Of a stretch of DNA of 61,401 nucleotides, positions 1-61,401 are shown in pieces. The first letter of the stretch is position 1. Each line of letters opens with the position of its first letter. The notes beneath the pieces are model-generated. The model ran no database searches. It had not been told where the DNA came from and saw only the letters and a program-made list of their open reading frames with translations. The translations under genes and the position numbers were made by a program. The stretch comes from a virus, in IMG/VR virus record IMGVR_UViG_3300049032_000024, positions 1 to 61,401 of that record; one strand, given 5' to 3'.

Positions 1-25
1 CCGTTGTTGGGGATAAGAACGCGCT

Positions 26-323
26 CTAGGAGTTGACGGTGTCTGCCTGTAGGTCTTTGATCCTGCGGGCAGGCACCCCACCGTAGACCCCGTGGTCCTC
101 GCAGTCGGCTGTTACCACGGCGCCGGTCCCCTACGGTCACGCGACGGCTGCCGAACCACACGTCCGGGCTGATCCGCGCCTTGCCGACATTGAGCCCGTA
201 GGCCCGTAGAGCGCGGTGGCGGAGCGGACGCGGGAAAGCAGGTGACGCGATAACGCTGTTCAGCATCAGGTCACGGCCAAGCCCAGGCCAAAGTTTCGAG
301 AGTGTCCCCATGGCCCCAATCAT
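26..323 (-). pseudogene. Internally deleted hexapeptide-repeat acyltransferase remnant
   Basis: Read on the minus strand, an N-terminal part (from ATG ATT GGG GCC ATG GGG, with SPAFPRPLRHRALRAYG and ISPDVWFGSRRVTVG) is followed by a C-terminal part in another frame (AVVTADCEDHGVYGGVPARR, stop at 26-28). These match the start and end of maltose-O-acetyltransferase-type left-handed beta-helix enzymes of bacterial polysaccharide loci. The central catalytic repeats, roughly 70 residues in the family, are missing, and the junction near 121-131 changes frame, so no enzyme can be made. It lies on the strand opposite to the flanking fibre genes. I infer a host-derived gene picked up in the fibre region and then deleted. 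Confidence 0.7.
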
Positions 324-336
324 AGGGCTACGAAAG

Positions 337-351
337 ACCGGTTAAGTGCCC
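337..351 (+). repeat. 15-nt direct repeat, left copy
   Basis: ACCGGTTAAGTGCCC occurs here and again just after the fibre gene at 2102-2116. Each copy lies immediately upstream of a terminator hairpin. The pair brackets the whole fibre cassette (terminator, promoter, gene) and could be the scar or substrate of cassette exchange. Confidence 0.75.
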
Positions 352-357
352 CTTGAC

Positions 358-391
358 AGAAGCCCCTGTGCTACGGTACAGGGGCTTCTTG
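358..391 (+). terminator. Hairpin terminator before the fibre gene
   Basis: Twelve-base perfect arms (AGAAGCCCCTGT / ACAGGGGCTTCT) with an 8-nt loop; the T-tract is weak (TTCTTG). It would end transcripts coming from the upstream fibre gene if the genome is circular. Confidence 0.65.
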
Positions 392-415
392 CTGTCCTGC
401 TAAACTTATTGCTAG

Positions 416-444
416 TTGACAAATCATCGAGCAAGGGGTATAAG
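416..444 (+). promoter_or_regulatory. Candidate promoter, TTGACA-N17-TATAAG
   Basis: A perfect -35 and a good -10 at 17-bp spacing. The -10 abuts the GTG start of the fibre gene, and AAGGGG inside the spacer is also well placed as its ribosome-binding site. Either the promoter is fortuitous or translation from this transcript begins further in. Confidence 0.4.
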
Positions 445-2088
445 GTGGCTCTTCCAGCCGGAATTACAACCGCAACAGTAACGGCAGGTGTGGCACAGAC
501 ATTTTCAGGTGCCTTTACCCGGCAACATATAACCATCACTCCTAGTGCCTCACTAATTCATACTGCCACTGGAATTCCTCTGGTGAATTTCATGGAAGAA
601 ATTGCTTCCACTGAAGGTGTGGCAGGGCAATTTGTATTGCCTCACACGGACCAAGACGGTTTTCAGGATGAGGCTGGAAATGCCTATAAGAATTGGTACT
701 ACACCGCAACAATTCAGTACCAGACTGACCGCGCAACTCTCCCGGCTAAAACAAAGACTTTCCAGCTCACATCTGGACAGACTGTTGTAGACCTTGACCT
801 TTTGCCTACAGGTGTTCCTGCAATGCCCTACACGGCACCTGTTGCAGGAGTGACTTCTGTGAATGGGCAGACGGGTTCTGTGCTGGTGGAGGGTGCTACT
901 GATGCTGCTGTAGCTGAACAGGTTACCTCTGGCCCTGAAACAGTTGCGGCACTTTCTGCCACGATTGGCACCGCCGTGGCTCCCAAGCTGGACCGCAGTA
1001 AGCTTGGATGGGAGGCCATTCAGACGCAGAATTACAAGGCCCTTCAGCCTTGGTTCGCCGCTCTCGGAAACCGGGACACGACCCCGGCGAAAGTCATTTG
1101 GCTGGGCGATAGCGTTACCGAGGGGCTGGGAGCCAGCGCCCGCCCCGGCACCAAGCGATACATCGACAAGGTACTGTCCCGGCTCCGCACCAAGTATCCA
1201 ACAACGGGCATCGGGGCAGGCGGCGGGCTGGGCTACTACCCCACGCAGTACGCGGGCGGCACGGCGCTCTCTGCTGTCACCTACGGCGGCACCACCACAG
1301 CCGACCTCACCGCATCCGGGCTGGGACTCCGCTCCCGCATTCTGGATTCCACGGACGACTACGTGCAGTGGACCGTGACAGGAACGTCCGTGGATCTGCT
1401 GTACCAGAAGAAATCCGCTACCGCCGTGCTGGGCTGGTCCGTGGACGGCGGCGCTGTCACAAACCTGGAGACGATGGGTTCCGGCGGTGCCGATACCGGT
1501 TCACTTCGCATCACGCTGGGCGCGTCCGGATCGCACACTGTCCGGGTAGCCTACGTGTCCGGGGCCCCCGTGCAGCCCGAAGGCGTCTACGTCTTCGACG
1601 GCGACGAAACCAAGGGCATTCACATCTATGAGGCCGGACATCACTCTTACGAGGCGTCCCACTTCATCCCCGCCGGCAATGACAGCCCGATCATCCGGAT
1701 GGCATCGATCAATGCCAACCTGCTGGTGATCGCGCTGGGGGAAAACGAGTTCCTGCACAACAAAACGTCGGCCTCGCTGCGGGCCAACCTTGTCTCCATC
1801 GTCACCAAGCTGAAGTCCTACACCAACCCGGACCCGGCCATCATGTTTGTGATCAACATGGAAGCAAAGTACGCCACGCCCCTGGAGCCGTGGGCCAACT
1901 ACGTCACCGCCATCTACGGGGCCGCATCGGACACCGCCGCCGCCGTGGTGGACATGTCCCTGCGCATGCCCACCATCGGCAGCGCGGAAGCACTCGCGCT
2001 AGGTCTCTACGGGGACGACTACCACCTAAACGACAAGGGCAACGCCATGTTTACCGAACCGCTGGTGGAAGCACTCAGCCCGCGCTGA
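445..2088 (+). CDS. Tail fibre / receptor-binding protein with SGNH hydrolase domain
   Basis: 547 aa from GTG, chosen because the paralogous gene at the right end of the window starts with the same VALPAG. Residues 1 to about 150 form a virion-anchor domain shared with that paralogue (TGIPLVN, QFVLPHTDQDGFQDE, VDLDLLP). The rest is an SGNH/GDSL esterase-like domain: GDS at 221-223, a block III-like GENE, and a DxxH (D524, H527) near the C-terminus. Such domains usually deacetylate cell-surface glycans during adsorption. Base composition changes inside the gene: 26/60 G+C at 541-600 against 44/60 at 1921-1980, so the enzyme half was probably acquired separately. Confidence 0.85.
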   Translation: MALPAGITTATVTAGVAQTFSGAFTRQHITITPSASLIHTATGIPLVNFMEEIASTEGVAGQFVLPHTDQDGFQDEAGNAYKNWYYTATIQYQTDRATLPAKTKTFQLTSGQTVVDLDLLPTGVPAMPYTAPVAGVTSVNGQTGSVLVEGATDAAVAEQVTSGPETVAALSATIGTAVAPKLDRSKLGWEAIQTQNYKALQPWFAALGNRDTTPAKVIWLGDSVTEGLGASARPGTKRYIDKVLSRLRTKYPTTGIGAGGGLGYYPTQYAGGTALSAVTYGGTTTADLTASGLGLRSRILDSTDDYVQWTVTGTSVDLLYQKKSATAVLGWSVDGGAVTNLETMGSGGADTGSLRITLGASGSHTVRVAYVSGAPVQPEGVYVFDGDETKGIHIYEAGHHSYEASHFIPAGNDSPIIRMASINANLLVIALGENEFLHNKTSASLRANLVSIVTKLKSYTNPDPAIMFVINMEAKYATPLEPWANYVTAIYGAASDTAAAVVDMSLRMPTIGSAEALALGLYGDDYHLNDKGNAMFTEPLVEALSPR

Positions 2089-2101
2089 CCGGGCCAACAA
2101 T

Positions 2102-2116
2102 ACCGGTTAAGTGCCC
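2102..2116 (+). repeat. 15-nt direct repeat, right copy
   Basis: Second exact copy of ACCGGTTAAGTGCCC, 14 nt after the fibre stop codon and just ahead of the next terminator. Confidence 0.75.
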
Positions 2117-2121
2117 TAACT

Positions 2122-2159
2122 GAAATACCCTCTCCATACCCGGAGGGGGTATTTCTTTT
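2122..2159 (+). terminator. Intrinsic terminator after the fibre gene
   Basis: A hairpin with GAAATACCC..TCTCC pairing to GGAG..GGGTATTTC, followed by TTTTG. It separates the fibre unit from the capsid genes. Confidence 0.8.
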
Positions 2160-2231
2160 GTCTCTAGCACACAAACGGGGTGCTGTCAAGCCTCATGCTA
2201 ATATTGGTAAAGAGATTAGGAGCGTGACAAC

Positions 2232-3170
2232 TTGACTGTTGCAAAGCTTTTGGAAGAGAAAAGTCTTGTAGGTGATCTAACCGGCAAGACTTGGAAAATC
2301 AAGATCATTGAGGGTGACCGTCAGGGCTCTTCGGCCTACTACCCTAAAGAGGTTCTTGAAGAAGGCGCACACCTTTTCAAGGAAAAGACTCGCATTTTCC
2401 TGAACCATCCCAGTGCAAACGAAAAATGGGATCAGCCGGAACGCAAGGTGCAGGATATCATCGGCTGGCTTTCCAGCGATGCTGTCTATGAGAACGGTGA
2501 CCTTTACGCCAACGCAACATTCAAGGAGTCCGCTCGTGCGGATATCAAGGAATTGGCTGAGGCTGGCGTAATCGCAATGTCCATTCGTGCTCAAGGTGAA
2601 ATGACCGAAGGCAAGAATGGGATGGAGCTGGCTAAGTTCACTGCCGTTCATTCTGTGGACGTGGTAACCGTAGGCGGTGCCGGTGGTGAATTCGACAAGC
2701 TGGTTGAAGCAGGAAAACTAGACCCTTCCACCGAACTGGAAGAACAGAAAGAGGAACAGAAATTGGAACTGCCCAAGGAATTTCTTGACGCACTGGACAA
2801 CCTGACCAAGGGTGTCAACACTCTGAATGAGTCGCTGGCTGAAGAGAAGCAGGCTCGTGCAGACAAGGCACTGGCTGAGGCCAAGGCTCTCGAGGAAGCT
2901 GGCAAGCCTGAAGAGAAGCAGGGTCCGTCCGCTTCTGAGATTGCTGAAGCTCTGGTTGAGGCCAAGCTGTCCACCAAGGCGCGCGCTCGTGTCCTTGAGG
3001 CTGTCGAAGCTGGCAAGCCGCTGGATGAGGCAATCAAGGCTGAGAAGGAAATCGCTGAAGAGATTCTGGCTGAGGCTGGAGCTTCTGGCGGTGCAGGTCA
3101 CATCGAAGATGAGGGTAACCTCACTGAGTCTGCCCGTCTCGAGAATGCATTCTCCGGTATTTACGGCTAA
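2232..3170 (+). CDS. Capsid maturation protease fused to scaffold-like region
   Basis: 312 aa from TTG, with AGGAG about 9 nt upstream. Residues 1 to about 165 match phage prohead proteases: EGDRQGSSAYYP, the conserved FLNHPSANE histidine region, MSIRAQGE, and HSVDVVTVGGAGG. The remainder is a long acidic, Ala/Glu/Lys-rich coiled-coil stretch (about 170-290) typical of an internal scaffold, ending LENAFSGIYG. The fusion implies that one polypeptide serves as scaffold and then as protease. It precedes the decoration and major capsid genes, as usual. A weak promoter-like CTGTCA at 2183 is related to the other late promoters. Confidence 0.85.
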   Translation: MTVAKLLEEKSLVGDLTGKTWKIKIIEGDRQGSSAYYPKEVLEEGAHLFKEKTRIFLNHPSANEKWDQPERKVQDIIGWLSSDAVYENGDLYANATFKESARADIKELAEAGVIAMSIRAQGEMTEGKNGMELAKFTAVHSVDVVTVGGAGGEFDKLVEAGKLDPSTELEEQKEEQKLELPKEFLDALDNLTKGVNTLNESLAEEKQARADKALAEAKALEEAGKPEEKQGPSASEIAEALVEAKLSTKARARVLEAVEAGKPLDEAIKAEKEIAEEILAEAGASGGAGHIEDEGNLTESARLENAFSGIYG

Positions 3171-3235
3171 CTAGGCGGTGATCCTGTCTCCCTAAGCACA
3201 AGGGGCAAAGCTGAGAAGCATCGCAATGTGCTACT

Positions 3236-3276
3236 GGGGCAGGTAGAGATAGGTCTACCTGCCCCTCTCAAACTTT
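3236..3276 (+). terminator. Terminator after the protease gene
   Basis: Perfect 12-bp hairpin (GGGGCAGGTAGA / TCTACCTGCCCC) with a 6-nt loop, followed by a TTTTT stretch. The 65 nt between the protease stop and the hairpin hold nothing recognisable. Confidence 0.8.
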
Positions 3277-3289
3277 TTACCGTGAGCCC

Positions 3290-3318
3290 TTGACAATTCT
3301 CATGGTACTATGTTATAG
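3290..3318 (+). promoter_or_regulatory. Late promoter, TTGACA-N17-TTATAG
   Basis: Consensus -35, 17-bp spacer and a -10-like hexamer, right after the terminator. AAAGGAG and the GTG start of the decoration gene follow. Confidence 0.7.
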
Positions 3319-3336
3319 AAACGAAAGGAGCCTACA

Positions 3337-3747
3337 GTGGCTTTGAATGAGATTTTCAAGGAAGGTAATCACCTTTCCGCTCCGGTACCGAATGGTGTAC
3401 TCTCCGGTACCCCTCTGCGTATCGGCATCCTGAACGCGGTTGCCGAGACGGACGAAGGCGGCGCGGTTGATAGCCGTAACCGTATCAACGGTGTTGACCA
3501 GCCTACGGGCGGTATCGGCAACGCTGACAACTTCGCCTCTGTCTCCCACGTAGGCGTCTGGCGTCTTCAGGTTGCTGGCGCACTGGCAGGTTACGGTACT
3601 CCGGTCTACATCACTCCGGGCGGAACGCTGACTGCTACCGCAACCGGCAACTTCCTCTTCGGTGCGGCTATCCGCGCTAAGGGCACAGGCACTGGCGATG
3701 CAATCGTGAAGATTCTGCAGCCGGGTCAAGTAACTGCTAGCGCGTAA
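3337..3747 (+). CDS. Head decoration / capsid-stabilising protein
   Basis: 136 aa from GTG with AAAGGAG 6 nt upstream. Small, Gly/Ala/Thr-rich, no cysteine, with runs such as PLRIGILNAVAET and YGTPVYITPGGTLT that suit a beta-rich capsid cement protein. Position between protease and major capsid protein, and size, support the call. A DUF2190-like fold is likely but cannot be tested by eye. It has its own promoter, consistent with a high-copy structural protein. Confidence 0.6.
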   Translation: MALNEIFKEGNHLSAPVPNGVLSGTPLRIGILNAVAETDEGGAVDSRNRINGVDQPTGGIGNADNFASVSHVGVWRLQVAGALAGYGTPVYITPGGTLTATATGNFLFGAAIRAKGTGTGDAIVKILQPGQVTASA

Positions 3748-3760
3748 GGACTAACGCACA

Positions 3761-4930
3761 ATGGATAATCTCAAAGTAATTGAAGAGGCCGCTAAGGTCT
3801 TTGGCGATGCCATCAAGGGTGACTTCCGCGCTCGTGGCCGTATCAAGCAGATTGTCTCTGAGGGCTATGTCCTCAACGAAGCAATCTCCACTTCGGACCT
3901 TGCTCGCACGTTCGCTTACGCGAACTCGTCTGAGCTGCTGAAGCAGTACGCTGGACTACCCACGACTTGGACCCAGTTCGCCAAGCGCGATGTGTTCGAG
4001 GACTTCAAGCCGAAGCGCAAGAAGGAATTCCTCTTCAACGGCGCTGTGGACCTCGAGGACAACGGCGGCTACGGCACTGCGGTTCACTCGCTGCCGAACG
4101 TCCCTGAACTCACCGAGTACCCAACGTTCCGTTGGTCCACTTCGGAGAAGGGTCTGTCCCTCCGTAAGAACGGTGCTCGCATCCCATTCTCGTGGGAAGA
4201 CGTTATCAACGATGAGTGGGGCTTCATCGCCTCGCTGCCGGGTGAAATGGCTCGCCTCGCCAAGACCACGGAAGAGACTGCAGCCCTTGAGGTTCTGGTC
4301 ACTGCTGGCGGTGTCAACGAAACCACGTTCTCTGCTGACAACGGCAACGCGATGGGCACCACCGGCACTGCCGGTACTCGCTACAAGCTGAGCCTGAACG
4401 CGCTCGAGTTCGCCAAGCGTGAAGTCCGCGCCCGTCAGGTCAACGGCAACTACGTCACGGTGCAGAAGTTCGCACTGATCGTTCCTACCAACCTGCAGAC
4501 CACTGCAGAGCGGATTCTGAACATTGGTCAGATTGAAGTCACCGAAGGTGACCTCAAGTTCCAGACCAGCACCAGCAACTCTGATGTGGTTCTCGTGGTC
4601 AATGACTACCTGACTCAGATCAACAAGTCTGCAAACGCTGCTACCACTTGGTTCCTCGTACCGCTCGGCGGTAACGATGGTGTCCGCGATTCCATCGTGG
4701 TCAACTTCCTGCGGAACCACGAAGCCCCTGAGTTCCGTCAGTCCGGCAACACCGGCCTGTACCTCGGCGGTGGCGCTGTTCCTTCTCTGGAAGGTTCGCT
4801 GCTCAACGATGACATTGAGTACCGCGTGCGCCACGTTGTGGCTGGTGGGTTCTGGTTCGGTGCGGCTATGTACGCATCGACTGGTGAATCCAACGCTGCT
4901 GCTCCAGACTACATGTCTGTCCCAGTCTAA
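3761..4930 (+). CDS. Major capsid protein (HK97-fold)
   Basis: 389 aa from ATG, 13 nt after the decoration gene and on the same transcript. The sequence suits HK97-like capsid subunits of actinophages: a helical N-terminus (IEEAAKVFGDAIKGDFRARG), an RDVFEDFKPKRKKEF segment, EYPTFRWSTSEKGLSLRKNG as an E-loop-like region, and a C-terminal VRHVVAGGFWFGAAMYAS beta section. No separate delta domain is needed, because scaffold and protease are fused upstream. A strong terminator follows, as expected for the most abundant late product. Confidence 0.88.
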   Translation: MDNLKVIEEAAKVFGDAIKGDFRARGRIKQIVSEGYVLNEAISTSDLARTFAYANSSELLKQYAGLPTTWTQFAKRDVFEDFKPKRKKEFLFNGAVDLEDNGGYGTAVHSLPNVPELTEYPTFRWSTSEKGLSLRKNGARIPFSWEDVINDEWGFIASLPGEMARLAKTTEETAALEVLVTAGGVNETTFSADNGNAMGTTGTAGTRYKLSLNALEFAKREVRARQVNGNYVTVQKFALIVPTNLQTTAERILNIGQIEVTEGDLKFQTSTSNSDVVLVVNDYLTQINKSANAATTWFLVPLGGNDGVRDSIVVNFLRNHEAPEFRQSGNTGLYLGGGAVPSLEGSLLNDDIEYRVRHVVAGGFWFGAAMYASTGESNAAAPDYMSVPV

Positions 4931-4945
4931 GCGACTGACTGAGAG

Positions 4946-4974
4946 CCCCGCAACTTCGGTTGCGGGGTTTTCTT
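4946..4974 (+). terminator. Terminator after the major capsid gene
   Basis: CCCCGCAAC-TTCG-GTTGCGGGG, a stable tetraloop hairpin, followed by TTTTCTT. Confidence 0.9.
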
Positions 4975-5048
4975 GTATGGTATAGTAGGTACTGCGGTTC
5001 TGAGCTTCTGGAGAGTTTCTTCCTTTCACTCCAGCAGTGCTCCCGCTT

Positions 5049-5090
5049 AGCGGCCTCACCTGACTCTCCACAGGTGGGGCCGCTTTTCTT
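5049..5090 (+). terminator. Second terminator before the connector genes
   Basis: AGCGGCC-T-CACCTG pairs with CAGGTG-G-GGCCGCT and is followed by TTTTCTTT. With a TATAGT at 4981-4986, the stretch between the two terminators could be a short RNA, but no good -35 is visible. Confidence 0.75.
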
Positions 5091-5191
5091 TACAAGCTTT
5101 AGGTCACTTTATCTGATCCTAGTAAAGCTGGTTATAACCATTGCCGGAAAATCCTGACTTTGGTTATTTGACAAATGGTACGATTGATGGT

Positions 5192-5593
5192 ATGGCAAAC
5201 ATCTTCCCTCCCAACTATGAGACGCCGCTTGGTCAGTTGCGCGCGCTCGTGTCCCAGACTGAGCAGTACAAGGACCCCGCCAATCCAGCGGCACCGGCTG
5301 ACTACCTCATGGATGATGGCCAGCTCAACTCTTTCCTCGCGCTCAATGCGAACAAGCTGTACGGCGCTGCTGCCGATGTGCTTCTGGCTCTCGCTGCAAA
5401 TGAAGCTCTTGTCTCCAAGAAAATCCGTACCGAAGACCTGAGCACAGATGGCTCGGTTATCGCCAACTCGCTCCGTCAGGTTGCAGCAGAGTTCCGTGAC
5501 CGCCAGAAGGAAGCGGACTTGGATGACGCTGCACTGGAAGCCTTTGAGCTGGTGGAGTTCACCGAGTACCCAACGAAGTGGCAGCTCCGATGA
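5192..5593 (+). CDS. Head-to-tail connector (gp6-like adaptor)
   Basis: 133 aa. The ATG start is chosen because MANIFPPNYETPLGQLRALV matches the usual N-terminus of this adaptor family; NKLYGAAADVLLALA, NEALVSKKIRTEDL and a DG follow as in relatives. There is no Shine-Dalgarno. TACGAT at 5179-5184 would start a transcript about one base before the ATG, so the gene may be leaderless. A competing TTGACA-N17-TATGGC at 5168-5196 overlaps the start codon. A TTG at 5141 is open in the same frame but adds residues not seen in the family. Confidence 0.75.
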   Translation: MANIFPPNYETPLGQLRALVSQTEQYKDPANPAAPADYLMDDGQLNSFLALNANKLYGAAADVLLALAANEALVSKKIRTEDLSTDGSVIANSLRQVAAEFRDRQKEADLDDAALEAFELVEFTEYPTKWQLR

Positions 5594-6024
5594 GGGGTGC
5601 ATTCCATCCCGCGTTTGCCTACCACCACCGGAACACGGTGAACTCGACACACTTGGGGCGTGTGCTGATTGAGCGGGTACTGACTCGTGGTGAGTACAAC
5701 CCGGACACGAACACTGTGGAAGGTGCTACCACTCAGGCTGTCTATCAGGGCAGGGCGCGCATCCAGAAGGTTGCGTTCCCCACCAACCGGGACTTTGTTG
5801 AGGATGCTGCCAAGTTCCAGCGCATGAGGATTGCCATTGGATTCACTGAGAACGAACTGATCCCACTGGCGTTTGAGCTGCAGATCAATGACCGGATCAC
5901 AGTTCTCCACAATGACTCTGACCCTTCCAAGGTGGGGGATATCTACTACGTACACGGTGACGAATCCAGCACAAACGCTTGGGAGCGCGTCATCACTGCA
6001 CAGAACAACATGAAGCAGGGGTAA
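5590..6024 (+). CDS. Head-to-tail stopper
   Basis: 144 aa; ATG overlaps the previous stop (ATGA). Small beta-rich protein (GRARIQKVAFPTNRDFV, DRITVLHNDSDPSKVGDIYYV) in the second connector position, with the look of head-closure proteins. Assigned mainly by synteny between the adaptor and the tail-completion gene. Confidence 0.65.
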   Translation: MRGAFHPAFAYHHRNTVNSTHLGRVLIERVLTRGEYNPDTNTVEGATTQAVYQGRARIQKVAFPTNRDFVEDAAKFQRMRIAIGFTENELIPLAFELQINDRITVLHNDSDPSKVGDIYYVHGDESSTNAWERVITAQNNMKQG

Positions 6025-6449
6025 TGGCTAGGGCAGGTATTGAGGGGCGGGTGAACTTGCGCCGTGGGCTCTTGGGCTTCAACAAGCAGGTGAAGCAGGA
6101 GACTCGCAAGGACGCAACTGAGGCAGCACTGATCGCTGGCATTATCGGTAAGAACACCGGCCAGAACACCATTGCCACGACGCCCTCTGACCTGTCCATT
6201 GAGCCGAAGAACAACCGTATCTGGACTGGCCAGATGTACGAAGACTTTGATGTTGACGTGCGCCAGCGCGGTACGAGTATCGAAATCAAGCTGGGCTGGC
6301 TGAAGCGCAAGCGGAAATACTACACCATTCAGGAAGACGGTGGAGTTGTCCAGACTCGACGCGGACCGATTACGGTCAGCGGAATGCACGCCATTACCAA
6401 TGCAGTCATGGCAGCACAAAAGCACTTGGACGATAAGGGAATCCGCTAA
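6024..6449 (+). CDS. Tail-completion / minor capsid-type protein
   Basis: 141 aa from ATG overlapping the upstream TAA. Basic N-terminal half (RRGLLGFNKQVKQETRKDA) followed by a beta-rich section; WTGQMYEDFDVDV and GWLKRKRKYYTIQE resemble HK97-gp10-like neck proteins. The position between stopper and terminator is the expected one. Confidence 0.6.
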   Translation: MARAGIEGRVNLRRGLLGFNKQVKQETRKDATEAALIAGIIGKNTGQNTIATTPSDLSIEPKNNRIWTGQMYEDFDVDVRQRGTSIEIKLGWLKRKRKYYTIQEDGGVVQTRRGPITVSGMHAITNAVMAAQKHLDDKGIR

Positions 6450-6889
6450 TGGGACTTTATGAAAGCCAGCAGGAAATCGTTACCCTGCTAAAGACAGACC
6501 CCAACATTCCGGTTTACGAAGATGAATTGCCTGACGAAATCCCGGTAACTCTGATTCCGGGTACGGATATGATTCAGCCTTTTGTCACCGTGTCATTCGG
6601 TGGATTGGTGGAAGCGCCACGGCGGATCAATGGAATTGCAGGGGCTAAGCACGACACTGCGGAAACCACGATTGTTCTGCAGGCAGTTGCGAGTCAGCCA
6701 GCTACCGCGCGTCTTGTGCTTCAGCGTGCGACAAACAAACTGCTGGGCTTCAAGCCTACAGGGTGCGGGGAGATACGGCCTGCACTATTCGGCGGTACAG
6801 GCAAGCTTTCCCACTTGGGAAATCCTACCCGTTTTGCCTCAAACCAGTCCTTGCGTTTCTACCAAAATGGTGAACCAGTAGGGGCTTGA
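6449..6889 (+). CDS. Tail terminator protein
   Basis: 146 aa; ATG overlaps the preceding stop. The pattern is that of tail terminators: an N-terminal helix (YESQQEIVTLLKTDPNIPVYE), LPDEIPVTLIPGTD, PFVTVSFGG, and a mid-protein TTIVLQAVASQPATARLVLQ ending in a short beta strand. It caps the connector operon. The stop overlaps the next promoter. Confidence 0.7.
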   Translation: MGLYESQQEIVTLLKTDPNIPVYEDELPDEIPVTLIPGTDMIQPFVTVSFGGLVEAPRRINGIAGAKHDTAETTIVLQAVASQPATARLVLQRATNKLLGFKPTGCGEIRPALFGGTGKLSHLGNPTRFASNQSLRFYQNGEPVGA

Positions 6890-6914
6890 CAAACACCTGC
6901 TATTATTGTAAGAG
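6886..6914 (+). promoter_or_regulatory. Late promoter, TTGACA-N17-TAAGAG
   Basis: A perfect -35 and TAAGAG at 17-bp spacing, with spacer sequence TGCTATTATTG akin to that at 18.57 kb. It drives the tail-tube genes. Confidence 0.7.
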
Positions 6915-6932
6915 AAGAAAAGGAGTTGACAA

Positions 6933-7202
6933 GTGGCTGAAAGAGTGCTAGCAGTTCACAAGGTTACAGGGATTCTGAGTTGGGTACTCCCCACCGAGAT
7001 TGAAAACCACGAAGCCCTTGAGCCTGCAACCAAAAAGCAGATAGCAGATGCCCAGACCGCTCGAGAAATCGAAGTCTATGGCGAACCAATCAAGAACGGC
7101 GTGATCCCATTCGGACCTGTTGGCCCATCGCTTGACGGTGAGGAAGACAAGGCTGAAGACGTGAAGCCTGCAACCGCTAAGGACGGTGCCGACAATGGCT
7201 AA
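6933..7202 (+). CDS. Small tail-region protein of unknown role
   Basis: 89 aa from GTG with AAGGAG 7 nt upstream. Its N-terminus (VHKVTGILSWVLPTEIENH) looks folded, while the last 25 residues are acidic and low-complexity. It overlaps the first tube gene by 8 nt, so the two are translationally coupled. I do not recognise a family; the position suggests a tail-associated accessory. Confidence 0.6.
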   Translation: MAERVLAVHKVTGILSWVLPTEIENHEALEPATKKQIADAQTAREIEVYGEPIKNGVIPFGPVGPSLDGEEDKAEDVKPATAKDGADNG

Positions 7203-7695
7203 AATGATGAGCCCGAACACTACCATTTGGTGGGTCCCTGAGTCCGCCAACTGGAATCCGCTGTCGCCGTCCGCTGCCCTGCTGACCGCTGCACGGAATA
7301 TCTCTTGTGCTGTGGTGTCCGGCTACACCCTGAACGCAACTGAGTCTGACGTTGACGACTCCACCAGCATTTGCGATTCCGCGAACGTTGAGCTGCCTAC
7401 GTACTACAACTACGAAGCCAACATCACGTTCTTCCGTGAAGGCAACCTTGCTGACACCACGTCTGACTACTACAAGGCGTTCCAGTTCTTCAAGGCTGGC
7501 CGTCAGACTGGCTGGCTTGTTCGCCGGATGGGTTACCTCTCCAGCGTTGCCGCTGCTGCCACTCAGGTTGTCTCTTCCTACAAGGTAATCTCCGATTACC
7601 CACAGGACGTGGTTGAGGATGGCGGACCAATCGAATTCACCGTTCCATTCCTGCCGCAGGGCAACATGGAACTCAACCGCGCACTTGTTGCGTAA
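7195..7695 (+). CDS. Major tail protein paralogue 1 (tail tube)
   Basis: 166 aa from ATG (MAKMMSPNTTIWWVPE). It shares length and motifs with the next gene: KMMSPNTTIWWVP, GYTL.AT.SD.DDS, FFRE/FFRD, GWLV, and PFLPQGNM / PFRPQGVM. The beta-rich tube-protein look and the place before the assembly chaperones support the call. Confidence 0.75.
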   Translation: MAKMMSPNTTIWWVPESANWNPLSPSAALLTAARNISCAVVSGYTLNATESDVDDSTSICDSANVELPTYYNYEANITFFREGNLADTTSDYYKAFQFFKAGRQTGWLVRRMGYLSSVAAAATQVVSSYKVISDYPQDVVEDGGPIEFTVPFLPQGNMELNRALVA

Positions 7696-7708
7696 GGAGT
7701 GATACCTA

Positions 7709-8209
7709 GTGCCTAAAATGATGAGCCCCAACACTACGATTTGGTGGGTACCTCTGGCAGGTATCACCAACCCTGCTGCACCGACTGTTGCTCAGCTTAC
7801 CGCTGGTACCAACATTTCCGCTGCTGTTGTCACCGGCTACACGCTTGGTGCAACTGACTCGGATACTGATGACAGCAAGACCATCACCGATGAAGGTAAC
7901 GTACAGACTCCTACGTGGGGTAACTACGAGGGTAACCTGTCCTTCTTCCGTGACGCAACGGCTGATACCCCAACCATCTTCACCACGGCAACGAACCTGT
8001 TCAAGTCCGGGCGTGTAGAAGGCTGGCTTGTTTCCCGTCACGGTTACAAGCACACCGTTGCGCCTGCTGCCGGTCACATCGTGTCCGTCTTCCGGTTCTT
8101 CTCTGACCTGCCACAGGACATTGAAGGTGAAGGCGGCGCTCCAGTTCAGATGACTGTTCCATTCCGTCCACAGGGCGTCATGGCAATCAACGTTCCGGTA
8201 GCTGCATAG
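7709..8209 (+). CDS. Major tail protein paralogue 2 (tail tube)
   Basis: 166 aa from GTG with AAGGAG upstream, 13 nt after its paralogue and exactly the same length. The shared blocks are listed under the preceding gene. The two are clearly a tandem duplication that has diverged over most of the length. Whether both enter the tube, or one is a minor or terminal ring, cannot be told. A terminator follows. Confidence 0.8.
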   Translation: MPKMMSPNTTIWWVPLAGITNPAAPTVAQLTAGTNISAAVVTGYTLGATDSDTDDSKTITDEGNVQTPTWGNYEGNLSFFRDATADTPTIFTTATNLFKSGRVEGWLVSRHGYKHTVAPAAGHIVSVFRFFSDLPQDIEGEGGAPVQMTVPFRPQGVMAINVPVAA

Positions 8210-8220
8210 CTTCTCCTGAT

Positions 8221-8255
8221 AAAGCCCCTCGGTCTTGTGCTGAGGGGCTTTTTCG
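8221..8255 (+). terminator. Terminator after the tail-tube genes
   Basis: AAAGCCCCTC ... GAGGGGCTTT followed by TTCG. Downstream the sequence CGTCTCTATGATAGGCTTG resembles the post-terminator sequence at 9.71, 54.74 and 57.58 kb. Confidence 0.85.
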
Positions 8256-8307
8256 TCTCTATGATAGGCTTGTTCACGGACATAGCACATTACAACAGGA
8301 GAGTCAA

Positions 8308-8970
8308 TTGTCTGAAGCAGTAGAAGCAAAGGTTGAAGAACTCAAGTCGGAAGAGAGCTTTGACCTCTCAGCCGCGCTCAAGGGTGTTTCCTACCCCACC
8401 GATGACGTGTCGATCTTCCTTGACGGTGAAGCAGCACACGAGTACAACATGGCCCTGCACGAGATTGCAGAGCTGGGGCACGAGTCTGCCAAGCTCGCCG
8501 CTGCTGAGAACGGCGGCATCACCGATTCCCCGGAGAAGGAAGAGGTTGACGCCCAGATCGCTGAGCTGGAAGCACGCTCTGCGGAACTACTGAAGCAGCT
8601 CGCGGCCTCTCGGCTGACCTTCACCATTCGTGGTGCTGCTCCCAAGCAGTGGAAGCTTATCATCAAGCAGTGGAAGCGCAAGGGTGCCAAGCTCGAGGAT
8701 GACACCGTTGAGAACGAAGAAGAGCGCGCCGAATGGATCAGCCACAAGGTTGACTGTGACCTGCTGTCCAAGTGCATCGTGAAGACCACGAACGCCAAGG
8801 GTCAGGTCAACAAGGAAGCTGTCTCGCTCGAGTTCATCGAAGAGCTGCGTGCTTCCATCCTTGAGAGCGAGTGGTACAAGCTGCAGGAAGCGATGAACAC
8901 TCTGACGTTTGCCAACGGAGTCTTCCAGCAGGCCATCGCTTCGGACGCTGATTTTTTGTCGAAGCCCTAA
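8308..8970 (+). CDS. Tail assembly chaperone, frame-0 product (G-like)
   Basis: 220 aa from TTG with CAGGAGAG upstream. Acidic, helical, with GVSYPTDDVSIFLDGE, a long alpha-helical middle and LTFTIRGAAPKQWKLIIKQW, as in lambda G-type chaperones. They bind the tape measure and are absent from the virion. It lies directly before the tape-measure operon, and its last codons contain the slippery sequence that leads into the overlapping T-like frame. Confidence 0.8.
   Translation: MSEAVEAKVEELKSEESFDLSAALKGVSYPTDDVSIFLDGEAAHEYNMALHEIAELGHESAKLAAAENGGITDSPEKEEVDAQIAELEARSAELLKQLAASRLTFTIRGAAPKQWKLIIKQWKRKGAKLEDDTVENEEERAEWISHKVDCDLLSKCIVKTTNAKGQVNKEAVSLEFIEELRASILESEWYKLQEAMNTLTFANGVFQQAIASDADFLSKP
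8952..8958 (+). promoter_or_regulatory. Programmed -1 frameshift site (T TTT TTG)
   Basis: The heptamer is in frame with the chaperone (GAT TTT TTG TCG). Slipping back one base reads GTC GAA GCC CTA and then the long T-like frame to 9398. The frame-0 stop comes 12 nt later. Position and heptamer are the standard ones for G/GT chaperone pairs. Confidence 0.8.
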
Positions 8971-9398
8971 CTCGGCCTAGTCAGCGGGGTTACCTGCAGT
9001 ACATCAGGACTGCCAAAGAGTGGGGCTGGTCACCGGCACGGATGATCTTAGGGGATCACCGGAAACGGGACAAGCCCCACTGGGCAGACTATGCACTAGC
9101 TGCGGCTTACGAGACTATCGACGCTGAGAAGTGTCCAAAGTGTGCGGTGCCTATCTGGTGGGCGTACTCAGAGAACACCGCTATTGAGTTCGAGCATGAC
9201 CACGTTGACTGTGAGTCCTGTAAGTGGGATGAGCAGGAAAAGAAGAAGATCAAGCAGGACAAGCCGGGACGAACACTATTCGTCAAGCCGATTCCTGCTG
9301 AGGGAGAGAAGCTTCCCACAAGGGCTGACTTCCAAAATGAAATGATCGCCAAGGCTGCAAAGCAAGCAGAGAAGAAGGTCAAGAGTGCCGAACACTAA
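8958..9398 (+). CDS. Tail assembly chaperone, -1 frame extension (T-like)
   Basis: 146 residues added by the frameshift, giving a G-T product of about 363 aa. No start codon is needed: the frame is open from the slippery site (VEALTRPSQRGYLQYIRT) and codes for WGWSPARMILGD, a CPKC...CESC zinc-like pair and a basic C-terminus. An ATG at 9042 exists inside it, but a separate protein is unlikely because the conserved-looking segment begins before it. Confidence 0.75.
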   Translation, partial: VEALTRPSQRGYLQYIRTAKEWGWSPARMILGDHRKRDKPHWADYALAAAYETIDAEKCPKCAVPIWWAYSENTAIEFEHDHVDCESCKWDEQEKKKIKQDKPGRTLFVKPIPAEGEKLPTRADFQNEMIAKAAKQAEKKVKSAEH

Positions 9399-9657
9399 GA
9401 AGTATCCTGTCAGCAACCTGTGGACGATGGTACACGAACTGCTCCGTGAGCTGAAGCTTGATGACCAGTACACTGTCCTTGATGTGCATTCCTTCGGCTT
9501 CAACCCTGACAACATTCCTTCCATCTGGATTGAGGTTGTCACTCGGGATGCTGAGGGACGCCGCTCCGGTACAGAGGTCATTACGCGCTTCATTGAACAG
9601 GACGTGAAGTGGTCTGAGTGGGGACAGCCGCCGCTCTACATTCCTGTGCTAGAGTAG
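9385..9657 (+). CDS. Small protein between chaperone and tape measure
   Basis: 90 aa from GTG, overlapping the T-like frame by 14 nt. Contains LWTMVHELLRELKLDDQYTVLDVHSFGF and ends PPLYIPVLE. I do not recognise it. Its coupling to the chaperones suggests a role in tail assembly. Confidence 0.6.
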   Translation: MPNTKKYPVSNLWTMVHELLRELKLDDQYTVLDVHSFGFNPDNIPSIWIEVVTRDAEGRRSGTEVITRFIEQDVKWSEWGQPPLYIPVLE

Positions 9658-9675
9658 TAGCGCTAGCAAAACTCT

Positions 9676-9714
9676 AAAGCCCCTTCTGGCTCAATGCCGG
9701 AAGGGGCTTTTTTG
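9676..9714 (+). terminator. Terminator before the tape-measure unit
   Basis: AAAGCCCCTTC ... GAAGGGGCTTTTTTG, a strong GC hairpin with a T-run. Confidence 0.9.
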
Positions 9715-9728
9715 CGTCAATGATAGAC

Positions 9729-9757
9729 TTGACTAGAATCAGGAACTATGATATAGG
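9729..9757 (+). promoter_or_regulatory. Late promoter, TTGACT-N17-TATAGG
   Basis: 17-bp spacing, directly downstream of the terminator and 10 nt before the GTG of the tape measure gene. Confidence 0.65.
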
Positions 9758-9766
9758 ACGGTAAGA

Positions 9767-12700
9767 GTGGCTAACGATTTCAACGCCAGTGTTGTCATCA
9801 GCACAAAGGAGTCTGAGGCTGGCATTAGGTCGCTGGACACCGCCGCCAAAGACCTTGACAAGACTCTCCAGAGTCTCCACAAAACCCTTCAAAACAATCA
9901 GGGTGACCTTGATGCTGTAAGCAAGAGCATGAGTGCAATCACTCGTGCGAACGCTGCTCTCATCCGTTCTGAGCAGGACCGCGCCAAGGCCACTGTCCTT
10001 GCTGCCAAGGCTGACGGTCAGATAATTGTCAACCAGTCCAAGCGTCAGAAGTCTGCCAATGACACTGCCATTGCTGAGGCAAAAGCGAACAAGATTCGGC
10101 AGGCCACTCTTGCCAACGGGCTTACCGCGTCTGCCAACCTTACTCGCAAGGACGCTGAGTCTCGTACCCGTATGGCGGGTATCGAAGCAGTCAATCAGCA
10201 GAAGCTAGCCACTGAGACTGTCCGTACCACTACCGCAATTATCAATCAGGGTGCCGCTACCACGCGCGCTGCCAGTGCCACCGAAATGGCTGCAGCACGT
10301 ACCGCTCGGCTCGAGGGTGCTCAGCGGGGGGCTGCTTCCGGCACGCTGGAACTCAATGACTCGCTGTCGAACTCCCGGTATCTGCTGTACGATGTGGGGC
10401 AGACCTACGCGGTGATCGCTGCTGCCATGCAGGTTATCCCTGTGGCAACGGCTGCTGTCGCCATCGCATACGAAAAAGACTTCGCACAGGTCATCCGTAC
10501 CAACGATACTCTGGCCAACAGCACTGGCGGCTTTGCCCAGCTCCGCGATGAGTTGAAGCAGCTCGCTACTGAGATTCCGCTGACCTTCGGTGAGTTCTCT
10601 CAGATCGCTACCATTGGTGGTCAGCTCGGTATCGCCGGTCAGGATATCGAAAGCTTCACTGAGACTGTAGCACGATTCGGCGCTGCGTCCAACGTCTCCA
10701 TTGATGAAGCTGCTACTGCCTTCGGTCGGTTGCAGAACTCTTACGATCCTCAGAAGCTCAACCCTGACTTCTTCAACCAGATCGGTTCCGCCATCGCTTA
10801 CGTTGGTGTGAAGTCTGCGGCCACTGAAGCGGAAATCATCGCGGTCAACAACCAGATTTCTGCTGCCGGTGCCCAGTTCGGATTTGCTGCTGACGAAATC
10901 GTTGGTCTGTCTGGTGCTCTGGCGTCTGTCCGTATCCGTCCTGAACTTGCTCGTGGTGCCTTCCAGCGTATTATGCTGGGGCTCAACCGTGCCGCTGATG
11001 AGGGCGCTGAGTCCTTCCAGAAGTATGGTAAGTACACTGGGCTGGCTGCTGACCAAGCCCTTGCACTCTTCAAGTCCGATCCTTCCAAGTTCTTCCACCA
11101 GTACGTAGGCGGCATCAAGAACGCCATCGCTGAGACTGGTTCTGTCTCCGCTGTGCTTGATGACATTGGAGCCAAGAACGTCTTTGACAAGCAGTTCCTT
11201 TTGGGACTGGCCAACGGCTACAACGTGTTCACGGACTCGCTGCAGAACTCGAACAAGGCTTGGAAGGATGGCAGCTTCCTTACTGAGTCCACCGCTGGTA
11301 TCTACGAGACAGTAGACGCCAAGCTCAAGCGTATTGCCAACGGCTTCAAGAACATCGGTGACTCCATCGGTAAGGCGTCTGTCGGTGAAGGCTCCGGTCT
11401 GGACAAGCTCACTGACTCTGTGCTCGCTGCTACCAGCGCTGTGGATCGCTTCATCAATGCTGCTCCGGGTATTGCTCAGTTCATCAACATTATGATGGGG
11501 CTCGGCTCTGTCATCGGTATCCTGATTGCGTTCAAGGCTGCTCAGGCATTCATGCTTGCCGGTCTGGTTGGCTTCCAGCAGGTGCTTGGTAAGGGTACGC
11601 TTGCTGCGGGTCTGACTGCCAAGGGCATCCTACAGCAGTTGGCAGTTACTATGCTCATGGCCAAGGGTGTCTCCCAGCAGCACGCACAGGCTCTCGTGGT
11701 ACAGTCCGGCGCGCTGCGTGCTATGGGTATGTCTGCTCAGGTTGCAAATGCCCAGCTTGCATCCAGCGCTGGTGGTATGGCAGCGGGTGTTGTTGCCAGC
11801 ACTGATGCCGCTACCAAGAGCACCAACCGCTTGGTAGGTGCCTTCAAGGCTGGTATCGGCATGTTGGGCGGTCCTATCGGTATCTCCGTTATGGCACTGG
11901 GTACGCTGGCCTTCAGCTTCATCCAGACTGCTGAGGAAGCTGCCACTGCCGGTGAAGCTATCGCGCGCGCAATGGATCAGGGAGCTGACGCTGCCACTCG
12001 TGCTTCGGCTGACGCCATTGCGAAAATCAAGGTAGCGTGGCACGATCCTATCGCGCTCGGTAACCTTGACCGCTCGCTGGCTGAGGTTGCTCGTGACGCA
12101 GGTGTACCTTTTGAGAAGCTTGCTGCCGCTGCTGCCAAGGGCCGTGACGCTGGCAAGGAAGTCCTTGCTGTCATGGATCAGATTGCTCGGTCCAAGGGCT
12201 TTGCGGACTTCGCTGCCATGCGTAATGCAGGTGGAGCACATGCCGGTCAGATGGAGTGGCTGAAGAACAAGATCACTGAAATTGGTGAGAAGTCTGCTGT
12301 CACTGGTGAAGACCTCAAGGACGTAAAGACTGCCACTGACGCTTTCGGTGGTGCGGCTGCTGATGCTGGTCCTAACGCTGAAATGTTCGCTAGCGAAATC
12401 GGCGGTGTAGGTGATGAGGCTGAGACTGCTGCTGACAAGATTGACAAGTTCCTTGATGCCGTCTTCGGCATTGTGGATGCTGCCGGGGCTTCCCAGTCTG
12501 CACTTCAGGCTCTCGGTGAAGGTCTGTTCGACTCTCTGGACTTCGGCCCGAACACTGAGGGTGGACGCGCCAACGTAGAGAACTTCAAGGAAGCTCTGCG
12601 GTCTGCGGCTCAGGAACAGCAGTACCTTATTGACTCGACTGGCAAGAGCACACAACAGGCCAGCGCTGACTACATCGCTTTCGTTGATGGCCTTGTGCAG

Positions 12701-14734
12701 GAAATGATCGCGCGCGGTGTTGATCCCACCAACCTGCAGGTCATTGCTGAGCAGGCCAAGCTTGGTGTGGCCAATGTGTTTGAGGGTGGAGTACAGCCAA
12801 CCATCACTCCCAGGGTGGATGGTACGGTTGCCGCTGCTGAAGCACAGCAGGTAGCTGCCGGTGTTGAGGCGTCTGTCAACAAGCCGTACACCACTTGGAT
12901 TTTCGCTGACGGTTCTCAGGCTCTCAATGAGTCTGCCGGTGTGGAAGCTTACGCCAGCTCGGTTGCTCGTGAGTACACTGCGGGAATCAATGCTGACGCC
13001 AGCGCTGGTATTGAGAACACCAGCAACTTCGGCTTCTTTGCCAATGAAGTGACTGGTGCCAACTACGAGGCCAAGGTCAACGCGGATACCTCTCCCGCAA
13101 TCCTGAACCTGCAGAACCTTGCGAACTTTGCCCAGACGGTCATCAATGCTATCCAGTTTGGTATTGGTCTAATCGGTAACGGCATCAACAGCAAGAAGCA
13201 GGTTGGTGCTGAGATTGGCAACGTCAAGGCTGGCGCTGCTCTCGGTCCTTCGGCTGCGGCTGCTCCCTCCCCGGTAGCTGCACCTGTGGTCAACCGGGCG
13301 GCTGCACCTGCAGTCATCCCCACGCCCAAGGCTGTAACTCCGAACTTCGGTTCTCTGAACGATGGCTACAACAAAGCAGCCAAGGCAGCAGAGAAGGCTG
13401 GCGATGCCGGTAAGAAGGCCGGTAAGGACATGGCTGACGGTATTGATGATGCCGCTGAAGCAGCCAACGATTACGCCAACCGGCTGAAGACTGGGCTCAC
13501 CGCTGCGTTTGATCGCCAGTACGGTCTGCAGAAGGCCACGGACGAGTACCATTCTGCTCTGAACGCTATCAACAAGAAGCGTGAGGATGAGCTGAAGCAG
13601 ATTGATGACCTCATTGCTGCTCAGAAGGAACTCAACAACGAACGTGCTGAAGAGCTGGTCAACGCTCGCAAGGCGGGTATCGAAAAGGATATCTCGCTGA
13701 AGTACGGTGAGGTTGATCGCGCTGCTGACTATGCTCAGCAGGAGCAGGAAGCTCTTGATGCCGCTGCTGCAAAGCAGAAGGACATTGAGGCCAACAACGC
13801 TCAGATCATTTCGCTTCGGGCAGGCATCGGGCAGCTCGAGGGCTATTCGGAAGCAGCCATTGCGAACAGGGCGGCTCTGCGTGATCTTGAGTCCAAGATG
13901 CTGGACATGGTTGTGGCTTACGCCAACACTGGAGCTTCGGTGGATCAGGTTCGCAACTACGCTGCGGGACTGACCAACCAGTTCAAGATCGACGTGTCCC
14001 AGATGGGTTACAACCAGTGGGCAGTTGGGCAGCTTCAGGGCGCGCTTGAGCGGTACATCGGTGTTATCAACGCGGTGCCTTACCACAAGCCAACCACCGT
14101 TACTGCTGACGTAGGTACGCCTACCTCCGGTGCAATGGGTGCGGTGAACGCATTCGGTCAGGCTGCTGACTGGGCAGCTCGGCCACGGAACACCGTACTG
14201 ACTCTGGACACGTCTGCTGCTACTCGTGCTCTGCGGCACATTGATGCTCAGATTCGTGGTGGTGGTACTCCGGACGATCCAAGCATGACTGCTTTCGAGC
14301 CCGGTACGTTCTCGCGTAGGGCTGGTGGCGGGATCATTCCGGGCTTCGCTGGTGGTGGTCAAATTCCGGGCAAGGCTCCGTCCAACCTGAAGCATGACAA
14401 CATGATGGCTTCGGTTGATGGCCGGGGCTTGGTTCAGGTTCAGTCTGAAGAGTTCATCATGCAGAAGCGTGCTGTGGACTTCTGGGGCTTGGACATGATG
14501 AACGCGCTGAACAACATGAAGATGCCACAGTTCAACGCTGGCGGTTCCTTCAGCGGACGGGGTGGCTCTGGCTCGGGCTCGAGCGGACCTATGCTGGTAG
14601 AATTGACAGCAGATAACCTGCAGGCTATACTTCGGCTCGCTGAACGGGATATACACCTGTTTGCCGATACCGAACAGCTTGCTTCCAGCGTCAATGAAGG
14701 TCAGCGTGTGCTGGCAAGCAAGGGAGTCAGTTAG
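9767..14734 (+). CDS. Tape measure protein
   Basis: 1655 aa from GTG; by length the dominant gene, as expected for a siphovirus tape measure. Residues 1 to about 200 are coiled coil (KDLDKTLQSLHKTLQNNQG). Next comes a TP901-type minor-tail core (FAQVIRTNDTLANSTGGFAQL, LATEIPLTFGEFSQIATIGG, LGIAGQDI). Hydrophobic spans follow around 570-600 (GLGSVIGILIAFKAAQAF) and 690-720 (GGPIGISVMALGTLAFSF), then a long helical region and a Gly/Ser-rich C-terminus. By family it sets tail length and helps DNA entry at the membrane. The weak ribosome site GGACGG suggests modest expression. Confidence 0.92.
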   Translation: MANDFNASVVISTKESEAGIRSLDTAAKDLDKTLQSLHKTLQNNQGDLDAVSKSMSAITRANAALIRSEQDRAKATVLAAKADGQIIVNQSKRQKSANDTAIAEAKANKIRQATLANGLTASANLTRKDAESRTRMAGIEAVNQQKLATETVRTTTAIINQGAATTRAASATEMAAARTARLEGAQRGAASGTLELNDSLSNSRYLLYDVGQTYAVIAAAMQVIPVATAAVAIAYEKDFAQVIRTNDTLANSTGGFAQLRDELKQLATEIPLTFGEFSQIATIGGQLGIAGQDIESFTETVARFGAASNVSIDEAATAFGRLQNSYDPQKLNPDFFNQIGSAIAYVGVKSAATEAEIIAVNNQISAAGAQFGFAADEIVGLSGALASVRIRPELARGAFQRIMLGLNRAADEGAESFQKYGKYTGLAADQALALFKSDPSKFFHQYVGGIKNAIAETGSVSAVLDDIGAKNVFDKQFLLGLANGYNVFTDSLQNSNKAWKDGSFLTESTAGIYETVDAKLKRIANGFKNIGDSIGKASVGEGSGLDKLTDSVLAATSAVDRFINAAPGIAQFINIMMGLGSVIGILIAFKAAQAFMLAGLVGFQQVLGKGTLAAGLTAKGILQQLAVTMLMAKGVSQQHAQALVVQSGALRAMGMSAQVANAQLASSAGGMAAGVVASTDAATKSTNRLVGAFKAGIGMLGGPIGISVMALGTLAFSFIQTAEEAATAGEAIARAMDQGADAATRASADAIAKIKVAWHDPIALGNLDRSLAEVARDAGVPFEKLAAAAAKGRDAGKEVLAVMDQIARSKGFADFAAMRNAGGAHAGQMEWLKNKITEIGEKSAVTGEDLKDVKTATDAFGGAAADAGPNAEMFASEIGGVGDEAETAADKIDKFLDAVFGIVDAAGASQSALQALGEGLFDSLDFGPNTEGGRANVENFKEALRSAAQEQQYLIDSTGKSTQQASADYIAFVDGLVQEMIARGVDPTNLQVIAEQAKLGVANVFEGGVQPTITPRVDGTVAAAEAQQVAAGVEASVNKPYTTWIFADGSQALNESAGVEAYASSVAREYTAGINADASAGIENTSNFGFFANEVTGANYEAKVNADTSPAILNLQNLANFAQTVINAIQFGIGLIGNGINSKKQVGAEIGNVKAGAALGPSAAAAPSPVAAPVVNRAAAPAVIPTPKAVTPNFGSLNDGYNKAAKAAEKAGDAGKKAGKDMADGIDDAAEAANDYANRLKTGLTAAFDRQYGLQKATDEYHSALNAINKKREDELKQIDDLIAAQKELNNERAEELVNARKAGIEKDISLKYGEVDRAADYAQQEQEALDAAAAKQKDIEANNAQIISLRAGIGQLEGYSEAAIANRAALRDLESKMLDMVVAYANTGASVDQVRNYAAGLTNQFKIDVSQMGYNQWAVGQLQGALERYIGVINAVPYHKPTTVTADVGTPTSGAMGAVNAFGQAADWAARPRNTVLTLDTSAATRALRHIDAQIRGGGTPDDPSMTAFEPGTFSRRAGGGIIPGFAGGGQIPGKAPSNLKHDNMMASVDGRGLVQVQSEEFIMQKRAVDFWGLDMMNALNNMKMPQFNAGGSFSGRGGSGSGSSGPMLVELTADNLQAILRLAERDIHLFADTEQLASSVNEGQRVLASKGVS

Positions 14735-14737
14735 CCA

Positions 14738-15607
14738 ATGACTGAGAAAATGTACTTCGGTGTACTGGATAACATTCAGGAAATCCCTGTACCGAAATCG
14801 GGAATGGGTTACAACAGCAACGCTGACACTGAAGTTACAGAACTCGTGAGTGGTGGGCGTAGCGTGTACCGTGCGCCTACCACTTACAAGTCATTCAACA
14901 TGACTTGGGCCACCACTGCTGACCGGCTGCGTCACATCATCGCCATGTATAACGGCCAGTTCGGCACTGGTCCGTTCTACCTGTCCGACCCTACGGTGAA
15001 TCAGGAGAATATGCTTCCTGCTCGCTGGTCCAACGGCTGGCAGCTTGCTCATCAGGCCAACGGCTGGTGCCGCCCTACGGTGGAGAAGGCTATCACACCT
15101 ACCTCCGTCTACAGCGGTACTTACTATACAGACCGCGCTGCCTTGTTCACTCAAGTTGCTGCAGGCTCGGCTGTTGTCCTTGAAGGAGTTGTCCGCACTC
15201 GAGTCATTCGAGTTCCCGGCAAGCCGTACTACTTCAGTGCTGATCTTGAGTCCACAGGCGGTGCTTCCGTAAAGGTGCGTGGCTATAACGGCACTACACG
15301 TACTTGGACCACATTGCTCAGCGCTACCTCTTCGGCTATGTCAAGCCTTGTAGTAGCAGACACCAACACTACAACCACCATGCTTGAACTGGACATCTAC
15401 ATGCCTCTCGGCTCCACACTGCGTGTGTACGGGCTTGCGCTAGGTACGGTAGATCATTCACAGTACGGCAACAACTGGATGCCCGTAGGCAACGGCATTG
15501 GTCCGGTGACTTTCCCCGATACCACGAATGGTGAGCTTGTGTCAAGCACCATTGATAGGATTGGACTGTCACTGGATTTCATTGAAGTTGAAAGTATTGA
15601 GGGATAA
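14738..15607 (+). CDS. Minor tail protein (distal tail-like)
   Basis: 289 aa from ATG, 3 nt after the tape measure stop. N-terminus MYFGVLDNIQEIPVPKSG, then SFNMTWATTADRLRHIIAMYNGQFGTGPFYLSDP, the look of Dit-like proteins that start the baseplate, followed by a beta-sandwich, carbohydrate-binding-like section (about 100-230). It overlaps the next gene by one base. Confidence 0.7.
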   Translation: MTEKMYFGVLDNIQEIPVPKSGMGYNSNADTEVTELVSGGRSVYRAPTTYKSFNMTWATTADRLRHIIAMYNGQFGTGPFYLSDPTVNQENMLPARWSNGWQLAHQANGWCRPTVEKAITPTSVYSGTYYTDRAALFTQVAAGSAVVLEGVVRTRVIRVPGKPYYFSADLESTGGASVKVRGYNGTTRTWTTLLSATSSAMSSLVVADTNTTTTMLELDIYMPLGSTLRVYGLALGTVDHSQYGNNWMPVGNGIGPVTFPDTTNGELVSSTIDRIGLSLDFIEVESIEG

Positions 15608-17781
15608 TGCCAGCCAGCATCATCAAGGGAGACGGTTCAGGTAAGCCGGTAGGCCAGCTTGCCAACTACTCCATCACCAAGAGTAACGTCCCAACCAACC
15701 CCTCTGACAACAGCGGTCAGATTCCCACATTCAAGGCAACGGTCACCAACCCGTCCAAGGACAGCAAGACTCACCTTGGCGACCCGGTTGTGCTGATTGA
15801 CTCGGACAAGACTGACACCGTTGGTGTGGTTGTTTCTGCATCAAGCTCTGCCAAGTCTGGGCTCACTACGTTGGATATGAACACAGTGTTTGAGAGGTTG
15901 AACACTGAGCAGACCACGTATCCTCTCTACACCGACTCGACATTCAACACCAACATGGCCGCGTCAGCAATCACTCAGTGGTTGCTGCAGGCAGGTGTGC
16001 CCCAATACCGGATGCCGGGGAACCTGCAGCACTACATCACCAACGCTCAGGTTGGCTACAGCTCGCGCTCTGCCTCTACGTGGGTACAAGCTCCAACTGC
16101 TGAGTGGCCTAGCAACCACGCGCGCTACAAGCCGAACTACGGTACGAACCTTGGGCGTATTGAGGTCAACCTTGCTCAGTCCATCATCTGGGGAATGCCC
16201 CTGAACTCTTGGAACCAGACCGACTACAACCAGCAGGTTGTTGTTGGGGCATGGCACTACAAGCTGAACAACACTGTGAGCTACCGGCTGATGCAGGTAG
16301 GCAGGGTCATTACTTTGTCACAGAAGACGGGTACGGGCTCGTACACGGTGCTGGCTACACTGACCTGCCCCACAACTACCACCATCACCGCTGACTTCCT
16401 GTACGTGCTCATCACGGCTCATCCTACGGTTGCTGGCAATATCTCCGTGGCCCTCCGTGCTGTGTGCTATGACACTATCTCTGGGCAGGACGTGGTGTAC
16501 GAAAGCACAACCGCTTCGGTAGCGTCCACTCTCCGTGACCGCCCTGAGCTGCGGACGCTTGACCTTGGGTATGACACTGCTCAGGCTGGTATCGACATGA
16601 GCCCTTCCCTGTTCTTCATCAGTGAGGGCACTGAGATTCCGTTCACCAAGCCCCATGACCAGATTGAGTTTGTGCTTGACCCTGATGCCAAACCTCTGAC
16701 TTGTGTGCCGGGATTCACTGGCAACGTGTGGGAGAAACTGAAGGAGTTCTGCTCACTGCAGGGTCTTGATATCAGCTTCGGCAATGACAAGCTCGTGTTC
16801 ACGCCGCGCAAGTTCCAGCGCTTCAACCCTGACGATGACACGTACAAGCCTATGCTTGCTCTGCCCAAGGCCAACGTGTCTGAGTCTGCCAGCCAGCGTG
16901 AGAAGGCTCGAGCTGTGGAAGTTGTCTACCGCCAGCAGCCGAAGAAGAGTGTGTCCGCGTACTACAACAATGAGCTGTGGCGCGCTGACTCTGTGTACTC
17001 GGTAGAGCCGGGAGAGAAGCTGGTTGAGGTTGTGCAGACCGACAGCACATTCCTCACGCTGAACCAGCCTGTCCCTGTCTCCGGTGTACCCGTCCCGTAC
17101 ACCAACTCCTACGGTGCCTACGTGGTGACAGGCAATGACGGTTACATTGTTGATCCCCAGTGGTGGAAAGACAACGGCGGTTCCATCAAGGTTCAGCCTA
17201 CGGGCAAGGCCGGTGAAATCGAAATCACCATTCAGGCTCCAGCCATCATTACCTCTCGGGCTCCGTACCGTATCTCTGAGGGTGTGGCTGACCGTCCCGC
17301 GCTCTACATCTTCGGTGATGGTCTGAAGCTTGACAAAGAGAAGACCATCAAGGTCTACACAGGTGACCCGGACGCTTCTGAGGAAGTGGGGATCAAGTTC
17401 GACTCCATCTTCATCACTGACAAACTCTCGGCATTCAATGCGGGATTCAAGCTAGCCACAATGTACGGTACCGGCGAGTCAATTCTGAATTATGACATTC
17501 CCCGCAAGGAACGTCAGGAGTTCAGTTACGGCGGGGATTTCGTTTACGACGCGAACACCGAAGACCACAATGTGTATTTCAATGGCTCGGCTTACCGCGC
17601 TGAACAGTACAGCCTTGGTCCGAATAAAACGAATGTCTCTCGAGCCGTGAGGTATAACACTCACCGGATTCTCAATGGGGAATTTGCTACCGGCAAAACT
17701 GTGGCTGACTGGAACGCCTTGCACGCCGGTAAGAAGATCAAAGACACTAACTTGGCACCACTGCCGAATTACATTAGCTAG
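15607..17781 (+). CDS. Minor tail protein (baseplate hub / Tal-like)
   Basis: 724 aa; ATG overlaps the preceding TAA. Second minor tail gene, the usual place of the hub. N-terminal segment PASIIKGDGSGKPVGQLANY, a region PHDQIEFVLDPDAKPLTCVP, GNVWEKLKEFCSLQGLDISF (a hub-like helix) and a beta-rich C-terminus with repeated YNTHRILNGEFATGKTVADW. No lytic motif seen. Function is from synteny and general composition. Confidence 0.7.
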   Translation: MPASIIKGDGSGKPVGQLANYSITKSNVPTNPSDNSGQIPTFKATVTNPSKDSKTHLGDPVVLIDSDKTDTVGVVVSASSSAKSGLTTLDMNTVFERLNTEQTTYPLYTDSTFNTNMAASAITQWLLQAGVPQYRMPGNLQHYITNAQVGYSSRSASTWVQAPTAEWPSNHARYKPNYGTNLGRIEVNLAQSIIWGMPLNSWNQTDYNQQVVVGAWHYKLNNTVSYRLMQVGRVITLSQKTGTGSYTVLATLTCPTTTTITADFLYVLITAHPTVAGNISVALRAVCYDTISGQDVVYESTTASVASTLRDRPELRTLDLGYDTAQAGIDMSPSLFFISEGTEIPFTKPHDQIEFVLDPDAKPLTCVPGFTGNVWEKLKEFCSLQGLDISFGNDKLVFTPRKFQRFNPDDDTYKPMLALPKANVSESASQREKARAVEVVYRQQPKKSVSAYYNNELWRADSVYSVEPGEKLVEVVQTDSTFLTLNQPVPVSGVPVPYTNSYGAYVVTGNDGYIVDPQWWKDNGGSIKVQPTGKAGEIEITIQAPAIITSRAPYRISEGVADRPALYIFGDGLKLDKEKTIKVYTGDPDASEEVGIKFDSIFITDKLSAFNAGFKLATMYGTGESILNYDIPRKERQEFSYGGDFVYDANTEDHNVYFNGSAYRAEQYSLGPNKTNVSRAVRYNTHRILNGEFATGKTVADWNALHAGKKIKDTNLAPLPNYIS

Positions 17782-17791
17782 GAGAATTACT

Positions 17792-17980
17792 GTGGACGAA
17801 ACTACTGCAGACCTCATCACTCTGGTTGAAAGCCTGAAGCTGCGTGTCTGTGCTTTGGAAGATGCCCTGCTGAATCTGGCAGGCTTTACCAAAGTCGCTG
17901 ACGATAATTCACAGCAGGGTAGAATTGTTTTCGAGCCTAAACAATCCCCTGTACTCGCCTCTGAAGGAGTCTCTGCATAA
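17792..17980 (+). CDS. Small tail-region protein with leucine-rich helix
   Basis: 62 aa from GTG with AGGAG 7 nt upstream, overlapping the next ATG by one base. DLITLVESLKLRVCALEDAL could form a coiled coil, followed by a polar tail. Probably a minor tail or fibre-assembly component; unrecognised. Confidence 0.6.
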   Translation: MDETTADLITLVESLKLRVCALEDALLNLAGFTKVADDNSQQGRIVFEPKQSPVLASEGVSA

Positions 17981-18534
17981 TGGGAGCATTTACCCCGCTT
18001 GATGAAGTCTGGTATCCAGACGAAGATGACACGTCAGAAATCAATACTCTGCTCGCTACTCAGGCATCTTCTATTGAGGAAGGCATCGGCCAGCGTCTTC
18101 GAGCACAGGAGACATTTCTTGGTCTGTTCGCTACTCGGCCTACTGGACAGGTCTTGACCAAGCAGGCATTGACCACTGTAGGCTTCGACCTGAACTCCAG
18201 CCAGTGCTTCAACACCGGCTTCACGTTCTCGAACGGTATTGTCACTATTGCCACTCCGGGGCTCTACTACGTTGGTGTCAACGTTGTTATCAATATCCCT
18301 GACGGTTACGGTGAAATCTGTATCGTCAAGTCTGGTGTGGAGTTCGGTAAGGTTCTCCAGTTCCGTGCTTCCTCGAACAACGTTGGTCTTGCTACGTCTT
18401 CGGTCATCAACTGTGTGGCCGGTGACACTATCTGGACTCGTACCTACATCGACTCCACCACGGATGCCAACTTCAATGTCAACTCGCCTACGTTCAACAC
18501 TCTCTCTGTCTCGCTGCTGAAGGCACTGAACTAA
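17980..18534 (+). CDS. Minor tail protein with C1q/TNF-like trimer domain
   Basis: 184 aa from ATG. A short N-terminal part is followed by VGFDLNSSQCFNTGFTFSNGIVTIATPGLYYVGVNVVIN, GEICIVKSGVEFG and GDTIWTRTYIDSTTDANFN, the strand pattern of C1q-like jelly rolls found at phage fibre tips. Likely a trimeric fibre or receptor-contact protein. Last gene of the tail operon. Confidence 0.65.
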   Translation: MGAFTPLDEVWYPDEDDTSEINTLLATQASSIEEGIGQRLRAQETFLGLFATRPTGQVLTKQALTTVGFDLNSSQCFNTGFTFSNGIVTIATPGLYYVGVNVVINIPDGYGEICIVKSGVEFGKVLQFRASSNNVGLATSSVINCVAGDTIWTRTYIDSTTDANFNVNSPTFNTLSVSLLKALN

Positions 18535-18546
18535 GCAAAACCGATA

Positions 18547-18597
18547 GTTCCCTCTTACCTTGACAAGCAAATGCTACTATGGTAAGAGGGAATTTTT
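18547..18597 (+). terminator. Terminator that contains a promoter
   Basis: Perfect 12-bp arms (TTCCCTCTTACC / GGTAAGAGGGAA) followed by TTTTTCG. The loop holds the -35 and the right arm holds the -10 of the promoter listed next, so ending one unit and starting another use the same bases. Confidence 0.8.
18560..18588 (+). promoter_or_regulatory. Late promoter, TTGACA-N17-TAAGAG
   Basis: Perfect -35 with TAAGAG at 17 bp, embedded in the terminator hairpin. Drives the lysis/membrane-protein operon. Confidence 0.7.
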
Positions 18598-18620
18598 CGT
18601 TTACTAGGGAGTTCGATCTA

Positions 18621-19052
18621 ATGCCATTTGCCGTACAACATTATCCTAAATGGGCTGTGGTCTTGGTTCGCACTCTGCGTGTATTTGCTTATGCTTTTGC
18701 ATCCTTCACAGGAGTTGCCGCAGTCCTATACACACCATCCTCAATCAAGCCAACTACAATCGTTCTGATTGCATCAATGGCTATCTTCGGGGCTGTGTGC
18801 TTTATAGGTACTCTATGGCAGCAATACGTTGTTGAATGGATTTCCCTGTTCTTCCTAGCAGGGGGAATAAGTGTTTACGTTGTGGGCCTTTGGGTGGGTG
18901 CCTTACATGATTCCAAATATGTTACCGCTGCCAGTGTCCTAACAATGCTAGTCCTACTGCTAGTTGTCCGAATAGTTGACTTGACCGTTTACTGGTTGAA
19001 GAACGTACGGGTAGCAGTGATTAGCAAGGGATTGGCAGATGATGACAGGTGA
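18621..19052 (+). CDS. Four-span membrane protein of the lysis region
   Basis: 143 aa from ATG with AGGGAG upstream. Four hydrophobic segments (about 17-35, 43-63, 71-90, 105-127) and short polar ends. Its place before a second membrane protein, the amidase and a holin suggests a role in host lysis or envelope control. No family recognised. Confidence 0.7.
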   Translation: MPFAVQHYPKWAVVLVRTLRVFAYAFASFTGVAAVLYTPSSIKPTTIVLIASMAIFGAVCFIGTLWQQYVVEWISLFFLAGGISVYVVGLWVGALHDSKYVTAASVLTMLVLLLVVRIVDLTVYWLKNVRVAVISKGLADDDR

Positions 19053-19431
19053 ACAGATACTACAAGCCAGTGGCATCATTGCTGGGGTAGTGTTCGGCGG
19101 TGGCGGTTTAGCCGCTATCTTGGGCGTTTTCGTAACGCGAAAACTTGGCATCAAGACTGGGGAGAATGAGGCAAATCGTGACCTCAACAACACATGGGAT
19201 GCCATTGTGGAAAACCTGCAGGGGCAAATCAACACACAGAGCGCGTCTTTTACTGAGCAGGTGAAATTGCTGCACGGTGAAATTGAAGGGCTCAAGACCC
19301 GCTTGACTGACCAAGAGACTGCTCTTGGTATCAAGGAACGCCTTCTTCTGAAGGCCATCCTACACATTGGGCGTTTGGAGCTGCTGATTCTTCCGAATCC
19401 AGTACCGCCAAGGCCAGAAGGATTGGAATAA
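19039..19431 (+). CDS. Membrane protein with coiled coil, lysis region
   Basis: 130 aa; ATG overlaps the preceding gene by 14 nt. One N-terminal membrane segment (ASGIIAGVVFGGGGLAAILGV) and then a coiled coil (about 35-105). The layout resembles the small membrane proteins beside phage holins. A second ATG one codon later is equally possible. Confidence 0.65.
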   Translation: MMTGEQILQASGIIAGVVFGGGGLAAILGVFVTRKLGIKTGENEANRDLNNTWDAIVENLQGQINTQSASFTEQVKLLHGEIEGLKTRLTDQETALGIKERLLLKAILHIGRLELLILPNPVPPRPEGLE

Positions 19432-19434
19432 GCA

Positions 19435-20397
19435 TTGAGCTACCTGCTTGATTACAACCCCGGCACCCAACAGTGGGGCTACCCCCGCCGTGGCGGTGCC
19501 AAACTGTCAGGGACAGCAATTGTCCATACTGCCGAGTGTGCTCGTGATGACATTGGGGAAGACACGAGTGCTGAAGGTTGCGCGCATATGATCGCCAACC
19601 GCGCTGACTATGGATCGTACCACCGTCTTGTTGACTCGGACAGCATCATTGACATGCTGCCTTGGGAGTATGAGGCGTGGCAGGACTCAGAGACTAACAA
19701 CTGGGCTGTAGGCATTTCTGCTGCACTCCGCACGTCTGACTGGGCTGTGATGCCAGCAGACCGCCGCGAGCGGGTGTACTGGAACATGGCGGCCTGTGCC
19801 GCTGATTTCGTGTCCTACATGAAGGTCACCTACGGCATTACGGTTCCGCTGCGTCGAATCTCCGGTGCAGAGGCTAGGGCTCGAGTTCCCGGCTTCTGTG
19901 CTCATGGCGATTCAGGCATTGCCCGTAGTGATCCGGGCGCAAACTTTGACTGGGGCAAGTTCTTCGGTTACACACAACAGATTCTCGACGGAAAAACTCA
20001 GGAGGACGAATTGTCTGCAGCAGAAGCAGCACACATCATTTCATCGCTGGAAGCGGTCATCAACCACGCCTTTGATCGTACCAAGAGCGAACTACCTGCC
20101 GATACCGCCAACGCGGTGTTCAGCAAGCCGCTCCCCTACGCGGACGCTGAGACTGCCAAGGTCACCGATCAGCCAACCACGCTGGGGACGCTCGTGACGT
20201 ACAACGATTTCCAGCACAGTGCCACTCGGCGTACCGTGGCTGACGCTGCAAGGGCCATTGTGGACGCTGTAAAGGCTGCACCGGCTGAGGATGCCGCTGG
20301 CGCTGCGGAAGCAGCTTACACGGCCTTCCTCGAGAAGCTGGGCAATGTCAAGGTTGGCTTTGCGGTTGACGTACAGGAAGAAGAGGTACAGCAGTGA
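19435..20397 (+). CDS. Endolysin, N-acetylmuramoyl-L-alanine amidase
   Basis: 320 aa from TTG. Residues 1 to about 180 form an amidase_2/PGRP-like domain: GTAIVHTAEC with zinc-ligand H31, AEGCAHMIANRADYGSYHRL, and a distal FCAHGDSGIARSDPG with the second histidine and the acidic residue. These enzymes cut the sugar-peptide bond of murein. After a linker (KTQEDELSAAEAAHI) the C-terminal 130 residues are helical and Ala-rich, perhaps wall-binding. It overlaps the holin start by 4 nt. Confidence 0.88.
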   Translation: MSYLLDYNPGTQQWGYPRRGGAKLSGTAIVHTAECARDDIGEDTSAEGCAHMIANRADYGSYHRLVDSDSIIDMLPWEYEAWQDSETNNWAVGISAALRTSDWAVMPADRRERVYWNMAACAADFVSYMKVTYGITVPLRRISGAEARARVPGFCAHGDSGIARSDPGANFDWGKFFGYTQQILDGKTQEDELSAAEAAHIISSLEAVINHAFDRTKSELPADTANAVFSKPLPYADAETAKVTDQPTTLGTLVTYNDFQHSATRRTVADAARAIVDAVKAAPAEDAAGAAEAAYTAFLEKLGNVKVGFAVDVQEEEVQQ

Positions 20398-20699
20398 ACC
20401 AGAAGACCCTTGACGCGCTCGTAAGGGCGTGGCGTACGTTCTACGTCAACATCGGTGTGGACGCTGCGGCTCTGATTGGGCTGGGGCTCACGGACCTGCT
20501 GAAGACTGCAGATATTAGCTCTGAGGTCTTCTGGATCGCCTTTGGCGGTCTGCTGGCCAAGTCCGTCCTGACCTCGCTGGCAGCGTTCCTGCTGCGGCTG
20601 AAGGTGACGCCAAGCAACATCGACAAGAGCACTCAGCTTCAGCCTGTGGTCACAGTAGCAGGGCTTGATCGCGTTGACGGACCAGACCACAGAGCCTAA
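20394..20699 (+). CDS. Holin
   Basis: 101 aa from GTG (GTGA overlap with the amidase). Two membrane segments (about 22-37 and 45-65: VFWIAFGGLLAKSVLTSLAAF) and a polar C-terminus. Size, topology and position directly after the endolysin fit a holin that releases it through the membrane. Confidence 0.75.
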   Translation: MNQKTLDALVRAWRTFYVNIGVDAAALIGLGLTDLLKTADISSEVFWIAFGGLLAKSVLTSLAAFLLRLKVTPSNIDKSTQLQPVVTVAGLDRVDGPDHRA

Positions 20700-20820
20700 A
20701 GACGGGCCGGACCTCAGTGTTGTACTAGAACCAGTGGAGTACAGCACTGAGGCTGCGGCCTTCATTGAGCAGCTTGAGTACCGTTTCCCACCTTGCGGAA
20801 GCTGCCCTCCGAAATACTGA
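20665..20820 (+). CDS. Possible small gene overlapping the holin end
   Basis: 51 aa from TTG, frame opening after a TAG at 20656. Translates to a short acidic protein ending FPPCGSCPPKY, which has a CxxC. There is no strong ribosome site; a second TTG lies three codons later. Listed because it fills the gap and looks protein-like, but it may not be used. Confidence 0.35.
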   Translation: MIALTDQTTEPKDGPDLSVVLEPVEYSTEAAAFIEQLEYRFPPCGSCPPKY

Positions 20821-20827
20821 GTTTGAA

Positions 20828-20909
20828 ACGTATTTCATCCAGTTGCCTGAAGCAACCATAAACGGTAGTTGCTCAGGGTAACCAATACTGAACAGCGTAT
20901 GAAATACGT
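20828..20909. other. Long branched inverted repeat after the lysis genes
   Basis: An 11-bp outer stem (ACGTATTTCAT / ATGAAATACGT) encloses an inner hairpin GTTGC-CTGAA-GCAAC and a weaker one made by GGTAGTT and AAC. No coding sense. It could be a structured RNA, a transcript 3' end or a cruciform. Confidence 0.5.
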
Positions 20910-20937
20910 AACTTTGGACCAGTACAAAGTGTGAGCG

Positions 20938-20963
20938 AAAACCCCGGATTTCCGGGGTTTTTT
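20938..20963 (+). terminator. Terminator of the lysis operon
   Basis: AAAACCCCGG-ATTT-CCGGGGTTTTTT. A wider inverted repeat surrounds it (CAGTACAAA at 20920 and TTTTGTACTG ending 20976). It marks the end of late transcription. Confidence 0.92.
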
Positions 20964-20993
20964 GCGTTTTGTACTGCACATGAAACTGGTGTT

Positions 20994-21023
20994 CTATCTC
21001 TATTTATTATTATTTTTATATAT
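20994..21023. repeat. AT-rich 30-nt repeat, copy 1
   Basis: CTATCTCTATTTATTATT and the following T-run match 51334-51363 at 29 of 30 positions. Each copy is followed by a purine-rich stretch. The 180 nt from the terminator to the next gene contain no gene; TATGGT with a preceding TGC (near 21116) is a possible extended -10. Confidence 0.7.
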
Positions 21024-21157
21024 TATTTGCAGACACACTAATTGAAGAAGGTAAGGAAAGAAGCTAGGGACTCGTAAAAGATGCATTTTCGACATTTGTC
21101 CGACGCGCATGTGCTATGGTGGTGACGGAAGATCGTACAACCTGAAAGGCATGTGCT

Positions 21158-21382
21158 TTGAGTCTCAGCGATGCACTAAGTAACCCACCCGCCAAGAACA
21201 AGATAGACAAGATTCTGAGTAACCTGCAGGTTGCAGAACGGTCTGCCCTGTCAGAAGCCCTCTCAGCACCGTCCATATGGCCGCACAGCGCCCTCGCAAG
21301 GGTCATCACGGATAAAGTCTCACCTGTCTCAGAAGCAGCCGTCAGACGCTACCGTAGGGACGTTCTGGGGATCGCTGAATGA
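21158..21382 (+). CDS. Small putative DNA-binding protein
   Basis: 74 aa from TTG with GAAAGG upstream. NPPAKNKIDKILSNLQVAERSALSEAL followed by PHSALARVITDKVSPVSEAAVRRYRRD has the helix-turn-helix look of small phage regulators (SALARVITDKV...VSEAAVRRYRR). It is coupled (ATGA) to the exonuclease. Family not certain. Confidence 0.65.
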   Translation: MSLSDALSNPPAKNKIDKILSNLQVAERSALSEALSAPSIWPHSALARVITDKVSPVSEAAVRRYRRDVLGIAE

Positions 21383-22206
21383 GTGAGCTGATCGACGCCC
21401 TCGAGCTGGCCAAGAGCGTAGGCAAGCGTCTGAAGAAACAAGACGTGCGTGTGCTGGTGATCGACATTGAGAACTCGCCCAACATCGCTGACGTGTGGTC
21501 CCTGTGGAACAACAATGTCGGTCTGGCACAGCTCAGGCAGTCCGGTCAGGTCATCAGCTTTGCCGCCAAGTGGCTCGGTGAGCCCACAGTTCTGTTCCAC
21601 TCTGACTTTCATGACGGCCATGAGGCCATGATTGAAGCAGCATACAAGCTGGTCAATGAAGCGGATATCATTATCGGCTACAACTCACAGGGCTTTGACA
21701 TGAAGCACCTGCACAGGGAGTTCCTGACAGCCGGATTCCCGCCCCCACTGCCTTACAAGAACATCGACTTGCTGCACGCAGTGAAGAAGGCGTTCAAGTT
21801 CCCGTCCAATAAGCTTGACTACGTTGTGCAAGCGCTGAAGCTGGGAGCCAAGACAGCGCACACCGGCCATGTGCTGTGGGTCCAGTGTATGGCCAATGAA
21901 CCTCGAGCGTGGGCGTTGATGAAGCGCTACAACATGCAGGACGTTCGTGTGACCGAGAAGCTGTACTACCGTATCCTGCCTTGGATTGAGAAGCACCCTC
22001 ACATCGGTATGTATATGGCCACAGAACACGACAGGTGCCCGTTCTGCGGGTCAGCAGACCTCGAGCTACAGTCTGGTACCGCCAAGGCAAACGTGACCAC
22101 GTATGACCTTTACAGGTGCGGTGAGTGCCAAGGCGTATCCCGAAGCACCACGCGCGGACGTGAGCAAGACAAGCTCTTCACGCGCAAGGTCAGGAGTAGC
22201 CAGTGA
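21379..22206 (+). CDS. DnaQ-like 3'-5' exonuclease with zinc ribbon
   Basis: 275 aa from ATG. RNase H-fold DEDD nuclease: DIE at 29-31, GYNSQGFDMKHLHREF (second acidic motif), and QDVRVTEKLYYR (final acidic motif). The C-terminal 60 residues hold a zinc ribbon, CPFCGS...CGECQG. By family it removes nucleotides from 3' ends of DNA or RNA. It sits at the edge of the replication block but on the plus strand, so it is transcribed away from the polymerase. Confidence 0.8.
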   Translation: MSELIDALELAKSVGKRLKKQDVRVLVIDIENSPNIADVWSLWNNNVGLAQLRQSGQVISFAAKWLGEPTVLFHSDFHDGHEAMIEAAYKLVNEADIIIGYNSQGFDMKHLHREFLTAGFPPPLPYKNIDLLHAVKKAFKFPSNKLDYVVQALKLGAKTAHTGHVLWVQCMANEPRAWALMKRYNMQDVRVTEKLYYRILPWIEKHPHIGMYMATEHDRCPFCGSADLELQSGTAKANVTTYDLYRCGECQGVSRSTTRGREQDKLFTRKVRSSQ

Positions 22207-22292
22207 AGCCCTTAGCTTGCTGGTTCGGATTCCACCTGTGGATTCCCACCAGACTCTTCAGCTATTGTCAGCGTTGCGGCAAACGCATTTAG
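22203..22292 (+). CDS. 29-aa zinc-finger-like peptide
   Basis: Starts with GTG overlapping the exonuclease stop. ACWFGFHLW ... YCQRCGKRI has the Cys/His spacing of small actinophage proteins (CxxGxHxW then CxxCGK). No start upstream of the GTG would give a longer frame. Function unknown. Confidence 0.6.
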   Translation: MKPLACWFGFHLWIPTRLFSYCQRCGKRI

Positions 22293-22300
22293 ACAGCAAG

Positions 22301-22336
22301 AAGCCCCGTACCGGAGTAGTGGTACGGGGCTTCTTT
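22301..22336. terminator. Terminator between convergent transcription units
   Basis: AAGCCCCGTACC ... GGTACGGGGCTT with CTTT on the plus side. Plus genes end on its left and minus genes on its right, so it probably serves both. Confidence 0.85.
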
Positions 22337-22340
22337 GTAA

Positions 22341-22415
22341 CTACAGAATGGTTGTCGCCAGCCAAACAACTAGGATTACCAAAATGCCTATGACAAGAGC
22401 GCGTTCTACAGTCAT
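22341..22415 (-). CDS. 24-aa single-span membrane peptide
   Basis: MTVERALVIGILVILVVW then ATTIL and stop: one membrane helix. There is no Shine-Dalgarno, but TAAACT stands exactly 6 nt before the ATG, the leaderless arrangement seen at other genes here. A tiny gene, so moderate doubt. Confidence 0.4.
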   Translation of the reverse strand: MTVERALVIGILVILVVWLATTIL

Positions 22416-22432
22416 GCTTCTAGTTTAGCAGC

Positions 22433-22543
22433 TTACTTACGATTCCTGTTGGACAGGATGGTGAGAAGCAAGCCCAGAGGCATCAGAATGAATCCAATGC
22501 CCTGAACCGTATTGGACAAAGCAGGGTCAAGAATTATTTGCAA
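22433..22543 (-). CDS. 36-aa membrane peptide
   Basis: TTG start overlapping the end of the upstream DUF3310 gene by 17 nt. TVQGIGFILMPLGLLLTIL is a membrane helix with a basic C-terminus (SNRNRK). Function unknown; the overlap and hydrophobicity support a real gene. Confidence 0.5.
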   Translation of the reverse strand: MQIILDPALSNTVQGIGFILMPLGLLLTILSNRNRK

Positions 22544-22982
22544 GCGCTACTTTTTCCAGTTCTTCAATACGGTGGTCAATATAGAACCGGCCCTTCTTCA
22601 GGTCTTCCAGTTCCTTTGCGGGGTCTTTCTTCCCGGCTCGTGCCACATACTTCACGACATTGCCCAGTTTGAAGCCCAAGCCCCACGCTTCAATGACCTT
22701 GATGACTTCGTAAGGGTCTTCCTTGCCGCCGTAGTGAGCAGGATGCTCCACAGCTTCATCATTGGGAATCTCTTCACCAACCACTGACAGGTACAACTTG
22801 GTCAGAGCCAGAATGCAGCCTACTGTGTAGGTATCGCCTACAGTACGGACAAGCGTTGTCAGCTTCACTACGACTGTGGCCTGCTTCTCTTCCACAACGA
22901 TGCCCTCAGCACCGTCAAAGTCTGGGCTATGCCCATTGCTTTGGTAGCGTACCTTGTCGCCTTCTTTGAACCTAGCTTGCAC
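22527..22982 (-). CDS. DUF3310 domain protein
   Basis: 151 aa from GTG, chosen because it overlaps the upstream stop by 11 nt and the frame before it lies in another gene. First half is SH3-like (RFKEGDKVRYQSNGHSP). The second half is a clear DUF3310 block: EHPAHYGGKEDPYEVIKVIE, GFKLGNVVKYVARAGKKD, and ELEDLKKGRFYIDHRIEEL. The family is widespread in phages and often called nucleotide-kinase-like, without firm proof. Confidence 0.75.
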   Translation of the reverse strand: MQARFKEGDKVRYQSNGHSPDFDGAEGIVVEEKQATVVVKLTTLVRTVGDTYTVGCILALTKLYLSVVGEEIPNDEAVEHPAHYGGKEDPYEVIKVIEAWGLGFKLGNVVKYVARAGKKDPAKELEDLKKGRFYIDHRIEELEKVALANNS

Positions 22983-23214
22983 TACGTGTCTCCGATACAG
23001 GGTTGAGAGAAATGGAATCCCGCGAGTGGACCTTGCACAGCGGAACGTACTGGGAACCTCCGTTGTGGAAATCCATGATGTACGTGTAGTCCACAGCAAA
23101 GACCCCGAAGGTTGGCGTACCGTCTTTGGCAAAGCCCTCGCGGGGCTCAGGGTGGGTCTGGTGCTCGGTGCCGCACTTAGCACACAGGACGGTCTTTGAT
23201 TCAGTCAAGGTCAA
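22972..23214 (-). CDS. Small cysteine-pair protein
   Basis: 80 aa; TTG start overlaps the end of the next gene upstream. CAKCGTEHQTHPEP and a later LCKVH suggest a zinc site. The middle (GVFAVDYTYIMDFHNGG) looks folded. No function recognised. Confidence 0.6.
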   Translation of the reverse strand: MTLTESKTVLCAKCGTEHQTHPEPREGFAKDGTPTFGVFAVDYTYIMDFHNGGSQYVPLCKVHSRDSISLNPVSETRSAS

Positions 23215-23452
23215 CTTTTTTCCACTCCCCAGCAGGTGATTCAACGATTGTGTACTTTGACAGGCGCTCTTGCGCCTTATTGCGGTCACCGTAGTTTGCA
23301 CCAGCCATGCTGGTACGTTTCCCCTTAGCAGCGCTCAGGCTCGAGTATGGACCGTCAACGGTGGTGTATTCTCCGGTACCGTCATACCGCATGAATGGCC
23401 CACCAATCACGAAGTATACGTGGTCCGGCAGTTTTCCGATTCTACGGCTCAA
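23201..23452 (-). CDS. Small protein, paralogue of its upstream neighbour
   Basis: 83 aa from TTG. VDGPYSSLSAAKGKRTSM and the ending SPAGEWKKVD parallel VGPYQTKGAAKGQLTYL and TTGEWKRIE in the next gene. This GPY...AAKG family recurs in actinophage early regions; role unknown. Confidence 0.65.
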   Translation of the reverse strand: MSRRIGKLPDHVYFVIGGPFMRYDGTGEYTTVDGPYSSLSAAKGKRTSMAGANYGDRNKAQERLSKYTIVESPAGEWKKVDLD

Positions 23453-23699
23453 TGCGCTTCCACTCCCCAGTAGTTTGTTCAATCCAGCCTGCTGTCTCAG
23501 TTTCAGGTGGTTCATCAGTACGCCAGTGTGTGCGGTTGGCTTGTGCCACCAAGTAGGTCAACTGCCCTTTGGCTGCTCCCTTTGTCTGGTACGGGCCAAC
23601 GTAATCCCGTTGTCCAACAACCTCAGCGGTTTCCCTGTCGCGCTTCTCGAGGACAACCCTGTAGGCTCCCCCAAAATTGGTCTTTGTGCTACGAGACAC
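23442..23699 (-). CDS. Small protein, GPY..AAKG family
   Basis: 85 aa from GTG, overlapping the resolvase end by 11 nt and its own paralogue by 11 nt. See neighbour for the shared motifs. A tandem duplication. Confidence 0.65.
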   Translation of the reverse strand: MSRSTKTNFGGAYRVVLEKRDRETAEVVGQRDYVGPYQTKGAAKGQLTYLVAQANRTHWRTDEPPETETAGWIEQTTGEWKRIEP

Positions 23700-24147
23700 T
23701 ATCTTCCTTTGCTTTCAATAACTCAAGACTGGGCACGTGCTTCAGTCTCATTGCTGCAAACCAAAGAGCAATACGCAAGGCATCCCTCGAATGACCAGCA
23801 CCTACCTTGAACTTACCAGCTTTCATCAAAGGATTCAAGGTACGATCCTTCACTAGCGTCTTGTGCTGTGAAGGCATGACGTACTCAACTGAGTACGCTT
23901 CTCCCTTGAGCCAGCCGATACACTCCACAGGAGACAGGTCAGCAAGGAACTTGTTGCTTGACCTCAAGTCAAAACGCTCGCAAACGATGTGTGCAGGTCG
24001 GTAGGTTTCCTTCAAAGCTACAAAGGCGTCCACAAATCCCAGCACACCGTGCTCAGACTGCTCCATCCAGACAGGAATAGACCTGTCTAGGTCATAAACA
24101 GCGAGTCCAGAAGCCTTCCCCGGATCGCACGCGAGGATGAAGGTCAC
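23689..24147 (-). CDS. RuvC-like Holliday junction resolvase
   Basis: 152 aa from GTG overlapping the preceding stop. RNase H-fold resolvase motifs: CDPGKASGLAV with D8, HIVCERFDL with E57, and GHSRDALRIALW with D122, the classic set for metal-dependent cutting of four-way junctions. It would resolve recombination or replication intermediates before packaging. Confidence 0.82.
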   Translation of the reverse strand: MTFILACDPGKASGLAVYDLDRSIPVWMEQSEHGVLGFVDAFVALKETYRPAHIVCERFDLRSSNKFLADLSPVECIGWLKGEAYSVEYVMPSQHKTLVKDRTLNPLMKAGKFKVGAGHSRDALRIALWFAAMRLKHVPSLELLKAKEDSVS

Positions 24148-24476
24148 GCGCCTACCTTCACGAAACGCTTGAGCCCTGCTTCAATCAACACAGGCTTGGC
24201 GGGCTTACCATAGCTACTACTTGCGTTGACCTCTACCCTCAGCTTTGTAGGTACAGAACGTGTCCAGCCGTAGCTCTCAGAGACGTGATGCTCCGACAGA
24301 ATCTCAATGACTTCACCGACGCGCATAGCTCCGCTACGTCCTGCTGTCACCGCGTAGGCGATAGTGTCACCAACTCTTACGAATTCTCCGCGAAGGTCTT
24401 CAACCTCAGTGATGGGCTGCTCAGCAACCGCTTTGTTGGTACTGCTGTCAGCCTCAATGGAAGCGCTATCCGTCAC
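24144..24476 (-). CDS. Unrecognised early protein
   Basis: 110 aa from GTG (overlaps TGA of the upstream gene). Low-complexity first 25 residues, then LRGEFVRVGDTIAYAVTAGR and a beta-rich C-terminus (VPTKLRVEVNASSSYGK, KRFVKVG), SH3-like in feel. No family assigned. Confidence 0.6.
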   Translation of the reverse strand: MTDSASIEADSSTNKAVAEQPITEVEDLRGEFVRVGDTIAYAVTAGRSGAMRVGEVIEILSEHHVSESYGWTRSVPTKLRVEVNASSSYGKPAKPVLIEAGLKRFVKVGA

Positions 24477-24664
24477 TGTGTCTTTTCCTTCTGTTGTTCC
24501 GCCAGATACTCTTCCAGCGGCATACTTGTTAGGTGAAACGTCTTGCACTTTTCGCACTTGTAGAACCTGCATTCCTTTCTTGCAGTGCTAGGAGACTCCA
24601 GCGTACTCCTAAGCATTGCCTTGGCTTCGTGCTTGTTGATTAGAGACCGTTTAGTGCAGAGCAA
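24473..24664 (-). CDS. Small zinc-ribbon protein
   Basis: 63 aa from TTG. CRFYKCEKCKTFHLTS is the C-terminal signature of a common family of small phage proteins with a basic helical N-terminus and one CxxC knuckle. GGAGG lies 11 nt before the start. Possibly nucleic-acid binding. Confidence 0.65.
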   Translation of the reverse strand: MLCTKRSLINKHEAKAMLRSTLESPSTARKECRFYKCEKCKTFHLTSMPLEEYLAEQQKEKTQ

Positions 24665-24670
24665 GGGACT

Positions 24671-25042
24671 CTATGCCTCCGGTTCAAAGAAGTAGGAACG
24701 TTCCCCGCCAACGTAGGTCTGGTGACCGTTGTAGATACCCTCAATGGCCCAGATGCCCTTCAGGTACTCGGGACGGGACAGGAAGAACCTGCGTCCACCC
24801 TCATCCCCACCCTTGTAAGAACCAAACTTGTACCACGCAATGGACGTGTTGTCATCCAGCACACGCTCAAGCATGGCGTCATCAACAACCAGCACAACAG
24901 CTCCGCTGATTTCGACGCGCCATTCCTCTTCGTAGTGGTTCTCGATGAGCTCCCAGAAGGCATCCAAGTTGGCCTGCCACAGATCGCGGTACAGGAAGTC
25001 CAGTTCGCGGGGAAGCTCTTCGGGGATTTCGGTCTTACGCAT
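24671..25042 (-). CDS. Unrecognised early protein
   Basis: 123 aa from ATG, chosen over a TTG four codons upstream because GGAGAG stands 4 nt before this ATG. Acidic helical first half (ELPRELDFLYRDLWQANLDAF), aromatic-rich second half. First gene after the hairpin that follows the polymerase. Confidence 0.65.
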   Translation of the reverse strand: MRKTEIPEELPRELDFLYRDLWQANLDAFWELIENHYEEEWRVEISGAVVLVVDDAMLERVLDDNTSIAWYKFGSYKGGDEGGRRFFLSRPEYLKGIWAIEGIYNGHQTYVGGERSYFFEPEA

Positions 25043-25060
25043 TTGTCTCTCCAAACAAAT

Positions 25061-25090
25061 AGGGGCACCGGCCTCTTGGCCGATACCCCT
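25061..25090 (-). terminator. Hairpin in the leader after the polymerase gene
   Basis: AGGGG-CCGGCC pairs with GGCCG-CCCCT around a short bulge. A promoter-like TTGCGG-N17-CTAGAG precedes it on the minus strand, so it may be a partial terminator or an mRNA leader hairpin. Confidence 0.6.
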
Positions 25091-25123
25091 ACTCTAGTAC
25101 CTCATTTGATTTTCCCGCAAGTC

Positions 25124-27277
25124 CTACGCTGCAAGTTTTTCAATCTTCGCAAGGTTTGGACCGTAGCCTGCATCTGCAGCGAACGGAACAGTGTCTCCGT
25201 ACACGTCACGGCCAGCCCTACGCAGAGCCTCAGCAATCAAGTTGCCTACAGCAACCTTATGCTCTTCCGGGCAGGTGACGTAGATAGCGTCATGGATGGT
25301 TCCCATGAGCCACGCGCCGTACTGCTCGAGCTGGGGATTCAGCCAGAGCGCTGCAGCAAGGCAGATATCGTTGGCTGTGGACTGAGACGTGAAGCTCAGT
25401 GCAGAGTTCGTGACCTCGTGGGCGTTCATCTCAGTGATGATTTCCGACTGGAAGTGACGCCCAAACTTGGTGACGATAGCCCCGCCAGTCTTGGCCTTCT
25501 CTTCAATCATCTGCCGCCACTGAGCAAACTTGCTGCCCGGACGCACGAAACCGTCTACCAGCGTTTGGGCGATGTGCTGCTCAACTTCCAGCGCTGCAGC
25601 GATAGCAGCTACGCCACGTCCGAAGGACACACCGTACACAACACCCTTCATACGGGCACGCCACGTTCCATAGAACTGTCCGAGGTCATCACCGTTGTCA
25701 GCACGTTCGTGAAGCTCTGCCCAGTCGTACTGAGGCATTGCAGACTGCAGGAGGATATCAAAAATATCACCCGCTCCCGGTTGAAAAGCAGAAATCAACC
25801 ATTCATCGCCGGACTCCATAGCCATCACACGGAGCTCTGCCTGAGACATATCCGCTGTCACAACCACGTGTCCGGGCTCTGAAGGCAGCACCATGCGCTT
25901 CAAACGCTTGTCGCGGGGGATTGTCAGCATGGATGCCCCAGCGCCGCCCAGACGGCCCGTAGAAGCCGCATGAAGCTTGTAGCCGGGATACACCATGTCA
26001 CCGTGACAGTGAGCCAGATAGCCAGTGACGTATGTGCTGAGCTGCTTGCTGATGAACCGGCACTTCTTCAGTGTCAGGCAGAACTCCCGAACCTCATCAG
26101 AAGTGCGGGGATTCTTCAGCAGCTTTTCAATGGTGTTCTTGTCGCTGCTCTTGACGCGCTTCTTACGGCTGTGCAGCCACGCCTTGACCTGCTGTGGCGA
26201 GCGCGGGTTGATAGTCTGCCCAGCCGCAGCACAGAACTCCTGTTCAGCCTCATACAGCTCTGCTGTCAGCTCAACCTCAAGCTCCTGCAGGTACGGAACA
26301 TCAAGCTTGATGCCACGGCGCTCAACGCCACGGTACAGCTCATTGTCCAGACGCAGCAGCCAGTCGAATGCCTTGCGGGATTCAGGGTCTTGTTCAAGGT
26401 AATCCTCGAGCAGGACATACAGGTGCCATGTGTAGAACACGTCATAGGCGTTGTACTCGTACAGGATCGAACGGGGGATACGCTCATAGCCAGAGCCCCC
26501 ACTGTACTTGCGAGCGCTCCACCAGACGCCATCCTCGCCGGTACCAGCCTCTTTGTACGTCTTGGCTACCGTGTAGGGCTTGTTACCTTCATCCCAGTCA
26601 CCAGAGCCGAAATACTGGTCACCCAAGTCCTTCAGGGCGTGTGTGCTGCCAGCAGGGTAGAGCGCGTAGTGAGCCAGCATGATATCGAACCAGTTATACA
26701 AGTCAGGCTCGAAGTATGACAAGTCAAACTTGCCGTTGGCGGTGATGATCTTGTTCCGCCGAAGGAACTTGTTCAGACCGCGCTCCACCAAGGGATTCCG
26801 TAGCATGTGCTCGGGGATCACCATGACAGAGCCCTGACCGCCCCAGATGGCTACGGAAATGACCTGATCGTAAGACGGAATGTCCCACTTCACGTCACCG
26901 GACGTTTCAATATCGAACGATATCTTCTTGCCCTTGGTGTTGTTCAGGATGCCGCAGAGCCAGTCCAAGCGCTCTTCAACGATGTAATTCATGCGGCCAA
27001 GATCAACGTCATTGACCAGCAGCTTCAATGCGTCAGAGACGCGGGTAAGGCTGTCAGCCTTGGTGACCATCGCGCCCACAGAGGGTACCTGCACCACACG
27101 GCTACGGACTTCCCGCGTCAGTCGTCCCAGAGAGAATACAGGAATGTTGCGGAAGGGCTCATCCGGCAGGGGAATGAAATCAATCTGTTCCTCAATGCCG
27201 GAAAGTTCCTTTGCCTTCCGCAACACCGCTGCAGCTTCCGGCCCTACCTCATCCTTGGACCAGATGTATGCCCTCAA
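25124..27277 (-). CDS. Family A DNA polymerase
   Basis: 717 aa from TTG, which follows the previous stop without a gap (TGATTG). N-terminal 3'-5' exonuclease domain: FDIET at 121-125, NGKFD at 181-185, a tyrosine motif near 276-279. Polymerase domain: motif A DMSQAELR at 476-483 (DYSQIELR in relatives), motif B RMKGVVYG around 542-549, motif C HDA at 662-664. There is no 5' nuclease domain, as is normal for phage enzymes. It should be the replicative polymerase. Confidence 0.93.
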   Translation of the reverse strand: MRAYIWSKDEVGPEAAAVLRKAKELSGIEEQIDFIPLPDEPFRNIPVFSLGRLTREVRSRVVQVPSVGAMVTKADSLTRVSDALKLLVNDVDLGRMNYIVEERLDWLCGILNNTKGKKISFDIETSGDVKWDIPSYDQVISVAIWGGQGSVMVIPEHMLRNPLVERGLNKFLRRNKIITANGKFDLSYFEPDLYNWFDIMLAHYALYPAGSTHALKDLGDQYFGSGDWDEGNKPYTVAKTYKEAGTGEDGVWWSARKYSGGSGYERIPRSILYEYNAYDVFYTWHLYVLLEDYLEQDPESRKAFDWLLRLDNELYRGVERRGIKLDVPYLQELEVELTAELYEAEQEFCAAAGQTINPRSPQQVKAWLHSRKKRVKSSDKNTIEKLLKNPRTSDEVREFCLTLKKCRFISKQLSTYVTGYLAHCHGDMVYPGYKLHAASTGRLGGAGASMLTIPRDKRLKRMVLPSEPGHVVVTADMSQAELRVMAMESGDEWLISAFQPGAGDIFDILLQSAMPQYDWAELHERADNGDDLGQFYGTWRARMKGVVYGVSFGRGVAAIAAALEVEQHIAQTLVDGFVRPGSKFAQWRQMIEEKAKTGGAIVTKFGRHFQSEIITEMNAHEVTNSALSFTSQSTANDICLAAALWLNPQLEQYGAWLMGTIHDAIYVTCPEEHKVAVGNLIAEALRRAGRDVYGDTVPFAADAGYGPNLAKIEKLAA

Positions 27278-27391
27278 TCAGTCCTGCCTTCGCTTAGTCA
27301 TTATCTCTCTGTAGACCTCTTCCTTTGAGGGGCACAGGCTACAACTCTCGTTACCTCTGCATGTGCAGACGGTACCTGCTCCCTCATCCAA
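27278..27391 (-). CDS. 37-aa cysteine-rich peptide
   Basis: TTG start overlaps the upstream gene; the stop directly abuts the polymerase start. VCTCRGNESCSLCPSKEE has four cysteines in a CxC...CxxC order. Its overlap on one side and gapless join on the other argue for a translated gene that couples polymerase synthesis. Confidence 0.5.
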   Translation of the reverse strand: MDEGAGTVCTCRGNESCSLCPSKEEVYREIMTKRRQD

Positions 27392-27542
27392 CGTATGCCT
27401 TCTTTACCCAGTCAGTAAGCTCGTCCCATGTGGAAGCTTCGTGCTTGTTGATGTAGGTTTCCTCCCCGTTGATGGGGATGACCACACCTGCTTCCCACAT
27501 GCCTTCAGGATTCTTGTGAATGTAAACCTTAGACGTTTCCAT
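27384..27542 (-). CDS. 52-aa early protein
   Basis: ATG start inside the end of the upstream HTH gene (14-nt overlap). VYIHKNPEGMWEAGVVIPIN then STWDELTDWVKKAYVG: a compact beta-beta-helix pattern seen in small actinophage proteins. Function unknown. Confidence 0.6.
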   Translation of the reverse strand: METSKVYIHKNPEGMWEAGVVIPINGEETYINKHEASTWDELTDWVKKAYVG

Positions 27543-28083
27543 ATGTCCTTACAATCTTGTTTATCCAACTGTAGTCAACACCGTACTGCTCAGCCAACAA
27601 CTGGGAATCGGCACCTGCCTTCATTGCCTTGCAGATGGCGTCCTTGTCGTGCGGCTTCAGTTTGAGTGCTCGAGTCTCCGCTTCAAACTGTGCAGGCACG
27701 TTCTTGTAGTAATTGCTGTAAGCAATCCCTGTGAGCGTAGCAGCACATGACCATGATGTGCCAGCCTCAACACACGTTTCGATCAAACGGGCAGGACAGC
27801 GCTCCCCAAGAATCTTGGTCTTACGCATGGCAATGAGAGTAGTCAGGCTCGAGGGATCGAACCGTCCACCTGCAGCGTTGGCCTTCATCCCGTCGCGCGT
27901 GAGGTAGACCGTAGGGAGACGCACAATCTTGGCGAGCTGGTTCAGGCTGAACATCTTGTGCTCATGCAGCTCCCAAGCCATTTCCAGCTTCCGCGCCGTG
28001 GTCAGGTGCAGGTTGTTGGAGTTCTGCCAGACGCGGTGTGCGTGCTCCAGTGCTTCCAGCCGGTTGTCCTGTTTAGTCTCCAC
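27529..28083 (-). CDS. HTH DNA-binding protein
   Basis: 184 aa from GTG with GGAGG upstream. Two helix-turn-helix-like segments: MFSLNQLAKIVRLPTVYLTR near 45-63, and QLLAEQYGVDYSWINKIVRTYG at the C-terminus. SWSCAATLTGIAYSNYYKNV lies between. Probably a regulator or replication accessory; it sits between primase/helicase and polymerase. Confidence 0.65.
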   Translation of the reverse strand: METKQDNRLEALEHAHRVWQNSNNLHLTTARKLEMAWELHEHKMFSLNQLAKIVRLPTVYLTRDGMKANAAGGRFDPSSLTTLIAMRKTKILGERCPARLIETCVEAGTSWSCAATLTGIAYSNYYKNVPAQFEAETRALKLKPHDKDAICKAMKAGADSQLLAEQYGVDYSWINKIVRTYGNV

Positions 28084-28084
28084 T

Positions 28085-30301
28085 TTATGCTTCCTCCGTT
28101 GCCACGAGGGACTTTGAGCCCTTCTTTCCCTTGAGCAGGACTACCCTGCCCGATTCTTCCAGTGATTGCACAAGTTCAAGGAACTCGCGCGATTTCAGTT
28201 CGGCACTGAATGCCCTGTAAGCCTGAGCCCAAGAGCACTCACCGCCGCGAGCCATGATGACCTCAAGCAGCTTGTCCTGCCTCCGCTTCCAGTTGGACTC
28301 GGAAATCAGGTTGGTCATGGTCACAAGGTGCTCGAACCACTCGCTGCAGTAGTTGATGGCCACAAGCATGTGACGCAGCTCTACCTCATCGCACATATCC
28401 GCCATTGCCAGCAGCGTAGATGCCTTCAGGATGGACGTAGAGAGACGGTTGGTAGCTGCCTCAAGGATCGTTGACTTTGCCTCTGCCTGTGCAGCGTCCA
28501 GAGCCGCCGTGACGAACTGGTTGAAGCGCTTGTGTGCTGCCTCATTCATTGGTACCGCAATCGTGCGCGAGGTTGGATCATTCCAGCCTGCCCACACGTC
28601 ACGCGCTTCCTTCAGCTTCTCAATGAGGTTCAGGAAGGCAGGATCACCCTTGGTGCGCTCCGTAGGGTCCTGCTGGCCAATGTAGTCAGTCTCAGCGGTA
28701 CGCTCCAGAGGCTCAGCCGATACCCAGATGAAGCGGGTAAGGAAGCCTGACTGGAAATCCTCTTCCGTCAGGTAGTCCGCGAGCTGCTTACGGATACCCA
28801 TTGCGAACAGGTTCAGCGCCACGCGAGCACCCTTACGCTTTTTGTCCTTCTCTTCCCCGGAAGCACGCAGCTTGCCGGTCACCTTGCCATCGTAGATTTC
28901 GGTGAGTTCACCCTTGATGCCAGCGAGGTAAGCCTTGCTGTCAAGCTGCTTCATCAAGCCCTGAATCTCATCAATGTGCAGCAGGGCGGAACGGTTGGCG
29001 TTCTGACGCAGCGCTTCATCCAGACCTTCAGCCGTGAACTTAGAGCCCAAGTCATAGTTGTAACCCTCTTCTTCAAGAGCCTCAATGCACTTGAGCATGT
29101 AACCCTTGGCAGTGGACTTACGGGAGAGGGTTGTGCTGCCCAGCACCATAAACCACAGGTTCAGCGGTACGTCTCCCCAGTGAGGTACGGCATGGCCGAA
29201 GTCAGAGAAGACGGTGGACAGGACGGTGAAGGCACCAGCTACGTGATAGGCGTTCGGTGCGTCTGTCTTGCTCGAGGTCCAAGCGAGGTAATCGTCAATG
29301 AAGCAGCCATCAAGGTTCTCCTTCTCAGCAGGAGTCAGGAAGTCATAGCCCTTGGACTTTTTCTTGGGAGCAACGGTGACAACCTCTTCCTCATCCTCTT
29401 CTTCCTCAAAGAGGTCAGGCTGTCCATCCTTGGCGCGAGCGCGCTGAATGTCATCCCACAGGTGCTTGCCGGGATTGGCAACGTTGTCGCGCTTCCACTT
29501 GTTCAGCGGCGAGCGCTCCGCAATGACGTACACCTGCTCATCCGTGGCACCGAGATTGAAGAGCTCGACGTAGAGCGCGTACAGGGCTTCTGAGCCTGCC
29601 GAATTCTTGGGGAATGCCGCAGTCTGGAGCAGTCCTTCCAGCCGTGTGCTCGGGGGAATCTCATTCAGCACAGTGGCGTAAGAGGGAAGTTCCTCTTCAG
29701 GGAACGGCTTGAAGTCCATCGTGTACTCAGGGACAGCAGGGTAGAACTCGGTGAATTCTTCCTCCGTGTAAACAACCCCTGTGTACTCAGCCTCAACCTT
29801 GTAGACCTCTCCAGTTTCTCCCATGTATTTGAGGTTCATCGTGCCGGGAACACGCAGCAGCTTGGTGCAGGACCAGCCATCATCAAAGCCGGTTTCCTTC
29901 TTCGGGTGTGCTACGGATACCGAGTGGCTAAGAGTCTCAGCAGTCTGGGCATCAGACATACCCTCAATGAGCCAGTACAGGTGCGTCTTGTTCGGGGAAG
30001 TCCGCACGATGATGGAAGGCTCACACCGAATGTCATCAAGGTTGAAGGTGTCAGCGTCACCGTAGACCACCTGTGCAGCGCTGGCGAGCACACGCTGCCT
30101 CTTGTTGGCCCTGAACAGGACCGGAGTGTAGTACACGTCTTCGTGCTTGTACTTCTCGATGTAGGCGTAGATATCAGCGGCCTGTTCCGGCCACGAGAAA
30201 AACTTGTGATTCCTGACCTGCCCGTTCAGCATACGGGCGATATCTACCTGCCCTACCTGTTCTCCCCAGACACTTTCAAGGAAAGTCTTGTACTCGGTCA
30301 C
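28085..30301 (-). CDS. Primase/helicase (RepB-like primase plus DUF3987-like ATPase)
   Basis: 738 aa. GTG chosen for its AAAGGAG 4 nt upstream; an earlier in-frame ATG lies in the promoter. The N-terminal domain has YGDAD at 80-84, a PSIIVRTSPNKTHLYWLIEG block, and KLLRVPGTMN, as in RepB/AEP-type primases. An acidic linker (FEEEEDEEEV) leads to the ATPase: Walker A-like GSTTLSRKST at 388-397 and LLHIDEIQ (Walker B, 443-446). One protein probably primes and unwinds. It has its own promoter. Confidence 0.8.
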   Translation of the reverse strand: MTEYKTFLESVWGEQVGQVDIARMLNGQVRNHKFFSWPEQAADIYAYIEKYKHEDVYYTPVLFRANKRQRVLASAAQVVYGDADTFNLDDIRCEPSIIVRTSPNKTHLYWLIEGMSDAQTAETLSHSVSVAHPKKETGFDDGWSCTKLLRVPGTMNLKYMGETGEVYKVEAEYTGVVYTEEEFTEFYPAVPEYTMDFKPFPEEELPSYATVLNEIPPSTRLEGLLQTAAFPKNSAGSEALYALYVELFNLGATDEQVYVIAERSPLNKWKRDNVANPGKHLWDDIQRARAKDGQPDLFEEEEDEEEVVTVAPKKKSKGYDFLTPAEKENLDGCFIDDYLAWTSSKTDAPNAYHVAGAFTVLSTVFSDFGHAVPHWGDVPLNLWFMVLGSTTLSRKSTAKGYMLKCIEALEEEGYNYDLGSKFTAEGLDEALRQNANRSALLHIDEIQGLMKQLDSKAYLAGIKGELTEIYDGKVTGKLRASGEEKDKKRKGARVALNLFAMGIRKQLADYLTEEDFQSGFLTRFIWVSAEPLERTAETDYIGQQDPTERTKGDPAFLNLIEKLKEARDVWAGWNDPTSRTIAVPMNEAAHKRFNQFVTAALDAAQAEAKSTILEAATNRLSTSILKASTLLAMADMCDEVELRHMLVAINYCSEWFEHLVTMTNLISESNWKRRQDKLLEVIMARGGECSWAQAYRAFSAELKSREFLELVQSLEESGRVVLLKGKKGSKSLVATEEA

Positions 30302-30336
30302 TGTGCTCCTTTCATTCCAAACTGATAGCTTAGCAG

Positions 30337-30365
30337 ATGTAATACATTCCATCGTACTTAGTCAA
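30337..30365 (-). promoter_or_regulatory. Promoter of the primase/polymerase operon
   Basis: TTGACT-N17-TTACAT on the minus strand, 36 nt before the start. The spacer contains ATGGAATGTATTACA, which recurs as ATGGAATGCATTACA at 51249; a possible shared regulator site. Confidence 0.6.
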
Positions 30366-30395
30366 AAGGAAAGCCAGCCTTTCGGCTGGCCTTCC
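30364..30395 (-). terminator. Terminator after the tmRNA-like RNA
   Basis: GGAAGGCCAGCC-GAAA-GGCTGGCTTTCC then TTTT on the minus strand. The T-run overlaps the -35 of the next promoter. Confidence 0.85.
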
Positions 30396-30397
30396 TT

Positions 30398-30588
30398 GTG
30401 GGGGAGAGCGGATTTGAACCGCTGGTAGATTACGCTACCCAGACTAATGATTAGTTAGTCCCTGATTTCGCCAAGCATCAGGACGTCGTACCCCTTGTGA
30501 GCCTTTTATCACTCATGCTCAGGAGTTAGTGTGTGGGCACCGCTATGTTGGATATTCAAGCAAACCGAGTCCACGGAATATGCCCCAC
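30398..30588 (-). ncRNA. ssrA: Probable compact tmRNA-like RNA
   Basis: The minus strand ends with a tRNA-like half: T-arm AGCGG-TTCAAAT-CCGCT and a C-rich acceptor strand. Upstream, GACTAACTAATCATTAG resembles the GACUGACUAAGCAUGUAG of bacterial tmRNA. The 5' end GTGGGG pairs with CCCCAC at the 3' end, and GGGGCATATTCC...GGACTCGG recalls the tmRNA 5' domain. In the middle TGAGC ... GCTCA encloses TGATAA, as the tag stop does in tmRNA; the frame before it would give AHTLTPEHE. Odd points: only about 190 nt, imperfect acceptor pairing, no encoded CCA, an atypical tag. It could be a decayed tRNA-like RNA. Confidence 0.5.
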
Positions 30589-30600
30589 AACACTAGCTTA

Positions 30601-31119
30601 CTACAGGGAGAAGCCGGAAGTTGCTTCAGCCTTTGCTGCCTTGCCCTTTGCAGCGGTGGTTGCCTTGGCGGGAGTCTTGCCCGTCTTCTCGCCAACCTTT
30701 TTGCGGCCAGCGAAACGGACCTGAGCAACCTGAATCACGTTGCCGTCATCGTCCTTCTCCCCCTTGTGGTTGTCAACGTGAACAACCTCAATCTGGAGCT
30801 CTTTGCCGATCAGGTCATCAGCTTCAGGAGGCGTGAACGGTCCCGGCTTCTCCTTGGTGGGAACCGGCAGACCGACAGCGCGGGAGAGCGACACGATGTT
30901 CTGGATTGCGGGCTTCGTGATGGTGATGAAGTCCCACAGGGTGCCCTTGAAGGACTCATCGGTGGACTTGTACTTCACAAGGTACTGCAGGTTGCCGTTG
31001 GAAGTCTCGCGGTCATCTTCCACGTCATCAATCTCAACCGTGTGCCAACCTGCCGGAACGATCTTGCGAGTGGTGTCAAGGTCTTCAGCGGTCAGGTCAA
31101 AGCTCTGGCGTTCAGTCAC
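30601..31119 (-). CDS. ssDNA-binding-like protein (DUF669 type)
   Basis: 172 aa from GTG. FDLTAEDLDTTRKIVPAGWH, EIDDVEDDRETSNGNLQYLV and the middle beta strands fit the DUF669 family often found beside recombination ATPases. The C-terminus is Ala/Lys-rich and ends GFSL. It follows the RecA-like ATPase in the operon, which supports a single-strand DNA role. Confidence 0.6.
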   Translation of the reverse strand: MTERQSFDLTAEDLDTTRKIVPAGWHTVEIDDVEDDRETSNGNLQYLVKYKSTDESFKGTLWDFITITKPAIQNIVSLSRAVGLPVPTKEKPGPFTPPEADDLIGKELQIEVVHVDNHKGEKDDDGNVIQVAQVRFAGRKKVGEKTGKTPAKATTAAKGKAAKAEATSGFSL

Positions 31120-31172
31120 TATTTTTGTTTCCTTTTGTTGTGTTTCGGTTTTTAGTGCAGTAAATCTTGAAG

Positions 31173-31985
31173 CTACGCGGTGATGGCCGCGTAGTAGTCC
31201 GCCATCTTCGGATTCTTCATTCTGTCCGGTAGTTTGTGCTCGTACCGACTACCTGCGTCGATCCTACCAGAAGCAGTCAGGTGAAGCAAACGGTAACCGT
31301 TGCCTTCATCATCCTCTGTTTTTTCCAGATACGCAATGGTATCAGGAATCTTCGGGATTTCAATGTTGGACTTCTTACCAAGGAAGTTGGGGCTCAAGAG
31401 CACCGTTCCCAGCACATCATCCTTTTCCTTGGACGTGTGTGCTATGAGGAAGAAGTTGTACTGGCTGTTGTGCAGCGCGTCTGTCACGTAGATCAGGCCG
31501 TCTGCAACCTTGTCCCAGATTTCGTAAGCGTTCTTCGTGTTGGGGTTAGCAGCACGATAGTCACGCTTGATGATTTCTTGGAACTGACCAGCGGTGTCAA
31601 TAACCACCGTCTTGTACTTGGTCTTGTTGTCCACAACCTTGTTGACGATGTTTATCATCTTGGCGGTGTCCTTGATGTGGACAACATCAATGCGGTCATC
31701 ATCGTACAGACCGGCGAACGCTCCCGTACCGTCTTCCGTGGCGAGCCACAGGACTGGGAACATTCCGTCTACCTCAGCACACTGGGAGACAAAGGTGGAC
31801 TTGCCTACACGGTGACGCCCGTACAGTAGCATCGACGTGCGCTTACGTGCTGGTGTGGGAGCTTCAATCTCCGCAATGTCACTCAAGTCGAACAAGTCTT
31901 CCTCGAGCAGTTCATTTTCTTCTGCTACCGCTGCTTCGCTCAGTTTGTTGCCTCTTCCTTTTCGTAGAATTCGGGATAAACCCAC
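31173..31985 (-). CDS. RecA-like ATPase (Sak4-type)
   Basis: 270 aa as drawn from GTG. Walker A GRHRVGKST at 56-64, Walker B around KTVVIDTAGQF, and FFLIAHTSKEKDDV, the layout of Sak4-like single-strand annealing ATPases. The GTG lies 46 nt inside the upstream gene; a later start within residues 14-50 is possible, because relatives have a short tail before the Walker A. With the neighbouring DUF669-like and Cas4-like proteins it forms a recombination set. Confidence 0.75.
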   Translation of the reverse strand: MGLSRILRKGRGNKLSEAAVAEENELLEEDLFDLSDIAEIEAPTPARKRTSMLLYGRHRVGKSTFVSQCAEVDGMFPVLWLATEDGTGAFAGLYDDDRIDVVHIKDTAKMINIVNKVVDNKTKYKTVVIDTAGQFQEIIKRDYRAANPNTKNAYEIWDKVADGLIYVTDALHNSQYNFFLIAHTSKEKDDVLGTVLLSPNFLGKKSNIEIPKIPDTIAYLEKTEDDEGNGYRLLHLTASGRIDAGSRYEHKLPDRMKNPKMADYYAAITA

Positions 31986-32134
31986 AGGAGGTCAGGATCG
32001 TGATCGAACTTGACCCTGATATCCCCCTCGTACTTTACACTCAAATGATGCACGGTGCCAACTTGTCCTTCCTTGAAGTCGCGCTCATTGACGCCTTCAC
32101 GGATACGGACCTTATCGCCTACTGCAACACTCAA
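31940..32134 (-). CDS. Small KOW/SH3-like protein
   Basis: 64 aa from TTG with AAAGGGG 6 nt upstream. VAVGDKVRIREGVNERDFKE and GTVHHLSVKYEGDIRVKFD make an SH3/KOW-like barrel pattern. A similar pattern occurs at 44942-45199. Confidence 0.6.
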   Translation of the reverse strand: MSVAVGDKVRIREGVNERDFKEGQVGTVHHLSVKYEGDIRVKFDHDPDLLWVYPEFYEKEEATN

Positions 32135-32154
32135 TGCGAGCCCCTTTGCCCCAG

Positions 32155-32838
32155 CTAGTTTCTGAATAGAACTCGAGAGCAGACGTAGCAATCATCATCC
32201 ATAGGGAGTGAATCAAGCTTTCCCTCTTGAACTCGGCTCCAGATCAACTCTAGCCTAGCCAGTGCCTTGCGTGCAACTTCAGGGTTGTAGGGCTCCGTGT
32301 AGAACCGTATGTCGTCAGGATCATTGCTGAGCTTGGGGATGACACACAGGTTGACGGTTTCCACCGGCTTGCCTGCCTTGACCCAGCCGTACCCGTAAAG
32401 GTGTTGCTGAACACGGTACTTCGTGTTCGGTAGCCGGTTGGGCTCGAGCTGGTAGGCAAGCTTCATCTCCGTGAAGCTCCACTTGCCTACCACCTTCCAG
32501 TCAAAGATGTGCCCTGCCTTGTAGAAGTCGGTGGAACCACTGATGGTCCCATACCCCTCAAGGTGATAGATGGCGTTCTTCTGCTCTTTGATTGCGCCCG
32601 GAATATCCAGCGTAGTGTCGATGTAGTTATGCACTGCCGTACCGATCCAGCTACCGAGCCCGAAACGCTCCGTATGTTCGAGGTCTGGGTACTGTTCCGG
32701 CAAGGCCAGTGCAAGCTTCTCACCTAAGCACAAGGGGCAGCCTCCAATTTCAGAAGGACCTAAGCGCTTTTGTTGGCCGCGATTGGTGGGTTTCGTAATC
32801 TCGCTGACAATCTTACGTTTTAGTGTTTCAAGCCGCAA
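32155..32838 (-). CDS. Cas4/RecB-like exonuclease
   Basis: 227 aa from TTG overlapping the HNH stop. PD-(D/E)XK core: GSTDFYKAGHIFDWKVVGKW supplies the D...DxK motif and VQQHLYGYGW the QxxxY motif. Cysteines near the N-terminus (CPLC) and at the C-terminus (CYVC) could hold an iron-sulfur cluster, as in Cas4. It is expected to resect DNA for the annealing ATPase downstream. Confidence 0.78.
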   Translation of the reverse strand: MRLETLKRKIVSEITKPTNRGQQKRLGPSEIGGCPLCLGEKLALALPEQYPDLEHTERFGLGSWIGTAVHNYIDTTLDIPGAIKEQKNAIYHLEGYGTISGSTDFYKAGHIFDWKVVGKWSFTEMKLAYQLEPNRLPNTKYRVQQHLYGYGWVKAGKPVETVNLCVIPKLSNDPDDIRFYTEPYNPEVARKALARLELIWSRVQEGKLDSLPMDDDCYVCSRVLFRN

Positions 32839-33295
32839 TAGCTACACGTCTCTTTTCATCATGCTTGCGTCCTGCCTGCCTGATGCAAATACGGCATCTG
32901 CGTGTACCTTTAGGAGTCACGTAGACATTATCAGCACACAGCTCATGCCCTTGAACGCAGTGGGTTAGTGTGGGTCGCACAATGGACTTGTAGAACTCTA
33001 TGCGCCGACGATTGTTTTCCTCATCCGTGACAGCTTCAAGGTGGGAAGGTCTGACACAGTTTCGTGTCCTGCATCTGTGATCCAGCGTCAGGTCTTCTGG
33101 AACTCTACTACCGTACTCGAGTTCCCATGCCACCCTGTGTGCTGCACAGGTCTTCCTGTCTATCCGTATGGAGCCGTACCCTTTGCTGACCTTGGCACCT
33201 GTCCAAAGCCAGCAATCCGCCGATTTAGTTACCTTGTCCCAGAACCTTGCGCTGAGTCCCAAGGCATTCTCAGCGGTTAGGTACTGCAAGGTCAT
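32828..33295 (-). CDS. HNH endonuclease
   Basis: 155 aa from ATG (ATGA overlap). CWLWTGAKVSKGYGS, AAHRVAWELEYG, LTLDHRCRTRNCVRPSHLE and a CVQGHEL...CRICIRQ zinc tail, the HNH_3 plan found free-standing in phages. It lies between WhiB and the Cas4-like gene; probably a homing-type mobile gene. Confidence 0.82.
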   Translation of the reverse strand: MTLQYLTAENALGLSARFWDKVTKSADCWLWTGAKVSKGYGSIRIDRKTCAAHRVAWELEYGSRVPEDLTLDHRCRTRNCVRPSHLEAVTDEENNRRRIEFYKSIVRPTLTHCVQGHELCADNVYVTPKGTRRCRICIRQAGRKHDEKRRVAIAA

Positions 33296-33597
33296 GAGGT
33301 GAGGTACGCCCAACGGGATGGGGAAGTATCCATACGCTTACGATACGCTTCCCGCTGCTGTGGGATCAAGCCGCCCCACACGCCATGCTGGATATCGTTT
33401 GTGAGCGCTTCCTGAAGGCACTGGTGCTTGAAGGGGCACCTGTCGCACACACTGATGGCAATGGCCCGTTCTGACTTACCGAAGCGCTCTTCCTCATCAA
33501 GAGGGTCAGCGAACCAGTAGTCAGGGTCCATTTCAGCACACTCAGGAGGGTTCTCAATGACTTGCCTTTGAAACTCTGACCTAAATCCCTCAGCCAA
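33292..33597 (-). CDS. WhiB-family transcription factor
   Basis: 101 aa from TTG. Four cysteines C20, C51, C54 and C60 (CxxCxxxxxC) for the iron-sulfur cluster, then GVWGG at 72-76 and a basic tail (REAYRKR). WhiB proteins are confined to actinobacteria and their phages. They act by binding sigma factor at promoters, so this is a candidate switch for the phage promoters. The start is set by overlap with the upstream gene. Confidence 0.88.
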   Translation of the reverse strand: MAEGFRSEFQRQVIENPPECAEMDPDYWFADPLDEEERFGKSERAIAISVCDRCPFKHQCLQEALTNDIQHGVWGGLIPQQREAYRKRMDTSPSRWAYLTS

Positions 33598-33961
33598 TGC
33601 GCTGCTCAATCTCCTGCCATACCAGATGAAAGTTCGGTTTTTGTGACGCATAGGTGATGTAGAACTCTTCGTACTTATGCCCAGCGACAGCGACAAAGAA
33701 CTCTACCCAGTCACCGTCATCCCACTTGCGCGGGTCAGACTCATCAGGGAAGGCGTCAGCCAGCTCCGTCAGACCTTCATCCAGCTCTTCCAGCAGGTCA
33801 GTGTAGGCGTTGCCTACCACATGAGCGTACTCATTGAATTCAACCTGCTCAGTCTCAGACATTTCACCGAACGTCCGCCGCAGTGCGATGTGCTCCTGAT
33901 CCCCAGTCTTGGGATCGTACAGGGCTTTCAGCAATGCAAGGTTCTTCTGCTTGTTGTTCAA
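33590..33961 (-). CDS. Unrecognised acidic protein
   Basis: 123 aa from TTG overlapping the MazG-like stop. Acidic (LLEELDEGLTELADAFPDE) and helical, with a Trp/Phe-rich C-terminus. No known family. Confidence 0.6.
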   Translation of the reverse strand: MNNKQKNLALLKALYDPKTGDQEHIALRRTFGEMSETEQVEFNEYAHVVGNAYTDLLEELDEGLTELADAFPDESDPRKWDDGDWVEFFVAVAGHKYEEFYITYASQKPNFHLVWQEIEQRIG

Positions 33962-34512
33962 CGGTTGTTCCCCGATCCCTGCAGGACGCCACGAGACTTG
34001 CGGTCAGCGAGCTTGTTCAGGTTCTTGGCCATGACAGCCTCAGTGGTGGAACCGAACGCCGCAGTAAGCTGCTCGAGCTGGTGAGTGAACTGGAACAGCT
34101 CAGCCATGACAGCCTCAGTGTGTTTCGCCTCAAAGTAGCCATCGTTGTCCCTGATGGACTTCTTCAGGACTCCAGCAATGTTGCTTGCGTGTTTTCCCAG
34201 CAGCAGAATGGTGATGCCACGGCTTGGGTAGGTCTGGGGGAGCAGACCGCTGAAGGTGCGGACCTCTTCAAAGGTCTTGCCCATTGCGTCAGCAACAGCA
34301 GCCGCGTACCACCAGTTGTCACCGATTTCTGAGAGGATTTCGTTGGTGCCCTTGCGGGAGAAGCCCCAGCCGATCAGCTTTTCTCGGGCGTAAACGTCAC
34401 CGATTTCTCCAACCTCCGAGCACAAGCCCAGAATGGTGTACTCGAGTTCTCGCTTCAGAGGGTAGATCGCGGTGGTAAGTGCGTTCTGCTGAAATTCATT
34501 CCAGTTGATGAT
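33958..34512 (-). CDS. MazG-like protein with apparent AUC start
   Basis: 184 aa if begun at the first of two ATC codons. The residues IINWNEFQQNALTTAIYP and LEYTILGLCSEVGEIGDV, EILSEIGDNWWY are the MazG-like nucleotide pyrophosphohydrolase pattern (E..E ... ExxD). An in-frame TGA lies only three codons before the ATC pair, and no ATG, GTG or TTG occurs until the domain is half read (TTG at 34425). AAAGGA stands 4-7 nt before the two ATCs. Such enzymes hydrolyse NTPs/dNTPs or lower alarmone levels. Confidence 0.7.
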   Translation of the reverse strand: MINWNEFQQNALTTAIYPLKRELEYTILGLCSEVGEIGDVYAREKLIGWGFSRKGTNEILSEIGDNWWYAAAVADAMGKTFEEVRTFSGLLPQTYPSRGITILLLGKHASNIAGVLKKSIRDNDGYFEAKHTEAVMAELFQFTHQLEQLTAAFGSTTEAVMAKNLNKLADRKSRGVLQGSGNNR

Positions 34513-34525
34513 GTTTTCCTTTCAA

Positions 34526-34572
34526 AATGCAACGGACTACACAATGGTATGTGTAGTCCGTTGCATTGTCAA
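34526..34572 (-). promoter_or_regulatory. Promoter inside an 18-bp palindrome
   Basis: TTGACA-N17-TACCAT on the minus strand. The 18-nt spacer-side arm AATGCAACGGACTACACA is exactly complementary to 34550-34567, and the 6-nt loop is the -10 hexamer itself. It could be an operator or an RNA hairpin ending the upstream unit. Confidence 0.7.
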
Positions 34573-34579
34573 ACGTTAT

Positions 34580-35194
34580 TTACAGGTGTTCCCATTTGCC
34601 AGCATCGTTGTTATCCAGCGTGACCTTCTGGACAATGCCAGATGACGTGTGGTAAATGCAGATACCTTCAGGACGGTCAAACCCATACACAGCCCAAGAG
34701 CCGTGTTCCTGCAAGTTGTCCAGAGCTGCAGTGATTGCTTTTTCCTTCATTGGGCCTTTGTAGAGCACCGGCACACAACGTACGAGTCCGTCTGAGTCTT
34801 CCCAGATGTTCTCAAAGCGGTGAGTGTTGAAGAGGCTGAAGACCTTCTCACCCTTCTTCAATCCATAACCACGCTGGATTCCTGAGCCCCACCACTCGCC
34901 AAAGTGCAACCCTTCGCCAAGGAAGGTGACCAGCTCTTCAGCGTGCGACTGTACCCAGCCAGCAAAGCCAGCGTTGTCCTGTCCAAGCCGGATGAGCTTG
35001 TTGCGGGACTGGGCATAGACCGCGTACCAAGCATCGCCTACGTTGTTGTAGGACAGTACGTTGAGGTCACCTATTTCAGGGGACTCTACGCGCCGGATAC
35101 CTACCGCAGCGTTGGTACCATCAATTTTTTCTGTAATCACAATGTCACGGAAGAAGCGGGAAGTCTTGGGCCAAGGGGTAAATTCGATAGTCAA
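34580..35194 (-). CDS. RNA ligase (Rnl2/DRB0094-like)
   Basis: 204 aa from TTG with AAGGAAAG upstream. Nucleotidyltransferase motif I TEKIDGTN with adenylated K23, motif III-like HFGEWWGSGIQRGYG, motif IV EGICIYH, and motif V QKVTL. A small ligase that seals nicked RNA. It is one of three RNA-repair genes in a row. Confidence 0.85.
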   Translation of the reverse strand: MTIEFTPWPKTSRFFRDIVITEKIDGTNAAVGIRRVESPEIGDLNVLSYNNVGDAWYAVYAQSRNKLIRLGQDNAGFAGWVQSHAEELVTFLGEGLHFGEWWGSGIQRGYGLKKGEKVFSLFNTHRFENIWEDSDGLVRCVPVLYKGPMKEKAITAALDNLQEHGSWAVYGFDRPEGICIYHTSSGIVQKVTLDNNDAGKWEHL

Positions 35195-35207
35195 TGCTTT
35201 CCTTATC

Positions 35208-36158
35208 TTAGAAGTTTCCAGCGTCAGGACCGTTGACGTGGAAGGTTGTCAGGCCGAGTTTGCGCCACATACGCAGCACACGGTGTCGATCATCGTACAC
35301 ACCAACGATTGTGTAACCTTCCGGCCTGATGTACTTGTTGAAGAGCTCGTACTTGATGATGCTGTCTTCACGCTTCTGTCCGGGCTCAGTCGGACGCATG
35401 TAGAGCTTGTCATAGACAATGCCACTATCAGCCAACCATTTCTCCGTGACCTCGCGGTAGACCTCATCGCGGCCAGAAACAATGATAATGTCACAGCCCA
35501 AGTCCCAGTAACTAGTCAGCGCATGGTGAACGTCCGCGTTGGGTGTGTCCATCCAGACCTTCTCACCATCATAAGGTGATCGGTCACCCATAACTGCCAG
35601 CGTACCGTCAATGTCGAAGATCACTGCACGCCTACGGAACTGAGAGTTGTCAGGTTGCACGTAGGGCTCAATGTTTGCTTCAGGTGCAGGTGTGTAGGTG
35701 ACTTCCTTGGTCAGGTCACGGCCCTTGATGAAGCGGTTGTGCTTGTCACGGATCACGTCAGGGTCAACGTACTTCTTAGTCCACTTGCCGCGCTCTTCGT
35801 TGTTCGCCAGAACCTTGTCCAGCGGAACGTCACGGAAGTCCTGTACGCCGAAGTTCACGCCAAGCTCAGCAGCCAGCTTGATCCACTTCTTCACCGAGCG
35901 GTCAGGCAGGTGAGTATCACTGACGATGACATTGACGCCGTTGGTCAGGTAGTTGCGTACTGCAGCATCCTGAATGCGCGTGACCAGTTCTTCGTCTTCC
36001 TGCTTGCCAGTCCAGTAGGACTTGAAGAGCTGCTGGCGGATTTCGTCACGCTCCACCTTGACCACGTTCTTGAGAACTCGGATGGTGTTGTCTGCCCATG
36101 TGCTCTTACCACTACCGGGGAGCCCCCGCGTGATGAACAGGAACGGTGTTTTCTCCAC
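35208..36158 (-). CDS. pnk: Polynucleotide 5'-kinase / 3'-phosphatase
   Basis: 316 aa from GTG overlapping the ligase stop (TAGTG). Kinase domain with Walker A GLPGSGKST at 12-20 and a VSDTHLPDRSVKKW helix. The phosphatase domain has FDIDGTL from 181 with the acyl-phosphate aspartate D182, then IIIVSGRDEVYR and GVYDDRHRVLRMWR. Same plan as T4 Pnkp, which heals tRNA ends cut by host anticodon nucleases. Lies between two RNA ligases. Confidence 0.9.
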   Translation of the reverse strand: MEKTPFLFITRGLPGSGKSTWADNTIRVLKNVVKVERDEIRQQLFKSYWTGKQEDEELVTRIQDAAVRNYLTNGVNVIVSDTHLPDRSVKKWIKLAAELGVNFGVQDFRDVPLDKVLANNEERGKWTKKYVDPDVIRDKHNRFIKGRDLTKEVTYTPAPEANIEPYVQPDNSQFRRRAVIFDIDGTLAVMGDRSPYDGEKVWMDTPNADVHHALTSYWDLGCDIIIVSGRDEVYREVTEKWLADSGIVYDKLYMRPTEPGQKREDSIIKYELFNKYIRPEGYTIVGVYDDRHRVLRMWRKLGLTTFHVNGPDAGNF

Positions 36159-37288
36159 TATGCGTTTTCCTTTACTGCCTTGAAGGGTACGTGACCCGGC
36201 TTGAGTTGCTTGTTGATCCAGTCTGTTTGCTTAGCCCAGTTCTTGTCAAGCTCAGCAAATACGGGAGAAGCAACGTCAGGGTAATACTTCAACAAGTATT
36301 GTGCCTGCATTTTCCGAGTGGTAACGCCGCATACCTCCCGTACTGCACGTTCGGCCTGCCGAATCCTTGCGTAAAGCCCCTGAGTCTCCTGTACCAGCCT
36401 TGTGTTCACATCGCGCGCCCAACCTTGAAGCTCATCAGGCAGACCCTCAATGAAGGCGTGTACTGTGCCTGCACAGGAATGCTCCCAGATGGCCTTCTCA
36501 GACAGCCCGAAGATGGCTGAGTGAAGTTCCTTGTACTTGTCACCCTTGAGCTTCAGGTGGTCAATCACGTCACCATCGTCATTGAGAATGTCCAGCACAT
36601 AGCCCTCTTCATCGTCAGGGATGGGAAGGGACAGAGCGTCAGCGAGAGTCATAATCTCTGAGTCTCCCCAGTGCTTGTTGTAGCCCCACGGACGCCACGT
36701 GATGAGGCCTGAGTGGTTGCCTACCGTTCCTAGTGGGATCACAGCATCCAGACCGCTGTAGTCCAGCACAATGCGGTTGTCAGGGTAGACAATCTCCCCG
36801 ATATAGGACTCTCCCATTGCGCGGTACTGGTCAATGGACTCAGCCATGATCGCGTAGTGATCGTTGTCACTCTCATTCATTTTCACCAGAGCAGTAGCGT
36901 GTCCAGCCTGCTCAGACGTGAAGCTGCCACGAGTAGCAATGCCCCACTCAAAGTTGCCTTCGCCATCCTCATAGCACCAGCCAATGCCCAGTGAGCCGTC
37001 TTCCTTCCGGCTGACCCGGACGGGAGTGTGCAGCGGCCATTCCTTTGCGGACGGTTCCCCGTAGTTGAAGAACTTGCGTGGTCCGCGAGCTACCAGCTCA
37101 GACGTTTCGCTGTTGAAAATCAAACCCCGGCAATGGATTGTGACAGCGTTCCAGCGGCGCTCGTATGTAGCCTTGTCCGTGTAGTTGGCGATGATGAGGG
37201 GCAGGAACGGATGCTTCTGCAGCTTGACGTAGCCATACTGTACTTCTGACTGAAACTGCTCGTGAGTGAAAAGCTCAGTTATCTTCAA
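36158..37288 (-). CDS. RNA ligase (T4 Rnl1-like)
   Basis: 376 aa from TTG with GGAAG upstream. CRGLIFNSETSELVARGPRK, then the lysine motif KEDGS (K95) in VSRKEDGSLGIGW, later GEIVYPDNRIVLDY and EEGYVLDI...HLKLKGDKY (motifs IV and V). The C-terminal 120 residues are helical, as the tRNA-specificity domain of T4 RNA ligase 1. With the kinase/phosphatase it makes a complete tRNA-repair pathway. Confidence 0.85.
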   Translation of the reverse strand: MKITELFTHEQFQSEVQYGYVKLQKHPFLPLIIANYTDKATYERRWNAVTIHCRGLIFNSETSELVARGPRKFFNYGEPSAKEWPLHTPVRVSRKEDGSLGIGWCYEDGEGNFEWGIATRGSFTSEQAGHATALVKMNESDNDHYAIMAESIDQYRAMGESYIGEIVYPDNRIVLDYSGLDAVIPLGTVGNHSGLITWRPWGYNKHWGDSEIMTLADALSLPIPDDEEGYVLDILNDDGDVIDHLKLKGDKYKELHSAIFGLSEKAIWEHSCAGTVHAFIEGLPDELQGWARDVNTRLVQETQGLYARIRQAERAVREVCGVTTRKMQAQYLLKYYPDVASPVFAELDKNWAKQTDWINKQLKPGHVPFKAVKENA

Positions 37289-37490
37289 TGTCTTCTTCCT
37301 TTGTAGTGAGAATAAGCCGTTGACCGAAGCCTGTACCAAGACCTGTACCGACTAGAGAGAAGTGTTCCATACACATGAATGCCCACATTCCGTTGACGGT
37401 CCTACCGTCATAGTGAGCGTCCTTGTCTACACCTTGTTCCTTACAAAAGTCACACTTGGGATATTCGGCCACGATTGCAAACTTTCCCAT
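37275..37490 (-). CDS. Small CxxC protein
   Basis: 71 aa from ATG with GAAAGGAAAG upstream. VAEYPKCDFCKEQGVDKDAHYDG and WAFMCMEHF give a treble-clef-like zinc site. First gene of the RNA-repair operon; overlaps the ligase by 14 nt. Confidence 0.7.
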   Translation of the reverse strand: MGKFAIVAEYPKCDFCKEQGVDKDAHYDGRTVNGMWAFMCMEHFSLVGTGLGTGFGQRLILTTKEEDIEDN

Positions 37491-37542
37491 GATCTTTCCT
37501 TTCAGTTGGTCTCTCCATGAGCAACACTACATGCTTGCAGGC

Positions 37543-37587
37543 AAAAAGGAAAGCCCCTCTCTACCCAAACGTCGAGAGGGGCTTTCC
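37543..37587 (-). terminator. Terminator after the DGQHR gene
   Basis: GGAAAGCCCCTCTC ... GAGAGGGGCTTTCC followed by TTTTT on the minus strand. The space to the next start (about 50 nt) must hold a promoter; TTGCCT-N17-CTCATG is the only candidate I see. Confidence 0.88.
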
Positions 37588-37606
37588 AGCTTGTGTGCTC
37601 TAGTGG

Positions 37607-38884
37607 TCACTTCTCATCTGCTTCAACCGCTACTCCGGGTGCCTGATCCGTGTAGACCAGATCGTAGAGCATCGAGTAAAGCTGACGCTGACCGCCGAAG
37701 CCAGCGCTCGTGGCCATCCAAGGGTTGTTCTTGCGCTTCTCCCAGTCAACGGCACCGAGCTTGCTGACGTACTCCGCAACCGAGTCCCAGAAGTCCGCGT
37801 CATTCTCGGTCTTGTCCAGCGATGTGAGCAGGATATCCGAACCGAGCAGCGAGACTGCCGCGACACCAACCACGTCCTTGAGCCGGTACTTGACCTGCTC
37901 TTCAACCGTCTCGTGCTCAGCGTTCTCAACGAACCGTGGCTGGTCCGTCCAAGCTGGAGCACATGCCTTGGCAACCAGAGCCCAGAAACGCTTTGCCACG
38001 TTCTCAGGCTTGTAGCCGCGCTGCTCGAGCCGGTTGATGACCTTGACCGGAAGCAGGTCACCGACTGACCGACGCAGACCCTCGAAGCTGACGGGCTCCA
38101 CAGCCTTTGGCCTGCCGGTCATGTTGACCAGACCGTTCCACACCGAGTCACCGTCTTCCGCCAGCTCGAAGCTGATCTTCCGAATGGTTTGAGCGTGGGA
38201 CTCTTCACCGGCCTCAGTGTGGACCTTCGTTGCCTCAATGAGAGCCTTGGGCAGCTTGCGCTGGTTGGTGTTGACCTCATCGAAGAAGCTGGCCTCTTCA
38301 GCGTAGTTCAGACCGTAGTACAGTGTGATCGGCACCACACAGTTGAACTCTTCATCGTTCTTCCAGCCGTAGTACAGACCTCCCATGCGGTGTTGACCGT
38401 CAACAATGGAGAAGACTGACTTGCCGAACTCCTGATGTATCTTGCTGATGTTACCAGCATTGAAGAGAGTGTTGAAACGGTTACGGTCCTTGGTGTTGTA
38501 GACCCGGACAGAAATGATGAGTGCCGGAATCTTGAAGCGGTTGTCATCCTTGGCGTAGTACCTTGCGATGCCGGGGAAGCGCTCTTCCATCGGTTCCCGC
38601 TGGTAGCCGTGGTTGCGGGGGCTGGAAGACTGGGGATCGTGTGTGCTGTACGTGCTGATGAACGCCAGCATCTTCAGCTTCTCAGGAGTCATGCCAGCGA
38701 TGGCGACCTTCCCCGGAACCAGTGTGGCCATGATTTCCATCTTGCCCTCTTTGGTAGCTACCTGAGTGGTAGGGGCGGAAGCTGGCTTCACGATGGGGAT
38801 AGCCACGGTGGGGGTCTTGGTGTCCACCTTGTTGGCCTGAGCGCGAGCGGAGCGACGGGTGCGGGGAGTGGTTGCAGTTGCCAT
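37607..38884 (-). CDS. DGQHR-domain protein
   Basis: 425 aa from ATG with AAAGAGGAAC upstream. DGQHR at 162-166 within FSIVDGQHRMGGLYYG, the signature of the ParB/DndB-like DGQHR family, and NTNQRKLPKALI later as in relatives. The first 50 residues are basic and Pro/Thr-rich (TPRTRRSARAQAN). DndB relatives regulate DNA phosphorothioation; phage members have no agreed role. It is monocistronic, with its own promoter (TTGTAG-N17-CTAGTG) and terminator. Confidence 0.75.
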   Translation of the reverse strand: MATATTPRTRRSARAQANKVDTKTPTVAIPIVKPASAPTTQVATKEGKMEIMATLVPGKVAIAGMTPEKLKMLAFISTYSTHDPQSSSPRNHGYQREPMEERFPGIARYYAKDDNRFKIPALIISVRVYNTKDRNRFNTLFNAGNISKIHQEFGKSVFSIVDGQHRMGGLYYGWKNDEEFNCVVPITLYYGLNYAEEASFFDEVNTNQRKLPKALIEATKVHTEAGEESHAQTIRKISFELAEDGDSVWNGLVNMTGRPKAVEPVSFEGLRRSVGDLLPVKVINRLEQRGYKPENVAKRFWALVAKACAPAWTDQPRFVENAEHETVEEQVKYRLKDVVGVAAVSLLGSDILLTSLDKTENDADFWDSVAEYVSKLGAVDWEKRKNNPWMATSAGFGGQRQLYSMLYDLVYTDQAPGVAVEADEK

Positions 38885-39017
38885 TTTGTGTTCCTCTTTC
38901 GGTAGTTGGTAGCTTCTTGCTACTGGTACTAACTTACTTTCAACCACTAGCACATGCAACACTTGTTCTACAACTCCGTGTACTCTAATTCCGTGATGTG
39001 GACTACCTGCTTCGTAC

Positions 39018-39046
39018 TTGTTTGACGGGTTTGTAAAGTCTATGAT
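39018..39046 (+). promoter_or_regulatory. Leaderless-type promoter
   Basis: TTGTTT-N17-TATGAT. The -10 ends 6 nt before the ATG, so transcription would begin at the A of the start codon. Confidence 0.6.
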
Positions 39047-39052
39047 CTATCC

Positions 39053-39409
39053 ATGCAGATTGGGGTTTACCGAGTTGAGAATTGGCAAGGAGCTGGGCCT
39101 TACAATTCCCGTCTCACTGGTCTTCGTGCGATGCATGAGGATCATGGGGGGAATCGTCCACAACCAAAGGACGATGGCATAGCACTGTCACTGAATGTGG
39201 AGCACTGTGGCTTCGGAAACAGGAAGGATTTGGACTGGTGGTTTCAGGGGTACAAGCGCGTACTCTACCGGCATGGCTTCAACATAGCGTTCTACGCTGT
39301 GGAGTCAGAGCTTGTCCGCTACGGGAGAAGACAGCTCATGTTTGAGCGTGGTGATCTTCTACCACGCGAGCGGTTCCCAATGATACGGAACGGCAAAGTA
39401 ATCAGATAA
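39053..39409 (+). CDS. Unrecognised plus-strand protein in a minus-strand block
   Basis: 118 aa from ATG without a Shine-Dalgarno. QIGVYRVENWQGAGPYNSRL, IALSLNVEHCGFGNRKDLDW and GFNIAFYAVESELVRYG suggest a compact, aromatic-rich fold. It is the only plus-strand gene between 22.3 and 46.8 kb and carries its own promoter and terminator, so it may be expressed when the rest is not. Confidence 0.75.
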   Translation: MQIGVYRVENWQGAGPYNSRLTGLRAMHEDHGGNRPQPKDDGIALSLNVEHCGFGNRKDLDWWFQGYKRVLYRHGFNIAFYAVESELVRYGRRQLMFERGDLLPRERFPMIRNGKVIR

Positions 39410-39415
39410 CAACGA

Positions 39416-39449
39416 AAGAGCCCCTACCGGGTAGGTAGGGGCTCTTCTT
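39416..39449. terminator. Bidirectional terminator
   Basis: AAGAGCCCCTACC-N5-GGTAGGGGCTCTT between convergent genes. Confidence 0.85.
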
Positions 39450-39711
39450 AGTCGCGCTTCTCGCGCCACTCAGCTTCTCTGTCATCTAACGGACGCCAGA
39501 GGGGTATGTAGGGACGGGACATAGCCGCGTCAACTTCCTCCTTGTTACCTGTCACCCCACCTGACCACTTGTAGACACTCTGCTTAGTGTTGGACAGTTG
39601 CAGGGCTTCTGCAATGGAGTGTGCGGCAATAATGTTCCTTGACTGGCGGCTGGAACTGCCGGTGCTGGTGTTCGTACCTGTCCAGCTATAGACCTTCAAC
39701 TTACGTGGCAC
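39448..39711 (-). CDS. Small basic protein
   Basis: 87 aa from GTG with AGGAG 7 nt upstream. KLKVYSWTGTNTSTGSSSRQ, SIAEALQLSNTKQSVYKW and a charged end. The YSW / YKW repeats suggest a duplicated small fold. Unknown function. Confidence 0.6.
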   Translation of the reverse strand: MPRKLKVYSWTGTNTSTGSSSRQSRNIIAAHSIAEALQLSNTKQSVYKWSGGVTGNKEEVDAAMSRPYIPLWRPLDDREAEWREKRD

Positions 39712-39719
39712 TGTTTCTC

Positions 39720-39881
39720 CTAGATCGTTGCCGGGTAGTAGCGATAGTGGTACGCGATGAGCAGTATGTTGCTCCCGTCCAGTACGATGTGCTTCCCGCC
39801 TTTGGAGAGGATGCCTAGCTGGCCCATGAATGGCCGTGTGGCGATCCTCACACGTAGCGGCGGCTCACTTCGCAACTGCAA
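39720..39881 (-). CDS. 53-aa early protein
   Basis: TTG start within the end of the upstream gene (17-nt overlap). PLRVRIATRPFMGQLGILSK, KHIVLDGSNILLIAYHYR: a beta-rich small domain. It fills the gap between two other minus-strand genes. Confidence 0.55.
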   Translation of the reverse strand: MQLRSEPPLRVRIATRPFMGQLGILSKGGKHIVLDGSNILLIAYHYRYYPATI

Positions 39882-40227
39882 ATCCGAGCTTGTACGGAAC
39901 CTCGTAGGACTTCATTGCTGCTTCCTTCTGCTTCGGCGTCATGTTCTCCTGCAGAAGCTTCGGGTCAACGATGGTGACCTTGCACTCTTCAACCACTTCT
40001 GCTGTAACCAGCGTAATGGCCGTGTCAAGGTCGAAGTAGCGGTTCGGTGTGATGTTCAGCTTGACCGAGCCAACAGCCTTGGTGTCCGGGTTGAACATGT
40101 CTTCTTCAATGAGCTGTGCCATGACAGCCTTCTGAGCTGCCTTGTACGCCTCTGCAGCCTGCTCAGCCTTGATCTTGGCCTTGAGTGCGATGAGGGTCAA
40201 CTGCTCGAGCTTCTTTGATGCTTCCAT
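39865..40227 (-). CDS. Unrecognised coiled-coil protein
   Basis: 120 aa from ATG with AAGGAA close upstream. The first 50 residues are helical (ALKAKIKAEQAAEAYKAAQK), then FNPDTKAVGSVKLNITPNRYF and CKVTIVDPKLLQENM. Resembles small phage proteins of unknown role. The operon begins with a palindromic promoter. Confidence 0.65.
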   Translation of the reverse strand: MEASKKLEQLTLIALKAKIKAEQAAEAYKAAQKAVMAQLIEEDMFNPDTKAVGSVKLNITPNRYFDLDTAITLVTAEVVEECKVTIVDPKLLQENMTPKQKEAAMKSYEVPYKLGFAVAK

Positions 40228-40252
40228 TTTCCTTTTTCTTCCTTTCAAAGGT

Positions 40253-40301
40253 GAGGCCCTGTGCCTATTTCAAGAATAGGGTCACAGGGCCTCAGTGTCA
40301 A
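40253..40301 (-). promoter_or_regulatory. Promoter inside a 17-bp inverted repeat
   Basis: TTGACA-N17-TATTCT on the minus strand. Arms GAGGCCCTGTG and CCTATT pair with AATAGG and CACAGGGCCTC around TCAAG, so the -10 lies in the inner stem. There is no T-run, which argues for an operator rather than a terminator. Confidence 0.65.
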
Positions 40302-40406
40302 CTACCTTTTTGGTCTTCCGTCAGCTCGAGCACATGTGCAGGTGAAGTTGTTGCTGACGGGAGACTTTGCCCCTCGAGGGCAGTGTGGGCGGTGTTCTGG
40401 ATTCAT
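40302..40406 (-). CDS. 34-aa cysteine-containing peptide
   Basis: ATG start; HCPRGAKSPVSNNFTCTCAR has three cysteines in C...CxC order. The stop abuts the next promoter. The ribosome site is poor. Similar in style to the peptide before the polymerase. Confidence 0.42.
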   Translation of the reverse strand: MNPEHRPHCPRGAKSPVSNNFTCTCARADGRPKR

Positions 40407-40415
40407 CCCTATATC

Positions 40416-40607
40416 TTACCGCTCTTCGTGTCTGAAGACTTCCTCGAGCGCGTCCATGATCTGGAGCTGCACTTCCTTGCTGAAGGAAATCTCATCGCCG
40501 TTGGCGGCGATGACCCACAGTCCCTTCCCACTGTCTACGCCTACCGTCTCGCTGGCGTAGTCATTCTCGGGATCAACGTCTGTGCTTGGCATTACTGCGT
40601 AGGTCAC
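40416..40607 (-). CDS. 63-aa early protein
   Basis: GTG start with GGAAGG upstream. TYAVMPSTDVDPENDYASET, LWVIAANGDEISFSKEVQLQ and a C-terminal helix. No family recognised. Confidence 0.6.
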   Translation of the reverse strand: MTYAVMPSTDVDPENDYASETVGVDSGKGLWVIAANGDEISFSKEVQLQIMDALEEVFRHEER

Positions 40608-40612
40608 TTGGG

Positions 40613-40744
40613 CTACACCTTCCCGTATCCAGCACTTAGGAGAGCTTCAGCAACCTTACAGTCTTCGCCCCACGATGTGTCATTTACACCTATGAGGGCC
40701 AGCGCGTCTCCTACATGCTCAGCCAGTTCTTCTACCTCTGTCAC
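40613..40744 (-). CDS. 43-aa acidic peptide
   Basis: GTG overlaps the preceding TGA. VEELAEHVGDALALIGV, CKVAEALLSAGYGKV: helical and acidic. Unknown function; coupling supports expression. Confidence 0.55.
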   Translation of the reverse strand: MTEVEELAEHVGDALALIGVNDTSWGEDCKVAEALLSAGYGKV

Positions 40745-41031
40745 TGGTAATACTCTCTTCCCTGTATCCATTGGTCTTCATACTCACTCATGCTGAGCCG
40801 TGGGTTCTGAATCCAGAACTCCAGCAGCTCTTCAGAGGCGTAGCGCTCTGCACGCCTCTGCGTACCTCTAAAAAGGTCAAAGCCATCAATCCCTGCTGCT
40901 CTACCCTCTGCGTTCACCAGCACACCGCTGCAGGCTTCTACAGCAGCAAGGTACTGGTAGTCCACATGGTTCAAGTAGTCCTGCTGCATTGCTGCCCAGT
41001 CTTGCGCTGCTTTGGTGAAGATGGCGCTCAC
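40741..41031 (-). CDS. 96-aa early protein
   Basis: GTG with a 4-nt overlap. Helical (AAQDWAAMQQDYLNHVDYQY), Trp/Tyr-rich ending (SEYEDQWIQGREYYQ). Unrecognised. Confidence 0.6.
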   Translation of the reverse strand: MSAIFTKAAQDWAAMQQDYLNHVDYQYLAAVEACSGVLVNAEGRAAGIDGFDLFRGTQRRAERYASEELLEFWIQNPRLSMSEYEDQWIQGREYYQ

Positions 41032-41213
41032 GAGTCTGCTAAATCCTCGTACTGTTCAGCCAGCTCAAGGACTTCCTCGAGGTCAGGAATGGTGAGGTCT
41101 GCCATATCCGCGTTGGGATCGGTGAACACACCGTGAATGACATTCCCAAGGTCTTTGTTCTGGCGCTTGCGCTGTCGAAGGTACTCCCTCACGCGCTCGG
41201 TTGCTTGGCTCAC
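41028..41213 (-). CDS. 61-aa early protein
   Basis: GTG with a 4-nt overlap. Basic N-terminus (RVREYLRQRKRQNKD) and acidic C-terminus (DLEEVLELAEQYEDLADS). Unrecognised. Confidence 0.58.
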   Translation of the reverse strand: MSQATERVREYLRQRKRQNKDLGNVIHGVFTDPNADMADLTIPDLEEVLELAEQYEDLADS

Positions 41214-41443
41214 AGTCCGGTGACTTCCTGTTCCTTGGCGGCTTCTTCAGCCAGCCGGATAGCAAGGTAGCGCTCCCAGCGACGTACAGCCTGCTCAGCA
41301 GTGAGTACGATTCTGTCAGTGCTTGCCAGCGAACGGCGTAGTGATTCGGCAGTGTTTACCCAATGGTCACGGTCCTTGCGAAGGTTGTTCAGAACCGTTC
41401 TGATGTTCTCGGTAGGCTGTCCGTCAGGTGCGCGGTCACTCAC
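41210..41443 (-). CDS. 77-aa coiled-coil protein
   Basis: GTG with a 4-nt overlap. RTVLNNLRKDRDHWVNTAES and RWERYLAIRLAEEAAKEQEV form two helices. Unrecognised. Confidence 0.58.
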   Translation of the reverse strand: MSDRAPDGQPTENIRTVLNNLRKDRDHWVNTAESLRRSLASTDRIVLTAEQAVRRWERYLAIRLAEEAAKEQEVTGL

Positions 41444-41787
41444 AGGTTCACGCTCCGAAGAATGATACCGCCCTGACCATCGGACTTGGCCTGTACTCCG
41501 TACTGCTCACCCATCGTGGCTGCTTCAGCCATGCGGATACGCAACTGCTTGCGCGGTAGCTTGGACAGCGCGAGCCCGAAGGCAGGCTTCAGCAGGTTCA
41601 ATTCCTTGATGGCCTCTGCTCCTTTATGGAGCTGCTGAATCACATCATCCACACCAATAGGGGCTTCCTCAACAGGTACCCACTCGCTGCTCACACGAAC
41701 AGGAGTTGAGTATTCTTCAGCATCCCAGCCTGCCAGCTCCCCAGTTGTAGGTATGTGTTCTTCACCGTGGAAGGTTGATCCATTCAC
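41440..41787 (-). CDS. 115-aa protein downstream of the helicase
   Basis: GTG overlapping the helicase TAG. VDDVIQQLHKGAEAIKELNL and LPRKQLRIRMAEAATMGEQY. Unknown; possibly a helicase partner because of the tight coupling. Confidence 0.6.
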   Translation of the reverse strand: MNGSTFHGEEHIPTTGELAGWDAEEYSTPVRVSSEWVPVEEAPIGVDDVIQQLHKGAEAIKELNLLKPAFGLALSKLPRKQLRIRMAEAATMGEQYGVQAKSDGQGGIILRSVNL

Positions 41788-43214
41788 TATGCTGCTTCTC
41801 CATCTTCGTCACCGTAACCCATGTCCAGCATTTGTTGACTGTTCCTGAGCTTACCGATTTGCTTTACTTCAACTGTGTCCTTGGCCAGAATCATGTAGCG
41901 CTGCACGCTCCGTGTCTGACCCTGCCTGCTGAGCCTACCTGCTCCCTGTGTGTTTATCAAGGGGCTCCAGCTCACGTTCATCCAGATTTCGTGGCAGGCA
42001 ACTAGCTGTAGACCATCCGTACCTTCTGCTACTGCCTGCAGCGTACACACCAGAATGTCGAACTCCTTACCGAAGTTCTCCATCTTCCAGTCGCGCTCTT
42101 CCTTGCTCATACCACCGACGAACTGGCGAGCGCGGTACCCTGCAGCCTGAAGCTGCTTGGTCATAATCGTGGTGAAGATACGGGAGTCCGTGAAGATCAC
42201 CACTGGTTCAGGGTGCTCAGCGTGAAGGTCACTCAGCAGCTCGAGCACAACCTCTATCTTGGTGGACTTGGCGTCTTCCTCGAACCAGACCACATCGCCC
42301 CATGCGTCCATCCACAGGCCAGTCTCTTTGTCCTTCTTCTTTACCCAGTCCTGCCGGACGGAAGGGACAGCAAGGCAAATCTGCCTTAGACGCATGTTCA
42401 GGACAGCGGGAATGTCAATGGCGAGAGGGTTGTTGTTCAGCCATGTGATGGCTTCCTCTTCCAGCTCTTTGTAGTGCTTCCGCTGTACCTGTGAGATTTC
42501 CACTTCAATCTCATGGATTGTGGGCTTGTCCTTGTAGACGGATGGCATCTTGTGTGCTGCAGGCAGCTCTTTCCAGAGCTTTCCCGGCACTCGCTCTGCC
42601 GTGACCTTCTTACCTTCACCAAACTCTGAATCCTTGAACGGATCATGCTCAGTGTGGAAATACTTGGTGACCCATGACCAGAAGCTACGGTCCACCTGTT
42701 TAGGCCACAGCCAGCGTCCCAGTGCCCAGAGCCCCATCATGTGGTTGCCTGCCGGTGTCGCTGACATGGCCAGCTTGTACGTTGCCTTGGCAGTCTTCAA
42801 CATGGCGTGCATCCGAGAGTCACGGTTGGTTGCTACGTGGCACTCATCGAAGATCACAAAGTCCAGCTTGACCTTGCGCCATGCTACGGTGCGGAAGAAC
42901 TCACGCCCTACAAAGTACCAACCGGGCTTGTTGCTGTGCAGGTCTTCCCAATGGCGGCGGTTGGCCACGCGCTTGTTGTGACAGTAGCGCAATTCGATTG
43001 CGCCTTCCGACTGCCGTTGTACTGTCTTGCGCCAGCCTGATTCAGTGCCGATAGGTGCGATGATAAGCACACGCTTGGCTTCTGCTTCAATGGCTGACTG
43101 GACGCCTACCAGCGTCTTGCCTGCACCTGTCGGTGCCTTGAGCAACACTTCCTTGTGCTCGAGGATGAAGTCTATGGCCTTGCGTTGGTCATCGTGCGGT
43201 GTGAATGGTTTCAT
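41787..43214 (-). CDS. Superfamily II helicase (DEAD/DEAH-like)
   Basis: 475 aa from ATG (ATGA overlap). Motif I APTGAGKT at 27-34, motif II DECH at 123-126, motif III SAT at 151-153, and motif VI QGAGRLSRQGQ near the C-terminus: an SNF2-like helicase or translocase. Middle region PTIHEIEVEISQVQRKHYKE as in relatives. May remodel forks or displace proteins. Confidence 0.87.
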   Translation of the reverse strand: MKPFTPHDDQRKAIDFILEHKEVLLKAPTGAGKTLVGVQSAIEAEAKRVLIIAPIGTESGWRKTVQRQSEGAIELRYCHNKRVANRRHWEDLHSNKPGWYFVGREFFRTVAWRKVKLDFVIFDECHVATNRDSRMHAMLKTAKATYKLAMSATPAGNHMMGLWALGRWLWPKQVDRSFWSWVTKYFHTEHDPFKDSEFGEGKKVTAERVPGKLWKELPAAHKMPSVYKDKPTIHEIEVEISQVQRKHYKELEEEAITWLNNNPLAIDIPAVLNMRLRQICLAVPSVRQDWVKKKDKETGLWMDAWGDVVWFEEDAKSTKIEVVLELLSDLHAEHPEPVVIFTDSRIFTTIMTKQLQAAGYRARQFVGGMSKEERDWKMENFGKEFDILVCTLQAVAEGTDGLQLVACHEIWMNVSWSPLINTQGAGRLSRQGQTRSVQRYMILAKDTVEVKQIGKLRNSQQMLDMGYGDEDGEAA

Positions 43215-43675
43215 ACTCTGTCCAGATCATTGTGCGTGAAGAGTTCATTGCGTTTGACTATAACGGCGGCTTCAGCAGCTTCTACAGTTGTGTGAGCGCC
43301 TGCACTGAATTTCCTACCATCGTGACAGACTACCGCACGCCACTTTCCCAGAACCTTGTCCCAGTAAACACCTCGTGCCCCGCTTATGTTGTTCTTACGG
43401 GACTTCTTTAGGTTCTCACTGTTCTGTTTTTGGGTAGTCTCGCGTAAGTGGTCAGGACGTACACATGCCTCTGTCTGACACGTATGGTCTAGCCCTACCT
43501 TGCGGTGTAGTTTCTTCCCTGTGTGCGCTTCATAAGACAGTCGGTGCGCTAGTGCTGAACCTTTCCGGGTACTGTCCCAGAACAATCCATATCCTTGCTT
43601 ATGTAGTCCTGCGGTCCAAAGCCAACAAGTATCAGTCTTGTTGACTTTGGACCAAAAGCGTGGGGGAAGCTCCAA
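43211..43675 (-). CDS. HNH endonuclease with AP2-like domain
   Basis: 154 aa from TTG right after the upstream TAG. HNH part: CWLWTAGLHKQGYGLF, ALAHRLSYE, VGLDHTCQTEACVRPDHLRE. The C-terminal NNISGARGVYWDKVLGKWRA is AP2-like and binds DNA in homing endonucleases. Probably a mobile gene. Confidence 0.82.
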   Translation of the reverse strand: MELPPRFWSKVNKTDTCWLWTAGLHKQGYGLFWDSTRKGSALAHRLSYEAHTGKKLHRKVGLDHTCQTEACVRPDHLRETTQKQNSENLKKSRKNNISGARGVYWDKVLGKWRAVVCHDGRKFSAGAHTTVEAAEAAVIVKRNELFTHNDLDRV

Positions 43676-44023
43676 CTATGCTGCCTTACTCATCTGAAAA
43701 GCTTGGTCAATACTGGAAGACACAAGGTCTTTCATCACATCGTGGTAGTAATTGTTGGTGTGTTCGTTGTCCTCTTCGCCGCGCTCAAAGAGGTAGCCAG
43801 CCGGATCACGGTCAAACGTCTGAGCATCCAACTGAGCATTGATGAGTTGTGCCCAGAAGCTCTCATCAATCTTCCTCTCAATGGCGAGCGATGCTTCATA
43901 GCAAGTCATCCACAGGTGCTTATCCCACGCTGCCCAGTCAGTGTCTGCAATAGGAGCTTCTTGGGCGGCTTTCTGGGACAGGTACTCGATGACCATGCGG
44001 GACTGTTCTTTGGTGAGCTTCAC
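43676..44023 (-). CDS. 115-aa unrecognised protein
   Basis: GTG start with GAAAGG 7 nt upstream. KEQSRMVIEYLSQKAAQEAP, TCYEASLAIERKIDESFWAQ: helical, acidic. First gene after a terminator; the HNH gene follows it without a gap. Confidence 0.62.
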   Translation of the reverse strand: MKLTKEQSRMVIEYLSQKAAQEAPIADTDWAAWDKHLWMTCYEASLAIERKIDESFWAQLINAQLDAQTFDRDPAGYLFERGEEDNEHTNNYYHDVMKDLVSSSIDQAFQMSKAA

Positions 44024-44090
44024 GGTAGAGCCTTTCGTTTAGGTGTTAGTAAGAGTCTAGGGGAAAAACCGAAAGGATGCAACTCACAGA

Positions 44091-44127
44091 AGAGCCCTGC
44101 AGGGTTGTATTACACCTGCAGGGCTCT
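44091..44127 (-). terminator. Terminator between minus-strand units
   Basis: AGAGCCCTGCAGG ... CCTGCAGGGCTCT followed by TCTGTG on the minus strand; perfect 13-bp arms with an 11-nt loop. Confidence 0.75.
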
Positions 44128-44136
44128 GGCCTCTGG

Positions 44137-44847
44137 TTAGTCTACGTCTTCCCAGTAAGGATTAGGTGTCTCTTTGATCTTCCCAGTGTATGTGCCATCG
44201 AGCACTTGTGCAAGTGTGGTTGCACGCACTGCTCGGTTAGTGGGTGTGTCACTCTCAAAGACTTCCTTGTTACCTGACACGTACTCACCAGTGGTGAAGT
44301 CAAAGACTGCTTCCTGTCCTTCCAGTTCAGTATCCAACTGGCCCTTCATCAGGACATAGCACCAGACTGGCTCCTGATTGCCGCGTGTGTCCGCCAGTGC
44401 GTACCGCTGTGTACCTGTGAAGCGGGACCACTGCCACTCAAGGTCACTGACTTCAGCTTCCTGATGCTTACGGTATGCCTCAGTGGTCTGCTTCACACCG
44501 TAGAACAGTCCAAGGTTCTTGGTACCAAGGGCTTGTGCTAGCTGGTAGCCAGTCTTACCGTTGACGTTCATCTCATGGGAGATGGCGTTGTCCAACGCTT
44601 CCTTGCGTGCGGCCTTCTCTACAGCCCAGCGAGCGTCAAATGCACCCTTGACGTACTTGGTACGCTCCATCCCCAGTTCGGCCTTCAGCAGGGCAATCTT
44701 GGCACGTAGCTGGGCCATCTCCACCTGCATGTCAGCGAGTCGCCGCTTCCTTTCGTGGTCTGGGGTACCCATTTCCTTGACACGTGCCTCTTCACGGTCA
44801 GTGATGAAGTTGTTCCAAGACTCGTATGCGTCTTTTAGTTCTTGCAC
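44137..44847 (-). CDS. 236-aa coiled-coil protein
   Basis: GTG with AGGAGAG upstream. Residues 1-80 coiled coil (ERKRRLADMQVEMAQLRAKI), then YQLAQALGTKNLGLFYGVKQ, WSRFTGTQRYALADTRG and a PNPYWEDVD ending. No family recognised. It forms its own unit between two terminators. Confidence 0.68.
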   Translation of the reverse strand: MQELKDAYESWNNFITDREEARVKEMGTPDHERKRRLADMQVEMAQLRAKIALLKAELGMERTKYVKGAFDARWAVEKAARKEALDNAISHEMNVNGKTGYQLAQALGTKNLGLFYGVKQTTEAYRKHQEAEVSDLEWQWSRFTGTQRYALADTRGNQEPVWCYVLMKGQLDTELEGQEAVFDFTTGEYVSGNKEVFESDTPTNRAVRATTLAQVLDGTYTGKIKETPNPYWEDVD

Positions 44848-44864
44848 TGCGTTCTCTCCTAAAT

Positions 44865-44919
44865 AAAAAAGTGGTGTGTACCAGTCACGAGACTAGCACA
44901 CACCACTGAGCTCAATCAA
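44865..44919 (-). promoter_or_regulatory. Combined terminator and promoter
   Basis: Arms GTGGTGTGT / ACACACCAC then TTTTTT on the minus strand, a clear terminator. The same DNA reads TTGATT-N17-CTAGTC, with the spacer in the left arm and the -10 in the loop. The third minus-strand case of this arrangement. Confidence 0.65.
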
Positions 44920-44941
44920 TTCTAAAAGACGATGCTCTTCC

Positions 44942-45199
44942 CTACGATTTGATGTGCTCTTTCACGAGGGGGTGTGCATCCTCCAGAAGGTCAACCTCAT
45001 CCCCCCTGAGTGCTGCACCACGCCCCTTGCTGTAGTACAGGTGCGTTGGGATGAGTACGAATACCCATCCGTCTTCCGTCACTTCACGTACATAGCCTGT
45101 TTGCCCAACAACGCGGTACTGAGGTTCTACAGTGGTGTCCTCAGCCACTCCCATGATGTTGGTGATGGTTACCTTAGCTCCAATTTTGAATTTCTCCAT
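44942..45199 (-). CDS. Small KOW/SH3-like protein
   Basis: 85 aa from ATG. FKIGAKVTITNIMGVAED, YRVVGQTGYVREVTEDGW, and YYSKGRGAALRGDEVDLLE: alternating beta strands as in KOW-like modules. The ribosome site is weak. Similar in pattern to the gene at 31940. Confidence 0.6.
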   Translation of the reverse strand: MEKFKIGAKVTITNIMGVAEDTTVEPQYRVVGQTGYVREVTEDGWVFVLIPTHLYYSKGRGAALRGDEVDLLEDAHPLVKEHIKS

Positions 45200-45212
45200 G
45201 TCTTTGAAGGTA

Positions 45213-45737
45213 CTACACCCTTGGGTATGTCTGCAACTCACACTGCGGCGAGCAGCCTGTCTTGCTGTGACTGTGCTTACAAAGAGCCCTCTTCTTGCAG
45301 GCTAAGCAGGTCCGTACAGTCTGCCCTGTTGTCTGTACTCTTGTTTCGTATATACCAACGATGGCGAGGTCATGCCCATGCTTGCAGTGAGTAGCTGTTG
45401 CCACGTTGGTACGCCCCTTGTGCTCAGCCTTGGGCTTGCGCGTAGGCTTTCCACCCTTGACCCAGCCGTTGCGGATACCTGCTCTACGCATGTTCTCAGA
45501 CTTGGTTACAGGCTCAAGATGGTCAGGATTCACACAGAGACGTACATGGCACAGATGGTCAAGCTGCAAGCCTTTGGCAATCGGCCCAATCAGTAGCTCC
45601 CACACAGCCCTGTGCGCTGAATGTGTCCTACCTCTGAAGGTCACCTGTCCATAGCCGCAGTTGTTCATGCCTCCGGTCCACAACCAGCAAAAACCTGTAG
45701 GCTCGACACGCTCAAAAATCCTTGTAAAATCATCCAC
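45213..45737 (-). CDS. HNH endonuclease
   Basis: 174 aa from GTG. FCWLWTGGMNNCGYGQV, THSAHRAVWELLIG, LQLDHLCHVRLCVNPDHLE, then a CKHGHDL...CLACKK zinc tail. First gene of the minus-strand block, and probably leaderless: TAGGAT ends 6 nt before the GTG. The same family as the other HNH genes here. Confidence 0.82.
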   Translation of the reverse strand: MDDFTRIFERVEPTGFCWLWTGGMNNCGYGQVTFRGRTHSAHRAVWELLIGPIAKGLQLDHLCHVRLCVNPDHLEPVTKSENMRRAGIRNGWVKGGKPTRKPKAEHKGRTNVATATHCKHGHDLAIVGIYETRVQTTGQTVRTCLACKKRALCKHSHSKTGCSPQCELQTYPRV

Positions 45738-45743
45738 CTAAAA

Positions 45744-45771
45744 ATCCTACCATCCTCCAAAAACTCCCCAA
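45744..45771 (-). promoter_or_regulatory. Leaderless-type promoter for the HNH gene
   Basis: TTGGGG-N16-TAGGAT; a transcript would begin at the G of the GTG. Confidence 0.5.
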
Positions 45772-45930
45772 GGCCCCCAGAAAATTTTGCTGCGAGGCTT
45801 CTTTCATCCTCCAGTGAGAATGGTGACGGGCGCGCTGGTCTTGCGTGGTCCTACCAAAACCTCTCCGAGTTAGTCCAATCGGTGGATTAATGAACTGAGG
45901 GCTGACTCTCACTTCTACACGCTGTAGAAC

Positions 45931-45944
45931 TTAGGGTACCCTAA
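45931..45944. promoter_or_regulatory. Operator-like palindrome TTAGG-N4-CCTAA
   Basis: TTAGGGTACCCTAA, a perfect 14-bp palindrome. A related site with the same half-sites is at 46113-46126. Two further palindromic pairs (TTGAAGCTTCAA near 45961, GTTGAA-AC-TTCAAC near 46040) and CTGCATATATGCAG near 46009 lie in the same gene-free stretch. Confidence 0.5.
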
Positions 45945-46112
45945 CCGAACAATCGTTCTGTTGAAGCTTCAAACAAATTCCCTCGACTGCATATATACAG
46001 CGACACGACTGCATATATGCAGTACCCGGACACGCTACGTTGAAACTTCAACAGTCAATGTCAACAGTCAACGCTAGCGCGTAACAGTTCGACGGAGTAG
46101 CGTCACAGAAAG

Positions 46113-46126
46113 TTAGGCGTACCTAA
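46113..46126. promoter_or_regulatory. Second TTAGG-N4-CCTAA site
   Basis: TTAGGCGTACCTAA: arms identical to the first site, centre different. A lone half site (TTAGGGGTAC) is near 46250. Likely target of a dimeric regulator. Confidence 0.45.
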
Positions 46127-46220
46127 AAATTGTTTGCAGGCTGACAATAACCGAACAACTATTCAGTAAATGGGGAAGTATGCGAGAAAACAGAAAGTTT
46201 ACCGTGATGCACCGTTTGTC

Positions 46221-46623
46221 TGTGGATAACCTGTGGAGAACGTCGTTCATTTAGGGGTACAAGTATTTGGTTGTTTGAGCACTTGAAGCGCTTAGAACGG
46301 CATACAGGGCGTTTAGGTCACGATTTATAACAGTTCCCTCGAGCTCTTGACGTAATGCCGATGTGCTGTTATTCGCGTATGCGCGCGTTGGTAATAAGGC
46401 ACGATTCTAGGTTCGGTCACGGTTAGATAACGGTTAGGTGAACAGAACAGAGATTTAGATGCATATGCATCCAACCTGTGGATAACTCTGCAAAAGTGTG
46501 GATAACTTATGCCAAATTGTGGATAACTACCGATGCCGGCGTGGATAACTTTGCTCATTCTGTGGATAACTTTGGCGATTCTGTGGAAAAGTAGCCCTTT
46601 TCTGTGGATAAACCTGTGGAAAA
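46221..46623 (+). other. DnaA-box array, candidate replication origin
   Basis: TGTGGATAA, the complement of the DnaA box TTATCCACA, occurs exactly at 46221, 46477, 46497, 46518, 46561 and 46603. Copies with one mismatch are at 46232, 46540, 46582 and 46615. All are in one orientation, and from 46477 to 46603 they are 20-22 bp apart, close to two helical turns. There is no gene from 45738 to 46878. This is the pattern of a bacterial oriC or a DnaA-titrating site; which of the two cannot be decided from sequence. Confidence 0.8.
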
Positions 46624-46722
46624 TGGCAATATTTGGTGGATAGGGTTACGCTAAAGACGTGCTAGTCGCGGCGATGGGGTACGGGGGAACCTGTACTTTC
46701 ATCTAGGGGTTAGGCACTTGCT

Positions 46723-46868
46723 CCCCCGGTAACACCGGGGGAATTGATAGCTAAATAGTGAACGCGGGTAGGGGTATCCGCTCTAGTGCATTCCTAGAGC
46801 GGGTACCCGGTAGAACTAGAGACTTTCATCTAGCAAGGGAAAGAGCCCTTGCTAGTTGTTAGCAACTA
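46723..46868 (+). other. Structured leader before the plus-strand operon
   Basis: Successive hairpins: CCCCCGGT-AAC-ACCGGGGG (46723-46741), a 14-bp stem at 46773-46807 with one G-U pair, CTAGCAAGGG / CCCTTGCTAG (46830-46855) and GTTG-TTAG-CAAC. The last two resemble in layout the two-hairpin elements further along. ACTTTCATCTAG occurs twice (46695 and 46822). The region precedes the first gene by only 10 nt. Confidence 0.6.
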
Positions 46869-46878
46869 GGGAGAGAAC

Positions 46879-47037
46879 ATGAAAACACAACAGGAAATTA
46901 CGGCACGTATTGCTTACTTGAAGCACCAAAAAGAGCAGGCAATAAAAGAAGAGTTGTGGACAGCTACAGCGATATTTCAAGCGCAGATAGAAACGCTTGA
47001 ATGGGTACAGGAAGCAACTACGTTTCATACGTTCTAA
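46879..47037 (+). CDS. 52-aa coiled-coil peptide, first gene of the operon
   Basis: ATG with AGGGAGAG upstream. QEITARIAYLKHQKEQAIKE and ALIF-like aromatic stretches form one long helix. Unrecognised. Its stop codon starts the first two-hairpin element. Confidence 0.65.
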   Translation: MKTQQEITARIAYLKHQKEQAIKEELWTATAIFQAQIETLEWVQEATTFHTF

Positions 47038-47089
47038 ATGCGTTTAGCCATTACCGGATACCCGGTAATGGCTATGCACAGTTAGTGCA
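47035..47089 (+). ncRNA. Two-hairpin intergenic element, copy A
   Basis: TAAATGCGTTTAG, then GCCATTACCGG-ATAC-CCGGTAATGGC (11 bp, perfect), then TGCAC-AGTTA-GTGCA. Copies B and C keep the pairing with different bases. It lies between a stop codon and the next ribosome site. Confidence 0.75.
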
Positions 47090-47110
47090 GTACAGAAAAG
47101 GGGAAGCAAG

Positions 47111-47518
47111 ATGCAAAAAGATGAATGCTCACGGATTGAATGGCTTTCACAGTTTGATGACTACGCCCTAGCTTCAATGGCCAATGGTGGCTACAGGCTT
47201 GAAGACGATTCACTCGAAACAGCTACGGCAGAAGAGCTTGAAGCAGTAAGGCTCTACAGGCTTGAAAGCTTCAATAAATGGGCAGCAAATAATCCGTTTG
47301 TGGAGCTGGAAACAATGGTTCAGGGCGCAACGGTTGAAGGGCTTGTTTACCGGGTATACGGGGGAACATCCCATAGCGAACGTGTAGACGTAGCACTGGA
47401 ATACTCCAGCTATCTCGAGTCTGAAGGTTATGTAATTAGTTGTGATCGCTATGAGGCAACAAACAAAAAAGATGGTGAAGGAAACACTTACACAGAGTTT
47501 CGTTTCACCTGCAGCTAG
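47111..47518 (+). CDS. 135-aa unrecognised protein
   Basis: ATG with AGGGGAAG upstream. Acidic helical first half (DYALASMANGGYRLEDDSLE), then VEGLVYRVYGGTSHSERVDV. No family recognised. Part of a six-kilobase operon whose genes I cannot place. Confidence 0.7.
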   Translation: MQKDECSRIEWLSQFDDYALASMANGGYRLEDDSLETATAEELEAVRLYRLESFNKWAANNPFVELETMVQGATVEGLVYRVYGGTSHSERVDVALEYSSYLESEGYVISCDRYEATNKKDGEGNTYTEFRFTCS

Positions 47519-47554
47519 TACCCGGTAACACCAAACGAAAAGGAAGACAGAACA

Positions 47555-47923
47555 ATGGGACAGACAAAAGCGGAAAAGCTGGCGGAAAAAGCTGCAGCTA
47601 GGGAAGCACTCGTTTCACGTTGGAAGGATGAAATTCTCAAACCTTCCACTCTTCTGGAATTCCGTACGGAGTACGGAAAAGGTGAGACTGATTATGTGGA
47701 AGCTCACTGTTACTACCTTGGAAAAGATGGGAAGCTGCAGCACTTTCCGCTCACTGTGCTTATTGCACAGGCTTGGGGAATGAAATTGAAGCGGACACAA
47801 AGTAAGACGCAAATAGCTGAAGGTGGTGGTGGCCTGTCTAAGAGCTACAAAATTGCAATGATGCTCTTTCAAGTGCTCGACATAGAGCACCGTGAAACAG
47901 ATATCAATTTCACCTATCGCTAA
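47555..47923 (+). CDS. 122-aa unrecognised basic protein
   Basis: ATG with AAAGGAAG upstream. N-terminal helix (KAEKLAEKAAAREALVSRWK), middle FRTEYGKGETDYVEAHCYYL, C-terminus GLSKSYKIAMMLFQVLD. Unrecognised; the charged helix could bind nucleic acid. Confidence 0.7.
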   Translation: MGQTKAEKLAEKAAAREALVSRWKDEILKPSTLLEFRTEYGKGETDYVEAHCYYLGKDGKLQHFPLTVLIAQAWGMKLKRTQSKTQIAEGGGGLSKSYKIAMMLFQVLDIEHRETDINFTYR

Positions 47924-47978
47924 AGGCATTTAGTCATTACCCGGATAGTCCGGGTAGTGGCTATGTGCAGTTAGCACA
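47921..47978 (+). ncRNA. Two-hairpin intergenic element, copy B
   Basis: GTCATTACCCGG-ATAGT-CCGGGTAGTGGC (12 bp, two G-U pairs) and TGTGC-AGTTA-GCACA. Starts at the preceding stop codon; GGAAGGAAAG and the next ATG follow. Confidence 0.75.
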
Positions 47979-47998
47979 GAACAACAGGAAGGAAAGTC

Positions 47999-48604
47999 AT
48001 GTTTTCGTATGTACCTAATACACATTGGGCGAAAGATGGATCAGAGAGCACTAAGCAGGTAGCGAGCATTGAAGCGCTGTACGACCTGTGTAAGCAAGGG
48101 GAAGTAGCAAGGGTAATAATCCCTATGACGTGGTACGGATACGGCGCGACAGTAATCAGTCTGAGCAATCACAGAAGCATCAAAAAGCACTACGCAGAAA
48201 ACAAATTCCGAGACTACGGAACAGAACTTTCAATGTCTGCCTATCAGTTCAGGAAGTACCCGGAATTCCGCGACATGATTAGGGAACTGCAGGAAGAGTA
48301 CCCGGTATTCAATGAACAGGATTACAGCGAGCTTGAAAGTGAAACTCTGTTGGAATTCCTAGTAGATGAAATTAGCTATGTGCTAATTGAAGATGAAAGC
48401 GGATTGTGGCCTGAAACGTTGTACGAAACAAAGGAAGTAGTAAGACTGATTCTTGAAGGGTATTCAGAAAAGGACTGGAGTACCCGGATCGAATGGTGGG
48501 AATACTGCAGGCTGGACAATGACGGAGCTACGCCCTACAGCGATAAAACAGAAATTGAAGAGCTCGCCAAAATGATTACAGCTAAGCGAGTAGCCACTAA
48601 GTGA
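47999..48604 (+). CDS. 201-aa unrecognised protein
   Basis: ATG with GGAAGG upstream. Aromatic, acidic, mostly helical (AYQFRKYPEFRDMIRELQEE, LLEFLVDEISYVLIEDESG). Antirestriction proteins of the ArdA type have a similar acidic look, but I see no specific motif. GTGA overlap with the next peptide. Confidence 0.7.
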   Translation: MFSYVPNTHWAKDGSESTKQVASIEALYDLCKQGEVARVIIPMTWYGYGATVISLSNHRSIKKHYAENKFRDYGTELSMSAYQFRKYPEFRDMIRELQEEYPVFNEQDYSELESETLLEFLVDEISYVLIEDESGLWPETLYETKEVVRLILEGYSEKDWSTRIEWWEYCRLDNDGATPYSDKTEIEELAKMITAKRVATK

Positions 48605-48699
48605 AATTCCCTATCTTCCCTAGCCTGCAGCAAATACTAGGGCTCTTCCTTTTGATGCTTTTCATCTTCCTACCCGGCTGGCTTAGTCCTCCCTACTAA
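48601..48699 (+). CDS. 32-aa membrane peptide
   Basis: GTG overlapping the previous TGA. LQQILGLFLLMLFIFLPGWL is one membrane helix. Unknown role. Confidence 0.5.
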   Translation: MKFPIFPSLQQILGLFLLMLFIFLPGWLSPPY

Positions 48700-48715
48700 A
48701 CAAAGGACAAAAAGA

Positions 48716-48868
48716 ATGTTTGCTAGAGCAACACCGTTCAAGTGTGAAGGACATGTCTATGACTCCATAAGCACTGTGTTTGAAGACAGAACGTTTACAG
48801 CTAGGCACTGTAGCTACTGCAGCGAGCACAAAGCAGTTACAGCTATCCGAAAATTCTTCAAGCTGTGA
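48716..48868 (+). CDS. 50-aa zinc-knuckle-like protein
   Basis: ATG with AAAGGAC upstream. FKCEGHVYDS and RHCSYCSEH offer a C-H-C-C set. GTGA overlap with the next gene. Unknown role. Confidence 0.6.
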   Translation: MFARATPFKCEGHVYDSISTVFEDRTFTARHCSYCSEHKAVTAIRKFFKL

Positions 48869-49416
48869 ATGGCCTGCAGTTTGCTGCGCTAGTAATCGCT
48901 GCAGCTTGGATATTCCGATACGCGATACACAACAAACTAGAGATTGGAAGCAAGATGGCTAAGCCCTTGAATGAAATTATGGAATTCGATCACATTGTGG
49001 AAGTCCACAAAGATGGGAGCATTACCGATACGGATATGTGCGTAGGGGATAGTGACGCATATTTTGAATTGTCTGTGAATTCTGAAGGTGAGGATGACTT
49101 TTACATGCCTCCGGGATGGGAATTGCTTAGGGGATTCACTGGGCAGTATTCCTACAATGGTCCAGTAATGCATCCCTCAGAATTCATTGGGGGCGGGTTA
49201 GAGCGACACATTAGAGAGACTCCGGGTTACTACGTAGCACTAGTAGTGGAGGGTACAGATAAACATGAGTGGCAGGTATCGCGGTTTACAGGTACTAGGA
49301 CATGTCAGCGTTGCGGACTATTGCCGCAGGATAGCGACGATATGGAAAGTGAATGCAATAGCGATAATCCTGCAGGGTGGGCTGTAGCCTATAAACCGTC
49401 CGCTGAAACTGACTAA
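48865..49416 (+). CDS. 183-aa protein with N-terminal membrane segment
   Basis: Drawn from GTG overlapping the previous stop. Residues 4-22 (LQFAALVIAAAWIFRYAI) form a membrane helix. An ATG 30 codons later has GGAAGC upstream and would give a soluble 153-aa form. The acidic body ends with CQRCGLLPQDSDDMESEC, a possible zinc site. The stop codon begins copy C of the hairpin element. Confidence 0.65.
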   Translation: MNGLQFAALVIAAAWIFRYAIHNKLEIGSKMAKPLNEIMEFDHIVEVHKDGSITDTDMCVGDSDAYFELSVNSEGEDDFYMPPGWELLRGFTGQYSYNGPVMHPSEFIGGGLERHIRETPGYYVALVVEGTDKHEWQVSRFTGTRTCQRCGLLPQDSDDMESECNSDNPAGWAVAYKPSAETD

Positions 49417-49471
49417 ATGCGTTTAGTCATTACTAGGTACTTCCTAGTGGTGGCTATGTGCAATTAGCACA
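49414..49471 (+). ncRNA. Two-hairpin intergenic element, copy C
   Basis: GTCATTACTAGG-TACTT-CCTAGTGGTGGC (12 bp with G-U pairs) and TGTGC-AATTA-GCACA. Stem bases differ from copies A and B, but pairing is kept. Confidence 0.75.
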
Positions 49472-49491
49472 ACAAAGAAAAGGGAGTAATC

Positions 49492-49878
49492 ATGCAGCTT
49501 GGAAAGTTCAGCAACGATAGGGATTCCGCACTCCACTACCTGTGCACTAGTGAATGGAGCAATGAATCTTTTGGTGACGTAGAAAGTCCTACAGGCTATG
49601 TATGGAGGATTAGCAACACGTGGGAGGAGGTCAAGCCCACAAACACGGAATTCAATTCTGTAATTACAGAATGGCTTAGGGCAGAAGTAAGGGAAAATTG
49701 GTTTCAGCTTGAAGCGCTGACAGAAGAGCTTAGGAAGTCTCTAGTAGGGCACTTCCTGCTACAGGAAGACAGCAACGGACTAGTACACGTTAGGGAGTAC
49801 GCAACGGAAAAAGAGCTCTTGAAGGACTTTCAAGCGCTCGAGACTGAACACTTCAATTGGGATTCACAGGGAGAGTAA
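49492..49878 (+). CDS. 128-aa unrecognised acidic protein
   Basis: ATG with AGGGAG upstream. ALHYLCTSEWSNESFGDVES, then a long helix (WLRAEVRENWFQLEALTEEL). Strongly acidic, like several proteins of this operon. Confidence 0.7.
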   Translation: MQLGKFSNDRDSALHYLCTSEWSNESFGDVESPTGYVWRISNTWEEVKPTNTEFNSVITEWLRAEVRENWFQLEALTEELRKSLVGHFLLQEDSNGLVHVREYATEKELLKDFQALETEHFNWDSQGE

Positions 49879-49883
49879 GCACA

Positions 49884-50486
49884 ATGGAAAAAGAGACAGT
49901 AAAAACTGAAGGCGACTACCGGGCAGTTATTGAACGGGAAGAATACAGCTACGCTCCGGACGGCGACTATCAAGCTGCAGTAATCCGACTGGACTACAGC
50001 GGATACTATGACGCCGACGCTAAAAACTCTGCAGCTAATGAGTTTGAAGACGCCGCTAAACATTTCATGTCCTACTACGGAATGAATAAGGGAATTGACG
50101 TCTTCAAGCGCTATTTGACTCTCTTTCACGGAACACAGGACATTAGGGAATTCCACTACAGCTACTCTCCGGATAGTGCTAGGTATCTTGCTTTTGATTC
50201 TGCAGACATGCGTGAAGAATGGGGAAGCGCTGAAGACGCTACGGACGCCGCTGCAGGTACGGCTGAAGAATGGCAGGCGTACATAGATGGGGATACCTAC
50301 AGCATTGCTGTAGAGCGTCGGATCACCGCTAGCACAGTCTCTTACTTCCAAGGGGAAGAGCTGGGCACAGAAGAGACTGAAGATTGGGAAGAGCTGGCAG
50401 ATACAGTCTGTGGAGGTTTTTATGGTGAAAAATGGGCAAGGGAAGCTGCAGAAGAGCTCTTGAGCCACTACAGCGAAAAGGGCTAG
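49884..50486 (+). CDS. 200-aa unrecognised acidic protein
   Basis: ATG with GGGAGAG 8 nt upstream, 5 nt after the previous stop. Tyr/Asp/Glu-rich (EREEYSYAPDGDYQAAVIRL, FHYSYSPDSARYLAFDSADM). The charge could mimic DNA, as anti-defence proteins do, but no family motif is visible. Confidence 0.7.
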   Translation: MEKETVKTEGDYRAVIEREEYSYAPDGDYQAAVIRLDYSGYYDADAKNSAANEFEDAAKHFMSYYGMNKGIDVFKRYLTLFHGTQDIREFHYSYSPDSARYLAFDSADMREEWGSAEDATDAAAGTAEEWQAYIDGDTYSIAVERRITASTVSYFQGEELGTEETEDWEELADTVCGGFYGEKWAREAAEELLSHYSEKG

Positions 50487-50489
50487 AGC

Positions 50490-50621
50490 ATGACTGAACT
50501 AGAGCTACTGGAGCGCTTGACAGTTATCCGCAATGCCTGCAGCGATCCTGTTACGCGGGTAGAGCTTGCAAGGCTGCAGCGTGACCGTTGGGGAGTACAG
50601 GAAAAGGGAGAAAACAACTAA
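50490..50621 (+). CDS. 43-aa helical peptide
   Basis: ATG start 3 nt after the previous stop. ELELLERLTVIRNACSDP and VELARLQRDRWGVQE: two helices. TAATG overlap with the next gene. Confidence 0.55.
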   Translation: MTELELLERLTVIRNACSDPVTRVELARLQRDRWGVQEKGENN

Positions 50622-50887
50622 TGGCTAACAACGACTACCGGCGCGCGGAACTTTCCAACGTCGATGCAACGGGCGAGTACCCGGCAAAACTGAAGATAGC
50701 TAGTGACGATGGAGATACTAAGTGGCTGGACATTACAGCCACGGAGTTTGAACAGATAAAAGCTGTGTTGCTGGACTACCGGAACGACTGTGCTCATGAG
50801 CAGACACTAGATGACCTCTCAGTCTCTTTTGAGTCTGGAGCAGAGCAGAAGTGCTCTAAGTGTGGGGAGAGCGTCACACGTTGGTAA
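50621..50887 (+). CDS. 88-aa protein with C-terminal CxxC
   Basis: ATG with AAGGGAG upstream. KLKIASDDGDTKWLDITATE, FEQIKAVLLDYRND, ending KCSKCGESVTRW. Last gene before a strong terminator. Unknown role. Confidence 0.65.
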   Translation: MANNDYRRAELSNVDATGEYPAKLKIASDDGDTKWLDITATEFEQIKAVLLDYRNDCAHEQTLDDLSVSFESGAEQKCSKCGESVTRW

Positions 50888-50914
50888 GAGACAGGAAGTA
50901 GGACTAGACGTAGG

Positions 50915-50976
50915 AAGAGCCCTAGCGGCACCTGAAGGACTGTAAAAGGTCCGGACGGTACTGCTAGGGCTCTTCT
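50915..50976 (+). terminator. Terminator of the plus-strand operon
   Basis: AAGAGCCCTAGC ... GCTAGGGCTCTT (12 bp) with an inner GGTCCGGACGG segment, then CTGTG. Confidence 0.8.
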
Positions 50977-51333
50977 GTGTTTGGGGCTCTTACAGGGGCG
51001 TACAGGGCGTAGGAAGAGCTGCAGGGGACAGCCATAGGGGAAGGGCTCTTACAGGCACTCAGAAGGGCAGCTATGGCGTATTCCGGGTAGGGAGAGCTAC
51101 AGGGGAGAAGTTCTACATTTGGGCAGTGTTTGTAACGCATTACATACAGTGTGGTTTATGTAGGTTAGGAAAAGCTTTGTTTCTGTGCGGGATAAATGGG
51201 TTATTGGTGAGATAGGGAAAAGGGAAAGGTTAGGGATAGGGGAGATATATGGAATGCATTACAAAAGCACCAACGCCGAAACGAGCAAAAGCCGCTAAAA
51301 CGCCGTGGTCTAGACCAGTGCTTTTCTGTCTCT

Positions 51334-51363
51334 CTATCTCTATTTATTATTTTTTTTATATTT
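51334..51363. repeat. AT-rich 30-nt repeat, copy 2
   Basis: 29/30 identical to 20994-21023. Could be a DNA-unwinding element. Confidence 0.7.
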
Positions 51364-51862
51364 ATATATGTATTGAATTACTGACAGAAAGAAGAAAGGG
51401 AAGAGATAGGCGACTTGTAACCATGTTTCGCACTCGCGCGTGTCGTGTAACGCATTTCATCCAAATGCACAGGGCTCGAGCACGCTGCAGCGCTAGCCAT
51501 ACGTGCTACAGGGGACAGGACAGGGGATAGGCATGACTAGCGCTGTATGCCTACGTAACGGCCTAACAGACACACAGATAGGCATTCACCCACAGAGAGG
51601 GGTTCAAGGGCTCACAGAGGCACACAGAGGCTTAGAGCGCAGAGAAGGGCTTAGAGCTCGAGAAGCACAGAAGAGCGCACAAAGCAAGGGGAAAGTAAGT
51701 ACCTGAGAGAACAGGCTTTTGTACTGCCCTTTGTACTGTGTATGTAGATGCATATGCATGTATATGGTTCATGCGTATGCATGTATAAGTAATGACTCGA
51801 GTGAGAATCTATGCTGCATAGTCATACAGAGGTGTGGGAGCTTATGCAAGGCTGCAAAAACA

Positions 51863-51878
51863 TGTTTCACGTGAAACT
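51863..51878. promoter_or_regulatory. parS-like ParB-binding site
   Basis: TGTTTCACGTGAAACT; its core GTTTCACGTGAAAC is a perfect 14-bp palindrome and matches the bacterial chromosomal parS consensus (TGTTNCACGTGAAACA) at all but the last base. No other full copy was seen in the window, and no classical ParB gene. Confidence 0.8.
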
Positions 51879-51988
51879 GTGAAAAAGTACCGACTAAATC
51901 AGTTTCATAATGAGAACCATTCGCATTTTGGGACTCCTTTTGAGAAACAAATATCGCCAACCCGTTTTTTCCCTATAGGCTTTGGGGC

Positions 51989-52177
51989 ATGGATAAAGAA
52001 CTCGTTGACCTCATCAAGGCTGAGATAGCCCACAACATCACTCCTGTCATAGGCTGGCTCCGTAGGGACGCACAGACTGGCAGGGTGGACGACGATCAAG
52101 ACCGCCTGAATGAATACAGGAGGCGCTTACAGAAGGCTGCAGAGGACGTAGCTGTTGCTGTCGAAAATCGCAAGTGA
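51989..52177 (+). CDS. 62-aa helical protein
   Basis: ATG without Shine-Dalgarno; TATAGGCT lies just upstream, so it may be leaderless. DKELVDLIKAEIAHNITPVI and DRLNEYRRRLQKAAEDVAVA: two amphipathic helices. Unrecognised. Confidence 0.65.
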   Translation: MDKELVDLIKAEIAHNITPVIGWLRRDAQTGRVDDDQDRLNEYRRRLQKAAEDVAVAVENRK

Positions 52178-52219
52178 GAAACATTTAGTCGCTATGCGTT
52201 TTTCCCCTATGCTGTCCTT

Positions 52220-52444
52220 ATGACCAACTACGAGAACCTGCCCATCCTTGACCGCTACGCTGACCTCATTGCCCTTGACACTGGCTCTGCTGTCCTTACC
52301 TCTGACAGCTCGGATACCGTTGTCCTGAAGAGCAGGCTGGGACACTTCACCAATGAAGACGGCGGAGAGGTAGACGCCCGTATACTGTGGGATTACGGTA
52401 CCCACCCTTTCCGGCTTCTGTACGATCCCAAAAACCGATCCTGA
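52220..52444 (+). CDS. 74-aa beta-rich protein
   Basis: ATG; TATGCT ends 6 nt before it (leaderless layout, -35-like TTAGTC). Acidic, beta-rich (TGSAVLTSDSSDTVVLKSRL). Unrecognised. Confidence 0.65.
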   Translation: MTNYENLPILDRYADLIALDTGSAVLTSDSSDTVVLKSRLGHFTNEDGGEVDARILWDYGTHPFRLLYDPKNRS

Positions 52445-52496
52445 AAAATCCGCCGCAAAATTTTGCCTATAGGCGATTTTCTTGTACGCTTGGGGC

Positions 52497-52778
52497 ATGA
52501 CATACAACGAACGCAGAGAAACTTTGGAAATTTCCAAGGGACAGCTCGAGGTTGAGCCCGTCTTGGATCACGATGGAGAACTGGAAATCTCCACCGGCTG
52601 GGACAGATGTGAAAATGGCCCCCACTACTTCTTCCTGACCGTGGCGGATATGATCGCGCTCCGTGACCACATTGACGCTGTACTGGAAGAGCGCAACAAG
52701 CCCCGCGTGGTGAGCAGGGAAGAAGCAGCGGACTTCGCAAGACGCTGGGATGCTCGAGTGGAAGAGGGCCGCAAGTGA
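52497..52778 (+). CDS. 93-aa protein
   Basis: ATG; TACGCT ends 6 nt before it, with TTTGCC 17 bp further up. ETLEISKGQLEVEPVLDHDG, then HYFFLTVADMIALRDHIDAV. A family of small actinophage proteins with this helix is known to me only as hypothetical. Overlaps the next GTG by 4 nt. Confidence 0.68.
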   Translation: MTYNERRETLEISKGQLEVEPVLDHDGELEISTGWDRCENGPHYFFLTVADMIALRDHIDAVLEERNKPRVVSREEAADFARRWDARVEEGRK

Positions 52779-53119
52779 CCATCGCTGACGCACTCCCCGT
52801 TGTAGGCATTGTGCTGCTCGGTGCTGCACTATTCCTGTTCTTCTACTTCGCTTTCAAGGCGTACACCGTCCCACCCAAGGCTGAGGCACGTCCGGCGTGG
52901 GACGGTAAGCACACGCTACGGGGCATCAAACACGTAGAACACTTCGGCAACCGGCCTGAAGACTACTCCACCGGCTGGCTCTGGGAATGTGCTTGTGGGA
53001 TCGGGAACAAGTACCGCATAGGCTTTGATCTTCCCTACACAGAGGGAGAAGCCATCGCTGAGTACAAAGAGCACCGTGACTTCTACAAGGGTATGCAGGA
53101 AGACGGCTCGAGCCTGTGA
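52775..53119 (+). CDS. 114-aa membrane-anchored protein
   Basis: GTG with a 4-nt overlap. One membrane helix (ALPVVGIVLLGAALFLFFYF), then a soluble part with WECACGIG. Unknown. Confidence 0.65.
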   Translation: MTIADALPVVGIVLLGAALFLFFYFAFKAYTVPPKAEARPAWDGKHTLRGIKHVEHFGNRPEDYSTGWLWECACGIGNKYRIGFDLPYTEGEAIAEYKEHRDFYKGMQEDGSSL

Positions 53120-53349
53120 GCGGTACCAAGAGCAGTGGCAGGAAGCTCTCACCAGAGCGCAAGCAGTTGTTGGACAACGCTGTGGCTGATGGCTGGCCTA
53201 TCCGCCAAATCATCAGCACATACGGCATTGGTACGTCCACAATCAAGAAGCACTACCCTGACTACAGAGGTATGACGGATTCCCATGAGTCCGGCAAAAT
53301 GAGCTGGCAGAACCAGCATGTGCTGCGGGATTTGAAGTTGACAGCCTAA
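53116..53349 (+). CDS. HTH protein
   Basis: 77 aa from GTG, 4-nt overlap. AVADGWPIRQIISTYGIGTSTIKKHYPDY is a resolvase-like helix-turn-helix; a paralogous segment is in the gene at 54040. Probably a small regulator. Confidence 0.7.
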   Translation: MSGTKSSGRKLSPERKQLLDNAVADGWPIRQIISTYGIGTSTIKKHYPDYRGMTDSHESGKMSWQNQHVLRDLKLTA

Positions 53350-53409
53350 TTCCAGCCGTGTAGTTTTGAGTTATTGCTCCACTCAGGGAGCACAAAGTAA
53401 AGGAAACCA

Positions 53410-53598
53410 TTGAACATCTTTATCTTGGCAGGAGCCATCATCACCGCGCTTGTAGCGGTTTTCTACGGGGTACGTCTTATCTCCGTGGCCTTCGGTAAGC
53501 AGCAGTTTGCAGGTGAGTGGGGAGCATTCACCGCTATGCTGCTCGTTGCAGTAGGCGCGTCCGTCTCGTACTGGCTCTTCAGCCTCATCATCAAGTAA
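53410..53598 (+). CDS. 62-aa two-span membrane protein
   Basis: TTG with AAAGGAAA upstream. Two hydrophobic helices (NIFILAGAIITALVAVFYGV; FTAMLLVAVGASVSYWLFSL). Unknown. Confidence 0.6.
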   Translation: MNIFILAGAIITALVAVFYGVRLISVAFGKQQFAGEWGAFTAMLLVAVGASVSYWLFSLIIK

Positions 53599-53607
53599 GG
53601 CAGACCA

Positions 53608-53943
53608 TTGAGCACTCACACACTCGTAATCCCTCCCGCAGAACACGGTGAGGAAGACTTCGCCTACGCTGAGCAGCTTGTCATTGATGAGGGCGGCATT
53701 GACCTGAAGTCCGGTGGAGAAACGGTCATCAGCGCCTCTTTCGACAAGCTTGACCCCTTCCAGCTCGCCTACGAGGTTCTTCCTGAATCCTTCTCCTTCC
53801 CCACACCACAGGACTCCTTGGAGTGGGAAGAGTTTGTGCAGACTGGAGCACACAACACTGAGAACATCAGCGATGAAGACCTTGAACTGGCCGCGCGGGG
53901 ATTCCTGACCATGCTGGCAATCCGTGGAGGGTACACCAAGTGA
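53608..53943 (+). CDS. 111-aa acidic protein
   Basis: TTG start. STHTLVIPPAEHGEEDFAYA, FDKLDPFQLAYEVLPESFSF; acidic. Unrecognised. GTGA overlap with the next gene. Confidence 0.62.
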   Translation: MSTHTLVIPPAEHGEEDFAYAEQLVIDEGGIDLKSGGETVISASFDKLDPFQLAYEVLPESFSFPTPQDSLEWEEFVQTGAHNTENISDEDLELAARGFLTMLAIRGGYTK

Positions 53944-54074
53944 AATCCCTCTTCTACAACGCCATGTACCAGCTCTGTGACTTCATCATGTGGGCCAGAA
54001 TCAATGACCGTGAACACTACGCAAGATGGTGGGAAGCAAGTGAGTATTACCGCCGCAAGCGGGACGCTGCCTAG
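53940..54074 (+). CDS. 44-aa aromatic basic peptide
   Basis: GTG overlapping the previous TGA. LFYNAMYQLCDFIMWARIND then HYARWWEASEYYRRKRDAA. Overlaps the next gene by 35 nt. Unknown. Confidence 0.5.
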   Translation: MKSLFYNAMYQLCDFIMWARINDREHYARWWEASEYYRRKRDAA

Positions 54075-54303
54075 CAAGTACGTCCGCAACCCTCGCGGGG
54101 GCAGACCTTTGATGAATCCAGCGTATGTGGCTCTCTGGGAGTCCTACTTGGATGAAGGCTACTCCGGTAAGGCTGTTGCTGAACTGTTCGGTGTTATGAA
54201 GCACACGGTCTACAGGTACTACCCTGACAAGGTGTGGACCAGCAAGCAGGCTTCTGCACACGGCAAACTAGTGCGGAAACTCAACGAACTGAGCATGTGC
54301 TAG
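54040..54303 (+). CDS. HTH protein, paralogue of 53116
   Basis: 87 aa from GTG with GGGAAGC upstream. GYSGKAVAELFGVMKHTVYRYYPDKVW parallels the helix-turn-helix of the earlier gene. NPRGGRPLMNPAYVALWESY precedes it. Candidate DNA-binding regulator; the start could be earlier. Confidence 0.65.
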   Translation: MSITAASGTLPSKYVRNPRGGRPLMNPAYVALWESYLDEGYSGKAVAELFGVMKHTVYRYYPDKVWTSKQASAHGKLVRKLNELSMC

Positions 54304-54378
54304 AGTAGTTTCAGGGTCTGGGGCACACCCAAGAGGTCAAGTAATTTCTTAGGAAAAACGCTCAAAAGTGCCCCACTT

Positions 54379-54452
54379 GTGGGTGTAGCTCAATTGGTTA
54401 GAGTGCCGGTTTTGGGAACCGGAAGTTGCAGGTTCAAGTCCTGTCTCCCGCA
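54379..54452 (+). tRNA. tRNA-Pro (anticodon TGG)
   Basis: Acceptor GTGGGTG pairs with CTCCCGC (one U-U mismatch), D-arm with AATTGGTTA, anticodon arm CCGGT-TTTGGGA-ACCGG, T-arm GCAGG-TTCAAGT-CCTGT. No CCA is encoded. The mismatch in the acceptor is unusual but tolerable. Confidence 0.9.
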
Positions 54453-54535
54453 CGAAGTCGATATGGACGTGACGACTTCTAATAAAACTCGATCCGCGTC
54501 ATTTGTTGGGGTTTGACGGTAACTAACCCCTTCGG

Positions 54536-54608
54536 TGGGAGTTAGCTCAGATGGCAGAGCAGCGCACTGTTAATGCGCGGGTCACAGGTTCGAGCCCTGT
54601 ACTCCCAG
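54536..54608 (+). tRNA. tRNA-Asn (anticodon GTT)
   Basis: Acceptor TGGGAGT / ACTCCCA, anticodon arm GCGCA-CTGTTAA-TGCGC, T-loop TTCGAGC, discriminator G. No CCA encoded. Lies 83 nt after tRNA-Pro. Confidence 0.92.
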
Positions 54609-54683
54609 CAAGAGCAGCATACGGGCGGAACCCCAAGACCGAGGCCGCTGTGATGGCTCTTGGTGGCGACCTAATACGCGCAA

Positions 54684-54738
54684 AAAAGCCCCTCAAAGGC
54701 ACCGGCTACAAACTGGGACGCTGAGAGGGGCTTTTTTG
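54684..54738 (+). terminator. Terminator after the tRNA genes
   Basis: AAAAAAGCCCCTC ... GAGGGGCTTTTTT with a long loop; closes the tRNA unit. Confidence 0.8.
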
Positions 54739-54764
54739 CGTCTGTGATAGTTTTGTGGTAAGGA
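54736..54764 (+). promoter_or_regulatory. Candidate promoter, TTGCGT-N17-TAAGGA
   Basis: Directly after the terminator, with the same spacing and TAAGGA-type -10 as the other late promoters. Confidence 0.5.
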
Positions 54765-54782
54765 CCGCAAACAGGAAGCACA

Positions 54783-55310
54783 ATGACAGACGAAATTCAA
54801 GGCAATATGTCATTCCTCACCAAAAAGGTGGTGGACGCCCGAGTAAGAGGCGAAACCATTGAGGAAGCAGCCGCAAATATCGGTATCACCGTCGAAGAGG
54901 CGGTTGAGGCGTGGCAGCAGTACGTTTCCAGCCGCACTGTCATGCCCAAGGAAGAGCAGTTTGTGCTGCACCTTCTGCGGCTCGAAAACCTGCTCACGCG
55001 GGTCAATCTGAAGCTCGAGAACAGCCAGTTCGTTGAAGACTTTGAGGTTGTCCTGAAGCTTTTGGACCGCGTTGAAGCCCTCCAGAATCTCAACCTCTCG
55101 CGCAAGGAAGTGGCTGAGCAGGAAGCAGACAAGCTCCACCGGCTACAGGCAGAACAGGTGCTTGGCATTCTGGAAATGTCACGGCTGATGATGAGGGGCA
55201 TGATCGAAGAAGCTTTCGAGCAGCGCACTCTCAAGGCTGCAAAGGCAGCACTCCTGACCGATCTGGGGGAGTACACCAACAAAGCTCTTGAAAGGCTGGA
55301 AACCGAGTGA
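54783..55310 (+). CDS. Terminase small subunit candidate
   Basis: 175 aa from ATG with AGGAAG upstream. N-terminal HTH-like segment (ETIEEAAANIGITVEEAVEA), then long coiled coil (VVLKLLDRVEALQNLNLSRK). Position two genes before the large subunit and the DNA-binding plus oligomerising layout fit a small subunit. Confidence 0.6.
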   Translation: MTDEIQGNMSFLTKKVVDARVRGETIEEAAANIGITVEEAVEAWQQYVSSRTVMPKEEQFVLHLLRLENLLTRVNLKLENSQFVEDFEVVLKLLDRVEALQNLNLSRKEVAEQEADKLHRLQAEQVLGILEMSRLMMRGMIEEAFEQRTLKAAKAALLTDLGEYTNKALERLETE

Positions 55311-55528
55311 CCAAGGAACAAGAACTCTGTGCTCTGCTTGATCTGACGTTCGACAACTACCCCGAACGCCCGGATTTCGCCGCGATTCGGGAGCTGGCCT
55401 TTGTGTCGAAGCACTCGAGCTGGCTTATCACAGAGCTGCTAAAAGCCATGTTCCTGTACGGGGAAGACCCCTCTGCCTTTGATGAATACCTGTGGGCTAT
55501 GACCAATAAGGTAGACTCTATGGAGTAA
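55307..55528 (+). CDS. 73-aa protein between the terminase genes
   Basis: GTG overlapping the previous TGA. EQELCALLDLTFDNYPERPD and WLITELLKAMFLYGEDPSAF: helical, acidic. Unrecognised. Confidence 0.6.
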   Translation: MTKEQELCALLDLTFDNYPERPDFAAIRELAFVSKHSSWLITELLKAMFLYGEDPSAFDEYLWAMTNKVDSME

Positions 55529-55547
55529 ATACTATAGAGAAGGTGTA

Positions 55548-56039
55548 ATGGGAGCCCCACGTAAGACACTTGCAGACCATCTGGCACGGCTGGACAGGTC
55601 TGACCCTGACGCTTGTTGGATATGGCCTCTGTCAGACAATGGTGATGGATATGGTCAGCTCACTGAGAACCGCGTAGCACACAGGGCGCATAAGTATTTC
55701 TATGAACGGCTGGTTGGTCCGGTACCTGAAGGTGCCATTCTGGACCACATGTGCCACGATCCAAACCTCTGTGCTGGCCGTAAGACCTGTATTCACCGAA
55801 AGTGCTGCAATCCTAAGCACCTGAAAGTGGCTACTCACAGGGAGAACCTGTTGAGAGGTAACACTTTGGCAGCAGGAAACAGTGTCAAAGAGGTCTGCGT
55901 CAACGGGCACGAGTTTACTCCCGAAAACACCTTCCACCGTAGGGGCGCAAGAGAGTGCCGTGAGTGTATGCGCCAACGCGCAAGGGATTCATACTGGAAG
56001 AAGAAAAATGAGGGTACTCAGCCAAGCTGTAGTAGCTAA
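55548..56039 (+). CDS. HNH endonuclease between terminase genes
   Basis: 163 aa from ATG. CWIWPLSDNGDGYGQL, VAHRAHKYFYERLVG, ILDHMCHDPNLC, CCNPKHLKVATHRENL, and a CVNGHEF...CRECMRQ zinc tail. HNH genes beside terminases assist packaging in some phages, but this one has the same plan as the other three in the window, so a homing role is as likely. Its 3' end overlaps the terminase start by 32 nt. Confidence 0.82.
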   Translation: MGAPRKTLADHLARLDRSDPDACWIWPLSDNGDGYGQLTENRVAHRAHKYFYERLVGPVPEGAILDHMCHDPNLCAGRKTCIHRKCCNPKHLKVATHRENLLRGNTLAAGNSVKEVCVNGHEFTPENTFHRRGARECRECMRQRARDSYWKKKNEGTQPSCSS

Positions 56040-57504
56040 GGCTAAAACTCAGCTCGAGAGTCAGAAGAAGCAAGAGCTTTACAAGCGGGATATCAAACTC
56101 TGGGCTTGGGATAAGCTGCACATTCACATTTGGTCAAAGCAGCAGGAGATTGCAGAAGCCCTTGTGGAGCACAAGAAGGTAGCTGTCAAGTCCTGCCACG
56201 GTTCCGGCAAGTCCTACTTCGCTTCCATCGTTGTTGCATGGTGGGTAGACACTCGCTACGGCACAGAGGCAGTCGTGGTGTCCACCGCGCCTACCTATGA
56301 GCAGGTCAACAAGATTCTGTGGCGTTATATCCGCCAGCACTGGGGCAAGAATGAACTCATGGGTAACGTCACTCAGACCGATGAGTGGAAGGACGCCAAG
56401 GGCGAGGTTGTAGCGTGGGGTAGGAAGCCTGCTGACACGAACACACAGGGCTTTCAGGGTATCCACTCTTCCGGTGGTGTGCTCGCGGTCATTGACGAAG
56501 CCTGTGGCGTCAACGAAACCCTGTTTACGGGTGTAGAAGCCATTACTACGGGCTCCCATGACCGTATTTTGGCCATTGCAAACCCTGATATTCCCAACTC
56601 GGAATTCGGGCGTATCTTCCTCAAAAATGACCCTTCATGGCATAAAATCACCATTTCGGCCTTTGATACCCCGAATTTCACTGGGGAATACATGCCGGAA
56701 ATCGCCAAAGCCGGTCTGGTGTCCATTGAATGGGTAGAAGACAAGAAACGCTCGTGGGGCGAGGATTCTCCCCGCTACAAGTCCAAGATTCTCGGTGAAT
56801 TCACCACTGAGGGTGGTAAGAACCTCTTCACGATGGAAACCCTCTCGAGGGGACACAACGTAGAGATTACCCCTTCCACCGAAACCCGCCCTGTTCTCGG
56901 CTGTGACATTGCCCGTTTCGGTGATGACTACACGGTGGTCTACATGTACCACGATGGCCACTTGAGGTTGTTGGACAAGTGGAACAAGACTGACACTGTG
57001 AAGACCGCTGAGAAGATTCGTGACCTTGCGTGGGAGCACGGCGCGATAGAAGTACGGATTGACGGCGTTGGCCTTGGCGGTCCGGTGGTGGATATGGTTG
57101 CTCACCAGTCTGACAATCGGTACGAGACTATCGGTATGGTGGGTAACGCTGCCAGCCCTGATCTGGACAACTGGATCAACGCGCGCGCGTACTGGTATGA
57201 CACCATGCGCGAGAAGATGTATAACCACAAGATTGACATTTCCATTGAGGATGACAAGCTTGAGGATGAACTTGGCGATCTGGAATACTTCTTCTCCAAG
57301 CGTGGCGCGGTGCAGATTGAGTCCAAGGACGAAATCATCAAGCGCACCGGCAAGTCTCCTGACTTCGCGGACGCAGCCTGCTACGCATGTGCTGATATCC
57401 CCGATCCCACCGCACCAGAATCCAAGCTCCAGCCGGGAGAGGAATACAGTCTGGGGCTCGAGGACTTCATGATGGAAATGGAAATGACCATCAGCCCTTT
57501 GTGA
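56008..57504 (+). CDS. terL: Terminase large subunit
   Basis: 498 aa from ATG. Walker A SCHGSGKSY at 62-70, Walker B VIDEACG from 161, a coupling segment AITTGSHDRILAIANPD, and the nuclease domain with GCDIARFGDDY (D300) and later SPDFADAACYA. It cuts and pumps DNA into the prohead through the portal. The start within the HNH gene suggests translational coupling. Confidence 0.93.
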   Translation: MRVLSQAVVAKAKTQLESQKKQELYKRDIKLWAWDKLHIHIWSKQQEIAEALVEHKKVAVKSCHGSGKSYFASIVVAWWVDTRYGTEAVVVSTAPTYEQVNKILWRYIRQHWGKNELMGNVTQTDEWKDAKGEVVAWGRKPADTNTQGFQGIHSSGGVLAVIDEACGVNETLFTGVEAITTGSHDRILAIANPDIPNSEFGRIFLKNDPSWHKITISAFDTPNFTGEYMPEIAKAGLVSIEWVEDKKRSWGEDSPRYKSKILGEFTTEGGKNLFTMETLSRGHNVEITPSTETRPVLGCDIARFGDDYTVVYMYHDGHLRLLDKWNKTDTVKTAEKIRDLAWEHGAIEVRIDGVGLGGPVVDMVAHQSDNRYETIGMVGNAASPDLDNWINARAYWYDTMREKMYNHKIDISIEDDKLEDELGDLEYFFSKRGAVQIESKDEIIKRTGKSPDFADAACYACADIPDPTAPESKLQPGEEYSLGLEDFMMEMEMTISPL

Positions 57505-57542
57505 TACTGTGGTGACTCACCTTTGGTAGAGGTGTGGAATGG

Positions 57543-57574
57543 AAAAGCCCCGTCTGAGCAACGGGGTTTTTTTT
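57543..57574 (+). terminator. Terminator after the terminase
   Basis: AAAAGCCCCGT-N7-ACGGGGTTTTTTTT. Confidence 0.92.
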
Positions 57575-57600
57575 CATGCCCTTTTTGCTCTGATGTAGAC

Positions 57601-57629
57601 TTGACAAAGAGTCATTCATCGTATAAGGA
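57601..57629 (+). promoter_or_regulatory. Late promoter, TTGACA-N17-TAAGGA
   Basis: Perfect -35; TATAAG at 15 bp is an alternative -10. Drives the portal gene, whose GTG is 7 nt further. Confidence 0.6.
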
Positions 57630-57635
57630 GCTTCC

Positions 57636-59234
57636 GTGACAACCACATTGGCTGAGGTCAAGCGCAGTGCTGAGATTGCTCGCTTGCAGGAATCAAACAC
57701 AGTGCTCTCCCAGAATCTTGAGATTCTGCAGGAGTCCTTTGCTGACGTTGTGTTGGCACTGGATGACGTAGGGTGGCGTCCGCTGGGTCCGTCTGAGGAT
57801 GCCACCGAAATCAAGCTGGACACCATCAAGAACGTAGCACAGACCACTCGAGGGCTTGTGGCTATCAACCCTCTCATCAAGCGTGGTGTGGCTGTCCGCA
57901 CTACCTACATCTGGGGTGAGGGAGTCAAGTTTGAGGGCATTGATGAAGATGACCCGCTGCTGACCGACAAGAACAACAAGAAGTTCTTCTTCAGCCCACA
58001 GGCTCAGGCTGAGCTGGAAGCTGTCATGGCTACCGATGGCAACCTGTTCACGCTCATCACCAAACCGGGCGGTGGCCGTAGGCGTCTCACCGACACCGGC
58101 CAGTCCGTCGCCAAGCTCACGCGCGTACCCATGCGCGAGATTACCGGCACCGTGAACAACCCCAACAACAAAGAGGATATCTGGTTCTACCGGCGCGAGT
58201 TCAAGGTAGTCCGCGAGTCCTACAAGACTGGTCAGGTCACTGAGCAGGACATGGTTTGCTGGTTCCCCGCCGATGACTACGACATGGAAAACGGCAAGCC
58301 GTTCACTATTCAAGGTAAGCCAGTAATCTGGAACTCCGCGATCCTCCACAATACCGCCAACAAGCAGGTTGGTTGGAAGTGGGGAGCTCCTGACCTCATG
58401 TCCGTCATCTTCTGGACTAAGGCGTACAAGGAATTCCTTGAGACTTCCGCAACGCTGGTCAAGGCTTACGCCCGGTTCGCCTTCAAGATCACTGCTCCGT
58501 CCGCCAACGGTGTCAAGAGTGCAGCTACTAAGGTGGCGGCACAGCCTACTCGTGACCCGCTCACTGGTGAGGTACAGAGCGTCGGCGGGACCGCCGTCAT
58601 GGGTATGGGTACCACCATGTCTACGATGGGCCGCACTGGCGGTTCTGTGGACTTTGACGCGGGTCTGCCGCTGGCCTCTATGGTGGCTGCAGGTCTGGAA
58701 ATCCCGCTGACCTCCCTGACCTCTGATTCCGGCTCTTCCAACCGCTCTGCGGCTGAGACTCTGGAAGCTCCCACGATGAAGGCTATGAAGGCACGTCAGC
58801 AGCTCTGGGGCTCGTACTTCTCCCGCCTGTTCGATTACCTTGGCAAGTCCGATGTGAAGGTCATCTGGGGCAAGATTGACGCTGGTGACCTGCTCCGCAA
58901 CCTGCAGGCTATCGCTGCTGTCACTCCGCTGAATGTGCTTCACGCTGAAGAGGTCCGCGACTTCGTAAAGACCACTCTGGAAATCGTCAATGACAAGGAA
59001 CTTCCCACTGAGGAAGAGCTTGGCTTGGTCTACACCGGCAATACTGAACTCGGTAAGGCCGGACTGAAGACAGCCCAGAATCCTCCTGCCCCTGTAGCAG
59101 GCGTGGCCACCAAACCGGGCACCACGCCGCAGCAGGGAGCCAAGAAGGCGCAGTCCGCGTCACCGTCCTACGGTGATAACAGCTCAAGGAAAGCTCAGGG
59201 TCAGCACAAGGCTTCGCAAGGACGTAACGGGTAG
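57636..59234 (+). CDS. Portal protein
   Basis: 532 aa from GTG with AAGGAG upstream. INPLIKRGVAVRTTYIWGEG, EAVMATDGNLFTLITKPGGG, WNSAILHNTANKQVGWKWGA, and LEIPLTSLTSDSGSSNRSAAETLE are standard portal segments; the last 60 residues are low-complexity. It forms the dodecameric DNA channel at one capsid vertex. Confidence 0.9.
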   Translation: MTTTLAEVKRSAEIARLQESNTVLSQNLEILQESFADVVLALDDVGWRPLGPSEDATEIKLDTIKNVAQTTRGLVAINPLIKRGVAVRTTYIWGEGVKFEGIDEDDPLLTDKNNKKFFFSPQAQAELEAVMATDGNLFTLITKPGGGRRRLTDTGQSVAKLTRVPMREITGTVNNPNNKEDIWFYRREFKVVRESYKTGQVTEQDMVCWFPADDYDMENGKPFTIQGKPVIWNSAILHNTANKQVGWKWGAPDLMSVIFWTKAYKEFLETSATLVKAYARFAFKITAPSANGVKSAATKVAAQPTRDPLTGEVQSVGGTAVMGMGTTMSTMGRTGGSVDFDAGLPLASMVAAGLEIPLTSLTSDSGSSNRSAAETLEAPTMKAMKARQQLWGSYFSRLFDYLGKSDVKVIWGKIDAGDLLRNLQAIAAVTPLNVLHAEEVRDFVKTTLEIVNDKELPTEEELGLVYTGNTELGKAGLKTAQNPPAPVAGVATKPGTTPQQGAKKAQSASPSYGDNSSRKAQGQHKASQGRNG

Positions 59235-59263
59235 TTGACAAACTGTTAGACTTGTGCTAACGA
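59235..59263 (+). promoter_or_regulatory. Candidate promoter, TTGACA-N17-TAACGA
   Basis: Immediately after the portal stop; GAAGGGA and the GTG of the fibre gene follow. There is no terminator between portal and fibre. Confidence 0.55.
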
Positions 59264-59281
59264 CTTCTTGAAGGGACTACA

Positions 59282-61401
59282 GTGGCACTTCCAGCCGGGG
59301 TAACTACCGCCAACCTAACGGTTGGCGCACCCGTCAGCTTTTCCGGTTTTCCAATTCGATCCAGTGTGCAGATTGTTCCTAGTGCCTTTTTAGTGCATTC
59401 TGCAACTGGTATTCCGCTTGTGAATCTAATTGAAGAAACAGCCACGCTTGAAAGCGTGGTAGGACAATTCACGTTGCCGCATACCGATCAGGCAGGTTTT
59501 CAGGATGAAAACGGTAATGCGTACACGAATTGGTATTACACGGCAACAATCAACTACAGCACAGATAGGGGGCCAGTTGGGAAGCCTCTGACTAAGGTTT
59601 TCCAATTGCCTTCTGGGCAAACCATTGTTGATCTTGACTTGCTTCCGGGCGGTGCCCCGGCAATGGCCTACTCTGCTCCGGTGGCTACTGTCACTTCTGT
59701 TGCAGGGTTGACTGGGGCTATCACAGGCTCTCAGATCATCAGTGCTCCAGAAGTTCAAACGGAACTATCTGCCACGATCCTTGACCAGATCGAGACGGAA
59801 GCGACGGACCCAACTGGCGTCCTGCCTGCCATCTTCGCGGGGTCCCGGCCGACTGCCGACACTGAGGGCACGGCCACCGCTTCGCTGGCTGCTGGCTCCA
59901 CCGCTACGGTCGTTATCACAGGCCACTCGCAGGTCTACGGGCAGGAGATTGGTGGCGCGGGCGCACCGGTCAACGGCTCTACCACGGCGCGTTCCGCGAA
60001 CCCGATCCCCGAAACGCTGCAGAACGTCCTAAACGCCGTGATCCCCGGCAAGGTCACCGTCGTCAACCAGGGATACCCTGGCGACACCACCACCGCATCC
60101 CTCACGCGCTGGGCCGCAGGAACGTCCGGCGACGTGGAGTTCATTTGGCTGGAGTCCAACGACTTCGTATCCTCACTGCCCATGGCAACCACAGTCGCCA
60201 ACACCGTGGCACTGATCGACCGTGCCCTGGCACGCGGATCACAGCCGGTCATTATCGGCGGGCACTCCAACTACGGGGCAGGCGAAGCGGGTGCACGGCG
60301 GGCCCGCTACCAGGCGATGGCGCGTGTCGCGGCGAAGATGGGCGTCCCGTTTATCAACGTGTCCTCACTACTGACCGGGCTCCCGACAGGCAGGGTTACA
60401 CAGTCGGACGGCACGCACCTGACCGCCGCCGCCTACGCGGCTATTGGCGTCAGGCTTGCCGCGTTCCTCGGGCCGCTCGGCGTCAACCCGCCCACGGTCG
60501 GCCCGAACAACACCGTGTACCCGCTCGCGCACTACTTCCGCGGCACGTACACCACCCCGGACCGGACCACGAACAGCCGCGACGGGTTCACCATCAAGAT
60601 CGACGCCGGCCAGAAGGTCATGCTCACCGTGGACGCGAACTCGCCCACGGACCCGATATTCTCGTTCTACACCTCGCCCAGCTACGGGACGGGCACGGGG
60701 CGCATCCGGTACGGGAACGGATTGGTCGGCGTCCCCGACCGGTCTTTCAGCCTCGCCCCGGTGGGTAGCTCCAATGGCCGATCCACCCGCGTCCGCGCCC
60801 AAACCCTCCCGGGTGGCCCGGATGTTCTCGTGATCGAGTGCACCACGGGCAGCATCGAAATTGACGCGATTGACTTCGTCGCACCCTACTCCGGGACGAA
60901 CACCTACGGCGGTTCAGCGAAGAGGATGGTCCGGTCCAACCTTGGCGGGGTGACCATCGGTGTCGCGGACGCCGCGATGGGATCGCCCATCGAGTCCGTC
61001 ACCGACGCCACTTCCCCGGTGGCCTTGGTGGACTCCGCCGGGGCCGGAGCGACGGCGCGGATTGACTATGACGTGGTGTTCCCTGACGGTGCGGCACTGT
61101 TCGCCACGTCATCGACCAGCACAAGCGAGCCGCTGTCCATCTATGGCGGTTACTTCATCGCACGGGCCACTACCGGGTTGCAGATCAGGCTGGCGAACGG
61201 TGGCCGGTCCACCATCGAAACCGTGGCATCTGTGTTCCCGGACGCGACGACGCCATTCGTTGGACGGTTCACGTTCTCTTTCGCGGCGGACGGCACCTTG
61301 ACCATCCTCAAGGACGGCGTCCAGGTAGGGGCGCCCGTCGCGTCAACGTGGCGGCACTACTACCCCGGCGCGTACGCCACCAACGGCAAGCCCTTGACCA
61401 T
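59282..61401 (+). CDS. Tail fibre / receptor-binding protein with SGNH domain (partial)
   Basis: 706 codons from GTG, then the window ends. Residues 1 to about 150 parallel the fibre at 445 (VALPAG, TGIPLVN, FTLPHTDQAGFQDENGNAY, VDLDLLP). The SGNH domain has GHS at 214-216 (His replacing Asp), a block III-like ESND, and DxxH at 376-379. Beyond about residue 390 comes a beta-rich, lectin-like section (YPLAHYFRGTYTTPDRTTNS; LSIYGGYFIARATTGLQIRL). Composition shifts from 27/60 G+C at 59401-59460 to 41/60 at 60481-60540. Confidence 0.85.
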   Translation, partial: MALPAGVTTANLTVGAPVSFSGFPIRSSVQIVPSAFLVHSATGIPLVNLIEETATLESVVGQFTLPHTDQAGFQDENGNAYTNWYYTATINYSTDRGPVGKPLTKVFQLPSGQTIVDLDLLPGGAPAMAYSAPVATVTSVAGLTGAITGSQIISAPEVQTELSATILDQIETEATDPTGVLPAIFAGSRPTADTEGTATASLAAGSTATVVITGHSQVYGQEIGGAGAPVNGSTTARSANPIPETLQNVLNAVIPGKVTVVNQGYPGDTTTASLTRWAAGTSGDVEFIWLESNDFVSSLPMATTVANTVALIDRALARGSQPVIIGGHSNYGAGEAGARRARYQAMARVAAKMGVPFINVSSLLTGLPTGRVTQSDGTHLTAAAYAAIGVRLAAFLGPLGVNPPTVGPNNTVYPLAHYFRGTYTTPDRTTNSRDGFTIKIDAGQKVMLTVDANSPTDPIFSFYTSPSYGTGTGRIRYGNGLVGVPDRSFSLAPVGSSNGRSTRVRAQTLPGGPDVLVIECTTGSIEIDAIDFVAPYSGTNTYGGSAKRMVRSNLGGVTIGVADAAMGSPIESVTDATSPVALVDSAGAGATARIDYDVVFPDGAALFATSSTSTSEPLSIYGGYFIARATTGLQIRLANGGRSTIETVASVFPDATTPFVGRFTFSFAADGTLTILKDGVQVGAPVASTWRHYYPGAYATNGKPLT

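Follow-up and report, generated by a model that had tools for sequence, protein, structure and literature searches.

A phased array of DnaA-type boxes, conserved in a diverged relative, as a candidate replication origin of a probably actinobacterial phage

The window analyzed here is the whole of the IMG/VR virus contig IMGVR_UViG_3300049032_000024 (61,401 bp). Between 46.2 and 46.6 kb it carries a dense group of 9-mers of the DnaA-box type, which sits where a leftward replication block and a rightward operon diverge. This location had been claimed in a preliminary description of the sequence and was confirmed: the leftward block runs from the HNH gene at 45213–45737 and the plus-strand operon from the ORF at 46879. 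The relevant features are the following.

25124–27277, minus strand: family A DNA polymerase with 3′-5′ exonuclease
28085–30352, minus strand: primase with a DUF3987/helicase-like C-terminal half
41787–43214, minus strand: SF2/SNF2-type helicase, used as the query for finding relatives
45213–45737, minus strand: HNH endonuclease gene, the first recognised gene of the leftward block
46221–46240, plus strand: upstream double DnaA box TGTGGATAACCTGTGGAGAA, 11 bp start to start
46315–46327, plus strand: block AGGTCACGATTTA between the pair and the array, conserved in the alignment with the relative G001
46422–46476, plus strand: candidate unwinding segment with TTAGATAACGG/TTAGGTGAACAG repeats, directly 5′ of the array
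46477–46623, plus strand: tandem DnaA-box array of eight slots, 147 nt (TGTGGATAA is the complement of TTATCCACA)
46603–46623, plus strand: terminal double box TGTGGATAAACCTGTGGAAAA, 12 bp start to start, the last two slots of the array
46740–46808, plus strand: leader of the plus operon, with boxA-like GGAATTGATAGCTAAATAGTGAACGCGGG and then a hairpin (46772–46808)
46879–47037, plus strand: first small ORF (52 codons) of the rightward operon, read directly from the sequence

On the plus strand of 46221–46623, we found six exact TGTGGATAA 9-mers (starting at 46221, 46477, 46497, 46518, 46561 and 46603) and four one-mismatch copies (46232, TGTGGAGAA; 46540, CGTGGATAA; 46582 and 46615, both TGTGGAAAA), all in a single orientation. 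These counts agreed exactly with the preliminary description, as did the start-to-start steps of 20, 21, 22, 21, 21, 21 and 12 bp from 46477. Its sites thus stood, but what it had treated as one array of 403 nt was refined to two elements: an array of eight slots (46477, 46497, 46518, 46540, 46561, 46582, 46603 and 46615) and a separate pair 256 bp upstream. All of the exact copies in the 61.4-kb record were within 46221–46623, where the local base composition predicts 0.003 exact sites per 403 nt on one strand (Poisson P for six, about 4e-19). Allowing up to one mismatch gave 19 sites in the whole record, a number that no dinucleotide shuffle reached (9.7 ± 3.1 sites). The array appears to be noncoding as far as can be judged: the sole frame across it, about 106 codons long, is antisense.

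A single-sequence search with the helicase found no relatives; an alignment-based search did recover them in IMG/VR. The closest relative found was IMGVR_UViG_3300044878_000080 (61,117 bp; hereafter G001). It was largely syntenic with this phage, with 61% identity in the primase, 56% in the helicase and about 35–75% in most matched proteins. G001 had the array in the same slots, with steps of 20, 21, 21, 21, 21, 21 and 12 bp, the same terminal 12-bp step, and seven exact boxes in all. Its upstream double box, TTGTCTGTGGATAACCTGTGGA, was identical to that of this phage and lay 267 bp before the array (256 bp here). Of the 72 box positions in the slots, 67 were identical between the two phages; of the 74 spacer positions, justified as favorably as possible, only 32 were (Fisher P = 3e-11). 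The degenerate slots were 4, 6 and 8 in this phage and 5 and 8 in G001. Such divergence of spacers around retained boxes is the pattern that selection on the boxes and their phasing would produce. There is good support for selection on a DnaA-type array, but not for any one function of it.

Among named phages, the replication proteins best matched those of Arthrobacter phage Amigo (primase 50%, helicase 38%), and they were more distantly similar to those of Clavibacter, Curtobacterium and Microbacterium phages. Judging from these relatives and from the boxA-like leader element, the host is most likely an actinobacterium. Primase and helicase in common with these actinophages were also observed in Stenotrophomonas phage Jojan60 (L129) and Pseudanabaena phage Pan2 (L130). 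The array was absent from the named relatives Amigo, Molivia, Jojan60, Pan2, Yappy, CN1A, Commonplace, CMP1 and Jacko, and from the records of the next IMG/VR relatives (helicase 43–50% identical), some of which are fragments. In the corresponding intergenic region of Amigo there were one TTATCCACA and several TGTGGA half-motifs. When the array region was used for a DNA-level search of named phages, only three Microviridae matched. The same array and spacing, which the preliminary description had proposed to look for in related phages, were therefore found in G001 but not in more distant relatives. As it is missing there, the array appears to be a feature of this lineage, superimposed on a replication module that is older. 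These relatives have homologous primase and helicase, so the module itself does not need the array.

Similar arrays were also present in other viruses. Three TGTGGATAA at steps of 18–24 bp occurred in at least 120 viral contigs, compared with four for the reversed motif and one for an out-of-phase control (steps of 25–27 bp); as lower bounds, these counts show enrichment, not prevalence. The earlier suggestion that such an array is exceptional in a phage was thus not upheld. Among the matches listed, both steps were 20–22 bp in 52 of the 120 in-phase contigs, and in a wide-gap sample the distances peaked at 11–12, 21–22 and 32–33 bp. Four boxes at about 21 bp were found in 20 viral contigs, including G001 and Lactococcus phages 949 and LW81. 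The primase of this phage had no match in the six four-box records that were searched with it, and besides G001, the array loci had only endonuclease-like genes or weak matches in common with this phage. The array of phage 949 (19443–19514) lies in a 1.06-kb intergenic gap where operons diverge, beside an HNH gene, a layout that looks much like the one described here.

Two other sources of the viral arrays were rejected. That bacterial oriC had contaminated the viral set was rejected after testing, because dnaA was found in none of 221 viral array loci but in 28 of 119 bacterial ones; the array neighbors on larger viral contigs, which included terminases, portals and primases, also argue against it. 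Coding heptad repeats could account for few of the 21-bp arrays at most, since just seven of the 120 listed, nine of 101 and two of 20 lay inside a long frame. Separately, we observed three tandem TGTGGATAAC at 20–21 bp in intergenic DNA of a single-stranded DNA phage (Microviridae MG945717, L006; 3555–3604), and two more Microviridae from pig feces were alike. This triplet is perhaps a DnaA-dependent primosome site.

In the 28 bacterial loci with dnaA, the array was within about 330 bp of this gene in 27. The distances between bacterial boxes peaked at 11–12 and 20–22 bp. Phased TGTGGATAAC clusters were also found 31–207 kb from dnaA on the chromosomes of Stackebrandtia, Nocardia and Actinocorallia (L337, L358 and L396), and the boxes around actinobacterial dnaA showed mixed usage of TTATCCACA and TTGTCCACA. 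These distant clusters are not dnaA-adjacent origins; they fit titration clusters as well as origins, and we regard them as candidate titration loci.

We then considered the physical properties of the DNA. The 100-mer from 46422, directly 5′ of the array, ranked within the lowest 0.46% of the genome for stability, and its counterpart in G001 within the lowest 0.29%, although this flank was not the genome minimum. In E. coli oriC, the less stable DNA likewise lies 5′ of the boxes. Across the viral arrays, a consistently less stable 5′ than 3′ flank was not found. Inspection by eye of the array region and its G001 alignment revealed no clear DnaA-trio. The cumulative GC skew had its minimum at 46072 in this phage, and in G001 it fell at a distance of about 0.15 kb from the pair, but this minimum is confounded because the skew switches with gene direction at the same point. 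The coincidence was mixed in other array phages.

Phages with replication genes of their own are usually regarded as DnaA-independent. In line with this, the preliminary description had called the use of host DnaA unexpected for a phage with its own polymerase and primase/helicase. We did not detect a DnaB C-terminal domain or DnaA domain IV (the DNA-binding domain) in this phage, G001 or Amigo, so the possession of a polymerase and a primase does not make DnaA use surprising, although the primase protein has a helicase-like C-terminal half. No known initiator family was found among the phage proteins scanned, and no RepL-type initiator was recognised.

Because the array is intact in a relative and similar rows occur in many unrelated viruses, this virus probably starts its own DNA copying with host DnaA. 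The conserved boxes, the low-stability flank, the skew minimum and the lack of detected DnaA and DnaB domains favor an origin that uses host DnaA. We put at about even the chance that the segment at 46.2–46.6 kb is a compact, two-part, host-DnaA-dependent replication origin of a probably actinobacterial phage. In such an origin, host ATP-DnaA would occupy the pair upstream and, along one face of the helix, the eight phased boxes, and would build a head-to-tail filament. Directional boxes favor head-to-tail DnaA oligomers (PMC10316083), and double boxes with gaps of 2–3 bp have the spacing that E. coli DnaA prefers in vivo (PMC11317965). The filament might then open the low-stability segment between pair and array, and the opened strand would admit either the phage's own primase-helicase or the DnaB of the host, brought in by DnaA. 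Divergent forks would start from there, one toward the leftward replication operon and the other toward the early operon on the right. As a side effect on the host, the arrays might bind much of its DnaA as the phage copy number rises.

An origin is supported by the conserved boxes, steps and pair, by the site at the divergence point with its skew minimum and low-stability flank, by the dnaA-adjacent bacterial arrays and by the layout of phage 949. Against it stand the flank that is not the genome minimum, the lack of a general unstable 5′ flank at viral arrays, the confounded skew, the relatives without an array and the actinobacterial arrays distant from dnaA. Part of this contrary evidence suits another function. 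Capture of host DnaA by the array is possible, and the array might be a sink that, in the manner of a multicopy datA or a DnaA-box cluster, sequesters host DnaA while the phage multiplies, so that new initiation of the host chromosome is blocked and nucleotides and replication proteins are freed. Strong consensus sites at high density would suit a sink, as would clusters of the same geometry far from dnaA on actinobacterial chromosomes, the relatives whose homologous replication proteins work without an array and the lack of a general unwinding flank; titration outside oriC is an accepted mechanism (PMC4451416). However, a sink needs no near-constant distance from pair to array (256 and 267 bp), nor does it need conserved intervening blocks or a location at the divergence point, and we consider it rather unlikely, though, like the promoter control discussed next, a serious competitor of the origin. 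The oriC- or datA-type reading of the preliminary description was therefore upheld in one part: helically phased DnaA-type boxes are strongly supported by conservation and by the viral and bacterial comparisons, but the sequence leaves origin and sink undecided.

Less probable still is that array-bound host DnaA represses or activates divergent early promoters and so ties transcription to the DnaA-ATP level. In its favor, the first plus-strand ORF has a conserved leader and starts about 255 bp beyond the end of the array, and DnaA is a transcription factor in many bacteria (PMC8203912). Against it, neither the array nor the DNA from there to the plus operon yielded a sigma-70-like promoter, and the sole sigma-70-like match in the 1.45-kb region was far upstream, at 45703. 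Moreover, eight phased strong boxes exceed the usual number at DnaA-regulated promoters. The repeats might also be iterons, bound by a phage-encoded initiator whose site matches the DnaA box by happenstance, as the origins of iteron plasmids typically have tandem repeats of about 20 bp. A conserved protein with an HTH-like stretch is encoded in the leftward operon (44137–44847) and could be such an initiator, but its homologue is also present in Amigo, which has no array. The match to the DnaA consensus TTATCCACA is perfect, and the motif and its phasing recur in phages with unrelated genes and at bacterial oriC, which makes iterons very unlikely. Finally, Tandem Repeats Finder detected a 21-bp repeat, as would be expected of a recent neutral tandem duplication. 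In both genomes, however, the spacers have diverged while the boxes were retained, and the upstream pair is outside the tandem. The single viral contig in the out-of-phase control speaks against chance. Chance or neutral duplication is thus hardly credible.

The array resembles parts of known systems. With bacterial oriC (the DnaA orisome, for example the dnaA region of Aeriscardovia aeriphila and the left half of E. coli oriC) it shares tandem same-strand TTATCCACA boxes at about 11–12 and 21 bp in helical register, double boxes and adjacent less stable DNA. Unlike oriC, it is in a phage genome, is only a candidate origin, has no recognised DnaA-trio and lacks the neighboring dnaA and dnaN that mark chromosomal origins. 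Like datA, the Bacillus DnaA clusters and the Stackebrandtia, Nocardia and Actinocorallia clusters, it has multiple strong boxes at high density away from dnaA, outside a chromosomal origin and in the same geometry; it differs from them in its operon divergence, conserved two-part layout and low-stability segment. Phage P1 oriL also has DnaA sites near an A/T-rich stretch at a GC-skew switch, although it has only two, whereas ten sites, eight of them phased, and no recognised RepL-type initiator are found here. The DnaA sites of oriL were dispensable in a RepL reporter assay (PMC9948254). By analogy, P1 may serve as a warning against reading DnaA sites at a skew switch as needed. The Lactococcus phages 949 and LW81 and the three pig-feces Microviridae share tandem TGTGGATAAC at 20–22 bp in noncoding DNA, but have three or four boxes instead of eight, and LW81 had no match to the primase of this phage. 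We found no statement on the function of these arrays in the literature searched.

Clusters of DnaA boxes are a familiar feature of bacteria, and phages are known to have single or paired sites. In the open-access literature that we searched, helically phased DnaA arrays were undescribed in tailed phages. A survey of alphaproteobacterial phages reported predicted DnaA sites without positional asymmetry (PMC9437464), so widespread arrays elsewhere would be news. Since the phased eight-box array persists in a diverged relative, and similar ones occur in at least 120 viral contigs, cultured lactococcal phages among them, a role of host DnaA in lytic phage replication becomes directly testable. 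It is tempting to go further and regard phased arrays as a widespread, repeatedly evolved takeover of host DnaA by phages with their own polymerase and primase, which would open the phage origin and, at high copy number, starve the host origin. We hold this only tentatively and think it rather improbable; if it were true, one element would both start phage replication and stop that of the host.

Several other elements were observed around the array. There were no RNA family matches in the array region. The segment at 46740–46808 is possibly an rRNA-type antitermination leader. Its hairpin has 15 bp; in G001 the boxA-like element was retained, together with a hairpin whose stem differs in sequence. 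Amigo and Molivia had TTTGAGAACTAAATAGAGA in the intergenic region corresponding to the leader. The TTAGG...CCTAA palindromes at 45931–45944 and 46112–46126 resemble half-sites of the actinobacterial iron regulators DtxR/IdeR, and a similar one was present in G001. Two CTGCATATATRCAG palindromes, 22 bp apart, were found within 45986–46023. Just 5′ of the array lies ATGCATATGCAT, which also occurred in G005, near that record's own pair of inverted DnaA boxes. This phage also encodes a DndB-family protein, associated with DNA phosphorothioation, at 37607–38962, and the homologue in G001 is on the opposite side of the array.
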